From Xenophilus aerolatus (GTDB taxonomy: Bacteria > Pseudomonadota > Gammaproteobacteria > Burkholderiales > Burkholderiaceae_C), in assembly GCA_030418545.1 (NCBI GenBank), contig QAIB01000002.1, positions 1 through 64,000 on the forward strand: 64,000 nt of DNA, written 5' to 3'. Under the pieces are notes generated by a model. That model worked only from the letters and a program-made list of their open reading frames with translations. It was not told the DNA's origin and did not search any database. This document shows, one piece after another, positions 1 to 64,000 of this stretch (positions are counted from its first letter, which is position 1; each line of letters starts with the position of its first letter). Both the position numbers and the translations under genes were made by a program.

Positions 1-180
1 GAACTCGCTACGCGCTTCGCGCTGCGCTCGAACAGCTGCAGCGAGTCAGATCACGAAGCAGCTGTTGCCGCACGCGGCACAGCTGCCACCCCGCCATCGC
101 CACGTCGCAGGCGCATCCAGAAGGGACCCATCAGAACGGGCCATCGCTTCGCTCGGCCCCCGGAAAAACACGCAACAAGG

Positions 181-203
181 ACAAGGCTGCGCAGCAGCCT
201 TGT
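181..203. repeat. Perfect 10-bp hairpin
   Basis: ACAAGGCTGC (181-190) and its exact reverse complement (194-203) are separated by three bases. The following bases are TTGTTGAC-like and not a clean U-tract, so it could be a weak terminator for a gene left of the window or one arm of a larger dispersed repeat. I favour a repeat component. Confidence 0.5.
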
Positions 204-378
204 TGACCCTGGTCTCTCGGGTCCCCTCTGTATGCGCCGAGGAGCGCAGCGGCTGGCGGAAAAAGGGCCGCGCATGTTTGAGCGAAGCGAGTTTGCGCGG
301 ACCCCGCCAGTCGCGAGCACCGCAGGTTGCCCGCAGCGAAGCGAAGGGACGCAGACAGTGGGGTCGCCTTCTCTTTGG

Positions 379-410
379 TTACTTTCTCTTGGCGAGACAA
401 GAGAAAGTGA
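379..410. repeat. Dispersed-repeat hairpin (TTACTTTCTCTTG type)
   Basis: The arms at 381-391 and 398-408 are exact reverse complements (11 bp) around a six-base loop, extendable to 379-410 with one G-T pair. The purine/pyrimidine-rich stem and the flanking GCGCCGCCGGGCGCA are unlike the coding sequence nearby. I recall very similar stem-loops as a high-copy intergenic repeat in Acidovorax/Variovorax genomes; copy number here cannot be tested from one window. Confidence 0.6.
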
Positions 411-479
411 CTGCGCCGCCGGGCGCACATCCCGGCTCCTGCCTCGGACAAGGCGCAGCGCGAGCTTCGTCAAACCTCT

Positions 480-493
480 TGGCCGCGCGGCCA
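480..493. promoter_or_regulatory. Palindrome before LacI gene, possible autoregulatory operator
   Basis: TGGCCGCGCGGCCA (480-493) is a perfect 14-bp palindrome with a central CG step, ending 14 bases before the LacI-family start codon. LacI-family operators are palindromes with a CG centre, so self-regulation is plausible. GC-rich palindromes also arise by chance in this genome, so this is a guess. Confidence 0.3.
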
Positions 494-507
494 GAGCGCG
501 CAATCCC

Positions 508-1545
508 ATGACCCCCCCCCGCCGCGCCACCATCGCCGACGTCGCCCAAGCCGCAGGCGTCTCCAAAGCCACCGTCTCGCGCTTCTTCAACCACCGCGAG
601 CGCCTCCTGTCCGACGACATCGCCGCGCGGGTCGAGGCCGCCATCGCCCAGCTGGGCTACACGCCCAGCCCGATGGCGCAGGCGCTCAGCCGCGGGCGCT
701 CGCGGCTCATCGGCCTGATCGTGGCCGACATCACGAATCCCTACTCGGTGGCCGTGCTGCGCGGCGCCGAGAAGGCCTGCCAGGATGCCGGCTACCTCGT
801 CATGCTCTTCAACATGGGCAACGAGACCGGGCGCGAGCGCGAGGCCATCGACGCTCTCGCCGGCTACCAGGTCGACGGTTTCATCCTCAATACGCTGGGC
901 CGCGGCGCGGGGGTGGTCGACGCGGTCGCCACGCACGGCAAGCCGGCGGTGCTGGTCGACCGCCGGCACGCGGGCATGACGGCCGACTTCGTCTCGCTCG
1001 ACAACGCGGGCGCCATGGCCCAGGCCTGCGGGCACCTGCTGGACAACGGCTGGCGCGAGCTGCTCTACGTGACCGAGCCGCAGCAGGGCGTGAGCACGCG
1101 GCGCGAGCGTGCCGCGGCCTTCGGCACCTGCGTGGCCGCGCACCCGACGACGCTGCGCGGCGAAGTCTTCGAGAGCGCCGAGGGCGAGGACGACGCCCTG
1201 GTGCAGGCCCTGCGCGCGCTGCGCCGCCGGGCCGGCCGCAGCCGGCGCGCGGCGGTGGTGGCGGGCAATGCGGTGGTCACGCTGCGCATCGCGCAGGCCA
1301 TGAACCGGCTGGGCTGGCAATTCGGCCAGGAGCTGGGCTTCGTCGGCTTCGACGATCCCGAATGGGCCTCGCTGATCGGGCCCGGCCTCTCGACCGTGGC
1401 GCAGCCCACCGACGAGATCGGGCGTGCGGCCGCCGCCTGTCTCATCGAGCGCCTGCATGGCCTGGAAGGCCCGGCGCGCGAGATGCTGCTGCCGGGGCGC
1501 CTGCAGGTGCGCGGCTCGTCGGCCGCAGCGGTCAAAGCCGCGTGA
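508..1545 (+). CDS. LacI-family transcriptional regulator
   Basis: 345-residue DNA-binding repressor of the LacI/GalR type. The N-terminal helix-turn-helix is clear (TIADVAQAAGVSKATVSRF, residues 8-26), followed by the hinge helix (around 53-60) and a periplasmic-binding-protein-like effector domain to the end. The start at 508 puts the HTH in the usual position; longer upstream starts would add an unrelated arginine-rich tail from the repeat region. No strong Shine-Dalgarno is visible. The last 14 bases overlap the convergent nitroreductase gene. No sugar catabolic gene is adjacent, so the ligand is unknown; by family it is probably a sugar or sugar acid. Confidence 0.9.
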   Translation: MTPPRRATIADVAQAAGVSKATVSRFFNHRERLLSDDIAARVEAAIAQLGYTPSPMAQALSRGRSRLIGLIVADITNPYSVAVLRGAEKACQDAGYLVMLFNMGNETGREREAIDALAGYQVDGFILNTLGRGAGVVDAVATHGKPAVLVDRRHAGMTADFVSLDNAGAMAQACGHLLDNGWRELLYVTEPQQGVSTRRERAAAFGTCVAAHPTTLRGEVFESAEGEDDALVQALRALRRRAGRSRRAAVVAGNAVVTLRIAQAMNRLGWQFGQELGFVGFDDPEWASLIGPGLSTVAQPTDEIGRAAAACLIERLHGLEGPAREMLLPGRLQVRGSSAAAVKAA

Positions 1546-2185
1546 TGACGGTCGAGGCGGGCAGGCGCGACTTGGGCAGCCCGGCGTTGAAGTCGTCCGC
1601 AGCGCGGTAGCCCAGCGCGCACAGCACGACAGCGGTGTAGCCGCGCTCGCGCAGGCCCAGCTCGGCATCGAGCACGCGTGCATCGAAGCCCTCCATCGGC
1701 GTGGCATCGATCTCCAGCGAGGCCGCACCCACCAGCAGCGTGCCCAGCGCGAGGTAGACCTGCTTCTCCATCCAGTGCTGCAGGTCCTTCTGGTCGAAGC
1801 GGTGCAGGTCGACGTAGCCCTGCCGGCTCTTGTGCTGGCCGGCGCGGGCGCCCTCGATGCGAAAGCGCCCGTCGGCTTCTTCCTGGTCGAGCAGCGCGCT
1901 GGTGTGCGTGGCCGGCAGCTCGGTGCGCGCGGCGAACACGATGACGTGCGAGGCCTTGGTCACCTTCGGCGTGTTGTAGGCGAAGCCGGCCTCGGTGGAT
2001 CGGGCAATGCGTGCCTTGCCGGCGGCGTCGCCGGCCACGACGAAGTGCCAGGGTTGCGAGTTGACCGACGACGGGCTGTGGCGCAGGCCCTCGAGCAGTT
2101 CGTCGATCTGTGCCTCGGGGATGCGGCGCGTGGCGTCGTAGGCCTTGGTGGTGTAGCGGTGGCGGGTGGCGGCGAGGAAGTTCAT
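1532..2185 (-). CDS. NfsB-like oxygen-insensitive NAD(P)H nitroreductase
   Basis: 217 residues, the same length as E. coli NfsB. FMN-dependent nitroreductase-fold enzyme expected to reduce nitroaromatics and quinones in the cytoplasm. The N-terminal FMN-contact region (RHRYTTKAYD, residues 8-17) and the SSVNSQPWHF segment (39-48), a hallmark of this family, are intact. The dimer-interface and C-terminal parts look normal (ALGYRAADDF, GLPKSRLP). It starts 30 bases after the stop of the MDR oxidoreductase gene on the same strand, so the two probably form an operon of redox enzymes. Its 3' end overlaps the LacI gene tail by 14 bases. Confidence 0.9.
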   Translation of the reverse strand: MNFLAATRHRYTTKAYDATRRIPEAQIDELLEGLRHSPSSVNSQPWHFVVAGDAAGKARIARSTEAGFAYNTPKVTKASHVIVFAARTELPATHTSALLDQEEADGRFRIEGARAGQHKSRQGYVDLHRFDQKDLQHWMEKQVYLALGTLLVGAASLEIDATPMEGFDARVLDAELGLRERGYTAVVLCALGYRAADDFNAGLPKSRLPASTVITRL

Positions 2186-2215
2186 GGCGATGTCGGTGGC
2201 AAGAGGAGGGGTCAG

Positions 2216-3223
2216 TCAGAAGCCGGCCAGCACGGCCTTGCCGCGCGAGCGGTTGCTCTGCACCAGCGCGTGGGCGCGGCGCAGGTTGGCGGCGTTGATG
2301 GCGCCGAAATGCTCGTTCGCGGTGCTGCGCAGCGTGCCGGCGTCGACCAGCGCGGAGACGCGCTCCAGCAGATCGTGCTGGCGCTGCATGTCGGGCGTCT
2401 GGTAGAGCGAACGGGTGAACATCAGCTCCCAGTGCAGCGAGATGCTCTTGGACTTCAGCGGCATGGCGTCCAGCGTGGCCGGGTCGTCGATGAGCGCGAG
2501 GCGTCCCTGCGGCTGCAGCGCGGCGACCAGCTGCAGGTAGTGCTGGTCGGTGTGCGTGAGGCTGGCCACCATCGACACCTTCGGCAGGCCCTCGCTCTCC
2601 AGTTCGGCGGCGAGCGGCCGGCTGTGGTTGATGACGTGGTGCGCGCCGAGCGACTTCACCCAGTGCGCGGTGTCCGGGCGCGACGCGGTGCCGATCACGG
2701 TGAGCCGCGTGAGCTGCCGCGCCAGCTGCACCAGCACCGAGCCCACCCCGCCGGCCGCGCCGACCACGAGCAGACTCTGGCCCGCGCCACCGCCCTCGGT
2801 CAGGCCGAGGCGGTCGAAGAGCAGCTCCCAGGCGGTGATGGCCGTGAGCGGCAGCGCCGCGGCTTCGGCGGCGTTCAGGCTGCGCGGCTTGTGGCCGACG
2901 ATGCGCTCGTCCACCAGGTGGTACTCGCTGTTGCTGCCGGGCCGGTCGATGGCGCCGGCATAGAACACCTCGTCGCCGGGCTTGAACAGCGTCACCTCGG
3001 CGCCGACGGCATGCACCGTGCCGACCGCGTCCCAGCCCAGCACGCGCGGAGACGTCACGGGCGAGTTCATGCGCACCTTGGTGTCGACCGGGTTGACCGA
3101 CACCGCCTGCACCTGCACCAGCAGGTCGCGCGGGCCGGGCAGGGGCATGGGCAGGTCGATGTCGACGAGCGCGGCCGGATCGTCGATCGGCAGGCCGTGC
3201 TGGATGTAGGCAATGGCTTTCAT
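2216..3223 (-). CDS. Zinc-less MDR alcohol dehydrogenase/quinone oxidoreductase family protein
   Basis: 335-residue medium-chain dehydrogenase/reductase. The start at 3223 is chosen because it has a GGAG ribosome-binding site and the protein begins with the typical MKAIAYIQHG; an in-frame start 26 codons earlier would add an atypical leader. The N-terminal GroES-like part has VSVNPVDTKVR (42-51), and the Rossmann motif GAAGGVGS is at 155-162. The cysteine ligands of zinc-dependent ADHs are absent, so it should act like quinone oxidoreductase on alpha,beta-unsaturated carbonyls or quinones with NADPH. It is divergent from a LysR gene 110 bp away that probably controls it together with the nitroreductase. 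Confidence 0.88.
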   Translation of the reverse strand: MKAIAYIQHGLPIDDPAALVDIDLPMPLPGPRDLLVQVQAVSVNPVDTKVRMNSPVTSPRVLGWDAVGTVHAVGAEVTLFKPGDEVFYAGAIDRPGSNSEYHLVDERIVGHKPRSLNAAEAAALPLTAITAWELLFDRLGLTEGGGAGQSLLVVGAAGGVGSVLVQLARQLTRLTVIGTASRPDTAHWVKSLGAHHVINHSRPLAAELESEGLPKVSMVASLTHTDQHYLQLVAALQPQGRLALIDDPATLDAMPLKSKSISLHWELMFTRSLYQTPDMQRQHDLLERVSALVDAGTLRSTANEHFGAINAANLRRAHALVQSNRSRGKAVLAGF

Positions 3224-3273
3224 GAAGAGCTCCGAGGAAGAGGTCGAGAAAAGAGGGATGGGTGAATGGTGCG

Positions 3274-3296
3274 GCTTCCTTGCTTGTTCTGGAAGC
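3274..3296. promoter_or_regulatory. Candidate LysR-type binding site between divergent genes
   Basis: GCTTCC (3274-3279) and GGAAGC (3291-3296) form an inverted repeat with an 11-base spacer in the 110-bp gap between the MDR gene and the LysR gene. Spacing and placement suit a LysR-type regulator that controls its divergent neighbour. No footprint or promoter consensus supports it further. Confidence 0.4.
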
Positions 3297-3333
3297 GGCA
3301 AAATCGAACAACACTTTCATTGCCGGAGTGAAA

Positions 3334-4344
3334 ATGGTCCGCTTCGACGACCTGGCCCTCTTCGACCGCGCGGCGGCACTGGGCAGCTTTTCCGACGCGG
3401 CGCGCGAGGCCGGCCTGCTGCCCGGCCAGGTGAGCGCCGCGATCCAGCGGCTGGAGCGCGAGCTGGGCATCCGGCTCTTCGCCCGGTCCACGCGCAGCCT
3501 GCGCCTGACGGCCGAGGGCGAGCGCTACCTGCCGCATGCACGGGCGGCGCTGGGCAGCCTGCGCGCCGGGCAGGACGAGCTGCGCGCCGAAGACCCCGAA
3601 CTGCGCGGCGTGCTGCAGGTGGCCACGCCCTCCGACCTCGGTCGCAACGTGCTCCTGCCCTGGCTCGCGGCCTTCCGGCGGCAGCACCCGAAGCTGGTGC
3701 TGCGCCTGTTCATGTCCGACCGCGTGTCGGACGTGTTCAAGGAGCCGATCGACGTCGCGGTGCGCTACGGGCCGCCGCCCGACGCCAGCTTCGTCGCGCT
3801 GCCGCTCGCGACCGGGAACCGCCGGGTGCTGGTGGCCTCGCCCGGCTATGTGCAGCGTTGCGGCGCGCCGGCGTCGGTCGACGACCTGGCGGGCCACGCC
3901 TGCCTCACCTACGCGCTGAGCAGCCGCATCCACGACCGCTGGACCTTCTTCGACGGCGAGGAACGCGTGGTGGCGAGCGTGCGCGGCCCGATCCAGAGCG
4001 ACGACGGCGAGCTCATCCACCGGCTGGCGCTGGATGGCGAGGGCATCGCCTACAAGTCCTGGCTCGACGTCGGTGAGGACGTGCGGGCGGGGCGCCTGGT
4101 GCAGCTGCTGCCGGGCCTGCGCGGCGAGGCGGCGCCGCTGCACCTCGTGTGCCCGCATCGCGGCCAGTATTCGCCGGCCGTGCAGCAACTGCACGCGCTG
4201 CTGCGCCAGCGCTGCGAGGCGATGGTGGCCTCGCTGCCGTCGCCGCAGGCGCCCGCGCCGCGCCGGCGTACGGCCGTGCGACGCACCGGTGCCAGCGCGC
4301 CGCGTGCCGCAGCACGACAATCGCGCCCGACATCCCGAACCTGA
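3334..4344 (+). CDS. LysR-family transcriptional regulator
   Basis: 336-residue LysR regulator. The start at 3334 is preceded by GGAG with five-base spacing and gives the normal N-terminus MVRFDDLALFDRAAALGSF; the winged HTH covers residues 1-60 and the substrate-binding fold about 90-295. The last 40 residues are an unusual Arg/Ala/Pro-rich tail that probably lies outside the fold. It is divergent from the MDR/nitroreductase pair and only 16 bases upstream of the dehydrogenase at 4361, so it may be co-transcribed with that gene while controlling the divergent one. The effector is unknown. Confidence 0.9.
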   Translation: MVRFDDLALFDRAAALGSFSDAAREAGLLPGQVSAAIQRLERELGIRLFARSTRSLRLTAEGERYLPHARAALGSLRAGQDELRAEDPELRGVLQVATPSDLGRNVLLPWLAAFRRQHPKLVLRLFMSDRVSDVFKEPIDVAVRYGPPPDASFVALPLATGNRRVLVASPGYVQRCGAPASVDDLAGHACLTYALSSRIHDRWTFFDGEERVVASVRGPIQSDDGELIHRLALDGEGIAYKSWLDVGEDVRAGRLVQLLPGLRGEAAPLHLVCPHRGQYSPAVQQLHALLRQRCEAMVASLPSPQAPAPRRRTAVRRTGASAPRAAARQSRPTSRT

Positions 4345-4360
4345 ACCAGGAGCCAGACGC

Positions 4361-5290
4361 ATGAGCAGCAGCAACAACAACAACAACAACAACAACAACG
4401 ACAAACCTTCCATCGGCATGGTCGGCATCGGCCTGATGGGCCATGGCATCGCGACCAACGTCGTCAAGCACGGCTACGCGCTCACCGTGCTCGAACACCC
4501 GGGCAACCAGCCGCTCGACGCGCTCAAGGCCGCGGGTGCCAAGAGCGTGGCCAGCACTGCCGAGCTCGGCGCCGCGGCCGACATCGTCATCCTGTGCGTG
4601 ACCGGTTCGCCCCAGGTCGAGGCGGTGCTGCTCGGCGAGGGCGGGCTGCTGAAGTCGCTCAGGCCCGGTGCGGTGGTCATCGACTGCTCGACGGCCATCC
4701 CTTCGTCGACGCTGCGCGTGGCCGAGGCGGTGCATGCGGCGGGTGTGCGCTTCCTCGACGCGCCGATGACGCGCACGCCCAAGGAGGCCGCCGAAGGCCG
4801 GCTCAACCTGCTGGTCGGTGGCGACGCGGCGCTGTTCGACGAATGCCGGCCGCTCCTGGCCTGCTTCGCCGAGAACATCACCCACACCGGCGGCGTGGGC
4901 ACGGGCCACAGCATGAAGCTGCTGCACAACTACGTGTCGCTGGGCACGGTGGCACTGATCGCCGAGGCCGCGGCCTGCGCACAGCGCTCGGGCGTCGACC
5001 CGCAGGTCTTCGTCGACGTGCTGGCCAAGGGCGGCGGGGGCGGCGTGGCGCTGGAGCGCCTGAAGCCCTTCATCACCGAGCGCGACCCGAACACGCTGCG
5101 CTTCGCCATGAGCAACGCGCAGAAGGACCTGGGCTACTACACCGAGATGGCCCACGACATCGGTGCCGCGCAGGGCATTGCCGATGCGGTGCTCGGCACC
5201 TTCGCGCACGCCGTGCAGGCCGGCGGTGCGCAGCGCTACGTGCCGGAACTCGTGGCGGTGCTGGCGGGCGAGAAGGCCGCCGCGGGCTGA
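4361..5290 (+). CDS. 3-hydroxyisobutyrate dehydrogenase-family NAD(P)-dependent oxidoreductase
   Basis: 309-residue beta-hydroxyacid dehydrogenase. The Rossmann nucleotide motif GMVGIGLMG is at 19-27, the DAPMTRTPKEA substrate-binding segment is in mid-protein, and the catalytic lysine is K186 in GHSMKLLHN. Members oxidise 3-hydroxyisobutyrate, tartronate semialdehyde or similar 3-hydroxy acids; the substrate here cannot be told. A CAGGAG ribosome-binding site sits eight bases before the ATG. The oddity is residues 5-13, nine Asn in a row encoded by nine identical AAC codons just ahead of the fold. The gene follows LysR by 16 bases. Confidence 0.9.
   Translation: MSSSNNNNNNNNNDKPSIGMVGIGLMGHGIATNVVKHGYALTVLEHPGNQPLDALKAAGAKSVASTAELGAAADIVILCVTGSPQVEAVLLGEGGLLKSLRPGAVVIDCSTAIPSSTLRVAEAVHAAGVRFLDAPMTRTPKEAAEGRLNLLVGGDAALFDECRPLLACFAENITHTGGVGTGHSMKLLHNYVSLGTVALIAEAAACAQRSGVDPQVFVDVLAKGGGGGVALERLKPFITERDPNTLRFAMSNAQKDLGYYTEMAHDIGAAQGIADAVLGTFAHAVQAGGAQRYVPELVAVLAGEKAAAG
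4373..4399 (+). repeat. (AAC)9 trinucleotide repeat
   Basis: Nine consecutive AAC codons in the 5' end of the dehydrogenase gene, preceded by three AGC codons. Pure codon repeats are prone to replication slippage but stay in frame, so length could vary between strains without destroying the protein. Confidence 0.95.
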
Positions 5291-5373
5291 GGCCATCCGT
5301 CCTACCGGGCGCGGACCCGCCGGCTGACGGGGCGAGGCCTCGCACACGAGAAGACTGGACGCCTCACACGGGC

Positions 5374-5402
5374 GGCGATGCCGTCCATCGCCCCGCTTTT
5401 CT
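5374..5402 (+). terminator. Possible intrinsic terminator after the dehydrogenase gene
   Basis: GGCGATG (5374-5380) pairs with CATCGCC (5386-5392) around a five-base loop, followed by CCGC and TTTTCT. The stem is short and the U-tract is interrupted from it by four bases, so strength is doubtful. It lies just before the lipoprotein gene's ribosome-binding site. Confidence 0.4.
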
Positions 5403-5415
5403 CTGGAGCCCCGCC

Positions 5416-6042
5416 ATGAATCCTTCGCGCACCCGTGCTCTGTCCGTCGCAGTCCTGGCATCGGCGGGCGCGCTGCTTGGCGCATGCGCGACCGGTCCGC
5501 GCCAGGGCGCCACATGGGCCGAGGCATCGCTCGGGCCGGGTTCGCGCCTGCTGGCCGGGCGCGTGCTGGTGGCCTGCGAGGCGCCGGACTTTGCGCTGCA
5601 ACGCGCCTGCGAAGACCAGGTGGCGGCCGAGCTCCGGGCGCGCGGCGCCGAGCCGCTGCGCGTGCCCGAAGGCACTGCCGTGCAAGGCGACCGCGCCCTC
5701 GATCCCCAGCTGGTGCCGGCGGCAGCCGCGGCGTCGGCACGCGCCGTGTTCGTCGTGAGCCTGCAACCCACGGCGCCGGAAGGTGGCTCGGGCCTGTCGA
5801 TCGGCCTGGGCGGCTTCAGCGTGGGCCGCGGGGGCGGCGCAGGCGTGGGACTGAGCGCGCCGCTGGGCGGTGGCGGCGGGAGCTGGGGACTGGCGGCCAA
5901 TGCGCGGGTGACGGACGTCGCGCCCAACCGCCTGGCGTGGACCACCACCGTGAGCACGGGCGCCGCGCCGACGCCGCAGGCGCAGAGCGCGGCCCTGGCG
6001 CGCGCGGTGATCGAGGCGGCGCGGGCCGGCGGCCTGCTCTGA
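5416..6042 (+). CDS. Predicted outer-membrane or periplasmic lipoprotein of unknown function
   Basis: 208 residues. A signal peptide with lipobox LGAC places the lipidated cysteine at residue 24, so the mature protein should be membrane-anchored in the periplasm or outer membrane. A GGAG ribosome-binding site (5405-5408) supports the start. The middle (about 125-160) is very glycine-rich (GLSIGLGGFSVGRGGG), followed by a short conserved-looking C-terminal part. I do not recognise a named family. It is probably monocistronic: a possible terminator precedes it and the convergent enolase-family gene follows. Confidence 0.75.
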   Translation: MNPSRTRALSVAVLASAGALLGACATGPRQGATWAEASLGPGSRLLAGRVLVACEAPDFALQRACEDQVAAELRARGAEPLRVPEGTAVQGDRALDPQLVPAAAAASARAVFVVSLQPTAPEGGSGLSIGLGGFSVGRGGGAGVGLSAPLGGGGGSWGLAANARVTDVAPNRLAWTTTVSTGAAPTPQAQSAALARAVIEAARAGGLL

Positions 6043-6088
6043 GCGTCGTGCCATCGGCCTTCTCGCACCCACACAGCGGCGCGAGATC

Positions 6089-6161
6089 GTCACGTTCGTG
6101 ACGAATTCGGGCACAGCGCCCGGTGGACGGGCGCTGCAGGCCGATTGCACTTTGCCCCTTC
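6089..6161 (+). repeat. Palindromes and a partial copy of the dispersed GATAGC-type element
   Basis: GTCACGTTCGTGAC (6089-6102) is a small palindrome. CAGCGCCCG (6114-6122) pairs perfectly with CGGGCGCTG (6128-6136), followed by CAGGCCGATTGCA, which matches the right half of the elements at 18361-18420 and 60923-60990. The left GCTAY mini-hairpin of those elements is missing. It sits between two convergent genes and may act as a bidirectional transcription stop. Confidence 0.55.
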
Positions 6162-6210
6162 GGAGCGCCTGCCGGAGATTCGGTCGAGGGAGGCCGGATG
6201 TTGCCGCGCC

Positions 6211-7365
6211 TCAGGCGGCCTGCCGCACGGCGTCGGAGATCTGCGCTGCGTCGGGGAGCACGCCGATCCCGGGCGCTTCGCCCAGGTCGATGCAGCCCGT
6301 GCCGTCGATGTGTGCCAGCGCGGGCGCCAGGGCCGTGCGCAGCGGGTTGTCGTTGGCGTCGACTTCGAGCAGGCCGTCGCCCCCGGCAGCGGCCAGCAGG
6401 TGGCCGGAGGCGAGCAGGCCCACGCCGGCGCCGAGGTAGTGCGGGCAGTAGCGCAGGCCCGCGGAGCGGGCGCGGTGGACCACGGGCCAGTTGGCCGAGA
6501 TGCCGCCCCACTTGGCTGCGTCGGGCTGCAGCACCGACAGCACGCGGGCCTGCAGTGCCGCGTCGAAGGCCGCGTCGCCCGCGATGTTCTCGCCCGCGGC
6601 CAGGGGGATGGCGGTCTCGGCCTGCAGCGCCTGCCATTCGGACCAGGGCCGATCGGCGCGCAGCGGCTCCTCGAGCCACTGCAGGCCGTAGCGGGCGAGG
6701 CGGGGCGCCATGCGCCGGGCCTCGTCCAGCGACCACCCCTGGTTGGCGTCGGCCATCAGTGGCGTCGCATCGCCGAGGGCCTGGCGCATGGCGTCGAGGT
6801 TGTCCAGGTCGCGGGCTTCGCCGAAGCCGATCTTGAGCTTGAAGGCGCGATACCCCTGGGCCTGGCAGCGCAGGGCCGTCTGTTCGGGCGCTTCCGGGTT
6901 GATGCCGCTCGCGTACACCGGAATGCGGCTGCGCGAGCCGCCCAGGTGACGCCACAGCGGCTGGCCGGCCCGGCGGGCGCTCAGGTCCCACAGCGCCAGA
7001 TCGATGCCGGCGATGGCCTGCGCGATCGGACCCGGCTCGCCCGACTGGATGGCCAGCACCGCGGTGCGCTGCGTGAGCTGCGTCCACGCGGCCACCGGGC
7101 CGTCGAAGCGCTGGTTCAGCAACAGGGGCGCGAGCACGGTGTCGATCAGGCGCGCGCGGTGCTCGGCCCCGCAGGCCGGGAAGTTGCACCACACCTCGCC
7201 CCAGCCGAAGGCGCCCTCGCTGTCTTCCACGCGCACGAAGAGCGCTGGCCGGTCATGCATGGTGCCGAAGGAGGTGCGCACCGGCACCTTGACCGGGTAG
7301 CGAAACACGTGCGCGTCGATGCGCGCGATGGCCAGGGGCGCGGCCGGCAGCGTGGGAGCGTTCAT
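6211..7365 (-). CDS. Mandelate racemase/muconate lactonizing enzyme-family protein (enolase superfamily)
   Basis: 384-residue enolase-superfamily enzyme, probably an acid-sugar dehydratase, racemase or cycloisomerase. Motifs are complete: the KxK catalytic pair K176/K178 (AFKLKIGFG), metal ligands around D206 (DANQGW), E232 (LEEPL) and E259 (AGEN), and H309 in CPHYLGAG near the C-terminal end of the barrel. K285 in PDAAKWGG is also positioned as a possible barrel base, so MR-like and MLE-like chemistry are not separated by motif alone. It overlaps the GntR gene by ATGA (7362-7365), so the two are translated together, opposite the ABC-transporter operon that presumably imports the substrate. 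Confidence 0.88.
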   Translation of the reverse strand: MNAPTLPAAPLAIARIDAHVFRYPVKVPVRTSFGTMHDRPALFVRVEDSEGAFGWGEVWCNFPACGAEHRARLIDTVLAPLLLNQRFDGPVAAWTQLTQRTAVLAIQSGEPGPIAQAIAGIDLALWDLSARRAGQPLWRHLGGSRSRIPVYASGINPEAPEQTALRCQAQGYRAFKLKIGFGEARDLDNLDAMRQALGDATPLMADANQGWSLDEARRMAPRLARYGLQWLEEPLRADRPWSEWQALQAETAIPLAAGENIAGDAAFDAALQARVLSVLQPDAAKWGGISANWPVVHRARSAGLRYCPHYLGAGVGLLASGHLLAAAGGDGLLEVDANDNPLRTALAPALAHIDGTGCIDLGEAPGIGVLPDAAQISDAVRQAA

Positions 7366-8117
7366 GGCTTGAGGTTCATCTCGACGTGGATGGCGTCGCC
7401 GCGGTAGGTGACCTCGGCGACGTAGATCACGCGCCCGGTCTCGTCGTGGAAGATGCGGCGCACCTCCGCCACCGGCGAGTTGACCGGGATGCCGATCAGG
7501 CGCGCGACCTCCATGTCGGCCGTGCCGATGGTCAGCACCTGGTGGGCGCGCGCGATGGTCAAGCCCTTGAGCGAGATCAGCACCGGGATGATGGTCTCCT
7601 CGCGAAAGCGCTTCGGCGCCTTGCGGAACACGCGCTCGTCGATGTGGATGTGGATCACGCAGTAGGGTTGCCCGTCGCGCGAGTGCACGCGGCGCATGTA
7701 GACGTAGCGTTCGGCCGGCGTGCCCTCGTCGGGGCGCAGCGCGGGCGCGTCGGACGACTCGCCGATGGTGACGATCTGCGGCTCGGTGTCGCGGTACATG
7801 CGCGCCAGCTCGTCCAGCGTGGTGACCACGCTGAGCCAGCGTTCGTTGGCGGGCCGCCCGATGACGAAGGTGCCGCGGCCCTGCTGCGGCGACACCAGGC
7901 CGTCGCGCGCCAGCAGCTCGATCGCCTGGCGCAGCGTGACGCGGGCCACGCCGAACTCGGCCATCAGCGCCTCGAGCGAGGGCAGGCGGTGGCCCTGCGG
8001 CCAGGTGCCGCGTGCGATGCGCTGGCGCAGCACGTCGGCCACCTGCAGGTAACGCGGGATCGGGCTGTCCGAAAAGCGAGCCGCGGGAGCGCTCTCAGGG
8101 TTCGACGCACTTGCCAT
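7362..8117 (-). CDS. GntR/HutC-family transcriptional regulator
   Basis: 251 residues from the ATG at 8117 (a longer frame to 8183 would read through the likely operator, so I reject it). The winged HTH is at about 19-87 (FGVARVTLRQAIELLARDGL), and an effector-binding UTRA domain fills about 100-245. It is the first gene of a two-gene unit with the enolase-superfamily enzyme (4-bp overlap) and is divergent from the ABC importer 110 bp away. It most likely represses both units and senses the imported acid or a derived metabolite. Confidence 0.9.
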   Translation of the reverse strand: MASASNPESAPAARFSDSPIPRYLQVADVLRQRIARGTWPQGHRLPSLEALMAEFGVARVTLRQAIELLARDGLVSPQQGRGTFVIGRPANERWLSVVTTLDELARMYRDTEPQIVTIGESSDAPALRPDEGTPAERYVYMRRVHSRDGQPYCVIHIHIDERVFRKAPKRFREETIIPVLISLKGLTIARAHQVLTIGTADMEVARLIGIPVNSPVAEVRRIFHDETGRVIYVAEVTYRGDAIHVEMNLKP

Positions 8118-8136
8118 GGCGGAACAATCAAAGGTA

Positions 8137-8154
8137 TGGTCTATAGGACGACCA
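8137..8154. promoter_or_regulatory. Candidate GntR operator between divergent operons
   Basis: TGGTC (8137-8141) and GACCA (8150-8154) flank TATAGGAC. The core GGTCTATAGGACGACC resembles the GTnTAnAC-type palindromes used by HutC-type GntR proteins. It is 19 bases from the regulator start and about 75 bases from the ABC permease start, a sensible position for shared control. Confidence 0.45.
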
Positions 8155-8227
8155 ATCGAGTTCGAGCCAATATAGCAGAGCAAGGGCGCCCGGCCGCTGC
8201 CGCGCCGCCCGCCAGGAGACCCATCCG

Positions 8228-8995
8228 ATGCCCCATCGCCCGGTGCCCGTGCGCGCCGCCCTGATCCTCGCCCCGTGGGTGCTGTTGCTGCTGCTGTGGT
8301 ACGGCGTGCGGGCCAGCGGCCTCGTCAACCCGGCACTGGTGCCGGCGCCGCACCAGGTGGCGGCCAAGTTCCTCGAGCTGATGCAGGACCGCCTGCCGAT
8401 GGACCTCTGGATGTCCACGCAGCGCGTGTTCATCGGCGTGGCGCTGGGCACGCTGCTGGCGGTGCCGGTGGGCTTCTGCCTCGGCTGGTACAGGGGCCTG
8501 CGCAGCTTCATCGACCCGGTCATCAATTTCTTCCGGGCGCTGCCGCCGATCGCGCTGATCCCGCTGGTGATCGTGTACTTCGGCATCGGCGAGGCGGCCA
8601 AGACGGTGATCCTGTTCTACGCGTCCTTCTTCGCCGGCGTGATCGTGATGTACGAAGGCATCGCGCAGATCAGCCCGATCTTCGTGCGCGTCGCCCGCAC
8701 GCTGGGCGCGAACGACTTCGAGATCTTCGCCAAGGTGATCGTGCCGCTCACGGTGCCGCACATCCTCACGGCCATCCGCGTTGCGCTGGGCGTGGCCTGG
8801 GCCACGCTGGTGGCCTCGGAACTCATCGCCGCACAGCAGGGCCTGGGCGCGCTGATCCAGAACGCGTCGGCCTTCTTCCAGCTCGACATCATCTACGTGG
8901 GCATCATCTGCATCGGCTTCATCGCGCTTGCGATGGACCTGGTGCTGCGCGCCGTGAGCCGGCGCCTGGTGGCCTGGCAGGATCGGCTCGCATGA
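8228..8995 (+). CDS. ABC transporter permease, SsuC/TauC-type
   Basis: 255-residue inner-membrane permease with about six hydrophobic segments. The first (APWVLLLLLWYGV) is near residue 15, and the cytoplasmic coupling EAA-like loop ARTLGANDFEIFAKVIVP is in the second half. It belongs to the nitrate/sulfonate/taurine/pyrimidine-precursor importer group. An AGGAGA ribosome-binding site precedes the start. The stop overlaps the ATPase start (ATGA, 8992-8995). Substrate is unknown; the linked enolase-family and GMC enzymes point to a hydroxy or sugar acid more than to a sulfonate. Confidence 0.9.
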   Translation: MPHRPVPVRAALILAPWVLLLLLWYGVRASGLVNPALVPAPHQVAAKFLELMQDRLPMDLWMSTQRVFIGVALGTLLAVPVGFCLGWYRGLRSFIDPVINFFRALPPIALIPLVIVYFGIGEAAKTVILFYASFFAGVIVMYEGIAQISPIFVRVARTLGANDFEIFAKVIVPLTVPHILTAIRVALGVAWATLVASELIAAQQGLGALIQNASAFFQLDIIYVGIICIGFIALAMDLVLRAVSRRLVAWQDRLA

Positions 8996-9816
8996 ACGCG
9001 GCGCCCATGGACGCACAGGTGCGCGTCGCCTTCAGGGACGTGTCGGTCGAGTTCCCCACCGCGCAGGGGCCGATGCGGGTGCTCGACGGCGTGTCGCTGG
9101 ACATCCGCCAGGGCGAGTTCGTGTCGATCATCGGCCCTTCGGGCTGCGGCAAGACCACGCTGATGAACATACTGGGCGGCTTCGTGCAGCCCACCGGCGG
9201 GCAGGTGCTGCTCGACGGCCGGCCCGTGCAGGGCCCCGGCCCCGACCGCGGCGTGATCTTCCAGGAATACGGCGTCTTTCCCTGGCTGACGGTGCGGCAG
9301 AACATCGCATTCGGCCTCAAGCTCGCCGGCAACCACGTGCCCAAGGCCGAGCACGCCGCCATCGTCGAGCGCTACATGGGCCTCATGGGCCTGAAGGATT
9401 TCGCCGACCACTTCCCCAAGCACCTGTCGGGCGGCATGCGCCAGCGCCTGGCGATCGCCCGCGCCTATGCGGTGCGGCCACAGTTCCTGCTGATGGACGA
9501 GCCCTTCGGCGCGCTCGACGCGCAGACCCGCAGCGCCATGCAGGACCTGCTGCTCGACGTCCTGCAGACCGAGGGCAAGACCGTGATGCTGATCACCCAC
9601 TCGGTCGAGGAGGCGATCTACCTGTCGTCGCGCATCGTGGTGGTGACGGCGCGGCCGGCACGCATCCGGACGGTGATCGACGTGCCCTTCGGCTACCCGC
9701 GCGGCGAGAACGTGCACGAGGACCCGCGCTTCGTCGAGCTGCGCGCGCAGATCCGCGAGCTGGTGATGCAGGAGTACGCGGCGCAGGCGCGCCAGGGCGT
9801 GCGCCTGTCCGACTGA
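8992..9816 (+). CDS. ABC transporter ATP-binding protein, SsuB/TauB-type
   Basis: 274-residue nucleotide-binding subunit. Walker A GPSGCGKTT is at 48-56, the Q-loop is in VIFQEYGVFPW (around 91), the signature LSGGMRQR is at 145-152, Walker B FLLMDE at 165-170 and the switch histidine is H203. All catalytic motifs are intact. Start codon overlaps the permease stop, so the two are translationally coupled. It drives import with the permease upstream and the binding protein 44 bases downstream. Confidence 0.93.
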   Translation: MNAAPMDAQVRVAFRDVSVEFPTAQGPMRVLDGVSLDIRQGEFVSIIGPSGCGKTTLMNILGGFVQPTGGQVLLDGRPVQGPGPDRGVIFQEYGVFPWLTVRQNIAFGLKLAGNHVPKAEHAAIVERYMGLMGLKDFADHFPKHLSGGMRQRLAIARAYAVRPQFLLMDEPFGALDAQTRSAMQDLLLDVLQTEGKTVMLITHSVEEAIYLSSRIVVVTARPARIRTVIDVPFGYPRGENVHEDPRFVELRAQIRELVMQEYAAQARQGVRLSD

Positions 9817-9860
9817 GCGTCGCCCCTTCCTTTTCCCACTTCATCCAACAGGAGACACCC

Positions 9861-10865
9861 ATGGCCCTGCAGCGCCGAGCTTTCATCCGTACCGCCGTCG
9901 CGGCCTCCGCCGCGTCGGGCCTCGCGTTGCCCGGCTTCGCGCAGTCGCGCACCAAGGTGAAGGTGGGCTACCTGCACACACCGGCGGTGGATGGGCAGTT
10001 GTGGCTGGGCCTGCAGAGCGGCAGCTTCGCGAAGCAGGGGCTGGACCTGGAGCCCGTGCTCTTCACCACCGGGCTCGAGCTGTTCCAGGCCATGATCGGC
10101 GGCAGCCTGGACGTGCTGGCCACGGGCGCGGTGTTGTCCAACTTTCCGGCCCGCGGGCAGGGCAAGGTCTTCCTCATCAACGACGTCGAATACGCCACCG
10201 CGCAGCTGTGGGTGCGCGAGGACTCGGGCGTGAAGACCATCGCCGACCTGCGTGGCAAGCAGATCTCGACCACCACCGGCACCACCGCGCATGTGTTCCT
10301 CGACCGTGCGCTGCGTTCCGCCGGCCTGGACCCGGCCAAGGACGTGCGCCTGGTCAACCAGCGCATGTCCGAAGCCGTGACCTCGCTCATCTCCGGCGCG
10401 GTGCCCGCCGTGGCGCTGTGGGCACCCTTCGACTCGGTGGTGCGCGGCAAGCTGCCCGGTGCCCGCAAGATCGTCGACGCCTCGGCCTTCTTCCCGCAGG
10501 CGGCCATCGTGGGCGGGTGGGCCGCGCGCAACGACTACTACGAGAAGAACAAGGCGGTGCTCTCCAAGCTCATCGCCGGCTGGCTGCCTGCCAACGACCA
10601 GATCGTGGCCAACCCCGAGGCGGCAGCCGAGCAGTTGCAGAAGACGCAGTACAAGGAAGTGCCGCTGGCCGAGTTCAAGCAGCAGTTCAAGGCCTCCAAG
10701 TACTACTCCGCGGCCGAGTGGCGCGCCAAGTACGCCGACGGCACGGTGACGCAGTGGCTGCAGCAGGTGACGGACTTCTTCGTGCAGAGCGCCAACATCC
10801 CGAACGCCCTGAAGGCGCAGCAGTACTTCGACGCGTCGCTGTTCACGGGCCTGGTCAAGGCGTGA
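9861..10865 (+). CDS. ABC transporter substrate-binding protein (NMT1/SsuA-like)
   Basis: 334 residues. The N-terminus RRAFIRTAVAASAASGL with cleavage near residue 28 (GFAQ/S) looks like a Tat-type or Sec signal peptide with twin arginines. The mature part is the two-lobed NMT1/SsuA fold (KVGYLHTPAVDGQLWLGL, then TTGTTAHVFLDRAL). Preceded by AGGAGA. It is the periplasmic receptor of the importer at 8228-9816. Gene order permease-ATPase-receptor-GMC oxidoreductase suggests the imported compound is oxidised by the next gene's product. Ligand is unknown. Confidence 0.88.
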   Translation: MALQRRAFIRTAVAASAASGLALPGFAQSRTKVKVGYLHTPAVDGQLWLGLQSGSFAKQGLDLEPVLFTTGLELFQAMIGGSLDVLATGAVLSNFPARGQGKVFLINDVEYATAQLWVREDSGVKTIADLRGKQISTTTGTTAHVFLDRALRSAGLDPAKDVRLVNQRMSEAVTSLISGAVPAVALWAPFDSVVRGKLPGARKIVDASAFFPQAAIVGGWAARNDYYEKNKAVLSKLIAGWLPANDQIVANPEAAAEQLQKTQYKEVPLAEFKQQFKASKYYSAAEWRAKYADGTVTQWLQQVTDFFVQSANIPNALKAQQYFDASLFTGLVKA

Positions 10866-10923
10866 GCGCCATGGCTCGCAAGGGCAGGTCGCGCGGCGCG
10901 GGCTCGGACCCACGGGGCACGAG

Positions 10924-12531
10924 ATGAGCTCGGGCGAAGCGGCCTACGACTTCATCATCGTCGGCGCGGGCTCGGCAGGCTGCGTGCTCGCCAACCGGCT
11001 GAGCGCCGACCCGAAGCGCCGCGTGCTGCTGCTCGAGGCGGGCGGTGCCCAGCGGCACTTCTGGCTGCGGCTGCCGGTGGGCTACTTCCGGTCGATCTAC
11101 GACCGACGCTTCTCCTGGCAGTTCGAGGTCGAGCCGCAGGCCGAGACCGGCCACCGCCGCATCGTGTGGCCGCGCGGGCGCGTGCTGGGCGGATCGAGCG
11201 CGATCAACGGCCTCATCTACATCCGCGGCCAGCGGGCCGACTTCGACGACTGGGCCGCGGCCGGCGCCACCGGCTGGAGCTACCGCGAACTGCTGCCCCT
11301 GTTCAAGAAGTCGGAATGCTATGCCGGCGGCGAGAACGCCTACCACGGCGGCTCCGGCGAGTTGGGCGTGTCGGACCTGCGCAACGACCATCCCTACTGC
11401 GAGGCCTGGCTGGCGGCCGGCGCGCAGGCCGGCTACCCGGCCAGCGAGGACTTCAACGGCGCACAGGACGAGGGCCTGGGCGCCTACCAGCTCACACTCC
11501 GCGGGCATTGGCGCTGCGACGCGGCCACGGCCTTCCTGCGGCCGGTGATGCAGCGGCCCAACCTCACGGTGCGCACCGGCGTGCAGGTGACCCGGGTGCG
11601 CATCGAGCACGGCCGCGCGCGCGGCGTCGAGTGGATCGAGGACGGCCGGCCGCAGCACGCGCTGGCGGATTCGGAGGTGCTGCTGGCGGCAGGCGCGCTG
11701 CAGAGCCCGCAGCTGCTGCAACTCTCGGGCGTCGGACCGGCCGCGCAGTTGCGACGCCATGGCATCCCGGTGCAGGTCGACGCGCCGGAGGTCGGTGCCA
11801 ACCTGCAGGACCACTACCAGGCGCGCGTGATCGTGAAGCTGCGCGAGAAGATGTCGCTCAACGACCAGGTGCGCAGCCCGATCGGGCTGGCGCGCATGGG
11901 GGCGCAGTGGCTGCTGCAGCAGCGCGGGCCGCTCACGGTGGGGGCAGGGCAGGTGGGCGGCATGGTGCGCAGCGCCGTGGCCAGGGACGCGCGGGCCGAC
12001 GTGCTCTTCAACGTCATGCCCCTGTCGGTCGACAAGCCCGGCGATGCGCTGCATGCCTTCTCGGGCTTTTCCGCCTCGGCCGCGCAGTGCCGGCCCGAAT
12101 CGCGCGGCACCGTCGAACTGCGGTCGGCCGACCCGCTCGCACCGCCGCGCATCGTGTCCAACTACCTCACCGAGCCGCACGACATCCGCGTGCTGGTCGA
12201 AGGCCTGAAGATCCTGCGCGAGATCTACGACCAGCCCGCATTCCGGGGACTGACCACCGGGGTGGAGTACATGCCCGGCAACGCGCTGCGGACCGACGAG
12301 GACCTGGCGCGCTTCGCACGCGAGAAAGGCGGCACGGTCTTCCACCCCGTGGGCACCTGCCGGATGGGCAGCGATGCACGCGCCGTGGTCGACCCGTCGC
12401 TGCGGGTGCAGGGCGTGCGGGGCCTGCGGGTGGTCGATGCCTCGGTGATGCCGACCATGACGTCGGCCAACACCAATGCGGCGGCGATCCTGATCGGAGA
12501 GAAGGGCGCGGCGGAAATCCTGCAGCGCTGA
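10924..12531 (+). CDS. GMC-family FAD-dependent oxidoreductase (choline dehydrogenase-like)
   Basis: 535-residue glucose-methanol-choline flavoenzyme oxidising an alcohol to an aldehyde. The FAD-binding motif FIIVGAGSAGCVLANRL is at 10-26, the GMC signature GRVLGGSSAINGLIYIRG is around residue 80-100, and the catalytic pair is H474 (FHPVGTCRMG) with N516 (SANTNA), matching the His/Asn arrangement of choline oxidase-type members. It follows the receptor gene by 58 bases with only a weak ribosome-binding site. Many such genes are annotated as choline dehydrogenase by default; the context here argues for another polyol or hydroxy acid. It converges on the Bug gene with a 17-bp gap. Confidence 0.9.
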   Translation: MSSGEAAYDFIIVGAGSAGCVLANRLSADPKRRVLLLEAGGAQRHFWLRLPVGYFRSIYDRRFSWQFEVEPQAETGHRRIVWPRGRVLGGSSAINGLIYIRGQRADFDDWAAAGATGWSYRELLPLFKKSECYAGGENAYHGGSGELGVSDLRNDHPYCEAWLAAGAQAGYPASEDFNGAQDEGLGAYQLTLRGHWRCDAATAFLRPVMQRPNLTVRTGVQVTRVRIEHGRARGVEWIEDGRPQHALADSEVLLAAGALQSPQLLQLSGVGPAAQLRRHGIPVQVDAPEVGANLQDHYQARVIVKLREKMSLNDQVRSPIGLARMGAQWLLQQRGPLTVGAGQVGGMVRSAVARDARADVLFNVMPLSVDKPGDALHAFSGFSASAAQCRPESRGTVELRSADPLAPPRIVSNYLTEPHDIRVLVEGLKILREIYDQPAFRGLTTGVEYMPGNALRTDEDLARFAREKGGTVFHPVGTCRMGSDARAVVDPSLRVQGVRGLRVVDASVMPTMTSANTNAAAILIGEKGAAEILQR

Positions 12532-12548
12532 TCACGCGCGCAGGGCGA

Positions 12549-13523
12549 TCAGTTGGCCGTGATCTTCCGCTCCCGCACGATGGCGCTCCACTTGGCATCC
12601 TCCTGCTTCATGAACGCGGCCAGCTCGGCGCGGGTCGTCGGCTGCGGCGTCAGGCCGTGCTTGTTCAACGCCTCCTTCACGCCGGGGTCGGCCAGCACTT
12701 TCACGATGGCCTGGTTCCAGCGGTCCAGCAGGGGCGCCGGCGTCTTGCCCGGGGCCACGAAGGCGTACCAGTTGAGCGCCTCGAAGCCGGGATAGCCCGA
12801 TTCCGCCACCGTCGGGATGTTGGGCATGTAGGCGGGCCGCGTGAGGCCGGTCGTGGCCAGGGGAACCAGGTGACCGGCCTCGACCTGCGGCAGCGCAGTG
12901 GGCGGCGCCGAGAAGTAGGAGGCGATGCGCTGGCCCAGCAGGTCCTGCAGCGCAGGCGCGCCCCCCTTGTAGGGCACGTGGACCATGTCGATGCCCGCGC
13001 GCTGGTTGAAGAGCTCGCCGGCCAGGTGCGACGCCGAGCCCGCGCCGGTCGAGGCGAAGTCGATGCCGCCCGGCTTCTTCTTCGCCAGCGCCACGAACTC
13101 GGCCAGGGTCTTCACGCCCACGCCCTTGTGCACGACGAGGACGTTGGGGAAGTTCACGCCACCGGAGACGGGCGCAAGGTCCTTGAAGGGGTCGTAGCTC
13201 ACCTTCATGACGTGCGGCGCGATGGTGAGCGGGCCGATCGATCCGAAGAGCAGCATCGATCCGTCCGCCGGCCCGTTGGCCACGTCCTGGTGCGCGATGT
13301 TGCCGCCGGCCCCCGCGCGGTTGTCGACGATCACCGTCTGGCCCAGGTCGTCGCCGAGCTTCTTCGCGATCAGGCGCGCCGCGGCGTCGGCCGCACCGCC
13401 GGGCGCGAAGCCGACGACCAGGGTGACGGGCTTCTTGGGAGGAAAGTCCTGCGCGTGGCCGGCACCGGCCAGGCAGAGGGCGCAGGCGAAGGCGCTGGCG
13501 CGCAGCAATCGGCGCTTGTTCAT
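12549..13523 (-). CDS. Bug/TctC-family tripartite tricarboxylate transporter receptor
   Basis: 324 residues from the ATG at 13523, which has an AGGAG ribosome-binding site and a clean signal peptide ending GAGHAQ (about residue 24). The mature protein begins with the family's PPKKPVTLVVGFAPGGAADA and has the conserved VDNRAGAGGN and HVPYKGGAPAL ligand-loop segments. Bug proteins bind carboxylates in the periplasm. It is the last gene of the tcu cluster, 37 bases after tcuB, so citrate, tricarballylate or a similar acid is a reasonable ligand. No TctA/TctB membrane partner is in the window. Confidence 0.9.
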   Translation of the reverse strand: MNKRRLLRASAFACALCLAGAGHAQDFPPKKPVTLVVGFAPGGAADAAARLIAKKLGDDLGQTVIVDNRAGAGGNIAHQDVANGPADGSMLLFGSIGPLTIAPHVMKVSYDPFKDLAPVSGGVNFPNVLVVHKGVGVKTLAEFVALAKKKPGGIDFASTGAGSASHLAGELFNQRAGIDMVHVPYKGGAPALQDLLGQRIASYFSAPPTALPQVEAGHLVPLATTGLTRPAYMPNIPTVAESGYPGFEALNWYAFVAPGKTPAPLLDRWNQAIVKVLADPGVKEALNKHGLTPQPTTRAELAAFMKQEDAKWSAIVRERKITAN

Positions 13524-13560
13524 CGTGAGTCTCCTGGAATGGATGGGTGTCTTCGAGCGG

Positions 13561-14745
13561 TCAGTCGGCGCCGAGGCCGACCGGGTTGGGCAGGCGCTTC
13601 TCGACGGCGTGCCGCAGCAGCGCGGCGCTGCGGAACACGCCATGGGCGAACTTGCCGTAGGGCAGTGTGGCGAAGAGGGCCATCACGGCGCCCAGGTGCA
13701 GGCACAGCAGCAGCGCGAGGGCCGGCGTGCCGCGGCCGAGCCACAGCGCCAGGCCGCTGGCGCTGGTGAGGAACAGCAGGGCGATGAAGCCGCGATCCAT
13801 CGGCTTCTGCTTCGCGTCGCCGTGCAGCGGATGCCGCCGCAGGTTGAGGCGCCACAGCCCCGCCGTGCCGACCATCAGGCTCAGGCCGCCAACGACGCCC
13901 AGCAGCTTGGGCAGGCTCGGCAGCGCATAGGGCGCCGGCCAGCCGAAGGCGTAGTGGTAGAGCGTCGCCACGCTGGTGGCGGCGAAGCACAGCATGAAGC
14001 CGTAGAAGGTGAAGTGGTGGAAGCGCCTGCGCGCCAGCGTGTACGCGTCGTCTTCGCTGGGGCAGCCCTCGCCGTGGCCGCCGTCGAGGTATTTCAGGCG
14101 CAGCACCGCGTCGGCCGCTTCCGCCGCGGCAGGTGCGTTCGCCGGTGCGCTGCCGGTGGCGGGCGTGACGTCGCGCCAGAAGCGCCGCACGCCCATGGCG
14201 AGGGCCAGCGCCGCGAACAGGAACACCGGCGCGAACATGCCGACCAGCAGGTTGTGCGGAAAGATGCGGTAGAAGTTGCCGCCGGCCGCGCTGCCCCAGA
14301 GGCTGCCCGTCTTGGCGGCGCCCAGCACGAGGAACAGCGTCAGCGCCGCCACGAGCGCCAGCGAGAGCGTCAGCCCGTTGCGCCGGTACAGCGCGCCCAG
14401 CGCCGGTGGCCAGGCGTAGTCGGCGTAGGTCTGGCCGCGCACCTCGGCCATGGCCTGGGGCACGTTCACCGCGAACTCGTGCGGCGGTGCGTATTGGCAG
14501 GCATGCAGGCAGGCCCCGCAGTTGTGGCACAGGTTCGCGAGGTAGTGGATGTCGGCCCGGCCGAACTCCAGCCGGCGCGTCATGGCCGGGAAGACGGCGC
14601 AGAAGCCCTCGCAGTAGCGGCAGGCGTTGCAGATGTGCATCTGCCGGTCCACTTCCGCCTCGCTGGCGGACAGGATCGGGATGACGCGCGGCGGCGCATC
14701 GGCCAGCGCGGCGGCTTCGCGCGCCAGCGCCTCAAGCGTGGACAT
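13561..14745 (-). CDS. tcuB: Tricarballylate utilization protein B (Fe-S membrane electron-transfer protein)
   Basis: 394 residues. The soluble N-terminus carries two 4Fe-4S cysteine sets, C39/C42/C45/C49 ([11 protein letters not shown]) and C73/C76/C79/C83 ([11 protein letters not shown]). The rest is a multi-helix membrane part (about six segments from residue 125 on). In Salmonella, TcuB reoxidises the FADH2 of TcuA and passes electrons to the quinone pool; the same role is inferred here. The start codon lies inside the tcuA 3' end (14-bp overlap), so the two are coupled. Confidence 0.9.
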
Positions 14746-16156
14746 GGGCGGCCTCCCGGTTCTTCATCGCGGCGGCTGCGGCACGCGTGCCGGCGATGCG
14801 GCCGAAGGCCGTGCCGATGCTCATGCCCACGCCGGCGGTGTAGCCCTTGCCGAGCACGTTGCCGGCCATCATCTCGCCGGCCACGAAGAGGTTGGGGCTG
14901 GGCTGGCCGCCGAAGCGCACGGCGGCGGTGTCGTCCACCTTCAGGCCCAGGTAGGTGAAGGTGATGCCGGGGCGCAGCGGGTAGGCGTGGAAGGGGGCGG
15001 TGTCGATCGGACGCGCCCAGTGCGTCTTGGCCAGCGAGAGGCCTTCGGTGTGGCAGTCGTCCAGCGCCGTGTGGTCGAAGTGGCCGACCCGGCAGGCGGC
15101 GTTGTAGTCGTCGATGGTGCGTTGGAAGGTCGCTTCGTCCAGGTCGAGGCGGCGAGCCAGCTCGGGCAGCGTGTCGGCCACCGTGCCCGGGAAGACCGGC
15201 GGCATGAAGCGGCCCACTGCCTTCTGGTCGATGATCGAATAGGCCAGCTGGCCCGGCTGCTGCGCCACCAGGCGGCCCCAGATGGCGTAGCGCTTGGGCC
15301 AGAAGTCCTCGCCCTCGTCGTAGAAGCGCCGGGCCTCGCGGTTGACCACCACGCCCAGCGACACGCAGTCGATGCGGGTGCAGATACCGCCGTCGTACAG
15401 CGGCGCGCGGGCGTCGATGGCCACCATGTGGCCTTGCGACGGATCGCCGACCGCATCGGCGCCCGCGTCGATCATGTGTCGCAGCAGCACGCCCTGGTTG
15501 AAGCGCGTGCCGCGGATGAGGAAGTTGTCGGCCGGCCACTCGCCGCGCTCGTTGCGGCCCCAGGCTTCTCGCAGCCATTCGCGGTTGGACTCGAAGCCGC
15601 CGGCGGCGAGCACGCAGCTTTTGGCCGCGATGCGCTCGCCGGCTTCGGTGTGCACCGCCACGAAACGCTCGCCGTCGAGATCGACCGAGGCCACCGGCAC
15701 CTCGTAGCGGATGCGCACGCCCAGCCGTTCGGCGCTGCGGTAGTAGGCGTTGACCAGTGCCTTGCCGCCGCCCATGAAGAAGGCGTTGGTGCGCGCGACG
15801 TGCAGCGCGCCGGACAGCGGCGGCTGGAAGTGCACGCCGTGGCGGCGCATCCAGTCGCGGCAGTTCGACGAGGCGCGGATCACCAGGCGCGCCAGGTGCT
15901 CGTCGGTGAGGCCGCCGGTGACCTTGAGCAGGTCCTGCCAGTACTCCTCTTCGGGGTAGGCGTCGACCAGCACGTCCTGCGCCGCGTCGTGCATGCAGCG
16001 CAGGTTGCGCGTGTGCTGCGAGTTGCCGCCGCGCCATGCCTGGGGCGCCGCCTCGAGCAGCAGCACGCTGGCGCCGGCTTCGCGTGCCATGAGGGCGGCG
16101 CAGAGGGCGGCATTGCCGCCGCCGACGACCAGCACGTCGACCTGGGGATCGCTCAC
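14732..16156 (-). CDS. tcuA: FAD-dependent tricarballylate dehydrogenase
   Basis: 474 residues, starting at a GTG (16156) with AAGGAG seven bases upstream. It is a fumarate reductase/succinate dehydrogenase-type flavoprotein: the FAD motif [20 protein letters not shown] covers 7-26, and [11 protein letters not shown] and the C-terminal [16 protein letters not shown] region are typical of TcuA. The known reaction is oxidation of tricarballylate to cis-aconitate, which enters the TCA cycle; related enzymes may take other tricarboxylates. It overlaps tcuB by 14 bp and lies 78 bp downstream of a same-strand LysR gene. Confidence 0.9.
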
Positions 16157-16234
16157 TTCCTGTCTCCTTGTGGGGTGCAGGAGACTGTAGGCAGGCCGCC
16201 GCCGAAGCGACAGGCCGGATCCGGCAACGGGTCT

Positions 16235-17161
16235 TCAGTTTTCGAGAAGGGCAGCGCCCGCCCAGCGGCCTTCCCGGACGAGCGTGCGCGCCGTGTCGGC
16301 CAGCACCACGCGGGCCGCCAGCGCGGCGGGCGAGAGCTCGTCGTCGGACAGGCTCACCAGCAGGTTGCGGCGGCCGACGTGGGCGTCGGTGATGCGGCTG
16401 CTGCTCACCTCGTCCTGCGGCTGCCGCGCGAGGGCGGCGCCAGGCTGGATGGTGGCGCCGAAGCCGGCACGCACGGCGTCCATCAGCAGGGCGAGGCCGT
16501 CGATCTCGGCCACCACCTTCGGCACGATGCGCACGCGCTCGAAGGCCGCCGCGAGCGTGGCGCGCAGCCCATGGCCGGCGCTGGGCATGATCAGCGGCAG
16601 CTCGGCCAATTGCGCGAGGCGGACCTTGGCCGTGACCGGCCGCTGGGGCAGCTGCCTGGCGGCGAGCACGAACAGGCTTTCGTCCAGCAGCGGCTCGATG
16701 CTCCAGCGGCGCGGGGTGTCGGTCTTGAATAGCACGGCCAGATCGAGCTGGCGCGCCTGCAGCATGGTGGCGAGGTTGCCGGAGAGCGACTCCACCAGGT
16801 GCAGCCGCACGTCGGGGTAGCGCGCCTGCATGGCCTGCATCAGCGGAATGCCGAGCACCGCGGCCGTGGTGGGCGCCAGGCCCACGCTCACATGGCCCGA
16901 CAGGCGTGCCTGCTGTGCCGCGCGCATCGCCTCGTCGGCGTGGCGCAGCGTGAGCTGGGCCTGCTGCAGGAAGGCGAGGCCGGCGTCCGTCGGCGCGACG
17001 CCGCTGCTGCTGCGCCGGAGCAGCCGCGTGCTCAATTCACTTTCGAGCCGGCTGATCTGCTGGCTCAGTGCCGAGGTGACCACGCCCAGCTCGAGCGCGG
17101 CGCGGCCCATGCTGCGCAGCTCGCACACCTTCACGAAGTAGCGCAGTTGGCGCAGTTCCAT
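16235..17161 (-). CDS. LysR-family regulator of the tcu cluster
   Basis: 308 residues. The winged HTH starts at the N-terminus (MELRQLRYFVKVCELRSMGR, with SALSQQISRLESEL as recognition region), and the rest is an effector domain. The N-terminal half resembles TcuR/Nac-type LysR proteins. Unlike the usual divergent layout, it is on the same strand directly upstream of tcuA (78-bp gap) and 12 bases downstream of the SDR gene, so it sits inside a minus-strand run rather than facing its target. Control of tcuAB is inferred from position. Confidence 0.85.
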   Translation of the reverse strand: MELRQLRYFVKVCELRSMGRAALELGVVTSALSQQISRLESELSTRLLRRSSSGVAPTDAGLAFLQQAQLTLRHADEAMRAAQQARLSGHVSVGLAPTTAAVLGIPLMQAMQARYPDVRLHLVESLSGNLATMLQARQLDLAVLFKTDTPRRWSIEPLLDESLFVLAARQLPQRPVTAKVRLAQLAELPLIMPSAGHGLRATLAAAFERVRIVPKVVAEIDGLALLMDAVRAGFGATIQPGAALARQPQDEVSSSRITDAHVGRRNLLVSLSDDELSPAALAARVVLADTARTLVREGRWAGAALLEN

Positions 17162-17173
17162 GGGCTGCGGGCC

Positions 17174-17884
17174 TCACACCGAACGCGTGATGCCCCCGTC
17201 GATCCGGATGTTCTGGCCCGTGATGTAGCCCGCCTTGTCCGACGCCAGGAAGGCGATCAGCTCGCCCACTTCGGCCGAGGTGCCGTAGCGGCCCATGGGG
17301 ATGCGGGCACGGCGTTCGTCCTTCTCGGGCAGGCTGTCGATGAAACCCGGCAGCACGTTGTTCATGCGGATGTTGTCGGCCGCATAGCGGTCGGCGTACA
17401 GCTTGGCGAAGGACGCCAGGCCCGCGCGGAACACGCCCGACGTGGGGAAGGCCGCCTCGGGCTCGAAGGTGGCGTAGGTGGAGATGTTGACGATGGCGCC
17501 CGACTTCTGCGCCTGCATGATCGGCGTGACCAGGCGCGCGATGCGCACCACGTTCATCAGGTAGAACTCCATGCCCAGATGCCAGTCGGCGTCGCTGATG
17601 GCGAGCAGTTCGCCCTTGGGGCCGTGGCCGGCGCTGTTGACCACGGCGTCGATGCGGCCCCAGCGCGCCATCGCGGCGTCGACCAGGCGCTGCAGGTCGG
17701 TGTCCTCGCGGTTCGAACCGGTGATGCCGACGCCGCCCAGTTCCCCGGCCAGGGCCTCGCCCTTGCCCGACGAGGAGAGCACCGCGAGCTGGAAGCCGGC
17801 GGCATGCAGCGCACGCGCCGCCGCCGCGCCCATGCCGCTGCCGCCCGCCGTGACCAGCGCGACGCGGACGAGCGCCGGGCTCAT
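17174..17884 (-). CDS. Short-chain dehydrogenase-like protein with altered catalytic site
   Basis: 236-residue Rossmann protein of the SDR superfamily. The cofactor glycine motif is TAGGSGMGAA (12-21), NSAG is at 83-86, and the conserved serine is S135 (NISTY). The catalytic YxxxK is missing: the aligned stretch is SGVFR with S149 and R153 in place of Tyr and Lys. The C-terminal VLPGF and GQNIRIDGG segments are normal. I recall a subgroup of SDRs with the same Tyr/Lys loss, so it may be a distinct enzyme type or a non-catalytic protein. It overlaps the RidA-like gene by four bases. Confidence 0.82.
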   Translation of the reverse strand: MSPALVRVALVTAGGSGMGAAAARALHAAGFQLAVLSSSGKGEALAGELGGVGITGSNREDTDLQRLVDAAMARWGRIDAVVNSAGHGPKGELLAISDADWHLGMEFYLMNVVRIARLVTPIMQAQKSGAIVNISTYATFEPEAAFPTSGVFRAGLASFAKLYADRYAADNIRMNNVLPGFIDSLPEKDERRARIPMGRYGTSAEVGELIAFLASDKAGYITGQNIRIDGGITRSV

Positions 17885-18336
17885 TCGACTTCGGCGATCA
17901 GTTCGATCTCGACGCAGGCGCCCATCGGGATCTGCGCCACGCCGAAGGCGCTGCGTGCATGCGCGCCCTTGTCGCCGAAGACCTCGGCGAAGAGCTCGCT
18001 GGCGCCGTTGGTGACCAGGTGCTGCTCGGTGAAGGTCGGGGCCGAGTTCACGAGGCTCATCACCTTGACGATGCGCTTGATCTTGTCGAGATCGCCCACA
18101 GCCGCCTTCAGCGTGCCGAGCAGGTCGACGGCGATGGCGCGCGCGGCGGTCTTGCCCTCGTCGGTGCCCATGTTCACGCCCAGCTGACCGACCCAGGGCT
18201 TGCCGTCCTTGCGGGCGATGTGGCCGGACAGGAAGACGAGGTTGCCGGTGCGCACGAAGGGCACGTAGGCCGCTGCGGGGACCGAAACGGGCGGCAGTTC
18301 GATGCCGAGCTGGGCGAGCTTGTCTTGGACGCTCAT
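17881..18336 (-). CDS. RidA-family (YjgF/YER057c/UK114) enamine/imine deaminase-like protein
   Basis: 151 residues, the longer subgroup of RidA-like proteins (classic RidA is about 128). FLSGHIARKDGKPW, VGDLDKIKRIVKVM and ARSAFGVAQIPMGACVEIELIA give the family fold; the arginine in the last segment (HARSAF) is where RidA has its substrate-binding Arg. These trimers hydrolyse reactive enamines or imines, or act in catabolic steps. It is first of a RidA-SDR-LysR-tcuA-tcuB-Bug run on the minus strand, with a 4-bp overlap to the SDR gene, so it may detoxify or process an intermediate of that pathway. Confidence 0.88.
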   Translation of the reverse strand: MSVQDKLAQLGIELPPVSVPAAAYVPFVRTGNLVFLSGHIARKDGKPWVGQLGVNMGTDEGKTAARAIAVDLLGTLKAAVGDLDKIKRIVKVMSLVNSAPTFTEQHLVTNGASELFAEVFGDKGAHARSAFGVAQIPMGACVEIELIAEVE

Positions 18337-18360
18337 GGAAAGTTCTCCTGACAGGGTGAT

Positions 18361-18420
18361 GAATGAAATCGGCCGGCGACGCCCGCCGGTATTGGGCGAG
18401 CAGCTATCTTTTCGATAGCA
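18361..18420 (-). repeat. Dispersed palindromic element, GATAGC type (copy B)
   Basis: On the minus strand it reads GCTATCGAAAAGATAGC (18403-18419, a 6-bp hairpin), then CTGCTCGCCC, an imperfect GC-rich hairpin, then CGGCCGATTTCATTC. The same order of parts occurs at 60923-60990 and, with variation, at 27308-27373, 43043-43100 and 52427-52487. It lies in the 92-bp gap between the RidA-like and transglutaminase-like genes. Confidence 0.7.
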
Positions 18421-18428
18421 AATGCGAG

Positions 18429-19391
18429 TCAGGCCACAGCGGGCGGCCCGGCCTCGGCCAGCTCATCGTAAGGCCGCACCGTGACGCCCACGTCCAGCAC
18501 GTGGCGCGCGACGCCGTGCAGCACGCCGCGCATGGGCGACACGTCGGCGTAGTCGCGGCCGATGGCGAGCACGACGTAGTCCTCGCCGGGCTGGCGGCCG
18601 TTGGTGGGGTCGAAGCCGGCCCAGTCGCCCGCGGTGACGGAGGTGGCCTCGTCGTCGTCGTCGCCGTCCTCGGCCGCATGGCCGGGCAGGTAGACCTCGA
18701 CCCAGGCGTGCGAGGCGTCGGCACCGACCAGGCGCGGCTGGCCCGGCGGCGGCTGCGTGAGCAAATAGCCGCTGACGTAGCGCGCGGGCAGGCCCAGGCC
18801 ACGGCAGCAGGCGATCATGATGTGCGCGAAGTCCTGGCACACGCCGCGGCGCTGCGCCAGGGCTTCCACGGCCGGCGTGTTGATCTCGGTGCTGCCGCTG
18901 TCGTAGTCGAAGTCGCGGTACATGCGCAGGGTGAGGTCCATCGCCGCCTCGAAGATCGGCCGGCCGGGCGTGAAGCTCTGGCGCGCGTAGGCGAGGAAGT
19001 CGTCGTGCAGCGGCACGTAGCGCGAGGGGAACACGAACTCCGAGGCCGGGTCGTCGTGCACGCCCTTGCGGTAGCGGAAGCGTTCGCGCACGGTCTCCCA
19101 GGGCAGTTCGGGCGCGGCCTCGGGGGCCAGCTGCGGCGGGGCGGTCTCGACCAGGCTCTCGGCCGTCACCACGAGCTGGTCGTGCGTCGACTCCAGCGCA
19201 AAGAAGGCGCGCGTGTTGCCGTACACGTCGATGGATTCGCTGCGCTGCGCCGGCTCGGGGCTGACCGACAGGCGGTGGTTCAGCAGGCGCTGGCAGGCGC
19301 GCGTGAGCGGCTTGAGGTGCGCCATGTGCTGGGCCGTCTCGACGGCCGGCGAGTAGTCGTAGCGCGTTTCGTGGGTGACGTGGAGCAGCAT
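18429..19391 (-). CDS. Transglutaminase-like (BTLCP-type) cysteine protease-fold protein
   Basis: 320 residues. An N-terminal beta-rich bacterial-transglutaminase-like domain (LLHVTHETRYDYSPAV) is followed by the transglutaminase core with the triad C185 (RRGVCQDFAH), H228 (DASHAWVEVYLPG) and D261 (GFDPTNG). No signal peptide, so cytoplasmic. There is an acidic insert EDGDDDDEA between His and Asp. Members cluster with circularly permuted ATP-grasp and alpha-E proteins, exactly as here, and are predicted to cleave or transfer the amide-linked products. It is the last gene of the minus-strand run 25908-18429, 170 bp after the ATP-grasp gene. Confidence 0.9.
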   Translation of the reverse strand: MLLHVTHETRYDYSPAVETAQHMAHLKPLTRACQRLLNHRLSVSPEPAQRSESIDVYGNTRAFFALESTHDQLVVTAESLVETAPPQLAPEAAPELPWETVRERFRYRKGVHDDPASEFVFPSRYVPLHDDFLAYARQSFTPGRPIFEAAMDLTLRMYRDFDYDSGSTEINTPAVEALAQRRGVCQDFAHIMIACCRGLGLPARYVSGYLLTQPPPGQPRLVGADASHAWVEVYLPGHAAEDGDDDDEATSVTAGDWAGFDPTNGRQPGEDYVVLAIGRDYADVSPMRGVLHGVARHVLDVGVTVRPYDELAEAGPPAVA

Positions 19392-19460
19392 GACAGACGA
19401 GAAGTGGGCTTAGCGCCCGTTGCGCGTCGCATTCCCCTGTTCCGACGGCCGCGGAGCAGG

Positions 19461-19560
19461 CCATCCGGGGACATCCGCGGAACCGGCTTTGCCGGGCCGC
19501 TGGATGTGCCCCCTCGAAGGGGGTTGGCGAAGCGCGAAGCGCGCAGACTGGGGGTGGGCC
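19461..19560 (-). repeat. Complex palindromic intergenic repeat (CCCCCT/AGGGGG type)
   Basis: Nested palindromes fill 100 bp. GGGGACATCCGCGG (19467-19480) pairs imperfectly with CCGCTGGATGTGCCCC (19497-19512), enclosing CCGGC-TTT-GCCGG (19483-19495). CCCCCT-CGA-AGGGGG (19509-19523) overlaps the outer arm. It ends in GCGAAGCGCGAAGCGCGC. On the minus strand it reads in the same order as the block inserted in glpK at 43735-43829. It may form a strong RNA structure between the ATP-grasp and transglutaminase genes. Confidence 0.7.
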
Positions 19561-19561
19561 A

Positions 19562-22297
19562 TTACACCCCCACGGAACGCACGGTGTCGGACGTGAGGGT
19601 GAAGTAGCGCACGCCGATGGCGTCGGACACGTGGTACGCAGCGTTCTCGCAGGCCTCGAGCACTTCCATCAGTGCGCCGTAGCGCGCGTCGGGGCCGGCG
19701 TGGCACAGCCGTTCCAGCGTCCAGGCCGCGGGGTCGGGCAGCTCGTGCGACAGCGCGGTGAGCTTGCCCGGCGCGCTGCCGGCCAGGCGCGCGATGCGCC
19801 CGCGCAGCGTTTGCGCCACCCAGGCCAGCGAACGCGGGTTGTCGCCGTCGAGCACCAGCAGGTCGACCAGCGTGGCGACGTCGCGCCGCTGCTGGTAGCG
19901 CGCGTGGAAGGTGATGGTGCTGTCGAAGAGCGCGACCATGGCCTCGAAGCCAGCGACCTCGTGCACCGTGCCCTGCACGAAGCCGGCGGCCAGCGCGTTC
20001 GACAGGAAGCCCAGCCGTTCGATGTGGCGGCCGATGGACAGCAGCCGCCAGGCGTCGTCGCGCGTCATGCGGTCGGTCTGCGCGCCGGTGATGGCCGACA
20101 GCATGGCGCTGGCCGCCTCGAGCGAGCGCTGCGTGGCGCCGATGGCATAGCGGCCTTCGCCCGATTCGCCGGCCTGCTCGGCCATGCGGCGCAGGAACTC
20201 CGCCTCGGCGCGCACGATGTGGTTCCAGTGTTCCTGCGACAGCCGCTCGCGCACGGCGGCGGCCGCCTCGCGCAGGCAGCGCAGGTTGAAGCCCAGGCTG
20301 CGGCCCCGCCGCACGTCGCCCAGTTCGGCGATCAGCGCGCGCTCGAACACGCGGCGCGACTGCGCGGCGCGCGGGCCGTCCTGCAGGTGCTGCACGTCGG
20401 GCAGCTCGCGCGGCACCAGGGCGTTACGCTGGCACAGGTCGTGCAGCCAGCCGACCAGCGAGCGCGAGGACTGGTCCTCGCCGCTCAGCAGGTCCAGGCT
20501 CAGGCGGGCCAGGCGCAGCGTGTTCTCGGCGCGCTCGGTGTAGCGGCCCAGCCAGAACATGTTCTCGGCCGCGCGGCTGGTGACCGGGGCGCGGTGGCGC
20601 GCCAGCGAGGCCGGCGTGGCATGCGGTGCGAGCAGGGTGGTGCGGTCCACCTCGCCGTCGGTCTGCACCCACACGTCGGCGCTGCTGCCGCCGCGCTGCA
20701 TGGAGGCGATCTGCGCATCGGGGCCCGCCAGGCGCGCCAGGCCGCCGGGCAGCACGCGCCAGGACTGCGGCCCATCGTTGACCGCGAACACGCGCAGCAG
20801 CACCGCCTTGGGCGCGATGTGGCCGGGGCCGAGGTCCTGTGCCCAGGTCGGCATCTGCGACAGGGGCATGAAGCGCTGCACCGTGTGGGCGTCGCCCTGG
20901 CGCATGATGCGGCCGGCCCATTCGTCGAGCTCGCGCCGGCCGAGCTGGGTGCCCAGCACCGCGTCGAAGCCCGGATGCGCATCGGAACCCGGGTAGGTCG
21001 GCTTGATGGCGCAGTCGGCCAGCTGCGGCAGGACCGATTCCATCGCGGCACGCTCGCCGCACCACCAGGTGGGCAGGGCCGGCAGGCTCAGCTTCTCGCC
21101 GATCAGGTGCTGTGCGAGCGCGGGCAGGAAGCCCAGCATGGCCGGCGATTCGAGGAATGCCGAGCCGGGCGTGTTGGCCACCAGCACGTTGCCGGCGCGG
21201 ATGGCCTGCAGCAGGCCGGGCACGCCCAGGGTGGAGTCGGGCCGCAGCTCCAGCGGGTCGAGGTACTGGTCGTCGAGCCGCTTGATGAGCCCATGCACGG
21301 GGCGCAGGCCCTGCAGCGTCTTGAGGTAGAGGCGCTCGTCGCGCACCGTGAGGTCGCTGCCCTCGACCAGCGTCACGCCCAGGTAGCGGGCCAGGTACGC
21401 GTGCTCGAAGTAGGTCTCGTTGTAGGGGCCGGGCGTGAGCAGCGCGATGTGCGGCGGCGCGCCGGCCGGGCACATGGCCTGCAGGCCTTCCATCATGGCG
21501 CTGTAGGTGGCGGCCAGCCGCTGCACCTGCAGCGACTCGAAGGCCTGCGGGAACTGGCGCGAGATGGCGAGGCGGTTCTCCAGCAGGTAGCCCAGGCCCG
21601 AGGGCGCCTGCGTGCGCTGCGAGACCACCCACCAGTTGCCGTCGGGGCCGCGGGCGAGGTCGAAGGCGGCGATGCGCAGCCAGGTGTCGCCCGGCGGCCG
21701 AACGCCGTGCATGGCGCGCAGGTAGCCGGGATGGCCGCGCACCAGGGCGGCCGGCAGCAGGCCCTCGGACAGCAGCTTCTGCGGGCCGTAGACGTCGGCC
21801 AGCACGCGGTCGAGCACGCGCGTGCGCTGGATCACGCCGGCCTCGATCTGCGCCCAGCTCTGCGGTGGAACGATGAGCGGGAAGAGGTCGAGCGACCAGG
21901 GGCGCTGCGGCCCGTCGCGGTCGGCGTACACGTTGTAGGTGACGCCGTTGTCGCGGATCTGGCGCTCCAGGCTCACGGCGCGCCGCGGCAGGTCGGCGAA
22001 GCCGGCCGGGCCGAGCGCCTCGAAGAACTCGCTCCACGCGGGCGTCAGCGGCGGCTTCGGCGTGGTCGCCGGCGCGGCCGCCTCGGAGACCGCTTCGACG
22101 GGTGGCGGTTCGAGCGCATCGTGCAGCGGTGCGACCGGTGCGATGGCACGCGCGGCAGGTGCCGGCGTGGCCGGCGTGACCGAGCCGCGCAGCTCGTCGA
22201 AATGGCCGGGCTGTGCCGGCGGGGCGAGCGCGGACGCGAAGGCGGCCGGCGATTCCAGCGCCTGCGCGTCGAAGAGAGAGTCGTTCAGCGAATCCAC
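19562..22297 (-). CDS. Fused circularly permuted ATP-grasp / alpha-E domain protein
   Basis: 911-residue fusion. Residues 1-115 are a low-complexity Ala/Pro-rich leader. A circularly permuted ATP-grasp ligase spans about 120-560, with LLTPGPYNETYFEHAYLA, the metal/ATP motif KRLDDQYLDPLELRPDSTLG and RAGNVLVANTPGSAFLES. The alpha-helical alpha-E domain starts near M580 (ENMFWLGRYTERAENTLRLA) and runs to the end. ATP-grasp enzymes make amide bonds through acyl phosphates; the alpha-E partner's role is unknown. Elsewhere these two halves are separate genes, as at 37047-39536. It lies between the giant transglutaminase-DUF2126 gene and the small transglutaminase gene. Confidence 0.92.
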   Translation of the reverse strand: MDSLNDSLFDAQALESPAAFASALAPPAQPGHFDELRGSVTPATPAPAARAIAPVAPLHDALEPPPVEAVSEAAAPATTPKPPLTPAWSEFFEALGPAGFADLPRRAVSLERQIRDNGVTYNVYADRDGPQRPWSLDLFPLIVPPQSWAQIEAGVIQRTRVLDRVLADVYGPQKLLSEGLLPAALVRGHPGYLRAMHGVRPPGDTWLRIAAFDLARGPDGNWWVVSQRTQAPSGLGYLLENRLAISRQFPQAFESLQVQRLAATYSAMMEGLQAMCPAGAPPHIALLTPGPYNETYFEHAYLARYLGVTLVEGSDLTVRDERLYLKTLQGLRPVHGLIKRLDDQYLDPLELRPDSTLGVPGLLQAIRAGNVLVANTPGSAFLESPAMLGFLPALAQHLIGEKLSLPALPTWWCGERAAMESVLPQLADCAIKPTYPGSDAHPGFDAVLGTQLGRRELDEWAGRIMRQGDAHTVQRFMPLSQMPTWAQDLGPGHIAPKAVLLRVFAVNDGPQSWRVLPGGLARLAGPDAQIASMQRGGSSADVWVQTDGEVDRTTLLAPHATPASLARHRAPVTSRAAENMFWLGRYTERAENTLRLARLSLDLLSGEDQSSRSLVGWLHDLCQRNALVPRELPDVQHLQDGPRAAQSRRVFERALIAELGDVRRGRSLGFNLRCLREAAAAVRERLSQEHWNHIVRAEAEFLRRMAEQAGESGEGRYAIGATQRSLEAASAMLSAITGAQTDRMTRDDAWRLLSIGRHIERLGFLSNALAAGFVQGTVHEVAGFEAMVALFDSTITFHARYQQRRDVATLVDLLVLDGDNPRSLAWVAQTLRGRIARLAGSAPGKLTALSHELPDPAAWTLERLCHAGPDARYGALMEVLEACENAAYHVSDAIGVRYFTLTSDTVRSVGV

Positions 22298-22404
22298 AGC
22301 CGGGCCATTGTCACACCCTCGTCATCGACGGCGGGTGCACGCGGCAGGCCGCGAAGGCCGCGCGCGGCGGCGGCGTGACAAAAGCACGCGCCGTCGCGCA
22401 TTTC
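22298..22404. other. GC-rich gap between ATP-grasp fusion and DUF2126 genes
   Basis: 107 bases with an imperfect GC-rich stem-loop on either side of GTGACAAAAGCAC (about 22362-22400). No gene and no clear promoter. The hairpin could attenuate transcription from the upstream DUF2126 gene into the ATP-grasp gene; that is a guess. Confidence 0.3.
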
Positions 22405-25400
22405 TCATCGCCGCAGGTCGAGGGTGAACGGGAACTCGCGGCTGCCCGTGACCTCGATGTTGGCCGGCGGCGTGCGCAGCATGCCCGGTGTGTGGCCCAT
22501 GCGCGAGAAGCGCGCGAGGCGCCGGCTCTCGGCCTCGTAGGCGTTGACCGGGAAGGTCGTGTAGTTGCGCCCGCCCGGATGCGCCACGTGGTACTGGCAG
22601 CCGCCGATCGAGCGCTTCATCCAGGTGTCCACCAGGTCGATGGTCAGCGGTGCATGCGGCTGGATGGTCGGGTGCAGCGAGGACGGCGGATTCCATGCCT
22701 TGTAGCGAACGCCCGCCACGTACTCGCCCGCGACGCCGGTGGGCTGCAGCGGCAGCACCTGGCCGTTGACGGTGACCACGTAGCGGCTCTGGTTCAGGCC
22801 CGTCACGCGCACCTCGATGCGCTCCAGCGAGGAGTCGACGTAGCGCACGGTGCCGCCGATCGCGCCTTCCTCGCCCATCACGTGCCAGGGCTCCAGCGCG
22901 TTGCGCAGCGACAGCTCCACGCCCATGGCCTGCACCTCGCCCACCAGCGGGAAGCGGAACTCGAAGTGCGGCGCGAACCATTCGGCCTCGAAGGCGAAAC
23001 CGGCCTGGCGCATCTCGCTGATGACGTCGTCGAAGTCCATCTTGACGAAGGTCGGCAGCAGGAAGCGGTCGTGCAGCTCGGTGCCCCAGCGCGTGGCGGG
23101 CGCGGCGTAGGGCGCGTCCCAGAAGCGGGCGACGAGCGCGCGCAGCAGCAGCTGCTGCACGATGCTCATGCGGGCATGCGGCGGCATCTCGAAGGCCCGC
23201 AGTTCGAGCAGGCCCAGGCGGCCGGTGGGACCGTCGGGCGAGTAGAGCTTGTCGATGCAGAACTCGCTGCGGTGCGTGTTGCCGGTGACGTCGATGAGGA
23301 TGTTGCGCAGCGTGCGGTCCACCAGCCAGGGCGGCATGCTCTGGCCGTAGATCTCGCGGTTCTTCGCGATCTCCTTGAGGGCGATCTCCAGCTCGTAGAC
23401 CTGGTCGTTGCGGGCTTCGTCCACGCGCGGCGCCTGGCTGGTCGGGCCGATGAACATGCCCGAGAACAGGTACGACAGCGACGGGTGGTTGTGCCAGTAC
23501 AGCAGCAGGCTGGCCAGCAGCTCGGGCTTGCGCAGGAAGGGGCTGTCGGAAGGCGTGGCGCCGCCGAGCACGAAGTGGTTGCCGCCGCCGGTGCCGGTGT
23601 GGCGGCCGTCGGTCATGAACTTCTCGGCCGACAGGCGCGTCTGGAAGGCCGCGTCGTAGAGGAACTCGGTGTGCTGCACCAGCTCGCCCCAGCTGTGGGC
23701 GGGGTGGATGTTGACTTCGATCACGCCCGGGTCGGGCGTGACCTGCAGCAGCTTCAGGCGCGGGTCGCGCGGCGGCGGGTAGCCCTCGAGCACGATCTTC
23801 ACGCCCAGTTCCTCGGCCGTCGCCTCGACGGCGGCGAGCAGGTCGAGGTAGTCCTCCAGCCAGGCCAGCGGCGGCATGAACACGTACAGGATGCCCGAGG
23901 CGTTGCCCACCTTCTCGGCGGCCGGGCCGTTGGCGCGGCGCGGGTCGCGCGCCTCGACGCACAGCGCCGTGCGGGTGATCCAGTGGGCGGATTCGTTGCG
24001 CAGCGGGAAGCGCACGTTCGCGCCCTCGGCCGTCTGCGTGCGGGCCGATGCCGGACCCTGGCCCTGCGGGCCGGTGCCGAACTGCATGCGGTAGGTGCTC
24101 GGGGCCTGCTGCGGCGTGCCATGGGCATAGGGCACGGTGCCGCGGTCGGCGGCGGCCAGGCCGGTCATGCCCGTGTAGCGGCTGCGGAAGTCGCTGGGCG
24201 AGGGCAGCGGCACGCTCGGCGCGTTCGGGTCGCGGTCGACCAGGTAGGGGTAGTCGCCCTTGCTGGCCCAGGGCTGCGAGTCGAGCGGCAGGCGATAGCC
24301 CATCGGCGAATCGCCCGGGATGAGGTACATGCGGTCGTCGCGCAGGAACCAGGGGCCGGTCTTCCAGCCGCCGCCGGCCAGCGCGGGATTGCCGCCGGCC
24401 GAGGCCGGCTCCAGCGGCAGCACGTAGCCGATCACCGCGTCGAGCTTCTGCGTGAAGACGCGGCGCAGGCGCGCGCGCTCGAGTTCGTCGTCCAGCTTGG
24501 ACTCGAAGGGGTCGACGTTCACCGGCAGGCGGCGTTCGCGCCAGAGGTAGTAGTACACGTCCTCGTAGCCGGGCTGAATGAAGCGTTCGGCCAGGCCCAG
24601 CTTCTCGGCCAGCTTGTAGGTGAAGCGGCGCGCGTCCTCGCTGGTGTAGTGCGCGGGCTGGCGCTCGTCGGCGAAGAGGGCCGGGTTGTGCCAGACCGGC
24701 TGGCCGTCGGCGCGCCAGAAGATCGACAGCGCCCAGCGCGGCAGCTGTTCGCCCGGGTACCACTTGCCCTGGCCGAAGTGCAGGAAGCCGCCGTGGCCGT
24801 ATTCGCTGCGCAGGCGGTCGACCAACTCGGTGGCGTAGCCGCGCTTGGTGGGGCCGAGCGCGTCGGTGTTCCATTCGGCCGCGTCGCGGTCGGAGGTGGC
24901 GACGTAGGTCGGCTCGCCGCCCATGGTCAGGCGCACGTCGCCCGCGGCCAGGCGCGCGTCGACGGCTTCGCCCAGGGCCAGCACCTCGGCCCACTGGTCG
25001 TCGGTATAGGGCTTGGTCACGCGCGGCGATTCGTACACCCGCGTGACGTTCATCTCGTGGCTGAAGTCGACCTCGGCCTCGTCCATCAGGCCCTCGATGG
25101 GCGCGGCGCTCGACGGCGTGGGCGTGCAGGCCAGCGGGATGTGGCCTTCGCCGGCCAGCAGGCCCGAAGTCGCGTCGAGCCCGATCCAGCCCGCGCCGGG
25201 CAGGTAGACCTCGCACCAGGCATGCAGGTCGGTGAAGTCGACCGTGGTGCCGCTCGGGCCGTCGAGTGCCTTCACGTCGGGCGTGAGCTGGATCAGGTAG
25301 CCCGAGACGAAGCGCGCCGCCAGGCCCATGTGGCGCAGCAGCTGGACCAGCAGCCAGCCCGAGTCGCGGCAGGAGCCGGAGGCGTTCTGCAGCGTCTGCT

Positions 25401-25908
25401 CGGGCGTCTGCACGCCAGGCTCCATGCGGATCAGGTACTTGACGTCCTGCTGCACCTGCTGGTTGATCTGCACGAGGAAGTCGATGGTGCGCTTCTCGGT
25501 GCGGTCGATCTTGTCGAGGTAGGCCTGCACCAGCGGCGTCGCGGGCTCGGCCACCAGGTAGGGTGCGAGTTCCTCGGCCAGTTCCTTCGAGTACTTGAAG
25601 GGGAAGTTCTCGGCCTGCGGTTCGAGGAAGAAGTCGAAGGGGTTGTAGACCGCCATCTCGACCACGAGGTCGACGGTGACCTTGAACTCGGTCGTCTTCT
25701 TCGGGAAGACCAGCCGTGCCAGGTAGTTGGCGAAGGGATCCTGCTGCCAGTTGATGAAGTGCTCGGCCGGCTCGACACGCAGCGAGTACGAGATCACGTT
25801 GCTGCGGCAATGGGGCGCGGGGCGCAGGCGAACCACCTGCGGGCCGAGCTGCACCGGCCGGTCGTACCTGTAGTGAGTGACGTGATGAAGGGCGGCGTGG
25901 ATCGACAT
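22405..25908 (-). CDS. Giant transglutaminase-DUF2126 protein
   Basis: 1167 residues, normal for this family. The N-terminal 300 residues are a bacterial transglutaminase-like domain plus transglutaminase core with C180 (GSCRDSGWLL), H229 (DLHAWCEVYLPG) and D245 (GLDATSG). The long remainder is DUF2126, including GGEPTYVATSDRDAAEWN and, further on, a GGGNHFVLGG segment. DUF2126 has been proposed from comparative genomics to be a carboxylate-amine ligase of the glutamine-synthetase-like fold; I know of no assigned substrate. It is the first gene of the run and divergent from comEC (139-bp gap). Confidence 0.9.
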   Translation of the reverse strand: MSIHAALHHVTHYRYDRPVQLGPQVVRLRPAPHCRSNVISYSLRVEPAEHFINWQQDPFANYLARLVFPKKTTEFKVTVDLVVEMAVYNPFDFFLEPQAENFPFKYSKELAEELAPYLVAEPATPLVQAYLDKIDRTEKRTIDFLVQINQQVQQDVKYLIRMEPGVQTPEQTLQNASGSCRDSGWLLVQLLRHMGLAARFVSGYLIQLTPDVKALDGPSGTTVDFTDLHAWCEVYLPGAGWIGLDATSGLLAGEGHIPLACTPTPSSAAPIEGLMDEAEVDFSHEMNVTRVYESPRVTKPYTDDQWAEVLALGEAVDARLAAGDVRLTMGGEPTYVATSDRDAAEWNTDALGPTKRGYATELVDRLRSEYGHGGFLHFGQGKWYPGEQLPRWALSIFWRADGQPVWHNPALFADERQPAHYTSEDARRFTYKLAEKLGLAERFIQPGYEDVYYYLWRERRLPVNVDPFESKLDDELERARLRRVFTQKLDAVIGYVLPLEPASAGGNPALAGGGWKTGPWFLRDDRMYLIPGDSPMGYRLPLDSQPWASKGDYPYLVDRDPNAPSVPLPSPSDFRSRYTGMTGLAAADRGTVPYAHGTPQQAPSTYRMQFGTGPQGQGPASARTQTAEGANVRFPLRNESAHWITRTALCVEARDPRRANGPAAEKVGNASGILYVFMPPLAWLEDYLDLLAAVEATAEELGVKIVLEGYPPPRDPRLKLLQVTPDPGVIEVNIHPAHSWGELVQHTEFLYDAAFQTRLSAEKFMTDGRHTGTGGGNHFVLGGATPSDSPFLRKPELLASLLLYWHNHPSLSYLFSGMFIGPTSQAPRVDEARNDQVYELEIALKEIAKNREIYGQSMPPWLVDRTLRNILIDVTGNTHRSEFCIDKLYSPDGPTGRLGLLELRAFEMPPHARMSIVQQLLLRALVARFWDAPYAAPATRWGTELHDRFLLPTFVKMDFDDVISEMRQAGFAFEAEWFAPHFEFRFPLVGEVQAMGVELSLRNALEPWHVMGEEGAIGGTVRYVDSSLERIEVRVTGLNQSRYVVTVNGQVLPLQPTGVAGEYVAGVRYKAWNPPSSLHPTIQPHAPLTIDLVDTWMKRSIGGCQYHVAHPGGRNYTTFPVNAYEAESRRLARFSRMGHTPGMLRTPPANIEVTGSREFPFTLDLRR

Positions 25909-26047
25909 GGGTTGAGGCTCGGGTGCTTGTTATGGGTACGGTCCGCGCTGTGGCGCGGCCGACCGGCGCCATACTAGCCGACAAGCCAAGCAAGGAATGC
26001 GCCACGACAGCGTCATGGTGCCGTGCCTGACGCGGAAGGTTCAAGGG

Positions 26048-28564
26048 ATGGATCGAGGGCAAGGGGAGGGCGCGCCAGCGGCGCCGCAGATCGACGAGGC
26101 CGAGGCGCTGGCCATGGAAGGCCGGCGAACCGCCTGGCGTGGCTTCGCCCTGCTGGCCGGCAGCGTGGCGGGTGCGGCGCTGCAACTGCAGCAGCCCGCG
26201 CTGTGGGGCTGGCCGGTCTACGCGACGGTCGTGCTGCTGGGCCTGCTGGCTGCGGCGCTGCCCTTGCGGCGGCGTCGCCGCGTCGGCCTCGTGGCGGTGG
26301 GCCTGGTGGCGGGTCTGGCGCTGGGCTTCGGCGCCACGGGCGGACGGGCGCTCGCCTACCTGGCCGATGCCCTCGATCCGGTGCTCGAGGGCCAGGACAT
26401 CCGCGTGGTCGGCGTGGTGGCGCAGATGCCCCAGCGCAACGAGACCGGCGTGCGCTTCCGCTTCGATGTCGACGAAGTCCGCCCGGTCGGCGGCGCATCG
26501 GCCGGGCCGCCACCAAGGCTGCCGCCCCGGCTGGCGTTGGGCTGGTATGCCGCGGACACCGGGGCCTGGTCGCGCGGTGCCGACGAAGGCGCCGCTGCGC
26601 GCACGGTGGAGCTGCCGCAGGTCCGCGCCGGCCAGCGCTGGGCGTTCACCGTGCGCCTCAAGGCGCCGCATGGCAACCGCAACCCCCACGGCTTCGACTA
26701 CGAGCTGTGGCTGTGGGAACAAGGCATGCAAGCCACGGGCTATGTGCGCACCGGCACGGGCGAGGCGGCGCCCGAGCTGCTGGGCCGCGGCTGGTCGCAC
26801 CCGGTGGAGCGCGCCCGCGAGGCGGTGCGCGCGGGCATCGACGCGCAGGTGGCCGACCGGCGCCTGGCCGGCGTGATCGCGGCGCTGGTCACGGGCGACC
26901 AGGCCTCGATCGAGCGGGCCGACTGGGACATCTTCCGCGCCACCGGCGTGGCCCACCTGATGAGCATCTCGGGCCTGCACGTGACGATGTTCGCCTGGCT
27001 GGCGGCGGCAGTGGTGGGCTGGCTCTGGCGGCGCAGCCCACGCCTGCTGCTGCGCTGGCCGGCGCCGCATGCCGCGCTGGTGGGCGGCGTGGGCCTGGCG
27101 GCGCTGTATGCGCTCTTCAGCGGCTGGGGCGTGCCTTCGCAGCGCACGGTGTGGATGCTGGCGCTGGCCGCGCTGCTGCGCCTGTCGGCCCGGCGCTGGC
27201 CCTGGCCCTTCGCCTGGCTGGCCGTGTGCGCGGGCGTGGTGGCGCTCGACCCGTGGGCGCTCATGCAGGCCGGCTTCTGGCTCAGCTTCGTCGCCGTGGG
27301 GGTGCTGTTTGCTACGGATTCAGGAGCGCCTCGCGCAGGCAGGACGTGCGCCGCAGCCCGTTTGAGTTCAAAGCTTTGGCATCTGCTGCGCGAGCAGCTG
27401 ATCGTCACGCTGGCGCTCGCGCCGCTGTCGCTGCTGCTCTTCCAGCAGCTGTCGCTGGTCGGGCTTCTGGCCAATGCGGCGGCGATCCCGTGGGTCACGC
27501 TCGTGGTCACGCCGCTGGCCATGCTGGGCATCCTCTGGCCGCCGCTGTGGCAGGCTGCGGCCTGGGCGGTGCAGGCCCTCGGGTGGGGGCTGCAGGCGCT
27601 GGCCGTGCTGCCCGGTGCCACGGTGTCGACGCCCGCGCCGGCCCTGTGGGCGGCCATCGCCGGCGTCGCGGGCGGCCTGCTGATCGCCATGCGCCTGCCG
27701 CTGCCGATGCGGCTGCTCGGCCTGCCGCTCATCGCGCCGGTGCTGCTGTGGCCAGCGACCCGGCCGCCGGTCGGCGAGTTCGAGCTGCTGGCCGCCGACG
27801 TGGGCCAGGGCAATGCCGTCATCGTGCGCACCGCCACGCACGGCCTGCTCTACGACGCCGGCCCACGCTACAGCCTCGAGAGCGATGCCGGGCACCGCGT
27901 GCTGGTGCCCTTGTTGCGCGCCGAGGGCGTGGCGCTCGACACCGTGGTGCTGAGCCACCGCGACAGCGACCACACCGGCGGCGCCGCGGCCGTGCTGGCC
28001 ATGCAGCCGCAGGCCACGCTGCTCAGCTCGATCGAGGCCGGGCACCCGCTGCAGGCGCTGCGGCCCGCGGTGCGCTGCGAGGCCGGCCAGCAGTGGGACT
28101 GGGACGGCGTGCGCTTCGAGGTGCTGCATCCCGTCGCGGCCGATTACGGACTTCCGTCGGCCAAGCCGAACGCACTGTCCTGCGTGCTGCGCATCGGCAA
28201 TGGACGGTCGACCGCGCTGCTGGCCGGCGACATCGAGCGCGCGCAGGAAGCGGCGCTGGTCGGCCGCAGCGCCGAGGGCGCCCTGCGCGCCGACGTGCTG
28301 CTGGTGCCTCACCACGGCAGCAAGACGTCTTCGAGCCCGCTGCTGCTCGACGCGGTCCGGGCGCGGCTGGCCCTGGTGCAGGCGGGCTATCGCAACCGCT
28401 TCGGCCACCCCGCGACGCCCGTGCGCGAGGCCCACGTCGCCCGCGGCACGACGGTGGTCGACAGCCCGCATTGCGGCGCTGCCCGGTGGTCGAGCCGCCT
28501 GCCTGCCCAGGTGCGCTGCGAGCGCCACGCCGAGCCGCGCTACTGGCAGCACCGCGTGCCTTGA
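26048..28564 (+). CDS. comEC: ComEC/Rec2-family DNA-uptake channel protein
   Basis: 838 residues. The start at 26048 is chosen for the GGAAGG ribosome-binding site at 26034-26039. Domain order: N-terminal membrane segments, an OB-like periplasmic domain, the Competence membrane domain (ATGVAHLMSISGLHVTMFAW), then a metallo-beta-lactamase domain with LSHRDSDHTGG (H637) and LLVPHHGSKTS. It should form the inner-membrane pore that takes up single-stranded DNA in natural transformation. Residues about 420-442 are encoded by a palindromic repeat copy (27308-27373), located in a linker between membrane helices, and remain in frame. Confidence 0.9.
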   Translation: MDRGQGEGAPAAPQIDEAEALAMEGRRTAWRGFALLAGSVAGAALQLQQPALWGWPVYATVVLLGLLAAALPLRRRRRVGLVAVGLVAGLALGFGATGGRALAYLADALDPVLEGQDIRVVGVVAQMPQRNETGVRFRFDVDEVRPVGGASAGPPPRLPPRLALGWYAADTGAWSRGADEGAAARTVELPQVRAGQRWAFTVRLKAPHGNRNPHGFDYELWLWEQGMQATGYVRTGTGEAAPELLGRGWSHPVERAREAVRAGIDAQVADRRLAGVIAALVTGDQASIERADWDIFRATGVAHLMSISGLHVTMFAWLAAAVVGWLWRRSPRLLLRWPAPHAALVGGVGLAALYALFSGWGVPSQRTVWMLALAALLRLSARRWPWPFAWLAVCAGVVALDPWALMQAGFWLSFVAVGVLFATDSGAPRAGRTCAAARLSSKLWHLLREQLIVTLALAPLSLLLFQQLSLVGLLANAAAIPWVTLVVTPLAMLGILWPPLWQAAAWAVQALGWGLQALAVLPGATVSTPAPALWAAIAGVAGGLLIAMRLPLPMRLLGLPLIAPVLLWPATRPPVGEFELLAADVGQGNAVIVRTATHGLLYDAGPRYSLESDAGHRVLVPLLRAEGVALDTVVLSHRDSDHTGGAAAVLAMQPQATLLSSIEAGHPLQALRPAVRCEAGQQWDWDGVRFEVLHPVAADYGLPSAKPNALSCVLRIGNGRSTALLAGDIERAQEAALVGRSAEGALRADVLLVPHHGSKTSSSPLLLDAVRARLALVQAGYRNRFGHPATPVREAHVARGTTVVDSPHCGAARWSSRLPAQVRCERHAEPRYWQHRVP
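27308..27373 (+). repeat. Dispersed palindromic element inside comEC (copy C)
   Basis: It begins GCTACGGATTCAGGAGC (27311-27327), the decayed counterpart of the 17-nt mini-hairpin of the other copies, and continues GCGCAGGCAGGACGTGCG and CCCGTTTGAGTTCAAAG. Against the minus-strand copy at 43043-43100 the shared columns include TTGCTAC, AGCG, GCGCAGGC, GACG, GCGC and GCA in the same order and spacing. It encodes about 22 residues rich in Ala, Arg and Ser without a stop. Confidence 0.7.
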
Positions 28565-28584
28565 GCCGCGGCCGGCGTTCCGGG

Positions 28585-28659
28585 TTTTCCCTGGAAAAGT
28601 TTCGCCTGCAGCAACTTTCCTTCCTTTGCTTGACGCGGAAAAGCGGCGCCGCGTTCAAT
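28585..28659 (+). promoter_or_regulatory. Possible promoter and operator ahead of the IclR-headed operon
   Basis: TTTTCC (28585-28590) and GGAAAA (28593-28598) form a compact inverted repeat. TTGACG (28630-28635) with TTCAAT (28654-28659) gives a weak sigma-70-like pair at 18-base spacing. The IclR start is at 28705. The inverted repeat is a candidate IclR or other regulator site; all of this is pattern-based. Confidence 0.3.
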
Positions 28660-28704
28660 GCGTGACGTCTTCATGATGTTCCGAAGAACGAAACAAGAGA
28701 CAAC

Positions 28705-29544
28705 ATGACTGGAAGAACGCGTCCTCCTGCCTCGATGCTGGCCCAGCGGGCCGTCGAGCCCACCTCGTCGGTCGAACGCGCCTGCCGCATCCTGCGTGCG
28801 CTGTCGGACCCGGGCGTCACGCGCCTGACCGACATCGCCGTGGCCACGGGGCTGGACAAGACCACGGTGCTGCGCCTGCTGGAAGTGCTGATGCGCGACG
28901 GCTTCGTGGTGCGCGACACCCACAGCAAGCACTACAGCCTCGGCGCCGAACTGCTGGTGCTGGGCGCTGCCGCACTGGCCCGCTTCGACCCCCGCCCGCT
29001 GGTGCGGCCGGCGCTGCTGCGGCTCACGGGGCAGTTCGAGGACAGCGTGATCCTGTCCATCCCGAGCGGCATCGAGTCGCTCTGCGTCGACGTGGAAGAG
29101 GGGCGCTACCCGATTCGCGCCAATTACCTCTCCATCGGAAGCCGCCGCCCGCTCGGCGTCGGCGCGGGCAGCCTGGCACTGCTGGCCTGGATGCCCGAGG
29201 CCGAGCGGCAGGCCGCCCTGGCGGTGATCGCGCCGCAGCTGCAACGCTACCCGCGCATCACCGCACAGCTGCTGGAGGACCACGCCCGCGAGGCGCGCGA
29301 GCGCGGTTATGCGGTGCTGCTGGACGTGGTGGTGGAGCGCATGGGGGGCATCGCGGTGCCGATCCTCGGTGCCGACGGGCGGCCGGTGGCAGCCATCAGC
29401 ATCGCAGCGCTGAACGACCGCATCACCTCGCGCGAGGCCGAGCTGGCCCGCGCGTTGCGGCTCGAGGCCGCCACCTGCGAGGTGCTTTGGAGCCGCGCCG
29501 CCCACACGGGCGCCGCCGTGACACGGCGTGGGAGGGTGCACTGA
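28705..29544 (+). CDS. IclR-family transcriptional regulator
   Basis: 279 residues. The winged HTH is at about 20-80 (SSVERACRILRALSD, LTDIAVATGLDKTTVLRLL), and the C-terminal effector domain has the family's RERGYAVLLDVV and GGIAVPILGADGRPVAAIS. IclR proteins commonly regulate aromatic or acid catabolism. It heads the plus-strand operon running to 36961; its stop overlaps the next start by one base (TGATG), so it is probably transcribed with the genes it controls or has an extra promoter after it. The ribosome-binding site is weak (AAGAGA). Confidence 0.9.
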   Translation: MTGRTRPPASMLAQRAVEPTSSVERACRILRALSDPGVTRLTDIAVATGLDKTTVLRLLEVLMRDGFVVRDTHSKHYSLGAELLVLGAAALARFDPRPLVRPALLRLTGQFEDSVILSIPSGIESLCVDVEEGRYPIRANYLSIGSRRPLGVGAGSLALLAWMPEAERQAALAVIAPQLQRYPRITAQLLEDHAREARERGYAVLLDVVVERMGGIAVPILGADGRPVAAISIAALNDRITSREAELARALRLEAATCEVLWSRAAHTGAAVTRRGRVH

Positions 29545-30704
29545 TGGCCGCAAGCCCGGCGACGGCCTGGATCACCGGCGTCGGCGGCACCGCCTTCGGC
29601 CGCCACGAAGGGCAGGGCGCGCTGGACCTGATGGCGCAGGCCGCGCAGCAGGCGCTGCAGGGCGCCGGCCTGCAGCGGGCGGACGTCGACGGCGTGCTGT
29701 GCGGCTACGCCACCACGCTGCCCCATCTCATGCTCTCCACGCTGTTCTGCGAGCGCTTCTCGCTCGACCCGGGCTACGCGCACAGCGTCCAGCTCGGCGG
29801 CGCGACGGGCGCCGCGATGCTGATGCTGGCGCGTGAGCTGGTGCGCAGCGGCCGCTGCCGTCGGGTGCTGGTGGTGGCCGGCGAGAACCGGCTGAGCGGG
29901 CAGTCGCGCGACAGCGCCATCCAGACGCTGGCGCAGGTCGGCGACCCCGATTACGAAGTACCCAACGGTGCGTCGGTCCCGGCGTACTACGGCCTGATGG
30001 CCTCGCGCTACCTGCACGAGACGGGCACGACCGAAGCCGACCTCGCCGAATTCGCGGTGCTGATGCGGGCCAATGCGCGCCGCCACCCGGGCGCGCATCT
30101 CACCGGACCGATGACCGTGGCCGACGTGCTGGCGTCCAAGCCGATCGCCGCGCCGCTCAAGCTGATGGATTGCTGCCCCATCTCCGACGGCGCCATGGCG
30201 CTGGTGGTGTCGGCCGAGCCGGGCGACGGCCCGCGCGTTGCGATGGCGGGCGCCGGCCAGGCGCATCGCCACCAGCACCTGAGCGCGATGGCGGACGTGA
30301 TGCAGTGCGGCGCGGCCATCTCGGCACGGCGTGCGTTCGCCGACGCCGGCCTGGGCGTGGCCGACATCGACCATCTCGGCATCTATGACTCGTTCACGAT
30401 CACGCTGACCATGCTGCTCGAGGAGATCGGCTTCGCACCGCGCGGCGGCGCGGCCGACCGCGTACGCAGCGGCGACTTCGCACCGGGCGGGATGTTGCCG
30501 CTCAACACGCACGGCGGCCTGCTGTCCTTCGGGCACTGCGGGGTGGCGGGCGGCATGGCGCACGCGGTCGAGGCCTTCCGCCAGATGACCGGCCAGGCGG
30601 GCGAGCGCCAGGTCGCCCGTCCGCGCCATGCCTTCGTCCACGCCGACGGCGGCGTGATGTCCTCCCATGTGAGCCTGATCCTGTCGCAGGCCGCTTCGTC
30701 ATGA
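29544..30704 (+). CDS. Thiolase-fold protein lacking the nucleophilic cysteine; probable acyl-CoA retro-aldolase
   Basis: 386 residues of the SCP2/thiolase-like fold, preceded by GGAGG. The active-site cysteine of true thiolases is absent: the segment reads SVQLGGATG (81-89), and the C-terminal CxGGG motif is replaced by HADGGVMSSH. The GHxxG histidine remains (H331, SFGHCGVAGG), as does YDSFT (281-285). Such proteins that pair with a DUF35 protein, as in the steroid side-chain aldolase Ltp2, cleave 3-hydroxyacyl-CoA thioesters by retro-aldol chemistry. The next gene, overlapping by 4 bp, is a DUF35 protein, which strengthens this reading over acetyl-CoA acetyltransferase. Confidence 0.85.
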   Translation: MAASPATAWITGVGGTAFGRHEGQGALDLMAQAAQQALQGAGLQRADVDGVLCGYATTLPHLMLSTLFCERFSLDPGYAHSVQLGGATGAAMLMLARELVRSGRCRRVLVVAGENRLSGQSRDSAIQTLAQVGDPDYEVPNGASVPAYYGLMASRYLHETGTTEADLAEFAVLMRANARRHPGAHLTGPMTVADVLASKPIAAPLKLMDCCPISDGAMALVVSAEPGDGPRVAMAGAGQAHRHQHLSAMADVMQCGAAISARRAFADAGLGVADIDHLGIYDSFTITLTMLLEEIGFAPRGGAADRVRSGDFAPGGMLPLNTHGGLLSFGHCGVAGGMAHAVEAFRQMTGQAGERQVARPRHAFVHADGGVMSSHVSLILSQAASS

Positions 30705-31084
30705 CCGCCACCGCTTCCAGCGCGCTCGCCGCGCCCTTCGTCGACGGCCTCGCGCGGCACGAACTGCGCTTCCAGCGCTGCGCCGCGTGCGGCACGGCGC
30801 AGACGCTGGCGCGCTACGCCTGCGCGCGCTGCGGCAGCGACGCCCTGGCCTGGGAAACGGCCCGCGGCACGGCCACCCTGCATGCGGTGACGGTGGTGTC
30901 GCGCGCGCCGTCCGATGCGTTCCGCGCACTGGCCCCGTACACGCTGGTGATCGCACAACTCGATGAGGGGCCGCGCCTGATGGCGCACGCCGAGCCGGGT
31001 GTGCGCATCGGCGAACGTGTCGTGGCCGGCTTCTTCATGCACGACGGCCACGTGCTGATCCGCTTTTCGCCCGCCACGAGATAG
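30701..31084 (+). CDS. DUF35 OB-fold/zinc-ribbon partner protein
   Basis: 127 residues. The N-terminal zinc ribbon has four cysteines (CAACG and CARCG, about residues 27-47) and is followed by an OB-fold with the typical AVTVVSRAPSDAF and PYTLVIAQLDEGPRLM. DUF35 proteins form tight complexes with thiolase-like or MaoC-like enzymes and contribute to CoA-thioester binding. It overlaps the thiolase-fold gene by ATGA, so a stoichiometric complex is likely. It has no enzymatic motif of its own. Confidence 0.9.
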   Translation: MTATASSALAAPFVDGLARHELRFQRCAACGTAQTLARYACARCGSDALAWETARGTATLHAVTVVSRAPSDAFRALAPYTLVIAQLDEGPRLMAHAEPGVRIGERVVAGFFMHDGHVLIRFSPATR

Positions 31085-31137
31085 CGCCGGGCGCGCCGGG
31101 CATCCGTCACGAGAACACAACGACTGGAGACAACCAC

Positions 31138-32139
31138 ATGCATGCGATCCGCCTCCCCTTGCGCCGCCGACTGCTCACCGCAGTGGGCGCCGCGCTGTGC
31201 CTCGCCGTTCCGGCCCTCGCGCAGGCGCAGGCATCCGGCTCGGCGTACCCGAACAAGCCGGTCAGGCTGGTGGTGCCCTACCCGCCGGGCGGGCCGACCG
31301 ACATCGTTGCGCGGCTGGTCGCGCAGAAGCTGTCGGACGCGATGGGCCAGCAGTTCGTCATCGACAACCGTCCGGGCGCGGGCGGCAATCCCGGCGCCGA
31401 GCTGGTGGCGCGCAGCCCGGCCGACGGCTACACGCTGGTGGTCGCGACGACGGCGCATGCCATCAACCCCTCGCTGTTCAAGAACCTCGGCTACTCGCTG
31501 TCGAAGGACTTCGCACCGGTGTCGCAGCTCACCAGCGGGCCGTTGGTGATCGTCGCCAACCCGCAGCTGCCGGCGAAGAACGTGGCCGAGCTCATCGCGC
31601 TGGCCAAGGCCAGGCCGGGCGAATTGAACTTCGCGTCCTCGGGAAACGGGCAATCCACGCACCTGTCGGCCGAGCTCTTCGCCGCGATGGCAGGTGTCAA
31701 GATGAACCACATCCCGTACAAGGGCAGCGCACCCGCGCTCACCGACACCATGGGCGGCCAGACGCAGCTGATGTTCGACACCATGCTGTCGGCCATGCCG
31801 CATGTGAAGGCGGGCAAACTGAAGGCGCTGGCGGTGACGAGCGCCATGCGCTCGCCGGTCGCGCCCGATCTGCCCACCGTCGCCGAGTCGGGCCTGCCGG
31901 GCTACGAGGCCATTGCGTGGAACGGGTTGCTCGCACCGGCTGGCACGCCGCCGGAGGTGGTGGCGCGGCTCAACGCCGAGCTGAAGAAGGTGCTGGCCGC
32001 GCCGGACGTGAAGGACAAGTTCGAGGCGCAGGGCTTCGCGGCGGCCTGGAACGCGCCCGAGGACTTCGGCCGTTTCATGGCGGCCGAGGTCGACAAGTGG
32101 GCCAAGGTCGTCAAGGTGTCCGGCGCCAAGGTCGACTGA
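31138..32139 (+). CDS. Bug/TctC-family solute receptor (first of two in operon)
   Basis: 333 residues with a Sec signal peptide ending AQAQA (about residue 30). The mature part has PNKPVRLVVPYPPGGPTDI, IDNRPGAGGNPGAELVAR and HIPYKGSAPALTDTMGG, all typical of Bug receptors. GGAGA precedes the ATG. It should bind the operon's carboxylate substrate in the periplasm. No TctA/TctB genes are present in the window, so uptake must use membrane components encoded elsewhere, or the receptor has a sensing role. Confidence 0.92.
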   Translation: MHAIRLPLRRRLLTAVGAALCLAVPALAQAQASGSAYPNKPVRLVVPYPPGGPTDIVARLVAQKLSDAMGQQFVIDNRPGAGGNPGAELVARSPADGYTLVVATTAHAINPSLFKNLGYSLSKDFAPVSQLTSGPLVIVANPQLPAKNVAELIALAKARPGELNFASSGNGQSTHLSAELFAAMAGVKMNHIPYKGSAPALTDTMGGQTQLMFDTMLSAMPHVKAGKLKALAVTSAMRSPVAPDLPTVAESGLPGYEAIAWNGLLAPAGTPPEVVARLNAELKKVLAAPDVKDKFEAQGFAAAWNAPEDFGRFMAAEVDKWAKVVKVSGAKVD

Positions 32140-32140
32140 C

Positions 32141-33016
32141 GTGATCGACTTCCATCGGCTCAAGGCCTGGCGCTTCGACGAGATCGTTCAGCGCTACGGC
32201 ACCGACGACACGATGCGCTACGCCCTCGCGCTCGGCCTGGGCGGCGACCCGACCGACGCGCCGCAGCTGCGGTTCGTCAATGACGTGCCCGCGGCGCCCC
32301 TGGCCTTGCCGACGATGGCAGTGGTGCTCGGCTTCCCCGGCTCGTGGATGCAGGACCCGGCCACCGGCATCGACTTCGCGCAGATCGTGCATGGCGAGGA
32401 GCAGGTCGTGTGGCATCGGCCCCTTCCGGCGGCGGGCGCCGTGCGGGCGCGGCACCGCGTGACCCGGATTGTCGACAAGGGGCCGGGCCGCGGCGCGACC
32501 ATCACCTACGACAAGACGCTGCACGACGCCGAGAGCGATGTGCTGCTCGCGACCGTGACCCACACCACCTTCGCACGCGGCAATGGCGGCTTCGCCACCA
32601 GCGACGTGCCCGGCGACGCCGCCCCGGCGCCGCCCGTGCCGGTGCCTGCGAGCGAGCCGGAGGCCGTCGTCGACATCCCGACGCTGCCGCAGCAGGCCTT
32701 GCTCTACCGGCTCTGCGGTGACCGCAATCCGCTGCATTCCGACCCCGCCACGGCACGTGCTGCCGGCTTCGACCGGCCGATCCTGCACGGGCTGTGCACC
32801 TGGGGCATCGCGGCGCATGCATTGCTCGCGCAGTGCGCCGGCAGCGACCCGACGCGGCTGCGCAGCCTGTACGCGCGCTTCTCGGCACCGGTGTTCCCGG
32901 GCGAGACGCTGCGGCTCGAGCTGTTCCGCCAGGGCGGCGACGTGCGCTTTCGCGTCCGGGTGCCGGCACGCGACAAGGTGGTGCTCGATCACGGCCATGC
33001 CGTGTTCGCGGCCTGA
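32141..33016 (+). CDS. MaoC-like (R)-specific enoyl-CoA hydratase, double hot-dog
   Basis: 291 residues, GTG start one base after the receptor's stop. The C-terminal hot-dog carries the hydratase-2 signature YRLCGDRNPLHSDP (about 188-201) with the catalytic Asp and His; the N-terminal half is a degenerate hot-dog, the layout of the peroxisomal-type MFE-2 hydratase. It should hydrate trans-2-enoyl-CoA to (R)-3-hydroxyacyl-CoA, or the reverse. In this operon it could supply the 3-hydroxyacyl-CoA that the aldolase-like protein cleaves. Confidence 0.88.
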   Translation: MIDFHRLKAWRFDEIVQRYGTDDTMRYALALGLGGDPTDAPQLRFVNDVPAAPLALPTMAVVLGFPGSWMQDPATGIDFAQIVHGEEQVVWHRPLPAAGAVRARHRVTRIVDKGPGRGATITYDKTLHDAESDVLLATVTHTTFARGNGGFATSDVPGDAAPAPPVPVPASEPEAVVDIPTLPQQALLYRLCGDRNPLHSDPATARAAGFDRPILHGLCTWGIAAHALLAQCAGSDPTRLRSLYARFSAPVFPGETLRLELFRQGGDVRFRVRVPARDKVVLDHGHAVFAA

Positions 33017-33044
33017 GCTTCAACACCCACGACGAGGAGACGAC

Positions 33045-34043
33045 ATGACCCAGCACATCCCTGATATCGCCATCGGCCGCCGCACCCTGCTCGGTGGCGC
33101 GGTCGCCGCTCTCGGCACGCTCGCAGTGCCCGCCTTCGCGCAGACCGGCTACCCCGTCCGCCCGGTGAAGTTCGTCGTGCCTTTCCCTGCCGGAGGACCG
33201 GTGGACACCACCGGCCGTGCGGTCGCGCAGAAGCTGTCGGAGATGTGGGGCCAGCAGGCCATCGTCGACAACCGCGCCGGTGCCGGCGGCATCGTCGGCG
33301 CCGAGATCGCGGCCAAGCTGCCGGCCGACGGCTACAACGTCTTCGTCTGCAGCATCCACCATTCGGTGCTGCCCAGCCTCAAGCCGCGGCTCGCCTACGA
33401 CATCGAAAAGGACTTCGTGCCGTTGAGCTTCGGCGCGATGTTCCCGGTAGTACTGGTGGCGCACCCGGACGTGCCCGTGAAAACGGTGGCCGACGTCATC
33501 GCGCTGGACAAGCGCTCGCCCGGCAAGCTGAGCTTCGGCTCCGCCGGCAGCGGTGGTGGCACCCACCTGGCGGGCGAGCTGTTCAACATGCAGGCGGGCA
33601 CGAAGCTGCTGCATGTGCCGTACAAGGGGAGCGCGCCGGCGATGACCGATCTGCTGGGCGGCCAGGTGCAGTTCATGTTCAGCGACGCGCCCACGGCGCT
33701 GCCGCAGATCAAGGCCGGCAAGGTGCGCGCCATCGCCGTGGCCAGTGCCCAGCGCTCGGCGTTGCTGCCCGATGTGCCGACCGTGGTGGAGTCGGGCCTG
33801 CCAGCTTACGAGGCCTATTCGTGGGCCGGCTTCCTGGCCCCGGCCGGCACGCCGAAGGATGTCGTGCAGCGCCTGAGCGTCGACATCGGGAAGGCGCTCG
33901 GCGACCCGCAGGTCAGGCAGCGCCTTTCCGACGCCGGCGCGGAAGCCGCGCCGAGCACGCCCGAAGCCTTCGGGAAGATGCTGCACGCGGAGATCGTCAA
34001 GTGGACGAAGGTGGTGCGCACGGCGGAAATCAAGGTGGATTGA
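33045..34043 (+). CDS. Bug/TctC-family solute receptor (second of two in operon)
   Basis: 332 residues from ATG 33045 with GAGGAG upstream. The N-terminus GRRTLLGGAVAALGTLAVPAF has a twin-arginine-like start and ends at FAQ (about residue 33). The family segments VKFVVPFPAGGPVDTTG, VDNRAGAGGIVGAEIA and HVPYKGSAPAMTDLLGG are all present. It differs clearly from the receptor at 31138, so the two are paralogues with likely different ligands rather than a recent duplication. The last base of its stop codon is the first base of the next gene's start. Confidence 0.92.
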   Translation: MTQHIPDIAIGRRTLLGGAVAALGTLAVPAFAQTGYPVRPVKFVVPFPAGGPVDTTGRAVAQKLSEMWGQQAIVDNRAGAGGIVGAEIAAKLPADGYNVFVCSIHHSVLPSLKPRLAYDIEKDFVPLSFGAMFPVVLVAHPDVPVKTVADVIALDKRSPGKLSFGSAGSGGGTHLAGELFNMQAGTKLLHVPYKGSAPAMTDLLGGQVQFMFSDAPTALPQIKAGKVRAIAVASAQRSALLPDVPTVVESGLPAYEAYSWAGFLAPAGTPKDVVQRLSVDIGKALGDPQVRQRLSDAGAEAAPSTPEAFGKMLHAEIVKWTKVVRTAEIKVD

Positions 34044-34843
34044 TGGCGACGAAGCTGGAATCCGCCGACACCGCGGCGCGCCTGAGCGTCCACCAGGAGG
34101 GCCCCGTGCTGGTGCTGACGATCAGCAACCCGGCGGCGCGCAACGCGATGCACCCGTCGCTCTATCGCACGGCGGTCGAGACGCTGCGCCGCGCGGCGGC
34201 TGACCGCGCGGTGCGCGCAATCGTCCTGAGGGGCGAGGGCGAGCACTTCTGCGGCGGCGGCGACCTGAAGCGCCTCGCAGCCCAGCGCGAGCTGCCGCGC
34301 GAGACGCAGGCCGCCCACCTCGACGTGCTGCACGACTGGGTGATGGCGATGCACGACGCGCCGCAGCCGGTGATCGCCGCCGTCGAGGGTGCGGCGGCGG
34401 GCGGCGGCTTCTCGGTCTGCCTGGGCTGCGACCTGATCGTGGCCGCCGAGGACGCGAAGTTCGTCATGTCGTACGTCAAGCTCGCGCTCACGCCCGACGG
34501 CGGCGGCTCCGATTCGCTCGCGCGTGCGCTGCCGCCGCAAACGGCGCTGGAGCTGCTGCTCGACGGCGGCGTGTGCACGGCGCAGCGGCTGCACGCGCTG
34601 GGCGTGGTCAACCGCGTGGTGCCGCACGGCGAGGCGGTCGCCACCGCCATGGCCTGGGCGCAGCAACTGGCCGCCGGCCCCGCCGATGCTCAGGCGCGCA
34701 TCAAGCAACTGGTGCATGCGGCCCGCGGGCGCTCGCGCCGGGCGCAGCTCGATGCCGAGCGCGACGCTTTCGTCGACAGCCTCTACAGCGACGCCTGCGG
34801 CGCGGGCATCGCGTCTTTCCTCAACAACGCGCGCCGCGGCTGA
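34043..34843 (+). CDS. Enoyl-CoA hydratase/isomerase (crotonase) family protein
   Basis: 266 residues. The two oxyanion-hole regions are GEGEHFCGGGDLKRL (around 70) and EGAAAGGGFSVCLGCDL (around 118-134), followed by KLALTPDGGGSDSLARAL. The PDGGGS segment, with Asp where typical hydratases have Glu, resembles PaaG-type isomerase/hydratases. It acts on CoA thioesters in the cytoplasm. The start shares one base with the stop of the receptor gene (TGATG), so they are coupled; it is followed 33 bases later by the acyl-CoA ligase. Confidence 0.9.
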   Translation: MATKLESADTAARLSVHQEGPVLVLTISNPAARNAMHPSLYRTAVETLRRAAADRAVRAIVLRGEGEHFCGGGDLKRLAAQRELPRETQAAHLDVLHDWVMAMHDAPQPVIAAVEGAAAGGGFSVCLGCDLIVAAEDAKFVMSYVKLALTPDGGGSDSLARALPPQTALELLLDGGVCTAQRLHALGVVNRVVPHGEAVATAMAWAQQLAAGPADAQARIKQLVHAARGRSRRAQLDAERDAFVDSLYSDACGAGIASFLNNARRG

Positions 34844-34876
34844 GCCGCGCGCCCCTGTCCATTCGCAAGGCCTTCC

Positions 34877-36961
34877 ATGTCCGACCTGCTCGAATCCGCC
34901 CTGAACCCGCAATCCGTCGCCGTCATCGGCGCGTCCGAGAACATCCACAAGATCGGTGGGCGCCCGATCTACTACATGCGCAGGCATGGCTTTGGCGGTC
35001 GCATCTACCCGATCAATCCGTCCCGTGAGGAGGTGCAGGGACTCAGGAGCTATGCGTCGCTCGCGGCGCTGCCGGAGGCACCCGACCTGGCAATGGTCAT
35101 CGTCGGCGGCGAGAAGGCGGTCGATGCCGTCTCGCAGTGTGCGTCGCGCGGCGTGAAATCGGTGGTGGTGGTGGCCTCGGGTTTCGGCGAGACGGGCGAA
35201 GAGGGGCGCGCCGCGCAGCGGGCGATGGTCGACACCGCGCGCGCTGCCGGCATGCGCCTGTACGGCCCCAACACCCAGGGACTGGCCAACTTCGGCACCG
35301 GCGCGCTCGCCGGCTTCTCGACCATGTTCGTCGAGGTGCCGCCGGCCGACGGCCCGGTCGGCATCGTGAGCCAGAGCGGCGGCATGAGCGCCATGGCCTA
35401 CGGCCTGCTGCGGGGCCGCGGCCTGGGCGTGCGCCATGTGCACGCGACCGGCAACGAGGCCGACGTCACCGTGTCGGACCTGGCCTGGGCGGTGGCGCAC
35501 GACCCCGACGTGAAGCTGCTGCTGCTCTACCTCGAAAACGTCGCCGATCCCGAACTGCTCGCGCGCACTGCCGCCTATGCGCGCGAGCGCGACCTGCCCA
35601 TCATCGCGGTGAAGGCCGGGCGCTCGGAGAGCGGGCAGAAGGCCGCGTCGTCGCACACCGGTTCGCTGGCCAACGAGGACCGCACGGTCGACGCCTTCTT
35701 CCGGCATCACGGCATCTGGCGGGTGCGCGACCCGCACGCGCAGGCGCTGGCCGCCGAGGCCTACCTCAAGGGCTGGCGGCCCGAGGGCCGGCGGCTCGTG
35801 ATCATCAGCAACTCGGGCGCGAGCTGCGTGATGGGGGCCGACGCCTCGGAGGAACTCGGCCTGCCGCTGGCCGAGCTGGCACCCGCCACGCGTGCCGACG
35901 TGGCGAGCCGCCTGCCGGGCTTCGCGACGGCGGTGAACCCGATCGACATCACGGCCGCGCTGCTGTCGAACAGCGGCCTGTTCGGCGATGTGCTGCCGGC
36001 CGTGGCGCAGGACCCGGCGGCCGACCTGTTCTTCATCAACATCCCGGTGGCCGGCGCCGGCTACGACGTCGAGGCCTTCGCGCGCGACGCGGCCGCGTTC
36101 GAGCGCAGCACGGGGAAGCCGGTGGTGGTGGCCGCCTGGCAGGACACGGTGGCGGCGCCCTTCAGGGCGCACGGTGTGCCGACCTACGGCAACGAGAACG
36201 ACGCCTTGGGCACGCTGGCCCAACTGGTGTCGCACACCGCCCTGATGCGCAAGGCGATCGTGCCGTGGCCCGCCGCGCCGGCCCCGGCGCTGCCTGCCGG
36301 CACCGGGCGTTTCCTGAACGAAGCGCAAAGCCTGGGGCTCCTTGCCGAGGCGGGGGTGCCGGTGGTCGCTCACCGGTTGTGCCGGAGCGCGAAGGAGGCC
36401 GCGGACGCGCTGTTGGCCGTGGGGGCGCCGGCGGTGGTGAAGGCCTGCTCGGGCGACGTTCCGCACAAGTCGGAACATGGCCTGGTGGCCTTGAACGTCG
36501 GCTCGGCGGAGGAGGTCGCTGCGCTGTTCGATCGCCAATGGGCCAGGCTGGGCGCGCTCGGGGCCGCGCAGGAGGGCGTGATCGTCGCGGCGATGCGTCG
36601 CGGGCAGCACGAATTCATGGTCGGTGCGCGCGTCGATCCGGTCTTCGGCCCGGTGGTGGTCGTCGGCGACGGCGGCAAGTATGTGGAGGCGCTCCAGGAC
36701 ATCGCGGTGCTGGTACCGCCCTTCGCCGCGGCCGACGTGGCGGACGCCCTGCGCACGCTGCGCATCGCGCCGCTGCTCGACGGCGTGCGGGGCGACCCGC
36801 CGCTGGACATCGACGCGCTGGCGCAGGTGGTGGTGGCCGTCGGCAGGCTGATCGTGGACGCGCGCGGCTCCATCGCCTCGATCGACGTCAATCCGGTACT
36901 GGTTGCGCCCCGGGGGCAGGGCGCCGTGGTGCTGGACGCGCTGGTCGAGCGGGGAGGCTGA
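34877..36961 (+). CDS. NDP-forming acyl-CoA ligase (acetate--CoA ligase family)
   Basis: 694-residue single-chain enzyme. The CoA-binding Rossmann domain is at about 8-130 (SVAVIGASENIHKIGGRP), the succinyl-CoA-synthetase-like flavodoxin domains carry the phosphorylated histidine H260 (ASSHTGSLANED), and a C-terminal ATP-grasp domain occupies about 470-690 (VVKACSGDVPHKSEHGLV). It interconverts acid + CoA + ATP with acyl-CoA + ADP + Pi. As last gene of the operon it probably activates the imported carboxylate. Ribosome-binding site is weak. Confidence 0.92.
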   Translation: MSDLLESALNPQSVAVIGASENIHKIGGRPIYYMRRHGFGGRIYPINPSREEVQGLRSYASLAALPEAPDLAMVIVGGEKAVDAVSQCASRGVKSVVVVASGFGETGEEGRAAQRAMVDTARAAGMRLYGPNTQGLANFGTGALAGFSTMFVEVPPADGPVGIVSQSGGMSAMAYGLLRGRGLGVRHVHATGNEADVTVSDLAWAVAHDPDVKLLLLYLENVADPELLARTAAYARERDLPIIAVKAGRSESGQKAASSHTGSLANEDRTVDAFFRHHGIWRVRDPHAQALAAEAYLKGWRPEGRRLVIISNSGASCVMGADASEELGLPLAELAPATRADVASRLPGFATAVNPIDITAALLSNSGLFGDVLPAVAQDPAADLFFINIPVAGAGYDVEAFARDAAAFERSTGKPVVVAAWQDTVAAPFRAHGVPTYGNENDALGTLAQLVSHTALMRKAIVPWPAAPAPALPAGTGRFLNEAQSLGLLAEAGVPVVAHRLCRSAKEAADALLAVGAPAVVKACSGDVPHKSEHGLVALNVGSAEEVAALFDRQWARLGALGAAQEGVIVAAMRRGQHEFMVGARVDPVFGPVVVVGDGGKYVEALQDIAVLVPPFAAADVADALRTLRIAPLLDGVRGDPPLDIDALAQVVVAVGRLIVDARGSIASIDVNPVLVAPRGQGAVVLDALVERGG

Positions 36962-37046
36962 GCAGCGCGGGTCGCGCTTGTGCAAAGATCGCCCGGGGCT
37001 TGGCCTTGAACTTGCTAAGCTATGGCTCAAGGAGATTGGTCGTTCT

Positions 37047-38564
37047 ATGCACAAATTCGACGAAATGTATGAGCGGCTGCCCTATGCAGGGGCCGCGATC
37101 CGTCAGCACTACCAACGTTACGACCAGTGGCTCGCGAAGCAACCCCAGGAGGTGATGAATTCGCGGCGGGAGGAGGCGGAGATGATCTTCCGCCGCGTCG
37201 GGATCACCTTCGCGGTGTACGGCGCCAAGGACGAGGACGGCTCGGGCACCGAGCGGCTCATCCCCTTCGACCTGCTGCCGCGGATCATCCCGGCGCACGA
37301 GTGGGAGAGCATGCAGAAGGGGCTGGCGCAGCGCGTCAACGCCCTCAACCGCTTCATCCATGACGTCTACCACGACCAGGAGATCGTCAAGGCGGGCATC
37401 ATCCCCTCGGAGCAGATCAACAACAACGCGCAGTTCCGGCCCGAGATGATCGGCGTCAATGTGCCGAACGACGTGTACTCCAACATCTCGGGCATCGACA
37501 TCGTGCGCGCCCCCGATGCCGAGGGCAAGGGCGAGTACTACGTGCTGGAGGACAACCTGCGCGTGCCCAGCGGCGTGAGCTACATGCTCGAGAACCGCAA
37601 GATGATGATGCGGCTCTTCCCCGAGCTCTTCGCGCAGAACCGCGTGGCGCCGGTGGCCCACTACCCTGACCTGCTGCTCGAGACCCTGCGCGCCAGCGCG
37701 CCGCCGGCGACGGCCGAGCCCACGGTGGTGGTGCTCACGCCCGGCATGTACAACAGCGCCTACTTCGAGCATGCCTTCCTGGCGCAGCAGATGGGCGTCG
37801 AGCTGGTCGAGGGCCAGGACCTGTTCGTCAAGGACGACTTCGTCTACATGCGCACCACGCGCGGCCCGAAGCGGGTCGACGTGATCTACCGCCGCGTGGA
37901 CGACGACTTCCTCGACCCCGAGGTGTTCCGGCCCAATTCGACGCTGGGCTGCGCCGGCCTGATGCGCGCCTACAAGGCGGGCAACGTGGTGATCTGCAAC
38001 GGCGTGGGCACCGGCGTCGCCGACGACAAGTCGATCTACCCCTATGTGCCTAAGATGGTCGAGTTCTACCTCGGCGAGAAGCCGATCCTCAAGAACGTGC
38101 CGACCTGGATGTGCCGCAACAAGGACGACCTGGGCTACGTGCTGGCCAACCTCAAGGACCTGGTCGTCAAGGAAGTGCACGGCGCCGGCGGCTACGGCAT
38201 GCTGATCGGCCCGGCCGCGACGCAGGCCGAGATCGAGGAGTTCCGCCAGGCCGTGATCGCCAAGCCCGACGGCTACATCGCCCAGCCCACGCTGAGCCTG
38301 TCGACCTCGCCGACCTTCGTCGAGTCCGGCATTGCGCCGCGCCACATCGACCTGCGGCCCTTCGTGCTCTCGGCCAAGGAGGTGCAGATGGTGCCCGGCG
38401 GCCTGACGCGCGTGGCGCTCAAGGAAGGTTCGCTGGTCGTCAACTCCTCGCAGGGCGGCGGCACCAAGGACACCTGGATCCTTGAGTCCGACAAGCGCTT
38501 CGGCTCGCAGTCGCAGAGCCAGAACGGCCAGTCGCAATCGCAGTCGCAAAGCCAGTCGGCCTGA
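37047..38564 (+). CDS. Circularly permuted ATP-grasp protein (unfused)
   Basis: 505 residues, start supported by AAGGAGA (about 37029-37035). Family motifs: LEDNLRVPSGVSYMLENRKM, LTPGMYNSAYFEHAFLAQQM, RRVDDDFLDPEVFRPNSTLG (about 281-300) and KEVHGAGGYGMLIGP. It is a predicted amide-bond-forming ligase. It is paired with the alpha-E gene 16 bases downstream and is the two-gene equivalent of the fusion at 19562-22297. The C-terminus is an odd Ser-Gln repeat of about 17 residues (38508-38558) beyond the fold. Confidence 0.92.
   Translation: MHKFDEMYERLPYAGAAIRQHYQRYDQWLAKQPQEVMNSRREEAEMIFRRVGITFAVYGAKDEDGSGTERLIPFDLLPRIIPAHEWESMQKGLAQRVNALNRFIHDVYHDQEIVKAGIIPSEQINNNAQFRPEMIGVNVPNDVYSNISGIDIVRAPDAEGKGEYYVLEDNLRVPSGVSYMLENRKMMMRLFPELFAQNRVAPVAHYPDLLLETLRASAPPATAEPTVVVLTPGMYNSAYFEHAFLAQQMGVELVEGQDLFVKDDFVYMRTTRGPKRVDVIYRRVDDDFLDPEVFRPNSTLGCAGLMRAYKAGNVVICNGVGTGVADDKSIYPYVPKMVEFYLGEKPILKNVPTWMCRNKDDLGYVLANLKDLVVKEVHGAGGYGMLIGPAATQAEIEEFRQAVIAKPDGYIAQPTLSLSTSPTFVESGIAPRHIDLRPFVLSAKEVQMVPGGLTRVALKEGSLVVNSSQGGGTKDTWILESDKRFGSQSQSQNGQSQSQSQSQSA
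38508..38561 (+). repeat. Ser-Gln codon repeat at 3' end of the ATP-grasp gene
   Basis: Alternating TCG/AGC-type Ser and CAG/CAA Gln codons encode SQSQSQNGQSQSQSQSQS. The synonymous codons vary (TCG, AGC; CAG, CAA), so the peptide repeat, more than the DNA repeat, seems to have been kept, although slippage-based growth remains possible. Confidence 0.85.
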
Positions 38565-38579
38565 GGGGAGGATCACACC

Positions 38580-39536
38580 ATGCTTTCACGCACCGCCGAT
38601 CACCTCTACTGGATGTCTCGCTACACCGAGCGGGCCGAGAACACCGCCCGCATGCTGGACATCAACTACCAGACCTCGCTGCTGCCGCAATCGGCCGAGA
38701 TGGCGCAATCGGGCTGGCAGGGCGTGCTGTCCATCAGCGAACTGCGTCCTGCCTACTTTGCCAAGTACGACACCGTGACGCCCGAAGGCGTGATGGAGTT
38801 CATGGTCAAGGACGAGGAGAACCCCTCGTCGATCATCTCCTGCCTGCGGGCGGCGCGCGAGAACGCGCGGGCCGTGCGCGGCGCCCTCACCACCGAGGCC
38901 TGGGAGACGCAGAACACCACCTGGCTCGACGTCAACCGCATGCTGCGCTCGGGCGGCTTCGAGCGCGACCCGGGCGCCTTCTTCGAGTGGGTGAAGTTCC
39001 GCTCGCATCTTTCGCGCGGCGTGGCGCTGGGCACCATGCTGCAGGACGAGTCCTTGTTCTTCTCGCGCCTGGGCACCTTCCTCGAGCGGGCCGACAACAC
39101 GGCGCGCCTGGTGGATGTGAAGTTCCACGCGGTGGGCAGCGAGTTCTTCGGCGCCGCCACCGAAGGCGATCAGGAGTACGACTTCTACCACTGGAGCGCG
39201 ATCCTGCGCAGCGTCTCGGCCTTCGAGGTGTACCGCAAGGTCTACCGCGACGTGATCAAGCCCGAGCGCGTCGCCGAACTGCTGGTGCTGCGCGCCGACA
39301 TGCCGCGCTCGCTGCACCACAGCCTGGCGGAGGTGGTTGCCAACCTGGCCAAGGTCGCGAACGACCAGAGCGCCGAGACCCAGCGCCGGGCGGGCAAGCT
39401 GCTGGCCGAACTGCAGTACGGCCGCGTCGACGAGATCCTCGCGACCGGCCTGCATGCCTACCTCACGCAGTTCCTCGACCGCGTGAACGAGCTGGGCGCG
39501 CGCATCAGCCAGGACTTCCTGGTGCCAACGCACTGA
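38580..39536 (+). CDS. Alpha-E domain protein
   Basis: 318-residue all-helical protein of the alpha-E (DUF403) family, beginning LSRTADHLYWMSRYTERAEN, nearly the same opening as the C-terminal half of the fusion at 19562. No catalytic motif is known; family members always accompany circularly permuted ATP-grasp ligases and probably bind or present their substrate. It follows the ATP-grasp gene by 16 bases with GAGG before the start. Its last 32 bases overlap the convergent quinone-reductase frame. Confidence 0.92.
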   Translation: MLSRTADHLYWMSRYTERAENTARMLDINYQTSLLPQSAEMAQSGWQGVLSISELRPAYFAKYDTVTPEGVMEFMVKDEENPSSIISCLRAARENARAVRGALTTEAWETQNTTWLDVNRMLRSGGFERDPGAFFEWVKFRSHLSRGVALGTMLQDESLFFSRLGTFLERADNTARLVDVKFHAVGSEFFGAATEGDQEYDFYHWSAILRSVSAFEVYRKVYRDVIKPERVAELLVLRADMPRSLHHSLAEVVANLAKVANDQSAETQRRAGKLLAELQYGRVDEILATGLHAYLTQFLDRVNELGARISQDFLVPTH

Positions 39537-40428
39537 GCCACAGTCTGAGCGAAACAGGGCCGCAGCGCGCGCCCACCCTGCACGGGGCGCTATCGTTCGA
39601 TAGCGCCCCGTGTTCCTTGCGTGGATCGGCGGCGCTCCGGTCCTCGTTCGGTGAGCGCAGGTGCACGCGCATGCCCTCTTGTCCGGGCGCCAGGTCGGCG
39701 CGCAGCGTCAGCGCCGGAATGTCGTAGTCGCCGCCGTTCTGCGCCCGGAAGGGCAGGGGCGCCGTGGTGGCCAGCGTGTCCAGGCGCTGCGCCAGCTCGG
39801 CCTGCGTGCGCTGCAGCCGCTCGGCGTCCATGCGGCTGCTCTGGTAGACCACGAAGGGCGGCAGCACGTCGAAGCCCGGGTAGTGCAGGATGCCGTGCTG
39901 GATCGGGAACAGCAGCTCGTCCATCGGCCCGTTGATGCCTCGCGGGTCGTAGTGCGACGCCCACCCGCCGGTGGTGACGACCAGCATGGCGCGCTTGCCG
40001 GCCATCACGCCTTCGCCATAGCGCTCGCCCCAGCGTTGCTCCGAATGCTCTCCCACGCCGTAGGCGAAGCCGTGGGCGTACACGCGGTCCACCCAGCCCT
40101 TGAGCCGCGCCGGCATCGAGAACCACCACATCGGGAACTGCAGGATCAGCACGTCGGCCCAGCGCAGCTTGTCCTGCTCCGCGGCGACGTCGGGCGACTG
40201 CCGGCCGCTGGCGAAAGCGCGTTGCGAATCGTGCATGGGGTGGAAGGGCGTGCCGGCCTCGCGCGCCGGAAAGTCCTCGGCGTCGAGCGAAGCCTTCCAG
40301 CGCATCGCGTGCAGGTCGGAAACCTGGACCGTGTGCCCGGCCGCTTCGAGGTGCTCGCGCATGAAGCGCGCAAGGGTGCCGTTGAGGGAGCGTTCTTCAG
40401 GGTGTGCGTGGACGAGCAGGATGTTCAT
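39505..40428 (-). CDS. Flavodoxin-fold NAD(P)H quinone oxidoreductase with read-through C-terminal tail
   Basis: 307 residues. Residues 1-258 are a normal NQO1/MdaB-like flavodoxin-fold reductase: NILLVHAHPEERSLNGTLAR at the N-terminus, LILQFPMWWFSMPARLKGW for FMN and dimer contacts, and TTGGWASHYDPRG. It should reduce quinones with NAD(P)H. After about residue 258 (GMRVHLR) the frame continues about 49 residues through a 15-bp perfect palindrome (39581-39612) and into the end of the alpha-E gene. This tail has no family resemblance and looks like loss of the original stop codon. It is divergent from the LysR gene at 40509. Confidence 0.85.
   Translation of the reverse strand: MNILLVHAHPEERSLNGTLARFMREHLEAAGHTVQVSDLHAMRWKASLDAEDFPAREAGTPFHPMHDSQRAFASGRQSPDVAAEQDKLRWADVLILQFPMWWFSMPARLKGWVDRVYAHGFAYGVGEHSEQRWGERYGEGVMAGKRAMLVVTTGGWASHYDPRGINGPMDELLFPIQHGILHYPGFDVLPPFVVYQSSRMDAERLQRTQAELAQRLDTLATTAPLPFRAQNGGDYDIPALTLRADLAPGQEGMRVHLRSPNEDRSAADPRKEHGALSNDSAPCRVGARCGPVSLRLWLSALAPGSPG
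39581..39612. repeat. Perfect 15-bp palindrome containing GCTATCG/CGATAGC
   Basis: CACGGGGCGCTATCG (39581-39595) and CGATAGCGCCCCGTG (39598-39612) are exact reverse complements with two bases between. The centre GCTATCGTTCGATAGC (39589-39604) matches the mini-hairpin of the dispersed elements. It lies 45 bases after the alpha-E stop and inside the quinone-reductase frame. There is no U-tract, but the stem is strong enough to stall or protect transcripts from both sides. Confidence 0.8.
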
Positions 40429-40508
40429 GGGGCGTGCCTTCGTTGTGGAAAGCAGCCAGCGTAGAAGCGTGCGCGCTATATTGGAAATCGATCCTGCCCA
40501 TAGTCGCT

Positions 40509-41459
40509 ATGCCCATGCACGATACCGACCGTCTGCGCCGCCTCGACATGAACCTGCTGCTCACGCTGGACGTGCTGCTCATGGAGAACCACGTGAGCCG
40601 CGCCGCGGCGCGCCTGCACCTGTCGCAGCCCTCGGTGAGCGCGCAGCTGGCCCGACTGCGCGAGGCGCTGGGCGACCCGCTGCTGCTGCCCGGCCCGCGC
40701 GGCATGCGGCCGACGACGCGGGCGTTGCAGCTGCAGGCGCCGCTGCGGCAGGCGCTCGAATCGCTGGCCCAGGCGGTCGCGCCGGCGGCGGCCTTCGATC
40801 CGGCGCAGGCCAGCGTCACCTGGCGCATCGCCGCCGCCGACTACGGCGAAGCCGCCATCGTGCAACCGCTGCTGGCGCGGATGCGCGCCGCGGCACCGAA
40901 CACGCGCCTCGCGGTGCGGCAGGTGGCGTCGTCGCGGCTTGCGGCCCTGGCGGAGCAGGGCGAGGTGGACCTGGCCTTCCACACCGCCGAAGGCGCGCCG
41001 CCGTCGTTGCATCGGCGGCTGCTCTTCAAAGAGGACTACCTGCTGGCCGGCCGCGCCGACCATCCGGCCCTGCGCCGGCGCCCGACGCTGGCGCAGTTCT
41101 GCCGGCTGGAGCATCTGATCGTCTCGCCCGACGGCGGCGGCTTCGAAGGGCCGACGGACGCCGCGCTGCGCGCCTTGGGCATGGAACGCCGCGTGGTGCT
41201 GTCGGTGCCGCATTTCATCTTCGCGCGCTCGGTCATCGCCGGCAGCGACCTGGTGGGCATGCTGCCCTCGCGCGTGCTGGCGGGCGTGTCGGGCCTGCGT
41301 GTGCTGCGGCCGCCGGTCGAGGTGGCCGGCTACGAGATGGCGATGCTGTGGCACGAGCGCGTGCATCGCGACCCGGCCCACCGCTGGCTGCGCGAGCAGG
41401 TGCTGGCGGCCCTCGAGCCGCTGCCACGGCACGGGCGCCCTGGCCATCCGTCGCGCTGA
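40509..41459 (+). CDS. LysR-family transcriptional regulator
   Basis: 316 residues from ATG 40509 (a second in-frame ATG at 40515 is equally possible). The HTH has LRRLDMNLLLTLDVLLMENH and LSQPSVSAQLARLREAL, the NodD/SyrM-like subgroup opening. The effector domain follows. It is divergent from the quinone reductase with 80 bp between starts; ATAGTCGCTAT (40500-40510) is a palindrome over its own start and GCTATATTGG lies 20 bases upstream. Control of the reductase in response to a quinone or electrophile is likely but unproven. Confidence 0.9.
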   Translation: MPMHDTDRLRRLDMNLLLTLDVLLMENHVSRAAARLHLSQPSVSAQLARLREALGDPLLLPGPRGMRPTTRALQLQAPLRQALESLAQAVAPAAAFDPAQASVTWRIAAADYGEAAIVQPLLARMRAAAPNTRLAVRQVASSRLAALAEQGEVDLAFHTAEGAPPSLHRRLLFKEDYLLAGRADHPALRRRPTLAQFCRLEHLIVSPDGGGFEGPTDAALRALGMERRVVLSVPHFIFARSVIAGSDLVGMLPSRVLAGVSGLRVLRPPVEVAGYEMAMLWHERVHRDPAHRWLREQVLAALEPLPRHGRPGHPSR

Positions 41460-41479
41460 AAGGCCCTTAGCATCGGCCG

Positions 41480-42208
41480 ATGTCCAGCACACCCGCCTGC
41501 CCGTCCTGCCGCCAGCCCATGGAGGTGCGCCGCCTCGCCACCCACACCGGCGTGGCGACCGAGCTGGACATCTGCTTCGCCTGCCAGGGCCTGTGGTTCG
41601 ACCCGCAGGAAAGCGCGCGCCTGTCGCCGGCCGCCGTGCTGGAACTGTTCGAGCTGCTCCACCAGCACCGCGACGACGCCCATGGCCCGCTGCACGCATC
41701 GCTGGCCTGCCCGCATTGCCGGCGCACGCTCAGCAAGAGCTTCGACGTGGTGCGCAGCGGCCGCTACGTGACCTACCGCTGCCCGCAGCGCCACGGCCGC
41801 TTCGCGAGCTTCTCGTCCTTCATGGTCGAGAAGGGCTTCGTGCGCCAGATGACCCGGCCCGAGGTCGAGGACCTGGCGCGCCGCGTGGCCGCCATCTACT
41901 GCACCGGCTGCGGCGCGCCGGTCGACATCCGGCGCGAGCATGCCTGCCCCCATTGCCTGGCGCCGTTCTCGCTGCTCGATCCGCAGGCGGTGGAGCAGGC
42001 CTTGAAGCGCCATGGCGCCAACGCCGCGCAGGCGGCGCGTGGGCCTGTGGCGCCGGCAGCCGGCCAGGTCGACCTGGCCGATGCGCTGGTGGCCATAGAG
42101 CGGGACCGCCAGCGCGCGCTGCGGGAGGAAGAGAAGGAGCGGCGCGAAGGCACGCTGGACCTGTGGGCCGCCGGCGTGGAACTGGTGTGGCGGGCGCTGG
42201 CGCGCTGA
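41480..42208 (+). CDS. Zinc-ribbon (TFIIB-type) protein of unknown function
   Basis: 242 residues with three treble-clef or ribbon cysteine groups: CPSC with CFACQGLWFDPQE (residues 7-45), CPHC with a CPQRHGRF partner in the middle, and CTGC with CPHC (about 140-160). The LDICFACQGLWFD segment is the zf-TFIIB signature. The C-terminal 70 residues are helical and charged (ERDRQRALREEEKERREG). Cytoplasmic, probably metal-binding; no enzymatic role known. It starts 20 bases after the LysR stop and could be co-transcribed. Confidence 0.85.
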   Translation: MSSTPACPSCRQPMEVRRLATHTGVATELDICFACQGLWFDPQESARLSPAAVLELFELLHQHRDDAHGPLHASLACPHCRRTLSKSFDVVRSGRYVTYRCPQRHGRFASFSSFMVEKGFVRQMTRPEVEDLARRVAAIYCTGCGAPVDIRREHACPHCLAPFSLLDPQAVEQALKRHGANAAQAARGPVAPAAGQVDLADALVAIERDRQRALREEEKERREGTLDLWAAGVELVWRALAR

Positions 42209-42220
42209 CGCACGCGATGG

Positions 42221-43033
42221 CTAGTGCGGTGACTTGAGCGGCAACTTGAGCGGCAACTTGAGCGGCGTCAGCGCCCAAGGGCTCAGCGGCTTGCCGAACA
42301 GGTCCTTGAACTGCACGCCCATCGCCGCCACGCCCCAGGCGTTGCGGCGCACGAAGTCCCAGCGCTGCTGTTGCAGGTCGGCGGCATAGCCGGCCCAGTC
42401 GGCGTGATGCGATTGCAGGGCATGCACCGCGGGCGCCAGCAGGGTGCGGCCTGCGTCGGCCGACAGTGCGCCGGTTTCGATGCCGCACAGCAGCAGATTC
42501 AGGCGCCAGCACAGCCGGGCCGATGTTTCCGCGGTCCACTCATGCGGTGCATCGAGCGGGGCGTCCAGCAGCAGGGTCGCGAGGCTCGCGAAGTCGTCGA
42601 AGGGCAGCGCTTCGCTGGCCGCCTCGCGCACCTGGGCCCGCCACTCGTTCAGCAGCTGGACGGCATGGGCCTGTGCCTGTGGCGGCAGGTGCCCCGGCTC
42701 GTACAGGCTCCAGCCATCGAAGCGCCGTGTCAACGCGGGGATGGGCATGGCCAGGACGATGGAGCGGATGGGCTGCGCCAGCGCCACGGCCAGGCGCAGC
42801 ACCGGGTCCTGCTGCGCGACCCGGCCTTGGATGCGCTCCAGCAGGGCCAGATCGTCCTTCTGCGCGTCCCGCCAGGCGAACACCAGGATGACCCACAGCG
42901 TGGCCAGCAGGCCACCGACGACCAGGCCCACCGCGCCCTTCCAGAGGCAGGCGAAAAAAGCCAGGGCGGCCAGTGCGCCGAGCAGGGACCACGCGAGCGC
43001 GCGGGCCAGCGGCAAAGGGCGGATGGCTGTCAT
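42221..43033 (-). CDS. Hypothetical inner-membrane protein with PLKL repeat tail
   Basis: 270 residues, not recognised. Two hydrophobic segments near the N-terminus (about residues 12-30 and 33-53: ALAWSLLGALAALAFFACLW, then AVGLVVGGLLATLWVILVFAW) anchor a soluble helical domain. The last residues PLKLPLKLPLKSPH are encoded by a 12-bp tandem repeat. It converges on the zinc-ribbon gene with a 12-bp gap and is separated from glpK by a dispersed palindromic element. Function unknown. Confidence 0.75.
   Translation of the reverse strand: MTAIRPLPLARALAWSLLGALAALAFFACLWKGAVGLVVGGLLATLWVILVFAWRDAQKDDLALLERIQGRVAQQDPVLRLAVALAQPIRSIVLAMPIPALTRRFDGWSLYEPGHLPPQAQAHAVQLLNEWRAQVREAASEALPFDDFASLATLLLDAPLDAPHEWTAETSARLCWRLNLLLCGIETGALSADAGRTLLAPAVHALQSHHADWAGYAADLQQQRWDFVRRNAWGVAAMGVQFKDLFGKPLSPWALTPLKLPLKLPLKSPH
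42232..42267. repeat. Three tandem 12-bp repeats (ACTTGAGCGGCA)
   Basis: Unit ACTTGAGCGGCA occurs three times in a row (the third copy ends in GCGT in place of GGCA). On the minus strand it encodes LPLK units at the C-terminus of the membrane protein. Twelve-base units keep the frame when copy number changes. Confidence 0.85.
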
Positions 43034-43042
43034 GGTGCGAGG

Positions 43043-43100
43043 AAATGATGCCTGCAGCGCCCGTCGCGCCTGCGCAGGACGCTATCAAAACAGTAGCAAT
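43043..43100 (-). repeat. Dispersed palindromic element (copy E)
   Basis: On the minus strand: GCTACTGTTTTGATAGC (43081-43097), then GTCCTGCGCAGGCGCGACGG and GCGCTGCAGGC, ending CATCATTT. AGCGTCC and GGGCGCT can pair across the middle. It is in the 85-bp gap between glpK and the membrane-protein gene and is the best intact match to the copy inside comEC. Confidence 0.7.
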
Positions 43101-43118
43101 TGCACCCCGCTCGCCGTG

Positions 43119-44708
43119 TCAGGCAGCCGTCGCCTGCCGCACCGCGTGCTCCCAGCGCGCCATGGCCTCCTGCGCCTGCGGGCGGCCCAGCGTGGGCACG
43201 AAGCGGCGTTCCACGCGCCAAAGCTTCGACAGCTCGTCGGTGCCCGCATACACCCCGCACGACAGGCCGGCCAGGTAGGCCGCGCCCAGCGCGGTGGTCT
43301 CGGTCACCTCCGGCCGCACGACGGGGATGCCGAGCAGGTCGGCCTGGAACTGCATCAGCAGGTCGTTGACGCTGGCGCCGCCGTCCACGCGCAGCTCGGT
43401 CACGGGCTGGCCGCCGGCGGCCACCACGTCGCGGCTCATGGCCTGCAGCAGGGCGGCGCTCTGGTAGGCGATGCTCTCCAGCGCGGCGCGCGCGATGTGC
43501 GCGACGGTGGTGCCGCGCGTGAGGCCGGTGATGGTGCCGCGCGCGTCGGCGTTCCAGTAGGGCGCGCCCAGGCCGGTGAAGGCCGGCACCATCATCACGC
43601 CGCCCGCATCGGGCACGCTCTCGGCCAGCGACTGCACCTCTGCGCTGCCCTTGATGGCCTTGAGGCCGTCGCGCAGCCACTGCACCACGGCGCCGCCGAC
43701 GAAGACGCTGCCTTCCATCGCATACCGAGCTTGCGCCGAGACGTGCCCGGCGCCGGGCCGCCCCAAGCCGGGCACAGCCCCCTCGGGGGGCAGCGAACCA
43801 CGCGAAGCGGGAAGCGTGGGGGCCTCGATCTGCGCCGCACTGGTCACCAGCAGGCCGTTCTGCGAGGCCTGGAACTTCTCGCCCGTGTGCATGAGCAGGA
43901 AGCAGCCGGTGCCGTAGGTGTTCTTGGCCATGCCGGCCTCGAAGCAGGCCTGGCCGAAAAGCGCCGCCTGCTGGTCGCCGGCGACCCCGCCGATGGGCAG
44001 CGCGTGGCCCAGCAGGTCGGCATCGGCATCGGCGAAGTGGCAGCTCGACGGACGCACCTGCGGCAGCACCGAGGCGGGGATGTCCAGCACCGCCAGCAGC
44101 TCGGCGTCCCATTCGTTGCGGTGCACGTTGAAGAGCATGGTGCGCGAGGCGTTGCTTACGTCCGTCACGTGCACCTTGCCGCCCGTCAGCTGCCAGATCA
44201 GCCAGCTGTCGACCGTGCCGAAGGCCAGCTCGCCGCGCGCGGCCTGGGCGCGCGCGCCGGCCACGTTGTCGAGCAGCCAGCGCAGCTTGGTGGCCGAGAA
44301 GTAGGCGTCGATCACCAGGCCCGTCTTCTCGCGGATGGTGGCCTCCATGCCGTCCTGGCGCAGGCGGGCGCACAGCGGCTCGGCGCGCCGGTCCTGCCAC
44401 ACGATGGCGGGATGCACCGGCTGGCCGGTCCGGCGGTTCCACAACAGCGTGGTCTCGCGCTGGTTGGTGATGCCGATGCCCGCCATGTCCGAGGCCTGCA
44501 ACCCGGCCTTGGCCAGCACGTCGCGCGCGGTGGCCAGCTGGCCCTGCCAGATCTCCATCGGGTCGTGCTCCACCCAGCCGGGCTGCGGGTAGTGCTGGGT
44601 GAGCTCGCGCTGCGCCATGGCAACGATGCGCCCGCCGCGGTCGAACACGATGCTGCGCGAGCTGGAGGTGCCCTGGTCGAGGGCGAGCAGGTAGGTCTTG
44701 TCGATCAT
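43119..44708 (-). CDS. glpK: Glycerol kinase with in-frame repeat-derived insertion
   Basis: 529 residues; E. coli GlpK has 502. It phosphorylates glycerol to sn-glycerol-3-phosphate. FGGY motifs are intact: [18 protein letters not shown] (9-26), [45 protein letters not shown] and the C-terminal [20 protein letters not shown]. Between Q293 and ARYAMEGS, where the family has a short loop, about 33 residues ([17 protein letters not shown] onward) are encoded by a palindromic repeat (43735-43829). The start overlaps the glpR stop (ATGA), so glpR and glpK form one operon. Activity is likely kept because the insert is in a loop, but allosteric sites may be affected. Confidence 0.93.
43735..43829 (-). 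repeat. Palindromic repeat inserted in frame in glpK
   Basis: On the minus strand it runs CCCCCACGCTTCCCGCTTCG, then TTCGCTGCCCCCCGAGGGGG, then a GGCGGCCCGGCGCCGGGCA-like palindrome. The same order (CCCCCA, GCGCTTCGCG, CCCCCTTCGAGGGGGC, CGGCCCGGC...GCCGG) is seen in the intergenic repeat at 19461-19560 on the same strand. About 95 bases replace a loop of about seven codons and leave the reading frame open. Confidence 0.75.
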
Positions 44709-45529
44709 GGTGTCGGGGAAGAAGAAGGGGATTCGGTGGCCGGGTCGGCCGCCACCACGCAGCGCACCCCGGCCGCGTCCAGCAGCTCGGGGAAGGGCGC
44801 GGGCGGCGGCGCGTCGGTGAAGAGGCAGTCGATGCGTGCCAGCGGCGCGATCTGCACAATGGCCGGCCGGTGGAACTTGCTGGCGTCGGCCGCCAGCCAG
44901 ACTTCGCGGCCCTGGGCCAGGATGGTCTGGGCCACCTTGACCTCGCGCAGGTCGAAGTCGCGCAGCGTGGCCTCGCCGCCCTCGGCCTCGATGCCGGAGC
45001 AGCCGATGAGCGCGATGTCGACCTTGAACTGGCGCATGAAGTCGATGGTGGTCTCGCCGACCACGGCCCGGTCGCGGGCCCGCACGGTGCCGCCGGCCAC
45101 GATGACGTCGCAGGCCTCGTTGTCGGCCAGGATGTGGGCGACGTGCAGGTTGTTGGTGATCACCCGCAGCCCGCGGTGGTGCATCAAGGCGCGGGCGATG
45201 GCTTCGGCCGTGGTGCCGATGTTGAGGATCAGCGAGCAGTCGTTGGGCACCCGCTCGGCCACCGCGCGCGCGATGCGGGCCTTGCCTTCGGCGTTCAGGG
45301 TCTCGCGCTGCGGGTGGGCGATGTTCTCGGTGGTGGACGCCGGCGCCCGCACCCCGCCGTGGAAGCGCACCAGCAGCCCTGCGTCGGCCAGCCGCTGCAC
45401 GTCGCGCCGCACCGTCTGCAGCGTGACGCCGAGCAGCTCGGCCAGCTGCTCCACCGTCATGGCGCCTCGGGCGCGCACGGTGTCGAGCAGGTTGAGCTGG
45501 CGCGGGTTGGAATTGTTCACGCCTCGCAC
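44705..45529 (-). CDS. glpR: DeoR-family repressor of glycerol metabolism
   Basis: 274 residues if the first GTG (45529) is used, 271 if the GTG at 45520, which gives [19 protein letters not shown] and fits the family better. The DeoR winged HTH is [20 protein letters not shown]; the C-terminal sugar-phosphate sensor has [15 protein letters not shown] and the [26 protein letters not shown] core. It should repress glpK (4-bp overlap downstream) and the divergent glpD until glycerol-3-phosphate binds. E. coli GlpR is 252 residues. Confidence 0.92.
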
Positions 45530-45544
45530 TTTAAACCGAAAAAA

Positions 45545-45613
45545 AACGAATGGACTTCAGGGATAACTAGGAGGAAAATCGCGCATTAACGAATCGATAG
45601 GAACAAAATCGCG
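45545..45613. promoter_or_regulatory. Repeated motifs between glpR and glpD, candidate GlpR sites
   Basis: AACGAAT occurs at 45545-45551 and 45588-45594 (43 bases apart, about four helical turns) and AAAATCGCG at 45575-45583 and 45605-45613 (30 apart). DeoR-type GlpR proteins recognise TTCG/CGAA-containing half-sites, so the AACGAA copies are the better candidates. The 132-bp gap is AT-richer than its surroundings, as expected for two divergent promoters. Confidence 0.4.
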
Positions 45614-45661
45614 GCGAAGCGGGTCCAAAAAGGCCGACACCGCCCGACCCTTGCGCACGCC

Positions 45662-47263
45662 ATGAGCAGCTCTTCCCCTTCCACCGCCCGTCCTTCGCCC
45701 ACCCACGCCGGGGCCGCCGCCTTCGACTGCGACGTCTTCGTGGTGGGGGGCGGCATCAACGGCTGCGGCATCGCCCGCGACCTCGCCGGCCGCGGCTGGC
45801 GCGTGGTGCTGGCCGAGAAGGACGACCTGGCGGCGCACACCTCGTCCTCGTCGACCAAGCTGATCCACGGCGGCCTGCGCTACCTGGAGTACTACGAGTT
45901 CTCACTGGTGCGCAAGGCGCTGCAGGAGCGCGAGGTGCTGCTGCGCAGTGCGCCGCACATCATGTGGCCGCTGCGCTTCGTGATGCCGCACGACGCCTCG
46001 ATGCGCCCCGCGTGGATGGTGCGCCTGGGCCTGTTCCTGTACGACCACCTGGCCAAGCGCGAGGTGCTGCCCGGCTCGCGCGGCGTCGACCTGCGCGAGC
46101 ACCCGGCCGGCGCGCCGCTCAAGTCCAGCTACCGGCGCGGCTTCGTGTATTCCGACGGCTGGGTGGACGACGCCCGCCTGGTCGTGCTCAACGCGCTGGA
46201 CGCGCAGGCGCGCGGCGCCCAGATCCTCACGCGCACCCGCTGCGTGGGTGCGCAGCGCGACGCGGCGGGCTGGACCGTCGCGCTCGAAGGCGCCGACGGC
46301 GTGCAGCGCACGCTGCGCGCCCGTGCGCTGGTCAACGCGGCCGGGCCCTGGGCCGAGTCCTTCCTGCGCGGCGCGGCGCACGCGGCGGCGGGCGAGAAGC
46401 TCGCCACCAAGAGCCTGCGCCTGGTCAAGGGCAGCCACATCGTGGTGCCGCGGGTGTTCGAGCACGACCACGCCTACATCTTCCAGAACCCCGACAAGCG
46501 CATCATCTTCGCCATCCCGTACCAGGACGACTTCACGCTGATCGGCACCACCGACGTCGAGGTGCAGGGCGAGCCCGGCAGCGCGCGCATCGACGAGGGC
46601 GAGATCGCCTACCTGTGCGAGCAGGCCAGCCGCTACTTCGCCAAGCCGATCGTGCCGGCCGACGTGGTCTGGACCTATTCCGGCGTGCGCCCGCTGCTGG
46701 ACGACGCCTCCGGCGACCCCTCGGCCGTGACGCGCGACTACCTGCTCGAGAAGCACACCGACGGCGCACCGCTGCTCACGGTCTGGGGCGGCAAGATCAC
46801 CACCTTCCGCAAGCTCGCCGAAGATGCCGCAGACGACGTCGGCCGGATGCTGGGCGAACAACGCCCGGCCTGGACGCACGGCGCCGTGATGGCCGGCGGC
46901 GACCTGTCGGCCTGGGTCGGCAAGCCGCAGGCGGGCGAACTGCCCCAGGAGCGTTTCGAGCGCTTCGTGGCGGCGGTGCAGCGCAAGTACCCGTGGCTGC
47001 CCGCCGCACTGGCCCGGCGCCTTTCGCGGGCCTACGGCGCGCGGGTGTCCGAACTGCTGGGCCGGTCGCAGGACGTGCCCGACCTCGGCACCGAGGTCGC
47101 GCCGGGCCTGTACGAGCGCGAACTGCAGTTCCTCATCGACACCGAATGGGCGCGCACGGCGGACGACGTGCTCTGGCGCCGGTCCAAGCTGGGCCTGCGC
47201 CTGTCGCAGGCGCAGCGCGACAAGGTTGCGGCCTGGATGGACGCGCACGCGCCGACGGTCTGA
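45662..47263 (+). CDS. glpD: Aerobic glycerol-3-phosphate dehydrogenase
   Basis: 533 residues (E. coli GlpD 501), the excess being a Ser/Pro/Ala-rich leader of about 20 residues. The FAD motif DVFVVGGGINGCGIARDL starts near residue 24, followed by TSSSSTKLIHGGLRYLEYYE and the substrate region YSGVRPLLDD. It oxidises sn-glycerol-3-phosphate to dihydroxyacetone phosphate and feeds electrons to ubiquinone at the inner membrane. Divergent from glpR-glpK with 132 bp between. No clear ribosome-binding site at this ATG, so a start a little downstream is possible. Confidence 0.93.
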   Translation: MSSSSPSTARPSPTHAGAAAFDCDVFVVGGGINGCGIARDLAGRGWRVVLAEKDDLAAHTSSSSTKLIHGGLRYLEYYEFSLVRKALQEREVLLRSAPHIMWPLRFVMPHDASMRPAWMVRLGLFLYDHLAKREVLPGSRGVDLREHPAGAPLKSSYRRGFVYSDGWVDDARLVVLNALDAQARGAQILTRTRCVGAQRDAAGWTVALEGADGVQRTLRARALVNAAGPWAESFLRGAAHAAAGEKLATKSLRLVKGSHIVVPRVFEHDHAYIFQNPDKRIIFAIPYQDDFTLIGTTDVEVQGEPGSARIDEGEIAYLCEQASRYFAKPIVPADVVWTYSGVRPLLDDASGDPSAVTRDYLLEKHTDGAPLLTVWGGKITTFRKLAEDAADDVGRMLGEQRPAWTHGAVMAGGDLSAWVGKPQAGELPQERFERFVAAVQRKYPWLPAALARRLSRAYGARVSELLGRSQDVPDLGTEVAPGLYERELQFLIDTEWARTADDVLWRRSKLGLRLSQAQRDKVAAWMDAHAPTV

Positions 47264-47378
47264 CGCTGCGTGCAGGCACGGCCGGGGGCGCTCTGCCGCT
47301 TGGCCCTGGCGATCGGCGGGTCAAGCGCCGAGCGGCCCGCTTTTGCAGCGACAGTCGACCCGATCACGAGGGTGTCGC

Positions 47379-47942
47379 ATGCAACGTCGACCTTTTCTCC
47401 TGGGCCTGACGCTGGCGGGCGCAGGTTGCACGCCGCTGGCGTCCGAACGCGACCCGGCCGCGCAGGCTCTGCGCCAGGGTGGTTGCGCGCTGCTGCTGCG
47501 GCATGCGCGCACCGAGCCGGGTGTCGGCGACCCGCCGGGCTTCCGGCTTGGCGTGTGCAGCACGCAGCGCAATTTGAGCGAAGCCGGCCGCGAAGACGCG
47601 CGCGCCATCGCGCGCTGGTTCGCCGCGGCGGGGCTGCGAGCGCAGGCGGTGCGCAGCAGCGCGTGGTGCCGTTGCATCGACACGGCGCAGCTGGCTTTCG
47701 GCGCCTCCGTGCCCTGGCCGCCGCTCGATTCCACCTTCGATTCGCCGTCCGTGTCGCCATCGGCCACACAGGCGCTGCGTGACGCTCTAGGCGGCATCCC
47801 GCCGGGACGCTTCGAGGTGTGGGTCACGCACCAGGTCAACATCACGGCGCTGACCGGCGAGGTGCCCGCCATGGGCGAAGGGCTGGTCGTGGGCCCGCAG
47901 GCGCGCGTGCTGGCGCGCTGGCAGGCCCGCACCGACGGCTGA
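47379..47942 (+). CDS. Histidine phosphatase-family protein, probable lipoprotein
   Basis: 187 residues. The N-terminus MQRRPFLLGLTLAGAGC looks like a lipoprotein signal with the modified cysteine at residue 17. The phosphatase core has the phospho-acceptor histidine in LLRHARTEPG (about 40-49) and the second catalytic histidine in VWVTHQVNITALTG. Small secreted or anchored members of this group dephosphorylate unknown periplasmic substrates. It ends 11 bases from the convergent HD-family gene. Confidence 0.85.
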   Translation: MQRRPFLLGLTLAGAGCTPLASERDPAAQALRQGGCALLLRHARTEPGVGDPPGFRLGVCSTQRNLSEAGREDARAIARWFAAAGLRAQAVRSSAWCRCIDTAQLAFGASVPWPPLDSTFDSPSVSPSATQALRDALGGIPPGRFEVWVTHQVNITALTGEVPAMGEGLVVGPQARVLARWQARTDG

Positions 47943-47953
47943 AGCCGGCCGGC

Positions 47954-48586
47954 TCAGGCGCCGATGGCCTGCCGCAGGTTGAGGCGGGCCTGGGCCTCGC
48001 AGCGCCCCCGCACGCCGGGCGTCTGGTAGAGCGGCTCGCGCGCGAGGAAGCGGCCCAGGATCAGCTTGCGCCGCGGCTCGAAGACCTCGGGCGGCACATG
48101 GGCGTACTCGCGGCGGATCTGCTGCTCGTATTCGGCAAAGCGCTCGGGCGGCGCGCCGAGGATCGAGAGGTCGATGTCCACCAGCAGCTGCGCGTCGGGC
48201 TCGGTGGGCTGCGCGTCGTGCAGCGTGGCCATCACCAGGGCATGCACACGTGCGGCCACGTCGTCGGCCACGCCGGCAGCGCGCAGGGCGTCGCGCGCCC
48301 AGTCGGCGCTGCGGGCCTCGTTGTCGCTCGCCTGCAGCTCGTAGATCGCATCGTGGAAGAAGAGGGCGAGCGCGACTTCCGCCGGCCGCGCGGCCTGCGC
48401 GCGTTCCTGCTCGAAAGCATCCAGGCATTCGGCCAGGTGCTGCAGTGCGTGGTAGTGGCGGTGAGGCTCGGCGTAGCGCCGCATCAGCGCTTCGAAGAGG
48501 CCCGGCGAGGGCTGGCGCCCGAGCGCGTGCCAGGCGGCATCCCAGGGCGGGCGCAGGACGGTGGTGAGATGAAGCGGCACGCCCAT
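47954..48586 (-). CDS. HD-superfamily predicted metal-dependent phosphohydrolase
   Basis: 210 residues of the COG4339-like HD group. Metal-ligand segments are RHYHALQHLAECLDAF (about 43-58), ALFFHDAIYELQASDNE (about 73-89, the HD pair) and LVDIDLSILGAPP. Bacterial members are often misnamed after an NMDA-receptor subunit; the substrate is unknown. It is the last gene of a minus-strand run (MoxR, DUF58, TgpA, MltB, this), seven bases after the mltB stop. Confidence 0.85.
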   Translation of the reverse strand: MGVPLHLTTVLRPPWDAAWHALGRQPSPGLFEALMRRYAEPHRHYHALQHLAECLDAFEQERAQAARPAEVALALFFHDAIYELQASDNEARSADWARDALRAAGVADDVAARVHALVMATLHDAQPTEPDAQLLVDIDLSILGAPPERFAEYEQQIRREYAHVPPEVFEPRRKLILGRFLAREPLYQTPGVRGRCEAQARLNLRQAIGA

Positions 48587-48593
48587 GGTCGGC

Positions 48594-49679
48594 TCACTGC
48601 GCCATCGCGGCCTTGACCTCGTTGCCCAGGTCGAGCACCGACATCGCGTAGTAGCTGCTCCAGTTGTAGCGCGTGATGACGTAGAAGTTCTGCGTGCCGG
48701 CCACGTACTGCGCGGGCGTGTCGGCCCCGTTCTGCAGCTCGATCAGCGCCAGCAGCCCGGGGTGGCGGGCGCCCGCGGCGTCGAGCTGCGCGCCGGCGGC
48801 GACGAAGCTGTCGGCGCTGAAGCTCGGCAGGATGTCCTTCTCGAGCAGCAGGGGCATGCGCGCATCGGGTCCCAGCCGCACCGGGTAGGTGGCCGCCATG
48901 CCGCGCTGCCAGCCGAAGGACTTGAAGTAGTTGGCGACCGAGCCGATGACGTCGGCCGGGTTGTTCACCAGGTCGATGCGGCCGTCGCCGTCGTAGTCGA
49001 CCGCGTACTTGGCGATGCTGCTGGGCATGAACTGCGGCATGCCCATCGCGCCGGCGTAGCTGCCCAGCGGGCGCGTCGGGTCTTCGTGCGTGCGGCTCTC
49101 GGTGGACAGGAAGCTCTCCAGCTCCTCGCGGAAGAAGGCGCGCCGCTGCTCCGCGCGCGGGTGCGCATCGGGGAAGTCGAAGCTCAAGGTGGCCAGCGCG
49201 TCGAGCACCCGGAAGCTGCCCATGTTGCGGCCGTAGATCGTCTCCACGCCGATGATGCCCACGACGATTTCGGGCGGCACGCCGAAGTCGCGTTCGGCGC
49301 GCGCCAGCGTGTCGGCGTTGTCGCGCCAGAAGCGCTGGCCGGCGGCGATGCGCACCGGGTCGATGAAGCGGCTGCGGTACACCGCCCAGTTCTTGCGCGT
49401 GCCGCCGGGCGCCGGCAGCATCAGGCGCGGCACGTTGGCCAGCATGCGCGCGCTGCCGATGGTGGCGCGCACCCAGGCCGGGTCGAGGTTGCGGCGCTGG
49501 GCGATCTCGTCGGCGAACCGCATCGCGTCTTCGCGCGTGGCGTAGGAGCTGCCGCCCCGGGCCGTGCCGACCGCCTTGGTCTTCGAGGCTTTTTGGGCTG
49601 CGGCCGGCGCCAGATGGGCGCAGAGCGCCACGAAAAGAAGAGCAATCGACAGGGGCTTGAGGGGGCGCAGGCGAGGCAT
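48594..49679 (-). CDS. mltB: Membrane-bound lytic murein transglycosylase B family protein
   Basis: 361 residues, the same length as E. coli MltB. It cleaves the MurNAc-GlcNAc bond of peptidoglycan with formation of 1,6-anhydro-MurNAc. A signal peptide (SIALLFVALCAHLAPAAAQ) lacks a lipobox, so it is probably soluble in the periplasm. The catalytic glutamate lies in VGIIGVETIYGRNMG; AGAMGMPQFMPSS and the EF-hand-like DYDGDGRIDL are as in Slt35. The start at 49679 is chosen; one seven codons upstream (49700) is possible. It lies 47 bases after tgpA. Confidence 0.93.
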   Translation of the reverse strand: MPRLRPLKPLSIALLFVALCAHLAPAAAQKASKTKAVGTARGGSSYATREDAMRFADEIAQRRNLDPAWVRATIGSARMLANVPRLMLPAPGGTRKNWAVYRSRFIDPVRIAAGQRFWRDNADTLARAERDFGVPPEIVVGIIGVETIYGRNMGSFRVLDALATLSFDFPDAHPRAEQRRAFFREELESFLSTESRTHEDPTRPLGSYAGAMGMPQFMPSSIAKYAVDYDGDGRIDLVNNPADVIGSVANYFKSFGWQRGMAATYPVRLGPDARMPLLLEKDILPSFSADSFVAAGAQLDAAGARHPGLLALIELQNGADTPAQYVAGTQNFYVITRYNWSSYYAMSVLDLGNEVKAAMAQ

Positions 49680-49726
49680 GCGCGGATTGTGCCCGCGCAT
49701 GCGGCATGCCCCGGCATCGAAACGAC

Positions 49727-51778
49727 TCAGGGTGTGGACGACACCACGCTTGCCGCAGCCGATGCCGCCGGCCAGCGCAGGCGGCGGAACTCCGCGCGCA
49801 GTGCCGGCAACCCGGCGGCCGGGTCGGGCGCATAGCGCTGGGCCTCCAGGCGCAGCAGCCAGTCGCGCTGCGCCGCGCTGGCTTCGCTGCCGAATCGCTC
49901 CGCCAGCAGTTCGGCCATCCGGCGCGGCGCGGCGTGGGGGGCCACGGCAATGCCGGCGCGCGCGAGCCGCTTGCGCGCCTCGGCCAGCAGGCGCAGCCAG
50001 GGGTCGACGCGGCTGCGCTCCCACAGCGTCCATGCCGCCCCGCCCAGGCTGGCGGCCACCAGCAACAGCAGCAGCACGTAGGCCAGGTCGGCCAGGCTGG
50101 GGCTGTCGAAGCCCAGGTTCTTCAGCAGGTCGAGCTGGCGGCTCTGCGTGTAGTTCAGGACCCACTGGTTCCAGCCGTTGTTGACGGCTTCCCAGGCGGC
50201 GCGCAGGTTCTGCACGAGCGTGGGGCTCATCGCGCCCACTGCGCCGGCCAGGAAACCGGGCGTGGGCGCCAGGCGCCGGAACTGGCCGATGCGGTCGGGC
50301 GAGATCGAGGCGGTGGGGTCGACGCGCACCCAGCCGCGGCCTTCTTCCCACACCTCGGCCCAGGCATGGGCGTCGCTGTTGCGCACGGTCCAGTAGCCGT
50401 CGACGCCGTTGAGCTCGCCGCCCTGGAAGCCGGTGACGATGCGCGCCGGCACGCCGGCTGCCCGCATCAGCACCACGAAGCCCGACGCGATGTGCTCGCA
50501 GAAGCCCGCCTTGCGGTCGAACCAGAACTCGTCGGCCGTCTGGTCGCCGTACACGCCCGGTTCCAGCGTGTAGCTGTAGCCGCCGGTGCGCAGGCGCTGC
50601 TGCGCGGCCCGCACCAGCAGGGGCACGAAGTCGGCGCCGGCGGCCGAGGCGCGTGCTTCGGCCGCCATCTGCGCGGCGAGTTCGACGGTGCGCGGGTTGC
50701 TGCCCGGCGGCAGCGCGGTGTAGGCCTGCAGGCCCGGCAGGCGACGCGTGGGGCCGCTGTCGAAGTCGAGGTAGCTCTCGACGCGGTAGCGCAGCAGGTC
50801 GCCGACGGGGCGGCTGGTGAACCACTGCAGGTCGGGCGTCTGCGTGACGCGCAGGCCGGGCACCTCGGGCGCGTCGCGCGCCGCGTCGAGCGTGAGCAGC
50901 CAGGGGCGGTTGCTGGGCTCCATCGTGACGGCATAGCGCACCGGCTCGCCGCGCACGCGCAAATTGGCCGGCAGGAAGCCGCGCTCCCAGGGCTGTGGAG
51001 CGGTCCATTCGCGGCCGTCGAAGTTCGTCAGCACCGGGCCGCGGAAGTACAGGCGGTCGCGCGCGGGCGGGATGTCGCCGTCGAAGCGGATGCGGGCGGC
51101 GATGCCGTCGTCGAGCGCGAGCTGCGCGATGGCGCCCACCCGCATGGTGTTCGACAGACCGGTGCGGCCGGTCATGTTGTCGTTGGGCGTGCCCCACAGC
51201 GGCGCCAGCCGTGGGAAGAGCATGAAGAGCGCCAGCATGATCGGCGCGCCGGCCAGCGCCATCCAGCCTGCCGTGCGTGCGGCCTGCGACAACGGCGGCC
51301 GGCCCACCGGCATGTGCGCGTTGACCAGCGCCGTCAGCAGCCCCAGCAGCGCCAGCAGCATCGCGAAGGCGGTGGCGAGCGACTGCGAATAGAAGAAGTT
51401 CGTGAGCATCGCGAAGAAGCCCAGGAAGAACACGACGAAGGCGTCGCGGCGCGCGCGCAGCTCCAGCGTCTTGAGGGCCAGCAGCACCACCACCAGCGTC
51501 ACGCCCGCGTCCTTGCCCAGCAGCGTGCGGTAGCTGGCGAAGGTGCCCGCCAGCGCCAGCACCAGCAGCGCCACGCGCCACCAGCGGCTGGGCAGCGGCC
51601 GCGCCTGCACGGCCAGCACGCCGCGCCACAGCAGCACCGCCCCCGTCAGGCCGACGCACCACAGGGGCAGGTTGGGCGTCTGCGGCAGCACGATGAGCGC
51701 GATCACGCCGAGCAGGAACAGCGTGTCGCGCGTGTCGCGAGGCATCTCGCGCCGCAGCGTGGCCGGCGGCGTCAGCAT
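49727..51778 (-). CDS. TgpA-type transmembrane transglutaminase (DUF3488)
   Basis: 683 residues. Six or more N-terminal membrane helices (DUF3488, about 15-200) are followed by a periplasmic transglutaminase domain with C427 (GFCEHIASGF), H471 (SDAHAWAEVW) and D487 (RVDPTAS), then a single membrane helix (LADLAYVLLLLLVAA) and a cytoplasmic C-terminal domain. In Pseudomonas the homologue is an essential membrane protein of unclear substrate. The ATG (51778) overlaps the DUF58 stop by seven bases. Together with MoxR and DUF58 it forms the usual three-gene module. Confidence 0.92.
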   Translation of the reverse strand: MLTPPATLRREMPRDTRDTLFLLGVIALIVLPQTPNLPLWCVGLTGAVLLWRGVLAVQARPLPSRWWRVALLVLALAGTFASYRTLLGKDAGVTLVVVLLALKTLELRARRDAFVVFFLGFFAMLTNFFYSQSLATAFAMLLALLGLLTALVNAHMPVGRPPLSQAARTAGWMALAGAPIMLALFMLFPRLAPLWGTPNDNMTGRTGLSNTMRVGAIAQLALDDGIAARIRFDGDIPPARDRLYFRGPVLTNFDGREWTAPQPWERGFLPANLRVRGEPVRYAVTMEPSNRPWLLTLDAARDAPEVPGLRVTQTPDLQWFTSRPVGDLLRYRVESYLDFDSGPTRRLPGLQAYTALPPGSNPRTVELAAQMAAEARASAAGADFVPLLVRAAQQRLRTGGYSYTLEPGVYGDQTADEFWFDRKAGFCEHIASGFVVLMRAAGVPARIVTGFQGGELNGVDGYWTVRNSDAHAWAEVWEEGRGWVRVDPTASISPDRIGQFRRLAPTPGFLAGAVGAMSPTLVQNLRAAWEAVNNGWNQWVLNYTQSRQLDLLKNLGFDSPSLADLAYVLLLLLVAASLGGAAWTLWERSRVDPWLRLLAEARKRLARAGIAVAPHAAPRRMAELLAERFGSEASAAQRDWLLRLEAQRYAPDPAAGLPALRAEFRRLRWPAASAAASVVSSTP

Positions 51779-52743
51779 GTGGCCAGCACCTCCAGGCAGG
51801 CGCGCCGGTGTGCCTCGCCTTGCGCCGGCGCGACCGTGCGGCTGCCGATGCGCAGGCCGTAGTCCAGCCCGAGCCGGTCGGCCTGCAGCACCCAGGCCGT
51901 GAGGCGCGAGATGCGGCCTTCCAGGTCGGCCAGCCCGGTTGCCTGCGCGTCGAGCCACAGCTCGTGGCGCTGGGCCTGCTCGGCATCGCGGCTCACCAGT
52001 TCGTCGGAGCCCGCGGCCTGGGCGCGGGCGGCCTTCTTCCAGACGACGAGCTTGAGCGGGTCGCCGCGCCGGTACGGGCGCACGCCGTCGTATTCGCCGG
52101 CGCCTTGCGTCGTGGCGGCGGCGATGGCGTCGCCCTCGCGCGGCTCTCCGGGGGGCAGCGGCGGCGCGTGCGCCTCGGGCGCGGGGTAGACGAGCATCTT
52201 CGCGGCCGGCCGCCAGACGGTCCAGACGCGGAAGGTGCCCAGCGGGAAGCGCGTCTCGGCCGTCAGCACCGGCACCGGGTGCAGGCCACGCCGTGGCGGC
52301 TGGAAGGCGATCTCCACGGTGGACGTGCCCTGGGCCGGCACGTCGGTCCAGGCCCAGTGGCCGCTGCCGCGCACGGCCAGCCCGATGCCGTAGCGCGCGC
52401 GCCGCCGCTCGTTGTGCAGCACCACGCGAAAAACGGCTGCAGCGCCCGCGTACTGGGCGTCGGGCGCTATCAGATGCATAGCGAGTCCGCGCAGGGTGGC
52501 GTGGCACACGTGCATGCCCACCGCCACGCTGCCGGCCAGCAGGAAGGTCAACAGGTAGCCGAGGTTGAGCTGGTAGTTGATCGACGCGACCAGCAGCACC
52601 AGCAGCGTCGCGCCCAGCATCCAGCCTGCTGCCGTGGGCACGATGTAGACGTTGCGCTGGGTGAGGGCGATCTGGTCCGAAGGCGGCCGGCGCGAGAGGA
52701 ACCAGCCGTCGATGCGATGGCGCAGTGCTGCCGCCGGGTTCAT
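51772..52743 (-). CDS. DUF58 (vWA-like) protein of the MoxR-TgpA module
   Basis: 323 residues. Two membrane segments (GWMLGATLLVLLVASINYQL and LTFLLAGSVAVGMHV, residues about 40-80) are followed by the DUF58 region with EYDGVRPYRRGDPLKLVVWK, the family signature. It works with the MoxR ATPase as a predicted chaperone or maturation pair for TgpA or another envelope protein. Residues about 86-105 (AMHLIAPDAQYAGAAAVFR) are encoded by a sequence matching the dispersed palindromic element, yet match the family pattern in length, so the element seems to have replaced normal sequence. It starts 8 bases after moxR. Confidence 0.9.
   Translation of the reverse strand: MNPAAALRHRIDGWFLSRRPPSDQIALTQRNVYIVPTAAGWMLGATLLVLLVASINYQLNLGYLLTFLLAGSVAVGMHVCHATLRGLAMHLIAPDAQYAGAAAVFRVVLHNERRRARYGIGLAVRGSGHWAWTDVPAQGTSTVEIAFQPPRRGLHPVPVLTAETRFPLGTFRVWTVWRPAAKMLVYPAPEAHAPPLPPGEPREGDAIAAATTQGAGEYDGVRPYRRGDPLKLVVWKKAARAQAAGSDELVSRDAEQAQRHELWLDAQATGLADLEGRISRLTAWVLQADRLGLDYGLRIGSRTVAPAQGEAHRRACLEVLATC
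52427..52487 (-). repeat. Dispersed palindromic element inside the DUF58 gene (copy F)
   Basis: Minus strand: GCTATGCATCTGATAGC (52466-52482), then a hairpin with arms CGGGCGCT (52461-52468) and AGCGCCCG (52441-52448) around a 12-base loop, then GCAGCCGTTTTTCGC. The order and spacing match copies B, C, E and G. It is read through in frame. Confidence 0.65.
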
Positions 52744-52751
52744 GAACGCAC

Positions 52752-53684
<933 letters not shown>

Positions 53685-53749
53685 ATGCAAACGATACCGC
53701 ATGGCCTGCGGCCCCCGTGCCCAGTGAGGTCATGCACCGCCTCCGAGAC

Positions 53750-54706
53750 ATGGCACCCACCGGTTACTACATCCATCGCGATTTCTGGAAGCACGAGATG
53801 GGCCGGGGGCATCCGGAATGCCCGGAGCGGCTCGATGCCATCGAGGACCGGCTGCTTCTCACCGGCGTGGCCGACGCGCTCGAGCGCCACGACGACATCC
53901 CGCTGGCCAGCCTGGCGCAGATCACCCGCGCCCACACGGCCGAACACCTCGACCATCTCGAATCGCTGAACCAGCGCCTGGTCGCGGACGAGTCCGTCGG
54001 CGGCCCGGCCTATGCGCAGCTCGACCCCGACACCTCGCTGTCGCGCGGCACGCTGCTGGCGGCGCGCCGTGCGGCCGGCGCCGCCATCGCGGCGACCGAT
54101 GCGGTGATGCGCGGCGAACTCGCCAACGCCTTCTGCGCCGTGCGGCCGCCCGGCCACCACGCCTGCCGCGAGCAGGCGATGGGCTTCTGCTTCCTCAACA
54201 ACGTGGCGATCGCGGCGCGGCATGCGCTGGAGCAGCACGGGCTCTCGCGCGTGGCGGTGGTCGACTTCGACGTGCACCACGGCAACGGCACCGAGAACAT
54301 CCTCTCCAACGACCCGCGCGTGCTGATGGTCGGCATCTTCCAGCACCCCTTCTACCCCTTCACCGGCACCGAGCACCCGGCCGCCAACATGGTGAACGTG
54401 CCCATCCCGGCGTACACCAAGGGCATGGACGTGCGCGAGATGATCGAGTGCATCTGGATGCCGCGCCTGGAGGAGTTCAAGCCGCAGATGCTCTTCGTCA
54501 GCGCCGGCTTCGACGCCCATCGCGAGGACGAGCTCGGCCAGCTGGGCCTTAACGAGAACGACTTCACCTGGATCACCAGCCGCATCCGCGACGTGGCCAA
54601 CCGCCATGCCAAGGGCCGCATCGTGTCCCTGCTCGAAGGGGGCTACCACCTCGACGCCCTGGCCCGCAGCGTCGAAGCCCACCTGCGCGTGCTGGCCGAC
54701 CTGTGA
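53750..54706 (+). CDS. Histone deacetylase-family hydrolase (acetoin utilization/acetylpolyamine amidohydrolase-like)
   Basis: 318 residues. Zinc-hydrolase motifs of the arginase-deacetylase fold: HEMGRGHPECPERLDAIED, the His pair in RPPGHHACREQAMGFCFLNN, metal ligands in VVDFDVHHGNGTE and FVSAGFDAHREDELGQL, and the tyrosine loop in LLEGGYHLDAL. Bacterial members deacetylate small molecules or acyl-lysine; the substrate is not known here. The start at 53750 gives MAPTGYYIHRDF, as in homologues; 53732 is also open. It is 22 bases ahead of the MscS gene. Confidence 0.92.
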   Translation: MAPTGYYIHRDFWKHEMGRGHPECPERLDAIEDRLLLTGVADALERHDDIPLASLAQITRAHTAEHLDHLESLNQRLVADESVGGPAYAQLDPDTSLSRGTLLAARRAAGAAIAATDAVMRGELANAFCAVRPPGHHACREQAMGFCFLNNVAIAARHALEQHGLSRVAVVDFDVHHGNGTENILSNDPRVLMVGIFQHPFYPFTGTEHPAANMVNVPIPAYTKGMDVREMIECIWMPRLEEFKPQMLFVSAGFDAHREDELGQLGLNENDFTWITSRIRDVANRHAKGRIVSLLEGGYHLDALARSVEAHLRVLADL

Positions 54707-54728
54707 CCGCGGGCCGGCCGAAGGGATG

Positions 54729-56015
54729 ATGGACTGGAACGGTTTCCTGCTGCGACTGCAGCAGATCGACGCGCGCAGCTTCTGGATCGAGATCGCCGTG
54801 CTGGTGGCCTGCGTGGCGGCGGCCTGGGGCGTGAGCCGCTGGTTCGGCCGCGACCAGCCCAGGGACTCGGTCTGGTTCGGCGAGCGCACCTTCGATGGCC
54901 TGCTGTTCCCGCTGCTGGCGCTCGTGCTGACCGACCTGGCGCGCCGCGGCGTGCTGAACTTCCAGCCCGTGCTGGTCCTGCGCATCGCGGTGTCGGTGTT
55001 CGTCGCGCTGGTGGCGATCCGGCTCTTCGCAAGGGTGCTGCGCGCGGTGTTCCCGACGTCGGCGCTGGTGCGGCTCGTCGAGCGCACGATCTCCTGGCTG
55101 GCCTGGATCGGCGCTGTGCTCTGGATCGTCGGGCTGCTGCCGCCGGTGCTGGCCGAGTTGGACGAGATCACGCTGGGCTTCGGCAAGACGCGCGTGAGCG
55201 TGCGCACCATCTTCGAGGGCACGCTCTCGGCCGGCGTGGTGCTGGTCATCGCGCTGTGGATCGCCGCGACGATCGAGAAGCGCATCCTCAGCGAAGCGGT
55301 GTCGGACCTGTCGATGCGCAAGGTGGCGTCGAACGCGGTGCGCGCCTTCCTGCTGCTCATCGGCCTGCTGTTCGCGCTGTCGGCGGTGGGGGTGGACCTC
55401 ACGGCGCTGTCGGTGCTCGGCGGCGCGCTCGGGGTCGGGCTGGGCTTCGGCCTGCAGAAGCTGGCCGCCAACTACGTGAGCGGCTTCGTCATCCTGCTGG
55501 AGCGCTCGATCCGGATCGGCGACAACGTGAAGATCGACACCTTCGAGGGCCGCATCACCGACATCAAGACGCGCTACACGCTCATCCGTGCCGGCAACGG
55601 GCGGCAGGCGATCGTGCCCAACGAGTCGATCATCACCAGCCGGGTCGAGAACCTCTCGCTGGCCGACCTCAAGTTCAACATCACGACCAGCATCGTGGTG
55701 GGTTACGACAGCGACGTGGGCCAGGTGCAGTCCGTCCTGTGCGAGGCGGCGAAGGCGCAGCCGCGCGTGATGGGCGAGCCTGCGCCGGTGGCCTTCCTCA
55801 CCAATTTCGCGCCGGACGGGCTGGAGTTCACGCTGCACTTCTGGGTGCGCGATCCCGACAAGGGCAAGGACAACCTGCGTTCGGCCATCAACATCGCGAT
55901 CCTCGAAGGGCTGCGCGCCGCGGACATCGACATTCCCTATCCGCAGCGCGTCGTGCGGGTCGAATCCCTGCCCGAAGGTCGGCCATCGGCGGCGGGGCAG
56001 GGCGCTGGCCTATAA
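54729..56015 (+). CDS. MscS-family mechanosensitive channel
   Basis: 428 residues, larger than E. coli MscS (286) because of extra N-terminal helices. About five membrane segments lead to the pore helix (LSVLGGALGVGLGFGLQKLA, rich in Gly/Ala as needed for packing) and the cytoplasmic beta domain (ERSIRIGDNVKIDTFEGRIT, YTLIRAGNGRQAIVPNES). It gates in response to membrane tension. GAAGG lies five bases before the ATG at 54729 (an ATG at 54726 is adjacent). Its TAA stop is part of the TATAAT box for etfBA. Confidence 0.92.
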   Translation: MDWNGFLLRLQQIDARSFWIEIAVLVACVAAAWGVSRWFGRDQPRDSVWFGERTFDGLLFPLLALVLTDLARRGVLNFQPVLVLRIAVSVFVALVAIRLFARVLRAVFPTSALVRLVERTISWLAWIGAVLWIVGLLPPVLAELDEITLGFGKTRVSVRTIFEGTLSAGVVLVIALWIAATIEKRILSEAVSDLSMRKVASNAVRAFLLLIGLLFALSAVGVDLTALSVLGGALGVGLGFGLQKLAANYVSGFVILLERSIRIGDNVKIDTFEGRITDIKTRYTLIRAGNGRQAIVPNESIITSRVENLSLADLKFNITTSIVVGYDSDVGQVQSVLCEAAKAQPRVMGEPAPVAFLTNFAPDGLEFTLHFWVRDPDKGKDNLRSAINIAILEGLRAADIDIPYPQRVVRVESLPEGRPSAAGQGAGL

Positions 56016-56043
56016 TCCGAAAAAAGCACGATCGTTCTTTTTT
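56011..56043 (+). promoter_or_regulatory. etfBA promoter with 24-bp near-perfect palindromic operator
   Basis: TATAAT (56011-56016) is followed four bases later by the palindrome at 56020-56043: AAAAAAGCACGA then TCGTTCTTTTTT. It is perfect except for one mismatched pair (C at 56027 against T at 56036). The operator covers the expected transcription start, the classic position for a repressor. The form resembles TetR-family operators of fatty-acid genes in betaproteobacteria. No good -35 box is visible. It lies 122 bp before etfB. Confidence 0.65.
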
Positions 56044-56165
56044 GTCCGCCTTCCGCGTCCTGATTGAAATGGACAGGGGCGCCGGGGGGCGGGTCCTAGA
56101 ATGATTTGTTGCCCGGCCCGAGCGCCACGCGGCCGCCGTTTTCGCAAATCCATGGAGTCCAACCA

Positions 56166-56915
56166 ATGAAAGTTCTGGTCCCCGTCAAACGGGTCGTCGA
56201 CTACAACGTCAAGGTTCGCGTCAAGTCCGATCAAACGGGCGTGGACATCGCCAACGTGAAGATGAGCATGAACCCCTTCGACGAGATCGCCGTGGAAGAG
56301 GCGGTGCGTCTGAAGGAAAAGGGCGCCGTGACCGAGGTCATCGCCGTGAGCTGCGGCGATGCCAAGTGCCAGGAAACCCTGCGCACCGCGATGGCCATCG
56401 GCGCCGACCGCGGCATCCTGGTCGAGACCACCGAGGAGCTCCAGCCCCTGGCCGTGGCCAAGCTGCTCAAGGCCCTGGTCGACAAGGAACAGCCCGGCCT
56501 CGTCATCCTGGGCAAGCAGGCCATCGACGACGACGCCAACCAGACCGGTCAGATGCTCGCCGCCCTGGCCGAGCTGCCGCAGGCCACCTTCGCCTCCAAG
56601 GTCGAGGTGGCCGGCGAGAAGGTCAACGTCACGCGTGAAGTCGACGGTGGCCTCGAAACGCTCTCGCTGAGCCTGCCCGCGGTCGTGACCACCGACCTGC
56701 GCCTGAACGAGCCGCGCTACGTCACGCTGCCCAACATCATGAAGGCCAAGAAGAAGCAGCTGGACACCGTCAAGCCCGAGGACCTGGGCGTCGACGTCAA
56801 GCCGCGCCTGAAGACCCTCAAGGTCAGCGAACCGCCCAAGCGCGGTGCCGGCGTCAAGGTGCCCGACGTGGCCGCCCTGGTGGACAAACTGAAGAACGAA
56901 GCGAAGGTGATCTGA
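56166..56915 (+). CDS. etfB: Electron transfer flavoprotein subunit beta
   Basis: 249 residues, the family length. [19 protein letters not shown] opens the protein and [20 protein letters not shown] follows; the signature stretch [17 protein letters not shown] and the C-terminal AMP-binding and recognition-loop regions are present. With EtfA it shuttles electrons from acyl-CoA dehydrogenases to ETF-ubiquinone oxidoreductase. It is two bases upstream of etfA in one operon behind the palindromic promoter, with an acyl-CoA dehydrogenase gene after the terminator at 57880. Confidence 0.96.
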
Positions 56916-56917
56916 AC

Positions 56918-57850
56918 ATGACCGCACTTGTTGTTGCCGAACACGACCACGCCACGATCAAGCCCGCCACGCTCAACACCGTCACGGCCGCCGCTGCCTG
57001 CGGCGGCGACGTGCACGTGCTGGTGGCCGGCGCCAACGCCGCCGAAGCCGGCAAGGCCGCCGCGCAGATCGCCGGCGTCGCCAAGGTCATCGTGGCCGAC
57101 GGCGCCAGCCTGACCGACGGCCTGGCCGAGAACGTCGCCGCCCAGGTGCTGGCGATCGCGTCCAACTACAGCCACATCCTGTTCCCGGCCACCGCCGCGG
57201 GCAAGAACGTGGCACCGCGCGTGGCCGCCAAGCTCGACGTGGCCCAGATCTCCGACATCACTTTGGTTGTCAGCCCCGACACCTTCGAGCGTCCGATCTA
57301 CGCTGGCAACGCCATCGCCACGGTGCAGAGCAGCGACGCCACCAAGGTGATCACCGTGCGCACCACCGGCTTCGATGCCGCGGCCGCCACCGGTGGCAGC
57401 GCTTCGGTCGAGACGGTCGATGCCGTGGCCGACAGCGGCAAGAGCAGCTTCGTGGGCCGCGAGGTGACCAAGAGCGATCGCCCCGAACTGACGGCCGCCA
57501 AGATCATCGTCTCGGGTGGCCGCGCGCTGGGCAGCTCGGAGAAGTTCAACGAGGTGATGACGCCCCTGGCCGACAAGCTGGGCGCCGCGCTGGGCGCGAG
57601 CCGCGCCGCGGTCGATGCAGGCTACGCCCCCAACGACTGGCAGGTGGGCCAGACCGGCAAGATCGTTGCGCCGCAGCTGTACATCGCCGCCGGCATCTCC
57701 GGCGCGATCCAGCATCTGGCTGGCATGAAGGACTCCAAGGTGATCGTGGCGATCAACAAGGACCCCGAGGCGCCGATCTTCAGCGTGGCCGACTACGGCC
57801 TCGAGGCGGACCTGTTCACGGCCGTGCCGGAACTGGTCAAGGCGCTCTGA
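56918..57850 (+). CDS. etfA: Electron transfer flavoprotein subunit alpha
   Basis: 310 residues. Domain I (about 1-185) is followed by the FAD-binding domain II with [15 protein letters not shown] and the signature [20 protein letters not shown], ending [20 protein letters not shown]. It holds the redox-active FAD of the ETF heterodimer. It starts two bases after the etfB stop; an intrinsic terminator follows 30 bases after its stop. Confidence 0.96.
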
Positions 57851-57879
57851 GGCCGTCCCCACACCGATCCGCCATCGAA

Positions 57880-57907
57880 GGGGCATCGTTCGCGATGCCC
57901 TTTTTTT
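57880..57907 (+). terminator. Rho-independent terminator of etfBA
   Basis: GGGCATCG (57881-57888) and CGATGCCC (57893-57900) form an 8-bp stem around TTCG, followed directly by seven T residues (57901-57907). This is a textbook intrinsic terminator and separates etfBA from the acyl-CoA dehydrogenase gene 28 bases later. Confidence 0.9.
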
Positions 57908-57935
57908 GTCCGCTTCGCGGACCCAAGGAGACACC

Positions 57936-59726
57936 ATGAGCTACACCGCCCCCCTCAAGGACATGCTGTTCGACATCGAACACCTGGCCCGCATCGACGA
58001 AATCGCCAAGCTGCCGGGCTTCGAGGACGCCGGCCTCGAGACGGCCCAGGCCGTGCTGGAGGAATGCGCGAGGTTCACGCAGGACGTCGTGGCGCCGCTG
58101 AACGTGGCGGGCGACCGCGAGCCCTCGTCGTTCAAGGACGGCGCCGTCACCACCACGCCCGGCTTCAAGGACGCCTTCGCGCAGTACGCCTCGGGCGGCT
58201 GGCAGGGCCTGCAGCACCCGGCCGACTTCGGTGGCCAGGGCCTGCCCAAGACCATCGGCGCGGCCTGCGGCGAGATGCTCAACAGCGCCAACCTCAGCTT
58301 CGCACTGTGTCCGCTGCTGACCGACGGCGCCATCGAGGCGCTGCTCACCGCCGGCTCCGACGAGCTCAAGGCCACCTACCTCGAGAAGCTGGTGAGCGGC
58401 GAGTGGACCGGCACCATGAACCTCACCGAGCCGCAGGCCGGCAGCGACCTGGCGCTGGTGCGCACGCGTGCCGAACCGCTGCCCGACGGCACGTACAAGA
58501 TCTTCGGCACCAAGATCTTCATCACCTACGGCGAGCACGACATGGTGGAGAACATCGTGCACCTGGTGCTGGCGCGCGTGGCCGGTGCGCCCGAGGGCGT
58601 CAAGGGCATCAGCCTCTTCGTCGTGCCCAAGTTCATGGTGAACAAGGACGGGTCGCTGGGCGCGCGCAACGACGTGCACTGCGTGAGCATCGAGCACAAG
58701 CTGGGCATCAAGGCCAGCCCCACGGCCGTGCTGCAGTACGGCGACCACGGCGGTGCCGTCGGCTACCTCGTGGGCGAGGAGAACCGCGGTCTCGAGTACA
58801 TGTTCATCATGATGAACGCCGCGCGCTACGCGGTGGGCGTGCAGGGCATCGCCGTGGCGGAACGTGCCTACCAGCATGCCGTGGCCTATGCCCGCGAGCG
58901 CGTGCAGAGTCGCCCCGTCGACGGCTCGATGAACAAGAGCGCGCCGATCATCCACCACCCCGACGTCAAGCGCATGCTGATGACCATGCGTGCCTACACC
59001 GAGGGGTGCAGGGCGATGGCCAGCGTGGCCGCCGCGGCCTACGACGCCGCGCACCACCATCCGGATGCCGAGGCGCGCGCGCAGAACCAGGCCTTCTACG
59101 AATTCCTCGTGCCGCTGGTGAAGGGCTACAGCACCGAGATGAGCCTGGAGGTCACCTCGCTGGGCGTGCAGGTGCACGGCGGCATGGGCTTCATCGAGGA
59201 GACCGGCGCGGCGCAGTACTACCGCGACGCCAAGATCCTCACGATCTACGAGGGCACCACCGCCATCCAGGCCAACGACCTCGTGGGCCGCAAGACCGCC
59301 CGCGACGGCGGCCGGACGGCGAAGGCCATCGCGGCGCAGGTCGAGCAGACCGAGGCCGAACTCGCGGCCAGCGGCAGCGCCGATGCGCAGGCCGTGCACA
59401 AGCGCCTGAAGGCGGCGCGCGAGGCCTTCCTCGACGTGGTGGACTTCGTGGCCGGCCAGACCAAGGCCTCGCCCAATGCCGTGTTCGCGGGCAGCGTGCC
59501 CTACCTGATGCTGGCCGGCAACCTGGTCGCCGGCTGGCAGCTGGCCCGCTCGCTGCTGGCGGCCCAGGCGCTGGCCGCCAAGGGCGAAGACGCGGCCTTC
59601 ATGAACGCCAAGGTCACCACCGCGCGCTTCTACGCCGATCACATCCTGGCCAAGGCGCCGGGGCTGCGCGACAGCATCGTCGACGGCGCCGAGAGCGTGA
59701 CGGGGCTGGCGCTCGAAGCCTTCTGA
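57936..59726 (+). CDS. Acyl-CoA dehydrogenase with C-terminal extension domain
   Basis: 596 residues, longer than classic acyl-CoA dehydrogenases (about 380-400) because of an N-terminal extension and an additional C-terminal domain, as in the FadE5/DmdC-like group. FAD/substrate motifs are TMNLTEPQAGSDLALVRT and KIFITYGEHDM; the catalytic-base region is GVQVHGGMGFIEETGAAQYY and YEGTTAIQANDLVGRK (Glu in YEGT). AAGGAGA precedes the ATG. It donates electrons to the ETF encoded just upstream; the chain-length preference is not evident. Confidence 0.94.
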   Translation: MSYTAPLKDMLFDIEHLARIDEIAKLPGFEDAGLETAQAVLEECARFTQDVVAPLNVAGDREPSSFKDGAVTTTPGFKDAFAQYASGGWQGLQHPADFGGQGLPKTIGAACGEMLNSANLSFALCPLLTDGAIEALLTAGSDELKATYLEKLVSGEWTGTMNLTEPQAGSDLALVRTRAEPLPDGTYKIFGTKIFITYGEHDMVENIVHLVLARVAGAPEGVKGISLFVVPKFMVNKDGSLGARNDVHCVSIEHKLGIKASPTAVLQYGDHGGAVGYLVGEENRGLEYMFIMMNAARYAVGVQGIAVAERAYQHAVAYARERVQSRPVDGSMNKSAPIIHHPDVKRMLMTMRAYTEGCRAMASVAAAAYDAAHHHPDAEARAQNQAFYEFLVPLVKGYSTEMSLEVTSLGVQVHGGMGFIEETGAAQYYRDAKILTIYEGTTAIQANDLVGRKTARDGGRTAKAIAAQVEQTEAELAASGSADAQAVHKRLKAAREAFLDVVDFVAGQTKASPNAVFAGSVPYLMLAGNLVAGWQLARSLLAAQALAAKGEDAAFMNAKVTTARFYADHILAKAPGLRDSIVDGAESVTGLALEAF

Positions 59727-59729
59727 AAT

Positions 59730-59850
59730 CGGACATCCGTACGCGAAGGGCGCGAAGGTCACGCGAAGAACGCGAAAGTAATTCCAAGTTTTCTTGGTTG
59801 TTCTTTGCGTCCTTCGCGAAATCTTTGCGACCTTCGCGTATGGAGGTCCG
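59730..59850. repeat. 121-bp imperfect inverted repeat (CGCGAAGG type)
   Basis: The left arm 59730-59788 and right arm 59793-59850 are imperfect reverse complements centred on CCAAG-TTTT-CTTGG (59784-59797). The outer ends are CGGACATCCGTACGCGAAGG and CCTTCGCGTATGGAGGTCCG. Both arms are built from repeated ACGCGAAGG/CCTTCGCG units. It fills the gap between the acyl-CoA dehydrogenase and the nitronate monooxygenase genes and would fold into one long hairpin in RNA. I recall similar CGCGAAGG elements as dispersed repeats in this bacterial family. Confidence 0.8.
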
Positions 59851-59884
59851 CCCCCGCCTTCCCCAACCTTTGACACACAAAGAC

Positions 59885-60847
59885 ATGTCCAAGCTCCCCG
59901 GTGCCCTCGCGAATCTGCCGCTGCCCATCATCGGCTCCCCGCTGTTCATCATCAGCAACCCGAAGCTCGTCATCGCCCAGTGCAAGGCCGGCGTGGTCGG
60001 CTCGATGCCCGCGCTCAACGCGCGACCCGCGGCGCAGCTCGAAGAGTGGCTGGCCGAGATCACCGAGGAACTGGCCGCCTACAACAAGGCCAACCCGGAG
60101 AAGCCTGCGGCGCCCTTCGCCATCAACCAGATCGTGCACAAGAGCAACGACCGGCTCGAGCACGACATGGAGATGGTCGTGAAGTACAAGGTGCCGATCG
60201 TCATCACCTCGCTGGGCGCGCGCACCGACGTCAACGACGCGGTGCACAGCTACGGCGGCGTGACGCTGCACGACATCATCGACAACAAGTTCGCGAAGAA
60301 GGCGATCGAGAAGGGTGCCGATGGCCTGATCGCCGTGGCGGCCGGCGCGGGCGGCCACGCGGGCACCAAGAGCCCCTTCGCGCTCATCCAGGAAATCCGC
60401 CAGTGGTTCGACGGCCCGCTGGCGCTGTCGGGCTCGATCTCCACCGGCGACGCGGTGCTGGCCGCCCAGGCCATGGGCGCCGACTTCGCCTACATCGGCA
60501 CCGCCTTCATCGCCACCGAGGAAGCGCGCGCGAGCGACGCCTACAAGCAGGCGATCGTCGACGGCACGTCGGACGACATCGTGTACTCGAACCTCTTCAC
60601 GGGCGTGCACGGCAACTACCTGGCGCCCAGCATCGTCGCGGCCGGCATGGACCCGACGAACCTGCCGCAGGGCGACCTCAAGACCATGAACTTCGCCACC
60701 GGCGACGGCAGCAAGGCGAAGGCGTGGAAGGACATCTGGGGTTCGGGGCAGGGCATCGGCGCCATCACCGAGGTGGCCACGGCGGCCGCGTACATCGAGA
60801 AGCTCAAGCGCGAATACGCTGCGGCGCGGCGACGCCTGGCGCTCTGA
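59885..60847 (+). CDS. Nitronate monooxygenase (2-nitropropane dioxygenase-like)
   Basis: 320 residues. FMN-dependent TIM barrel oxidising alkyl nitronates: IIGSPLFIISNPKLVIAQ, GVVGSMPALNARPAAQLEEW, the conserved GAGGHAGTKSPFALIQEIR loop, and SGSISTGDAVLAAQAMGADF with GTAFIATEEA for phosphate binding. Homologues are often next to beta-oxidation genes and may have a different natural role. The start at 59885 is about 35 bases after the long inverted repeat; no strong ribosome-binding site. Confidence 0.93.
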   Translation: MSKLPGALANLPLPIIGSPLFIISNPKLVIAQCKAGVVGSMPALNARPAAQLEEWLAEITEELAAYNKANPEKPAAPFAINQIVHKSNDRLEHDMEMVVKYKVPIVITSLGARTDVNDAVHSYGGVTLHDIIDNKFAKKAIEKGADGLIAVAAGAGGHAGTKSPFALIQEIRQWFDGPLALSGSISTGDAVLAAQAMGADFAYIGTAFIATEEARASDAYKQAIVDGTSDDIVYSNLFTGVHGNYLAPSIVAAGMDPTNLPQGDLKTMNFATGDGSKAKAWKDIWGSGQGIGAITEVATAAAYIEKLKREYAAARRRLAL

Positions 60848-60922
60848 GGTAGGCACTGCGGGCGCCCTGAGCAATTCGCGCCCCCGCCGCGCCGGCCTTG
60901 CGGCTGGCGCAGATTCGGATAT

Positions 60923-60990
60923 CAGCTGCGAAATCGATAGCTGCTGGCGCACGCAGGACGGGCGCTGCGGCCCGATTTGGCTTTGAAATC
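60923..60990 (+). repeat. Dispersed palindromic element (copy G)
   Basis: GCTGCGAAATCGATAGC (60925-60941) is the mini-hairpin counterpart, followed by TGCTGGCGCACGCAGGACGG, GCGCTGCGGCCCGATTT and GGCTTTGAAAT. It matches copy B (18361-18420) in its CTGCT and GCCGATTT-like parts and copy E in GCAGG...GACGGGCGCTGC. Confidence 0.7.
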
Positions 60991-61205
60991 GACGTGGTCA
61001 GCACGCGCGAGGGCTTGTCGCCGAGGCGCGTGAGGCGGACCTGCGGCGCGTCGGGCAGCTGACCCTTCAACGAGGCCCGTGCGCCTCGTTTCCCCTGCGC
61101 GCAGCTGCGCATCCGGTGATCCGGCGCGGCCGCCGCCGTGCTGCATTGGCACCTCCATTCATGTGAGCTGGCGCGTGGCCGCGCCTTGGCGGAGCATTGC
61201 GCGGC

Positions 61206-61259
61206 TTGGCCTGGATCAAGCTTCGTCGTATGATTGTTGAAAATTCAGTAATTACTGAA
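61206..61259 (+). promoter_or_regulatory. cydDC control region: FNR-like box and 16-bp palindrome
   Basis: TTGGC-CTGG-ATCAA (61206-61219) matches the FNR/Anr consensus TTGAT-N4-ATCAA at eight of ten positions. TTCAGTAATTACTGAA (61244-61259) is a perfect 16-bp palindrome, 18 bases before the GTG start of cydD. Oxygen-responsive control of cyd genes by FNR-type proteins is well known; the regulator for the palindrome is not identified. Confidence 0.5.
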
Positions 61260-61277
61260 AATTCACGAAAGAGCAGC

Positions 61278-62966
61278 GTGCACGACGCCTCCTCCCTCCC
61301 AGCGCAACGCGCCGCGCCACGGCGCCGGCCCGACGCCGGCAGCGTGGCGCAATTGCTTGCGGCGGCCTTGTGGCTGCCGCAGGCGGGGCTGATCGCCTGG
61401 GCGGTCCAGCGGCTGGCCGACGGCGGGGGATGGCAGGCGGTGTGGGGGCCGGCGGCGGGCGTACTGGCGCTGGGCCTGCTGCGCGCGGCCAGCGAGGCCT
61501 GGGGCCTGCGCCGCGTCTTCGGCCGCGCGCGAGCCGAACTCTCCGCGCTGCGTGTGCAGGCCACCGCGGCGCTCGCGTCGCGCTCGCCGGTGGATCGGGC
61601 CCGGCCCGCATCCGGCGCCGCGGCCAGCGTGGTGGCCGAGCAGGCCGAAGCGGTGTTGCCCTGGCTCGTGCGCTACCAGCCGGTGCGGCTGCGCGTGACG
61701 GTGATGCCCATCGTCATCGTGTCCGCCGTGGCCTGGTTCTCCTGGGCCGCGGCGCTGGTGCTGCTGGTGGCCGCGCCGCTGATCCCGCTCTTCATGGCGA
61801 TCGTCGGCTGGCGCGCACAGGCCGCGAGCGAAGCGCAGATGGTGCGCGTGGGCCAGATGAACGGCTTCCTGCTCGACCGCCTGCGGGGCCTCGTGACGCT
61901 GCGCGCCCTCGGTGCCGTGGACGCGACGGCGGTGCGTCTGCGTGACGCCGCCGAGGGCCTGCGCCAGCGCACGATGGCCGTGCTGCGCATCGCCTTCCTG
62001 TCCTCGGCGGTGCTCGAGCTGTTCTCGGCCCTCGGCGTGGCGATGGTGGCGGTGTACATCGGCTTCCACCTGCTGGGCCACCTGGGCTTCGGCACCTGGG
62101 GGGCACCCTTGACCCTGGGGCAGGGCCTGTTCGTGCTGCTGCTCGCGCCGGCCTTCTTCGAGCCGCTGCGCGACCTGGCCGCCGTGTGGCACGACCGCGC
62201 CACGGGCGAAGCCGCCATCGGGGCGCTCGAGCGCCTGAGCACGCAGGGTCAAGCGCTGCCCGACGCGCGAGCCGATGCGGCGGCAACTCGGCCCGTGCGG
62301 GCTGCCGGGGCCCTGGCGGTTGCCGTGCGGGGCCTGCGTTTCGCGCACGCCGGCGAAGCGCCGGTCTTCGTGGGTTTCGGCCTGACCGTGCATGCGGGCG
62401 AGCACGTCGCGCTGATGGGCGCCAGCGGCAGCGGCAAGACGGCGCTGCTGGCCTTGCTTGCCGGCCTGGCCACGCCGAATGCGGGCGAGATCCGGCTGGG
62501 CGATCAAGTGCTCGACAGCGGCAGCGCCGGCGCCTTGCGTGCGCGCATCGGCTGGATGGGCCAGCGTCCCCATGTGTTCGCCGGCTCGGTCGCCGCCAAC
62601 GTGGCGCTCGGACGCCCTGCGCTGTCGATGGCCAGCGTCGAGGACGCGATGCGCTTCGCCGCGCTCGACGCGGTGGCGCAGGCCCGTCCGGCGACCCAGC
62701 TCGGCGAGGGTGGCGCCGGCCTGTCCGGGGGCGAGGCGGTACGGCTGGCGCTCGCGCGCCTCGCGGTGCATCCGGATGCCGGGCTGCTGCTGGCCGACGA
62801 GCCGACCGCGCACCTCGATGCCGAGACCGCCGCGCGCGTGGTCGACGCCCTGCTGGCGCTGGCCCGTGGGCGCACGCTCGTCGTCGCCACGCACGACCCG
62901 CGCGTCGCCGCGCGCATGCACCGTGTGGTCACGCTCGGCGCCGACGCGTTGAAGGAGGCAGCATGA
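61278..62966 (+). CDS. cydD: CydD half of the CydDC ABC exporter
   Basis: 562 residues from the GTG at 61278; ATG starts at 61197 and 61230 would read through the regulatory palindrome and add a non-family leader. Six membrane helices (about 30-320) precede the nucleotide-binding domain with Walker A GASGSGKTA (381-389), signature LSGGEAVRLALARL, Walker B LLLADEPTAHLD and the H-loop VVATHDPRV. CydDC is needed for cytochrome bd assembly and has been linked to export of glutathione/cysteine and to heme. E. coli CydD is 588 residues. The 3' end contains AAGGAGG for cydC. Confidence 0.92.
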   Translation: MHDASSLPAQRAAPRRRPDAGSVAQLLAAALWLPQAGLIAWAVQRLADGGGWQAVWGPAAGVLALGLLRAASEAWGLRRVFGRARAELSALRVQATAALASRSPVDRARPASGAAASVVAEQAEAVLPWLVRYQPVRLRVTVMPIVIVSAVAWFSWAAALVLLVAAPLIPLFMAIVGWRAQAASEAQMVRVGQMNGFLLDRLRGLVTLRALGAVDATAVRLRDAAEGLRQRTMAVLRIAFLSSAVLELFSALGVAMVAVYIGFHLLGHLGFGTWGAPLTLGQGLFVLLLAPAFFEPLRDLAAVWHDRATGEAAIGALERLSTQGQALPDARADAAATRPVRAAGALAVAVRGLRFAHAGEAPVFVGFGLTVHAGEHVALMGASGSGKTALLALLAGLATPNAGEIRLGDQVLDSGSAGALRARIGWMGQRPHVFAGSVAANVALGRPALSMASVEDAMRFAALDAVAQARPATQLGEGGAGLSGGEAVRLALARLAVHPDAGLLLADEPTAHLDAETAARVVDALLALARGRTLVVATHDPRVAARMHRVVTLGADALKEAA

Positions 62967-64000
62967 GCCCCCGCCCGGCAGTTCCGGAGGGGGCTCGCAC
63001 CGCAGGCGAGGCCGAAGGTGCTTCAATGAACCAGGCCGCCCGAGCTACCGTCGGACCGGCGCTGCGCACGCTGTTCGCGGGCCAGGCGCGGGCCTTCGCG
63101 CTGGGCGCCGCGCTGGCGGTGCTCACCGTCGCGATGGGCATCGGTCTGTTGGGACTGTCGGGCTGGTTCATCACCGCCACGGCGCTGGCGGGCCTGCAGG
63201 CCGCAACGGCCATCGTCTTCGATGTCTTCATGCCTTCGGCCGGGATCCGGCTGCTGGCGCTGGGACGCACCTTCTCGCGCTACGGCGAGCGCATCGTCAC
63301 GCACGACGCCACGCTGGGCCTGCTGGCGCGCCTGCGCGAACAGCTGTTCCGTGGCTGGGCGCAGCGGGCACCGGCGCGCGCGCTGGCCCTGCGCCCCGCG
63401 CGGCTGCTGTTCCGCCTGACCGCCGACATCGACGCACTGGAAGCGCTCTACCTGCGGCTGCTGGTGCCGGCGCTGAGCAGCCTGGGCGCGGCGCTGCTGG
63501 CGGGCGTGCTGGTCGGCGTGCACAGCCCGTGGCTGGGTCTGGCGCTCGCGCTGTGGCTGTCGGTCACCGGATGCGCCGTCACCCTGTGGCTGGCGCGGCG
63601 GGCGGCACGGCCCTCGGCCCGGCGCGCGATCGCACTCGAAGCACTGCGTGCGCGCACCGCCGACCTCGTGGCCGGCCAGACCGAGCTGCTGATGGCCGGT
63701 CGCCTCCAGGCACAGCGGCAGGCCATCGCCGCCGCCGACGCACGCATCGCCCGCACCGACGAGCAGCTCAACCGCCTGGAAGCGCGTGCCGTCTTCATGC
63801 AGGGCGCGGCAGGCGCAGTGACGCTGGCGGCGATGGTGCTGGCCGCCGGCTGGCTGGTCGGCGAAGTGCAGGTCGGCGCACCGGTGGCGGCGTTGTGCAT
63901 CCTCGTGGCGCTGGCGGCGGGCGAGCCCTTTGCCGCGCTGCGGCGCGGTGCTCTGGAGGCGGGGCGCACTGCCCTGGCGCTGCGGCGGCTGGCGCCCGCT
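62963..64000 (+). CDS. cydC: CydC half of the CydDC ABC exporter (cut by window edge)
   Basis: 346 codons are open to the last base; the nucleotide-binding domain lies beyond the window. The ATG at 62963 overlaps the cydD stop (ATGA) and has AAGGAGG five bases upstream. A second ATG at 63026 with GAAGG would remove the first 21 residues, a hairpin-encoded Pro/Gly/Ala stretch. The membrane domain is typical: GIGLLGLSGWFITATALAGL, AGIRLLALGRTFSRYGERIV with THDATLGLLARLR. It is translated with cydD. Confidence 0.92.
   Translation, partial: MSPRPAVPEGARTAGEAEGASMNQAARATVGPALRTLFAGQARAFALGAALAVLTVAMGIGLLGLSGWFITATALAGLQAATAIVFDVFMPSAGIRLLALGRTFSRYGERIVTHDATLGLLARLREQLFRGWAQRAPARALALRPARLLFRLTADIDALEALYLRLLVPALSSLGAALLAGVLVGVHSPWLGLALALWLSVTGCAVTLWLARRAARPSARRAIALEALRARTADLVAGQTELLMAGRLQAQRQAIAAADARIARTDEQLNRLEARAVFMQGAAGAVTLAAMVLAAGWLVGEVQVGAPVAALCILVALAAGEPFAALRRGALEAGRTALALRRLAPA

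Follow-up and report, generated by a model that had tools for sequence, protein, structure and literature searches.

The comEC gene in the 64,000-nucleotide stretch of Xenophilus aerolatus DNA analysed here (the window) raises the question of how a piece of palindromic repeat comes to lie in frame within a membrane protein gene, and whether it arrived there by simple insertion. The first-pass annotation, made from the letters of the window, had likened the piece to an intergenic sequence elsewhere in the window and had read it as a case of protein evolution by repeat insertion in the DNA-uptake channel.

The repeat family and its copy in comEC

The repeat was described by a model, R1, built from 29 aligned copies of the same genome (G000), namely 25 of the 30 loci found by pattern (L036, L044, L045, L058 and L059 were left out) and four copies of the window, with the comEC copy excluded; its E-values are rough. 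The repeat is 65–72 bp long and dispersed; its consensus is about TTGCTATnGAATCGATAGCTGCTnGCGCCCGCnnGGCGGGCGCTGCAGGCCnnTTTnGCTnGnAA and contains two short inverted repeats. R1 finds seven copies in the window including that in comEC (Table 1), the best other match scoring 14.5 bits when partial and opposite-strand matches within the seven copies are disregarded. Both the comEC stretch and the intergenic copy to which it had been likened match the model. The ComEC linker is thus encoded by a member of a dispersed family of palindromic repeats. Two of the intergenic copies in the window (43032–43103 and 18354–18425) lie directly upstream of an ATG, as do copies at L031 and L046.

Genome-wide, the core GATAGCNGCNNGCGC occurs with at most one mismatch at 430 places, compared to 95 for a reversed control, and an R1 search of G000 returned at least 150 matches. 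In 400 kb of contig C11 of the same genome, 54 matches correspond to 49 repeat places after merging of five opposite-strand overlaps, which by extrapolation gives a genome total of roughly 700 copies. The GC content of the copies is 0.61 vs 0.70 in a genome sample. An Rfam scan of the 64-kb window gave no match at the gathering score, and a strict pattern made from the whole consensus found no match. The seven predicted stem pairs show no two-sided changes within the window's genome, and the case for stems comes from the comparison between genomes.

Besides the Competence domain (residues 297–566), window ComEC has matches to the Pfam domains DUF4131 and Lactamase_B. As the first-pass annotation stated, the repeat copy keeps the frame and contains no stop. 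Counted from the ATG at 25997 it covers residues ~437–460, and the previously given residues 420–442 are correct if translation starts at the alternative ATG at 26048. The proposed position between membrane helices was borne out by an AlphaFold2 model (27 sequences, mean pLDDT 76.1), in which residues 440–451 form a loop between helices 425–439 and 452–482, with pLDDT values below 50 at residues 442–449. The repeat copy is thus predicted to encode a floppy ComEC loop joining two membrane helices.

An ungapped profile ranked the linker first among the 2582 positions of the gene, with a score of 44.6 vs at most −24.0 elsewhere. When the linker was recoded synonymously according to the gene's own codon usage (20000 trials), the scores reached a maximum of 37.1 with a mean of −3.5. 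With uniform synonymous codons (again 20000 trials) the maximum was 45.5, just over the observed value, which indicates that much of the repeat signal sits in the linker peptide itself. Taken together, the two recoding tests show a signal carried by peptide and codons alike.

Table 1 Coordinates of comEC and of repeat copies (window positions unless a locus is given).
Feature	Position	Strand	Basis
comEC, 855 aa; start at 26048 also possible	25997..28564	+	ORF and Pfam Competence, 185 bits
Repeat copy in comEC, residues ~437–460 (FATDSGAPRAGRTCAAARLSSK)	27305..27376	+	R1 47.4 bits, E 1.3e-14, outside training set
Repeat copy	60919..60990	+	R1 71.3 bits, in training set
Intergenic copy named by the first-pass annotation, just upstream of a minus-strand ATG	43032..43103	-	R1 64.6 bits, in training set
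Intergenic copy, with orthologous copies in G002 and G013	18354..18425	-	R1 59.7 bits, in training set
Copy in frame in conserved ORF 51775–53628 (-), without Pfam match	52417..52488	-	R1 53.4 bits, in training set
Repeat copy with GGGGCGCTATCG..CGATAGCGCCCC palindrome	39540..39610	-	R1 45.5 bits, outside training set
Weak, shortened repeat copy	6102..6159	+	R1 25.9 bits, outside training set
Second-place ComEC copies	L151:10051-10122, L135:9368-9439, L124:10072-10143 and 10 other genes	-	Antisense, middle at residue 86; strand given for the named loci

Copies in ComEC of relatives and in other genes

For the comparison with relatives, 30 loci (the window's genome and its relatives) were combined with the best 80 of at least 583 named loci, which afforded 108 distinct ComEC genes after L091 (identical to L002) and L116 (identical to L006) had been dropped. 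With carriers defined by a linker score of at least 10, the set comprised 29 carriers, 18 intermediate genes and 61 non-carriers. Of the 108 genes, 45 had their highest score at the linker, 38 of them with an identical offset, and among the carriers the nucleotide offset of the copy was equal in 23 of 29, across genera. The remaining six carriers (L009, with the copy 8 codons later, and L123, L142, L152, L153 and L169) have it at other offsets, so that some copies may be separate arrivals. Carriers were found among Acidovorax, Rhodoferax, Polaromonas, Xylophilus and the window's genus, and the Variovorax and Ramlibacter rows of the 108 genes contained three intermediate genes and no carrier. 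On a ComEC tree calculated without the linker columns, the carrier state requires 17 changes, at least 13 of which are forced by starred branches; shuffled carrier states gave 25.7 changes, and none of 500 shuffles was as low as 17.

If the copy were a plain insertion, a gap of about 20 residues would be expected in non-carriers, as the first-pass annotation had predicted. No such gap was found: the linker has a median length of 36 residues in carriers (32–82) and 32 in non-carriers (27–71), and in the non-carrier G005, of the same genus as the window, it is shorter by one residue. These lengths rule out a simple insertion of ~20 residues, and of the proposed protein evolution by repeat insertion, the repeat-like character of the linker in peptide and codons stands while the plain insertion does not. 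Orthologues of the same length without resemblance to the element do occur, in part of the family but not in all of it. The linker of the repeat-poor relatives examined showed no repeat likeness. The GC content at third codon positions (GC3) was 0.40 in the linker vs 0.83 in the gene for the 29 carriers and 0.82 vs 0.85 for the 61 non-carriers, a contrast with some circularity, as the repeat score itself defines the carriers.

In 13 of the 108 genes a copy in antisense orientation occupies a second place, in each case with its middle at residue 86 (Table 1). In the AlphaFold2 model of window ComEC, itself without a copy there, this place would map to the end of helix 72–87 and the following loop. 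The TTCAGGAGC (S-G-A) form is common at the first place, where 27 of the 47 genes classed as carriers or intermediates have [S/P/L]GA, and GGAGC is rare in copies elsewhere (4 of 148); selection on the peptide could explain this bias. The form was considered as a shared derived mark of one ComEC insertion and rejected, as it was seen in UvrD linkers of several genera too; since it may be favoured in coding copies generally, we did not take it as proof of a single insertion.

Coding copies were surveyed in 464 kb (C11 1–400000 and the window), which contain 56 repeat places. Nine of these lie in open reading frames with coding-like flanks, seven of them in conserved or Pfam-matched frames: ComEC, UvrD, Ndh, a MobA-like transferase, a TonB receptor, a POR/DUF6537 protein and ORF 51775–53628; the other two (L172 2605 and L190 3905) are putative assignments from the GC3 listing. 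The copy in ORF 51775–53628 aligns without gaps to repeat-free orthologues (G003/G005). A further copy (66.5 bits) lies inside the AIRS_C domain of an AIRS/AIRS_C protein that is ThiL-like. Intergenic sites and the reading frames of unrelated genes thus contain one and the same palindromic repeat, and the idea that the DNA-uptake channel is a special setting was not upheld, given the copies in UvrD, Ndh, the ThiL-like protein and further genes. In the TonB receptor (L181:6253-8958, plus strand) the copy is located at the start of the plug domain (GATDSIAPTAALAG). At L044:869-1936 (plus strand), a frame with no Pfam match, a copy apparently encodes a signal peptide of lipoprotein type (MKTLVATFLIAACAGCAGAAG), which may be chance. 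The RsmB-like gene at L045, with a Methyltr_RsmB-F match in Pfam, matches the short pattern, but the copy is weak in its remaining part, and the match may be due to chance.

Inspection by eye of the UvrD linker before the tudor domain revealed a likeness to the repeat in the aligned genomes that are rich in it and none in those that are poor in it, with the exceptions of G008 (decayed) and G060 and G028 (weak); G027, which is part of this alignment, stands outside the copy-number counts given below. Ndh proteins without a copy are mostly 2–7 residues shorter than carriers, and the overall length difference ranges from 0 to 7 residues. The repeat-rich G063 has an Ndh without copy, and in the repeat-poor Variovorax genomes G066 and G067 the segment is as long as in carriers and, in G067, partly repeat-like.

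Genome dialects and decay in place

The stems are spelled differently in different genomes, with GCGCCCGC..GCGGGCGC in G000, GGCCGGCG..CGCCGGC in G033, AAGCCCAGG..CCTGGGCT in G060 (Xylophilus) and GCGCTT..AAGCGC in G061. Profiles of 7 to 48 copies per genome were made from unselected stretches for G000, G017, G028, G023 and G033, and from the best R1 matches for G060 and G061; those of G023 and G033 comprise seven copies each. Out of seven profiles, that of the own genome matched the ComEC copy best in five of seven cases (G000, G028, G033, G060 and G061), with mean permutation p values of 0.0004 for the whole copy and 0.0009 for the stem, and at most 0.0034 (7 copies per genome, 60 resamplings). 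The sister genera G033 and Xylophilus (L149) have the ComEC place and the linker length in common, while their stems differ, each resembling those of its own genome.

For UvrD, the own profile was best in three of five scored copies (G060 and G028 unscored), and for Ndh in four of four. Overall this amounts to 12 of 16 scored ComEC, UvrD and Ndh copies, or 10 of 14 if the G000 UvrD and Ndh copies, which belong to the G000 profile themselves (2 of its 48), are omitted. Mismatches were observed for G017 and G023, whose ComEC and UvrD copies fit another genome's profile better, and the Xylophilus UvrD copy, unscored and judged by eye, is not in the AAGCCCAGG dialect. We concluded that copies in ComEC, UvrD and Ndh at orthologous places in different genera tend to follow the dialect of their own genome.

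The presence of a ComEC copy goes along with copy number: each of the 16 genomes with at least 68 R1 matches, the scoring being capped at 150, has one or other of the two ComEC places occupied, and none of the ten genomes with 0–16 matches has a copy at either place. This is an association and not a test, because the genomes are related and were picked with knowledge of their linker status; G015 and G069, chosen as linker non-carriers, proved to carry the second-place copy.

The loss of the repeat could be followed in G008, which belongs to the clade of the window and other carriers and yielded 18 matches over 320 kb and another 3 over 80 kb, compared to 54 in 400 kb for G000, most of them weaker than those of G000. 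For 37 of the 56 G000 places (33 on C11, 4 in the window), both flanks could be located in G008. Of these 37, 25 are within 5 bases of the G000 length, five are lost (>40 bases) and seven differ by 7–49 bases; all 25 length-keeping places score below their G000 counterparts. Alignments were kept if the length change was at most 5, the own score at least 30 and the aligned element bases at least 55, which left 31, including 21 with G008. Identity across these 21 places is 0.802 for the elements and 0.905 for the flanks, missing elements being outside the means, and the changes comprise 131 AT>GC and 59 GC>AT. The peptides of G008 ComEC, UvrD and Ndh are largely retained. Nine G000/G008 comparisons by eye exhibited ragged losses or in-place decay and no precise empty site. 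Erosion of the family is thus accompanied by decay of copies at their original places. The ComEC copy is, however, only 0.83–0.84 identical between the repeat-rich sisters G002 and G013, with flanks at 0.95, and this faster divergence counts against a simple contrast between rich and eroding genomes.

Origin of the ComEC copy and relation to known repeats

Overall, the ComEC copy gives the impression of an old occupant of its place that has been rewritten on the spot, not of a recent simple insertion, and we consider it probable that an old copy has been kept in step with the other copies of the genome by in-place rewriting or re-insertion. The repeat, one of Comamonadaceae, is mostly located between genes, and one copy encodes the ComEC linker. 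This copy lies in frame in a loop that would tolerate change, so that the protein would accept the repeat, and the linker presumably has no special role in ComEC. The place would have been occupied long ago. Where the family is alive, the ComEC stem arms tend toward the dialect of the host genome, probably through a gene-conversion-like process that rewrites existing copies in place, or alternatively through re-insertion onto the old copy; where it erodes, the DNA drifts to GC-rich codons at unchanged linker length. Conversion by ordinary homologous recombination would be hard between 65-bp copies so different, and among the comparisons made we caught no conversion event and found no enzyme.

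A different origin would be a mobile, MITE- or REP-like element that inserts recurrently at one preferred ComEC spot and is then trimmed to linker length. The own-genome dialect of five of the seven ComEC copies, the six carriers with other offsets such as L009, the scatter of carriers over the ComEC tree (at least 13 of the 17 changes forced) and the mostly shorter copy-free Ndh proteins fit such a process. However, it would have to account for the common offset of 23 of the 29 linker carriers and the position at residue 86 in 13 of 13 second-place carriers, for the small gain in ComEC length (median 36 vs 32) and for the missing empty site in nine G000/G008 comparisons. A RAYT-type transposase likewise does not track copy number: 24 of 26 genomes, several of them repeat-poor, have a match to the Y1_Tnp domain (PF01797), and the repeat-rich G033 has none. 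Of 12 Y1 transposase loci scanned, 5 had a copy scoring at least 10 near the gene. On this balance we regard recurrent insertion as unlikely, and a REP/RAYT system was rejected because a cognate Y1 transposase is not correlated with copy number. G028 (L371, L395–L400) has 20 matches to the Y1 transposase, some whole and some broken, and each of the other 25 genomes at most one.

Even less likely, in our estimation, is a single ancient insertion kept by selection at the DNA or RNA level as a binding site or signal (nucleoid, RNA or uptake), with the specificity of its reader protein drifting by lineage. Orthologous places in ComEC, UvrD and Ndh over several genera would agree with such a signal, as would the AT>GC-biased decay in G008 and the genus dialects, which have a parallel in the DNA uptake sequences of Neisseriaceae (PMC3630211). 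It would nevertheless need coordinated point mutations of both stem arms in hundreds of copies, many of which are imperfect, and has no known reader protein. That a GC-rich alanine/glycine linker merely resembles the repeat by chance or composition, for which the best of 20000 uniform-codon recodings (45.5 vs 44.6) could be cited, is refuted by the E-value of 1.3e-14 from a model not trained on this copy, the rank-1 counts (45 of 108 genes, 38 at the same offset), the AT-rich linker codons in a GC-rich gene and the tendency of the stems toward genus dialects.

Palindromic repeats in frame are already known, from Rickettsia palindromic elements (RPEs) and intragenic REPs. RPEs are palindromic repeats in frame within unrelated genes, as are the copies described here, and have been described as insertions of about 150 bp (PMC10969869). 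In contrast, and judged by description, our copies measure 65–72 bp, the ComEC linker is lengthened by few residues, and the copies in genes tend toward genus dialects in place. The RPE-type trait of adding the element's length to the protein was not found for ComEC (36 vs 32), for the gapless copy at 52417 or for Ndh (0 to 7 residues). REPs of the GTAG/CGTC families share with our repeat that they are short dispersed palindromes, some of them in coding regions including DNA-repair genes (PMC3733652), whereas the present unit is longer, has two inverted repeats and shows no link to a RAYT transposase; the available text of that paper makes no mention of Comamonas, Delftia, Acidovorax or Betaproteobacteria. 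The beta-proteobacterial repeat element (BRE) occurs in Betaproteobacteria including Comamonadaceae, with some copies wholly within coding sequences; it is about 90 bp long, tandem in places, slightly GC-richer than the genome in Bordetella and present in at most 29 copies (PMC3110155). Our copies are set apart from this description by being dispersed, numbering in the hundreds and having a GC content of 0.61 in a 0.70 genome.

DNA uptake sequences (DUS) lie in genes too and are about 10–12 bases long. They resemble the present repeat, which differs in length, in having very many copies per genome and lineage dialects (PMC3630211). At the level of titles and abstracts, with subscription papers mostly outside, we found no description of this repeat family or of a dialect turnover of coding copies, and a literature query with the letters of the repeat gave no paper on bacterial repeats among the matches listed.

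The in-frame repeats of Rickettsia are regarded as insertions, whereas here coding copies at orthologous places tend to track the other copies of their genome. We tentatively raise the possibility, with considerable doubt, that the repeat is a driven, self-homogenising sequence, and that some copying or uptake-linked process rewrites old copies where they lie, genome-wide, genus by genus, also within conserved proteins. If this were true, segments of UvrD, Ndh and ComEC would be periodically respelled by a process unrelated to the protein. The finding opens the question of concerted evolution in place of short repeats inside proteins, and of what copies them, for which the rich, eroding and repeat-poor genomes within one genus provide a natural series to follow how proteins change after a repeat has been abandoned.
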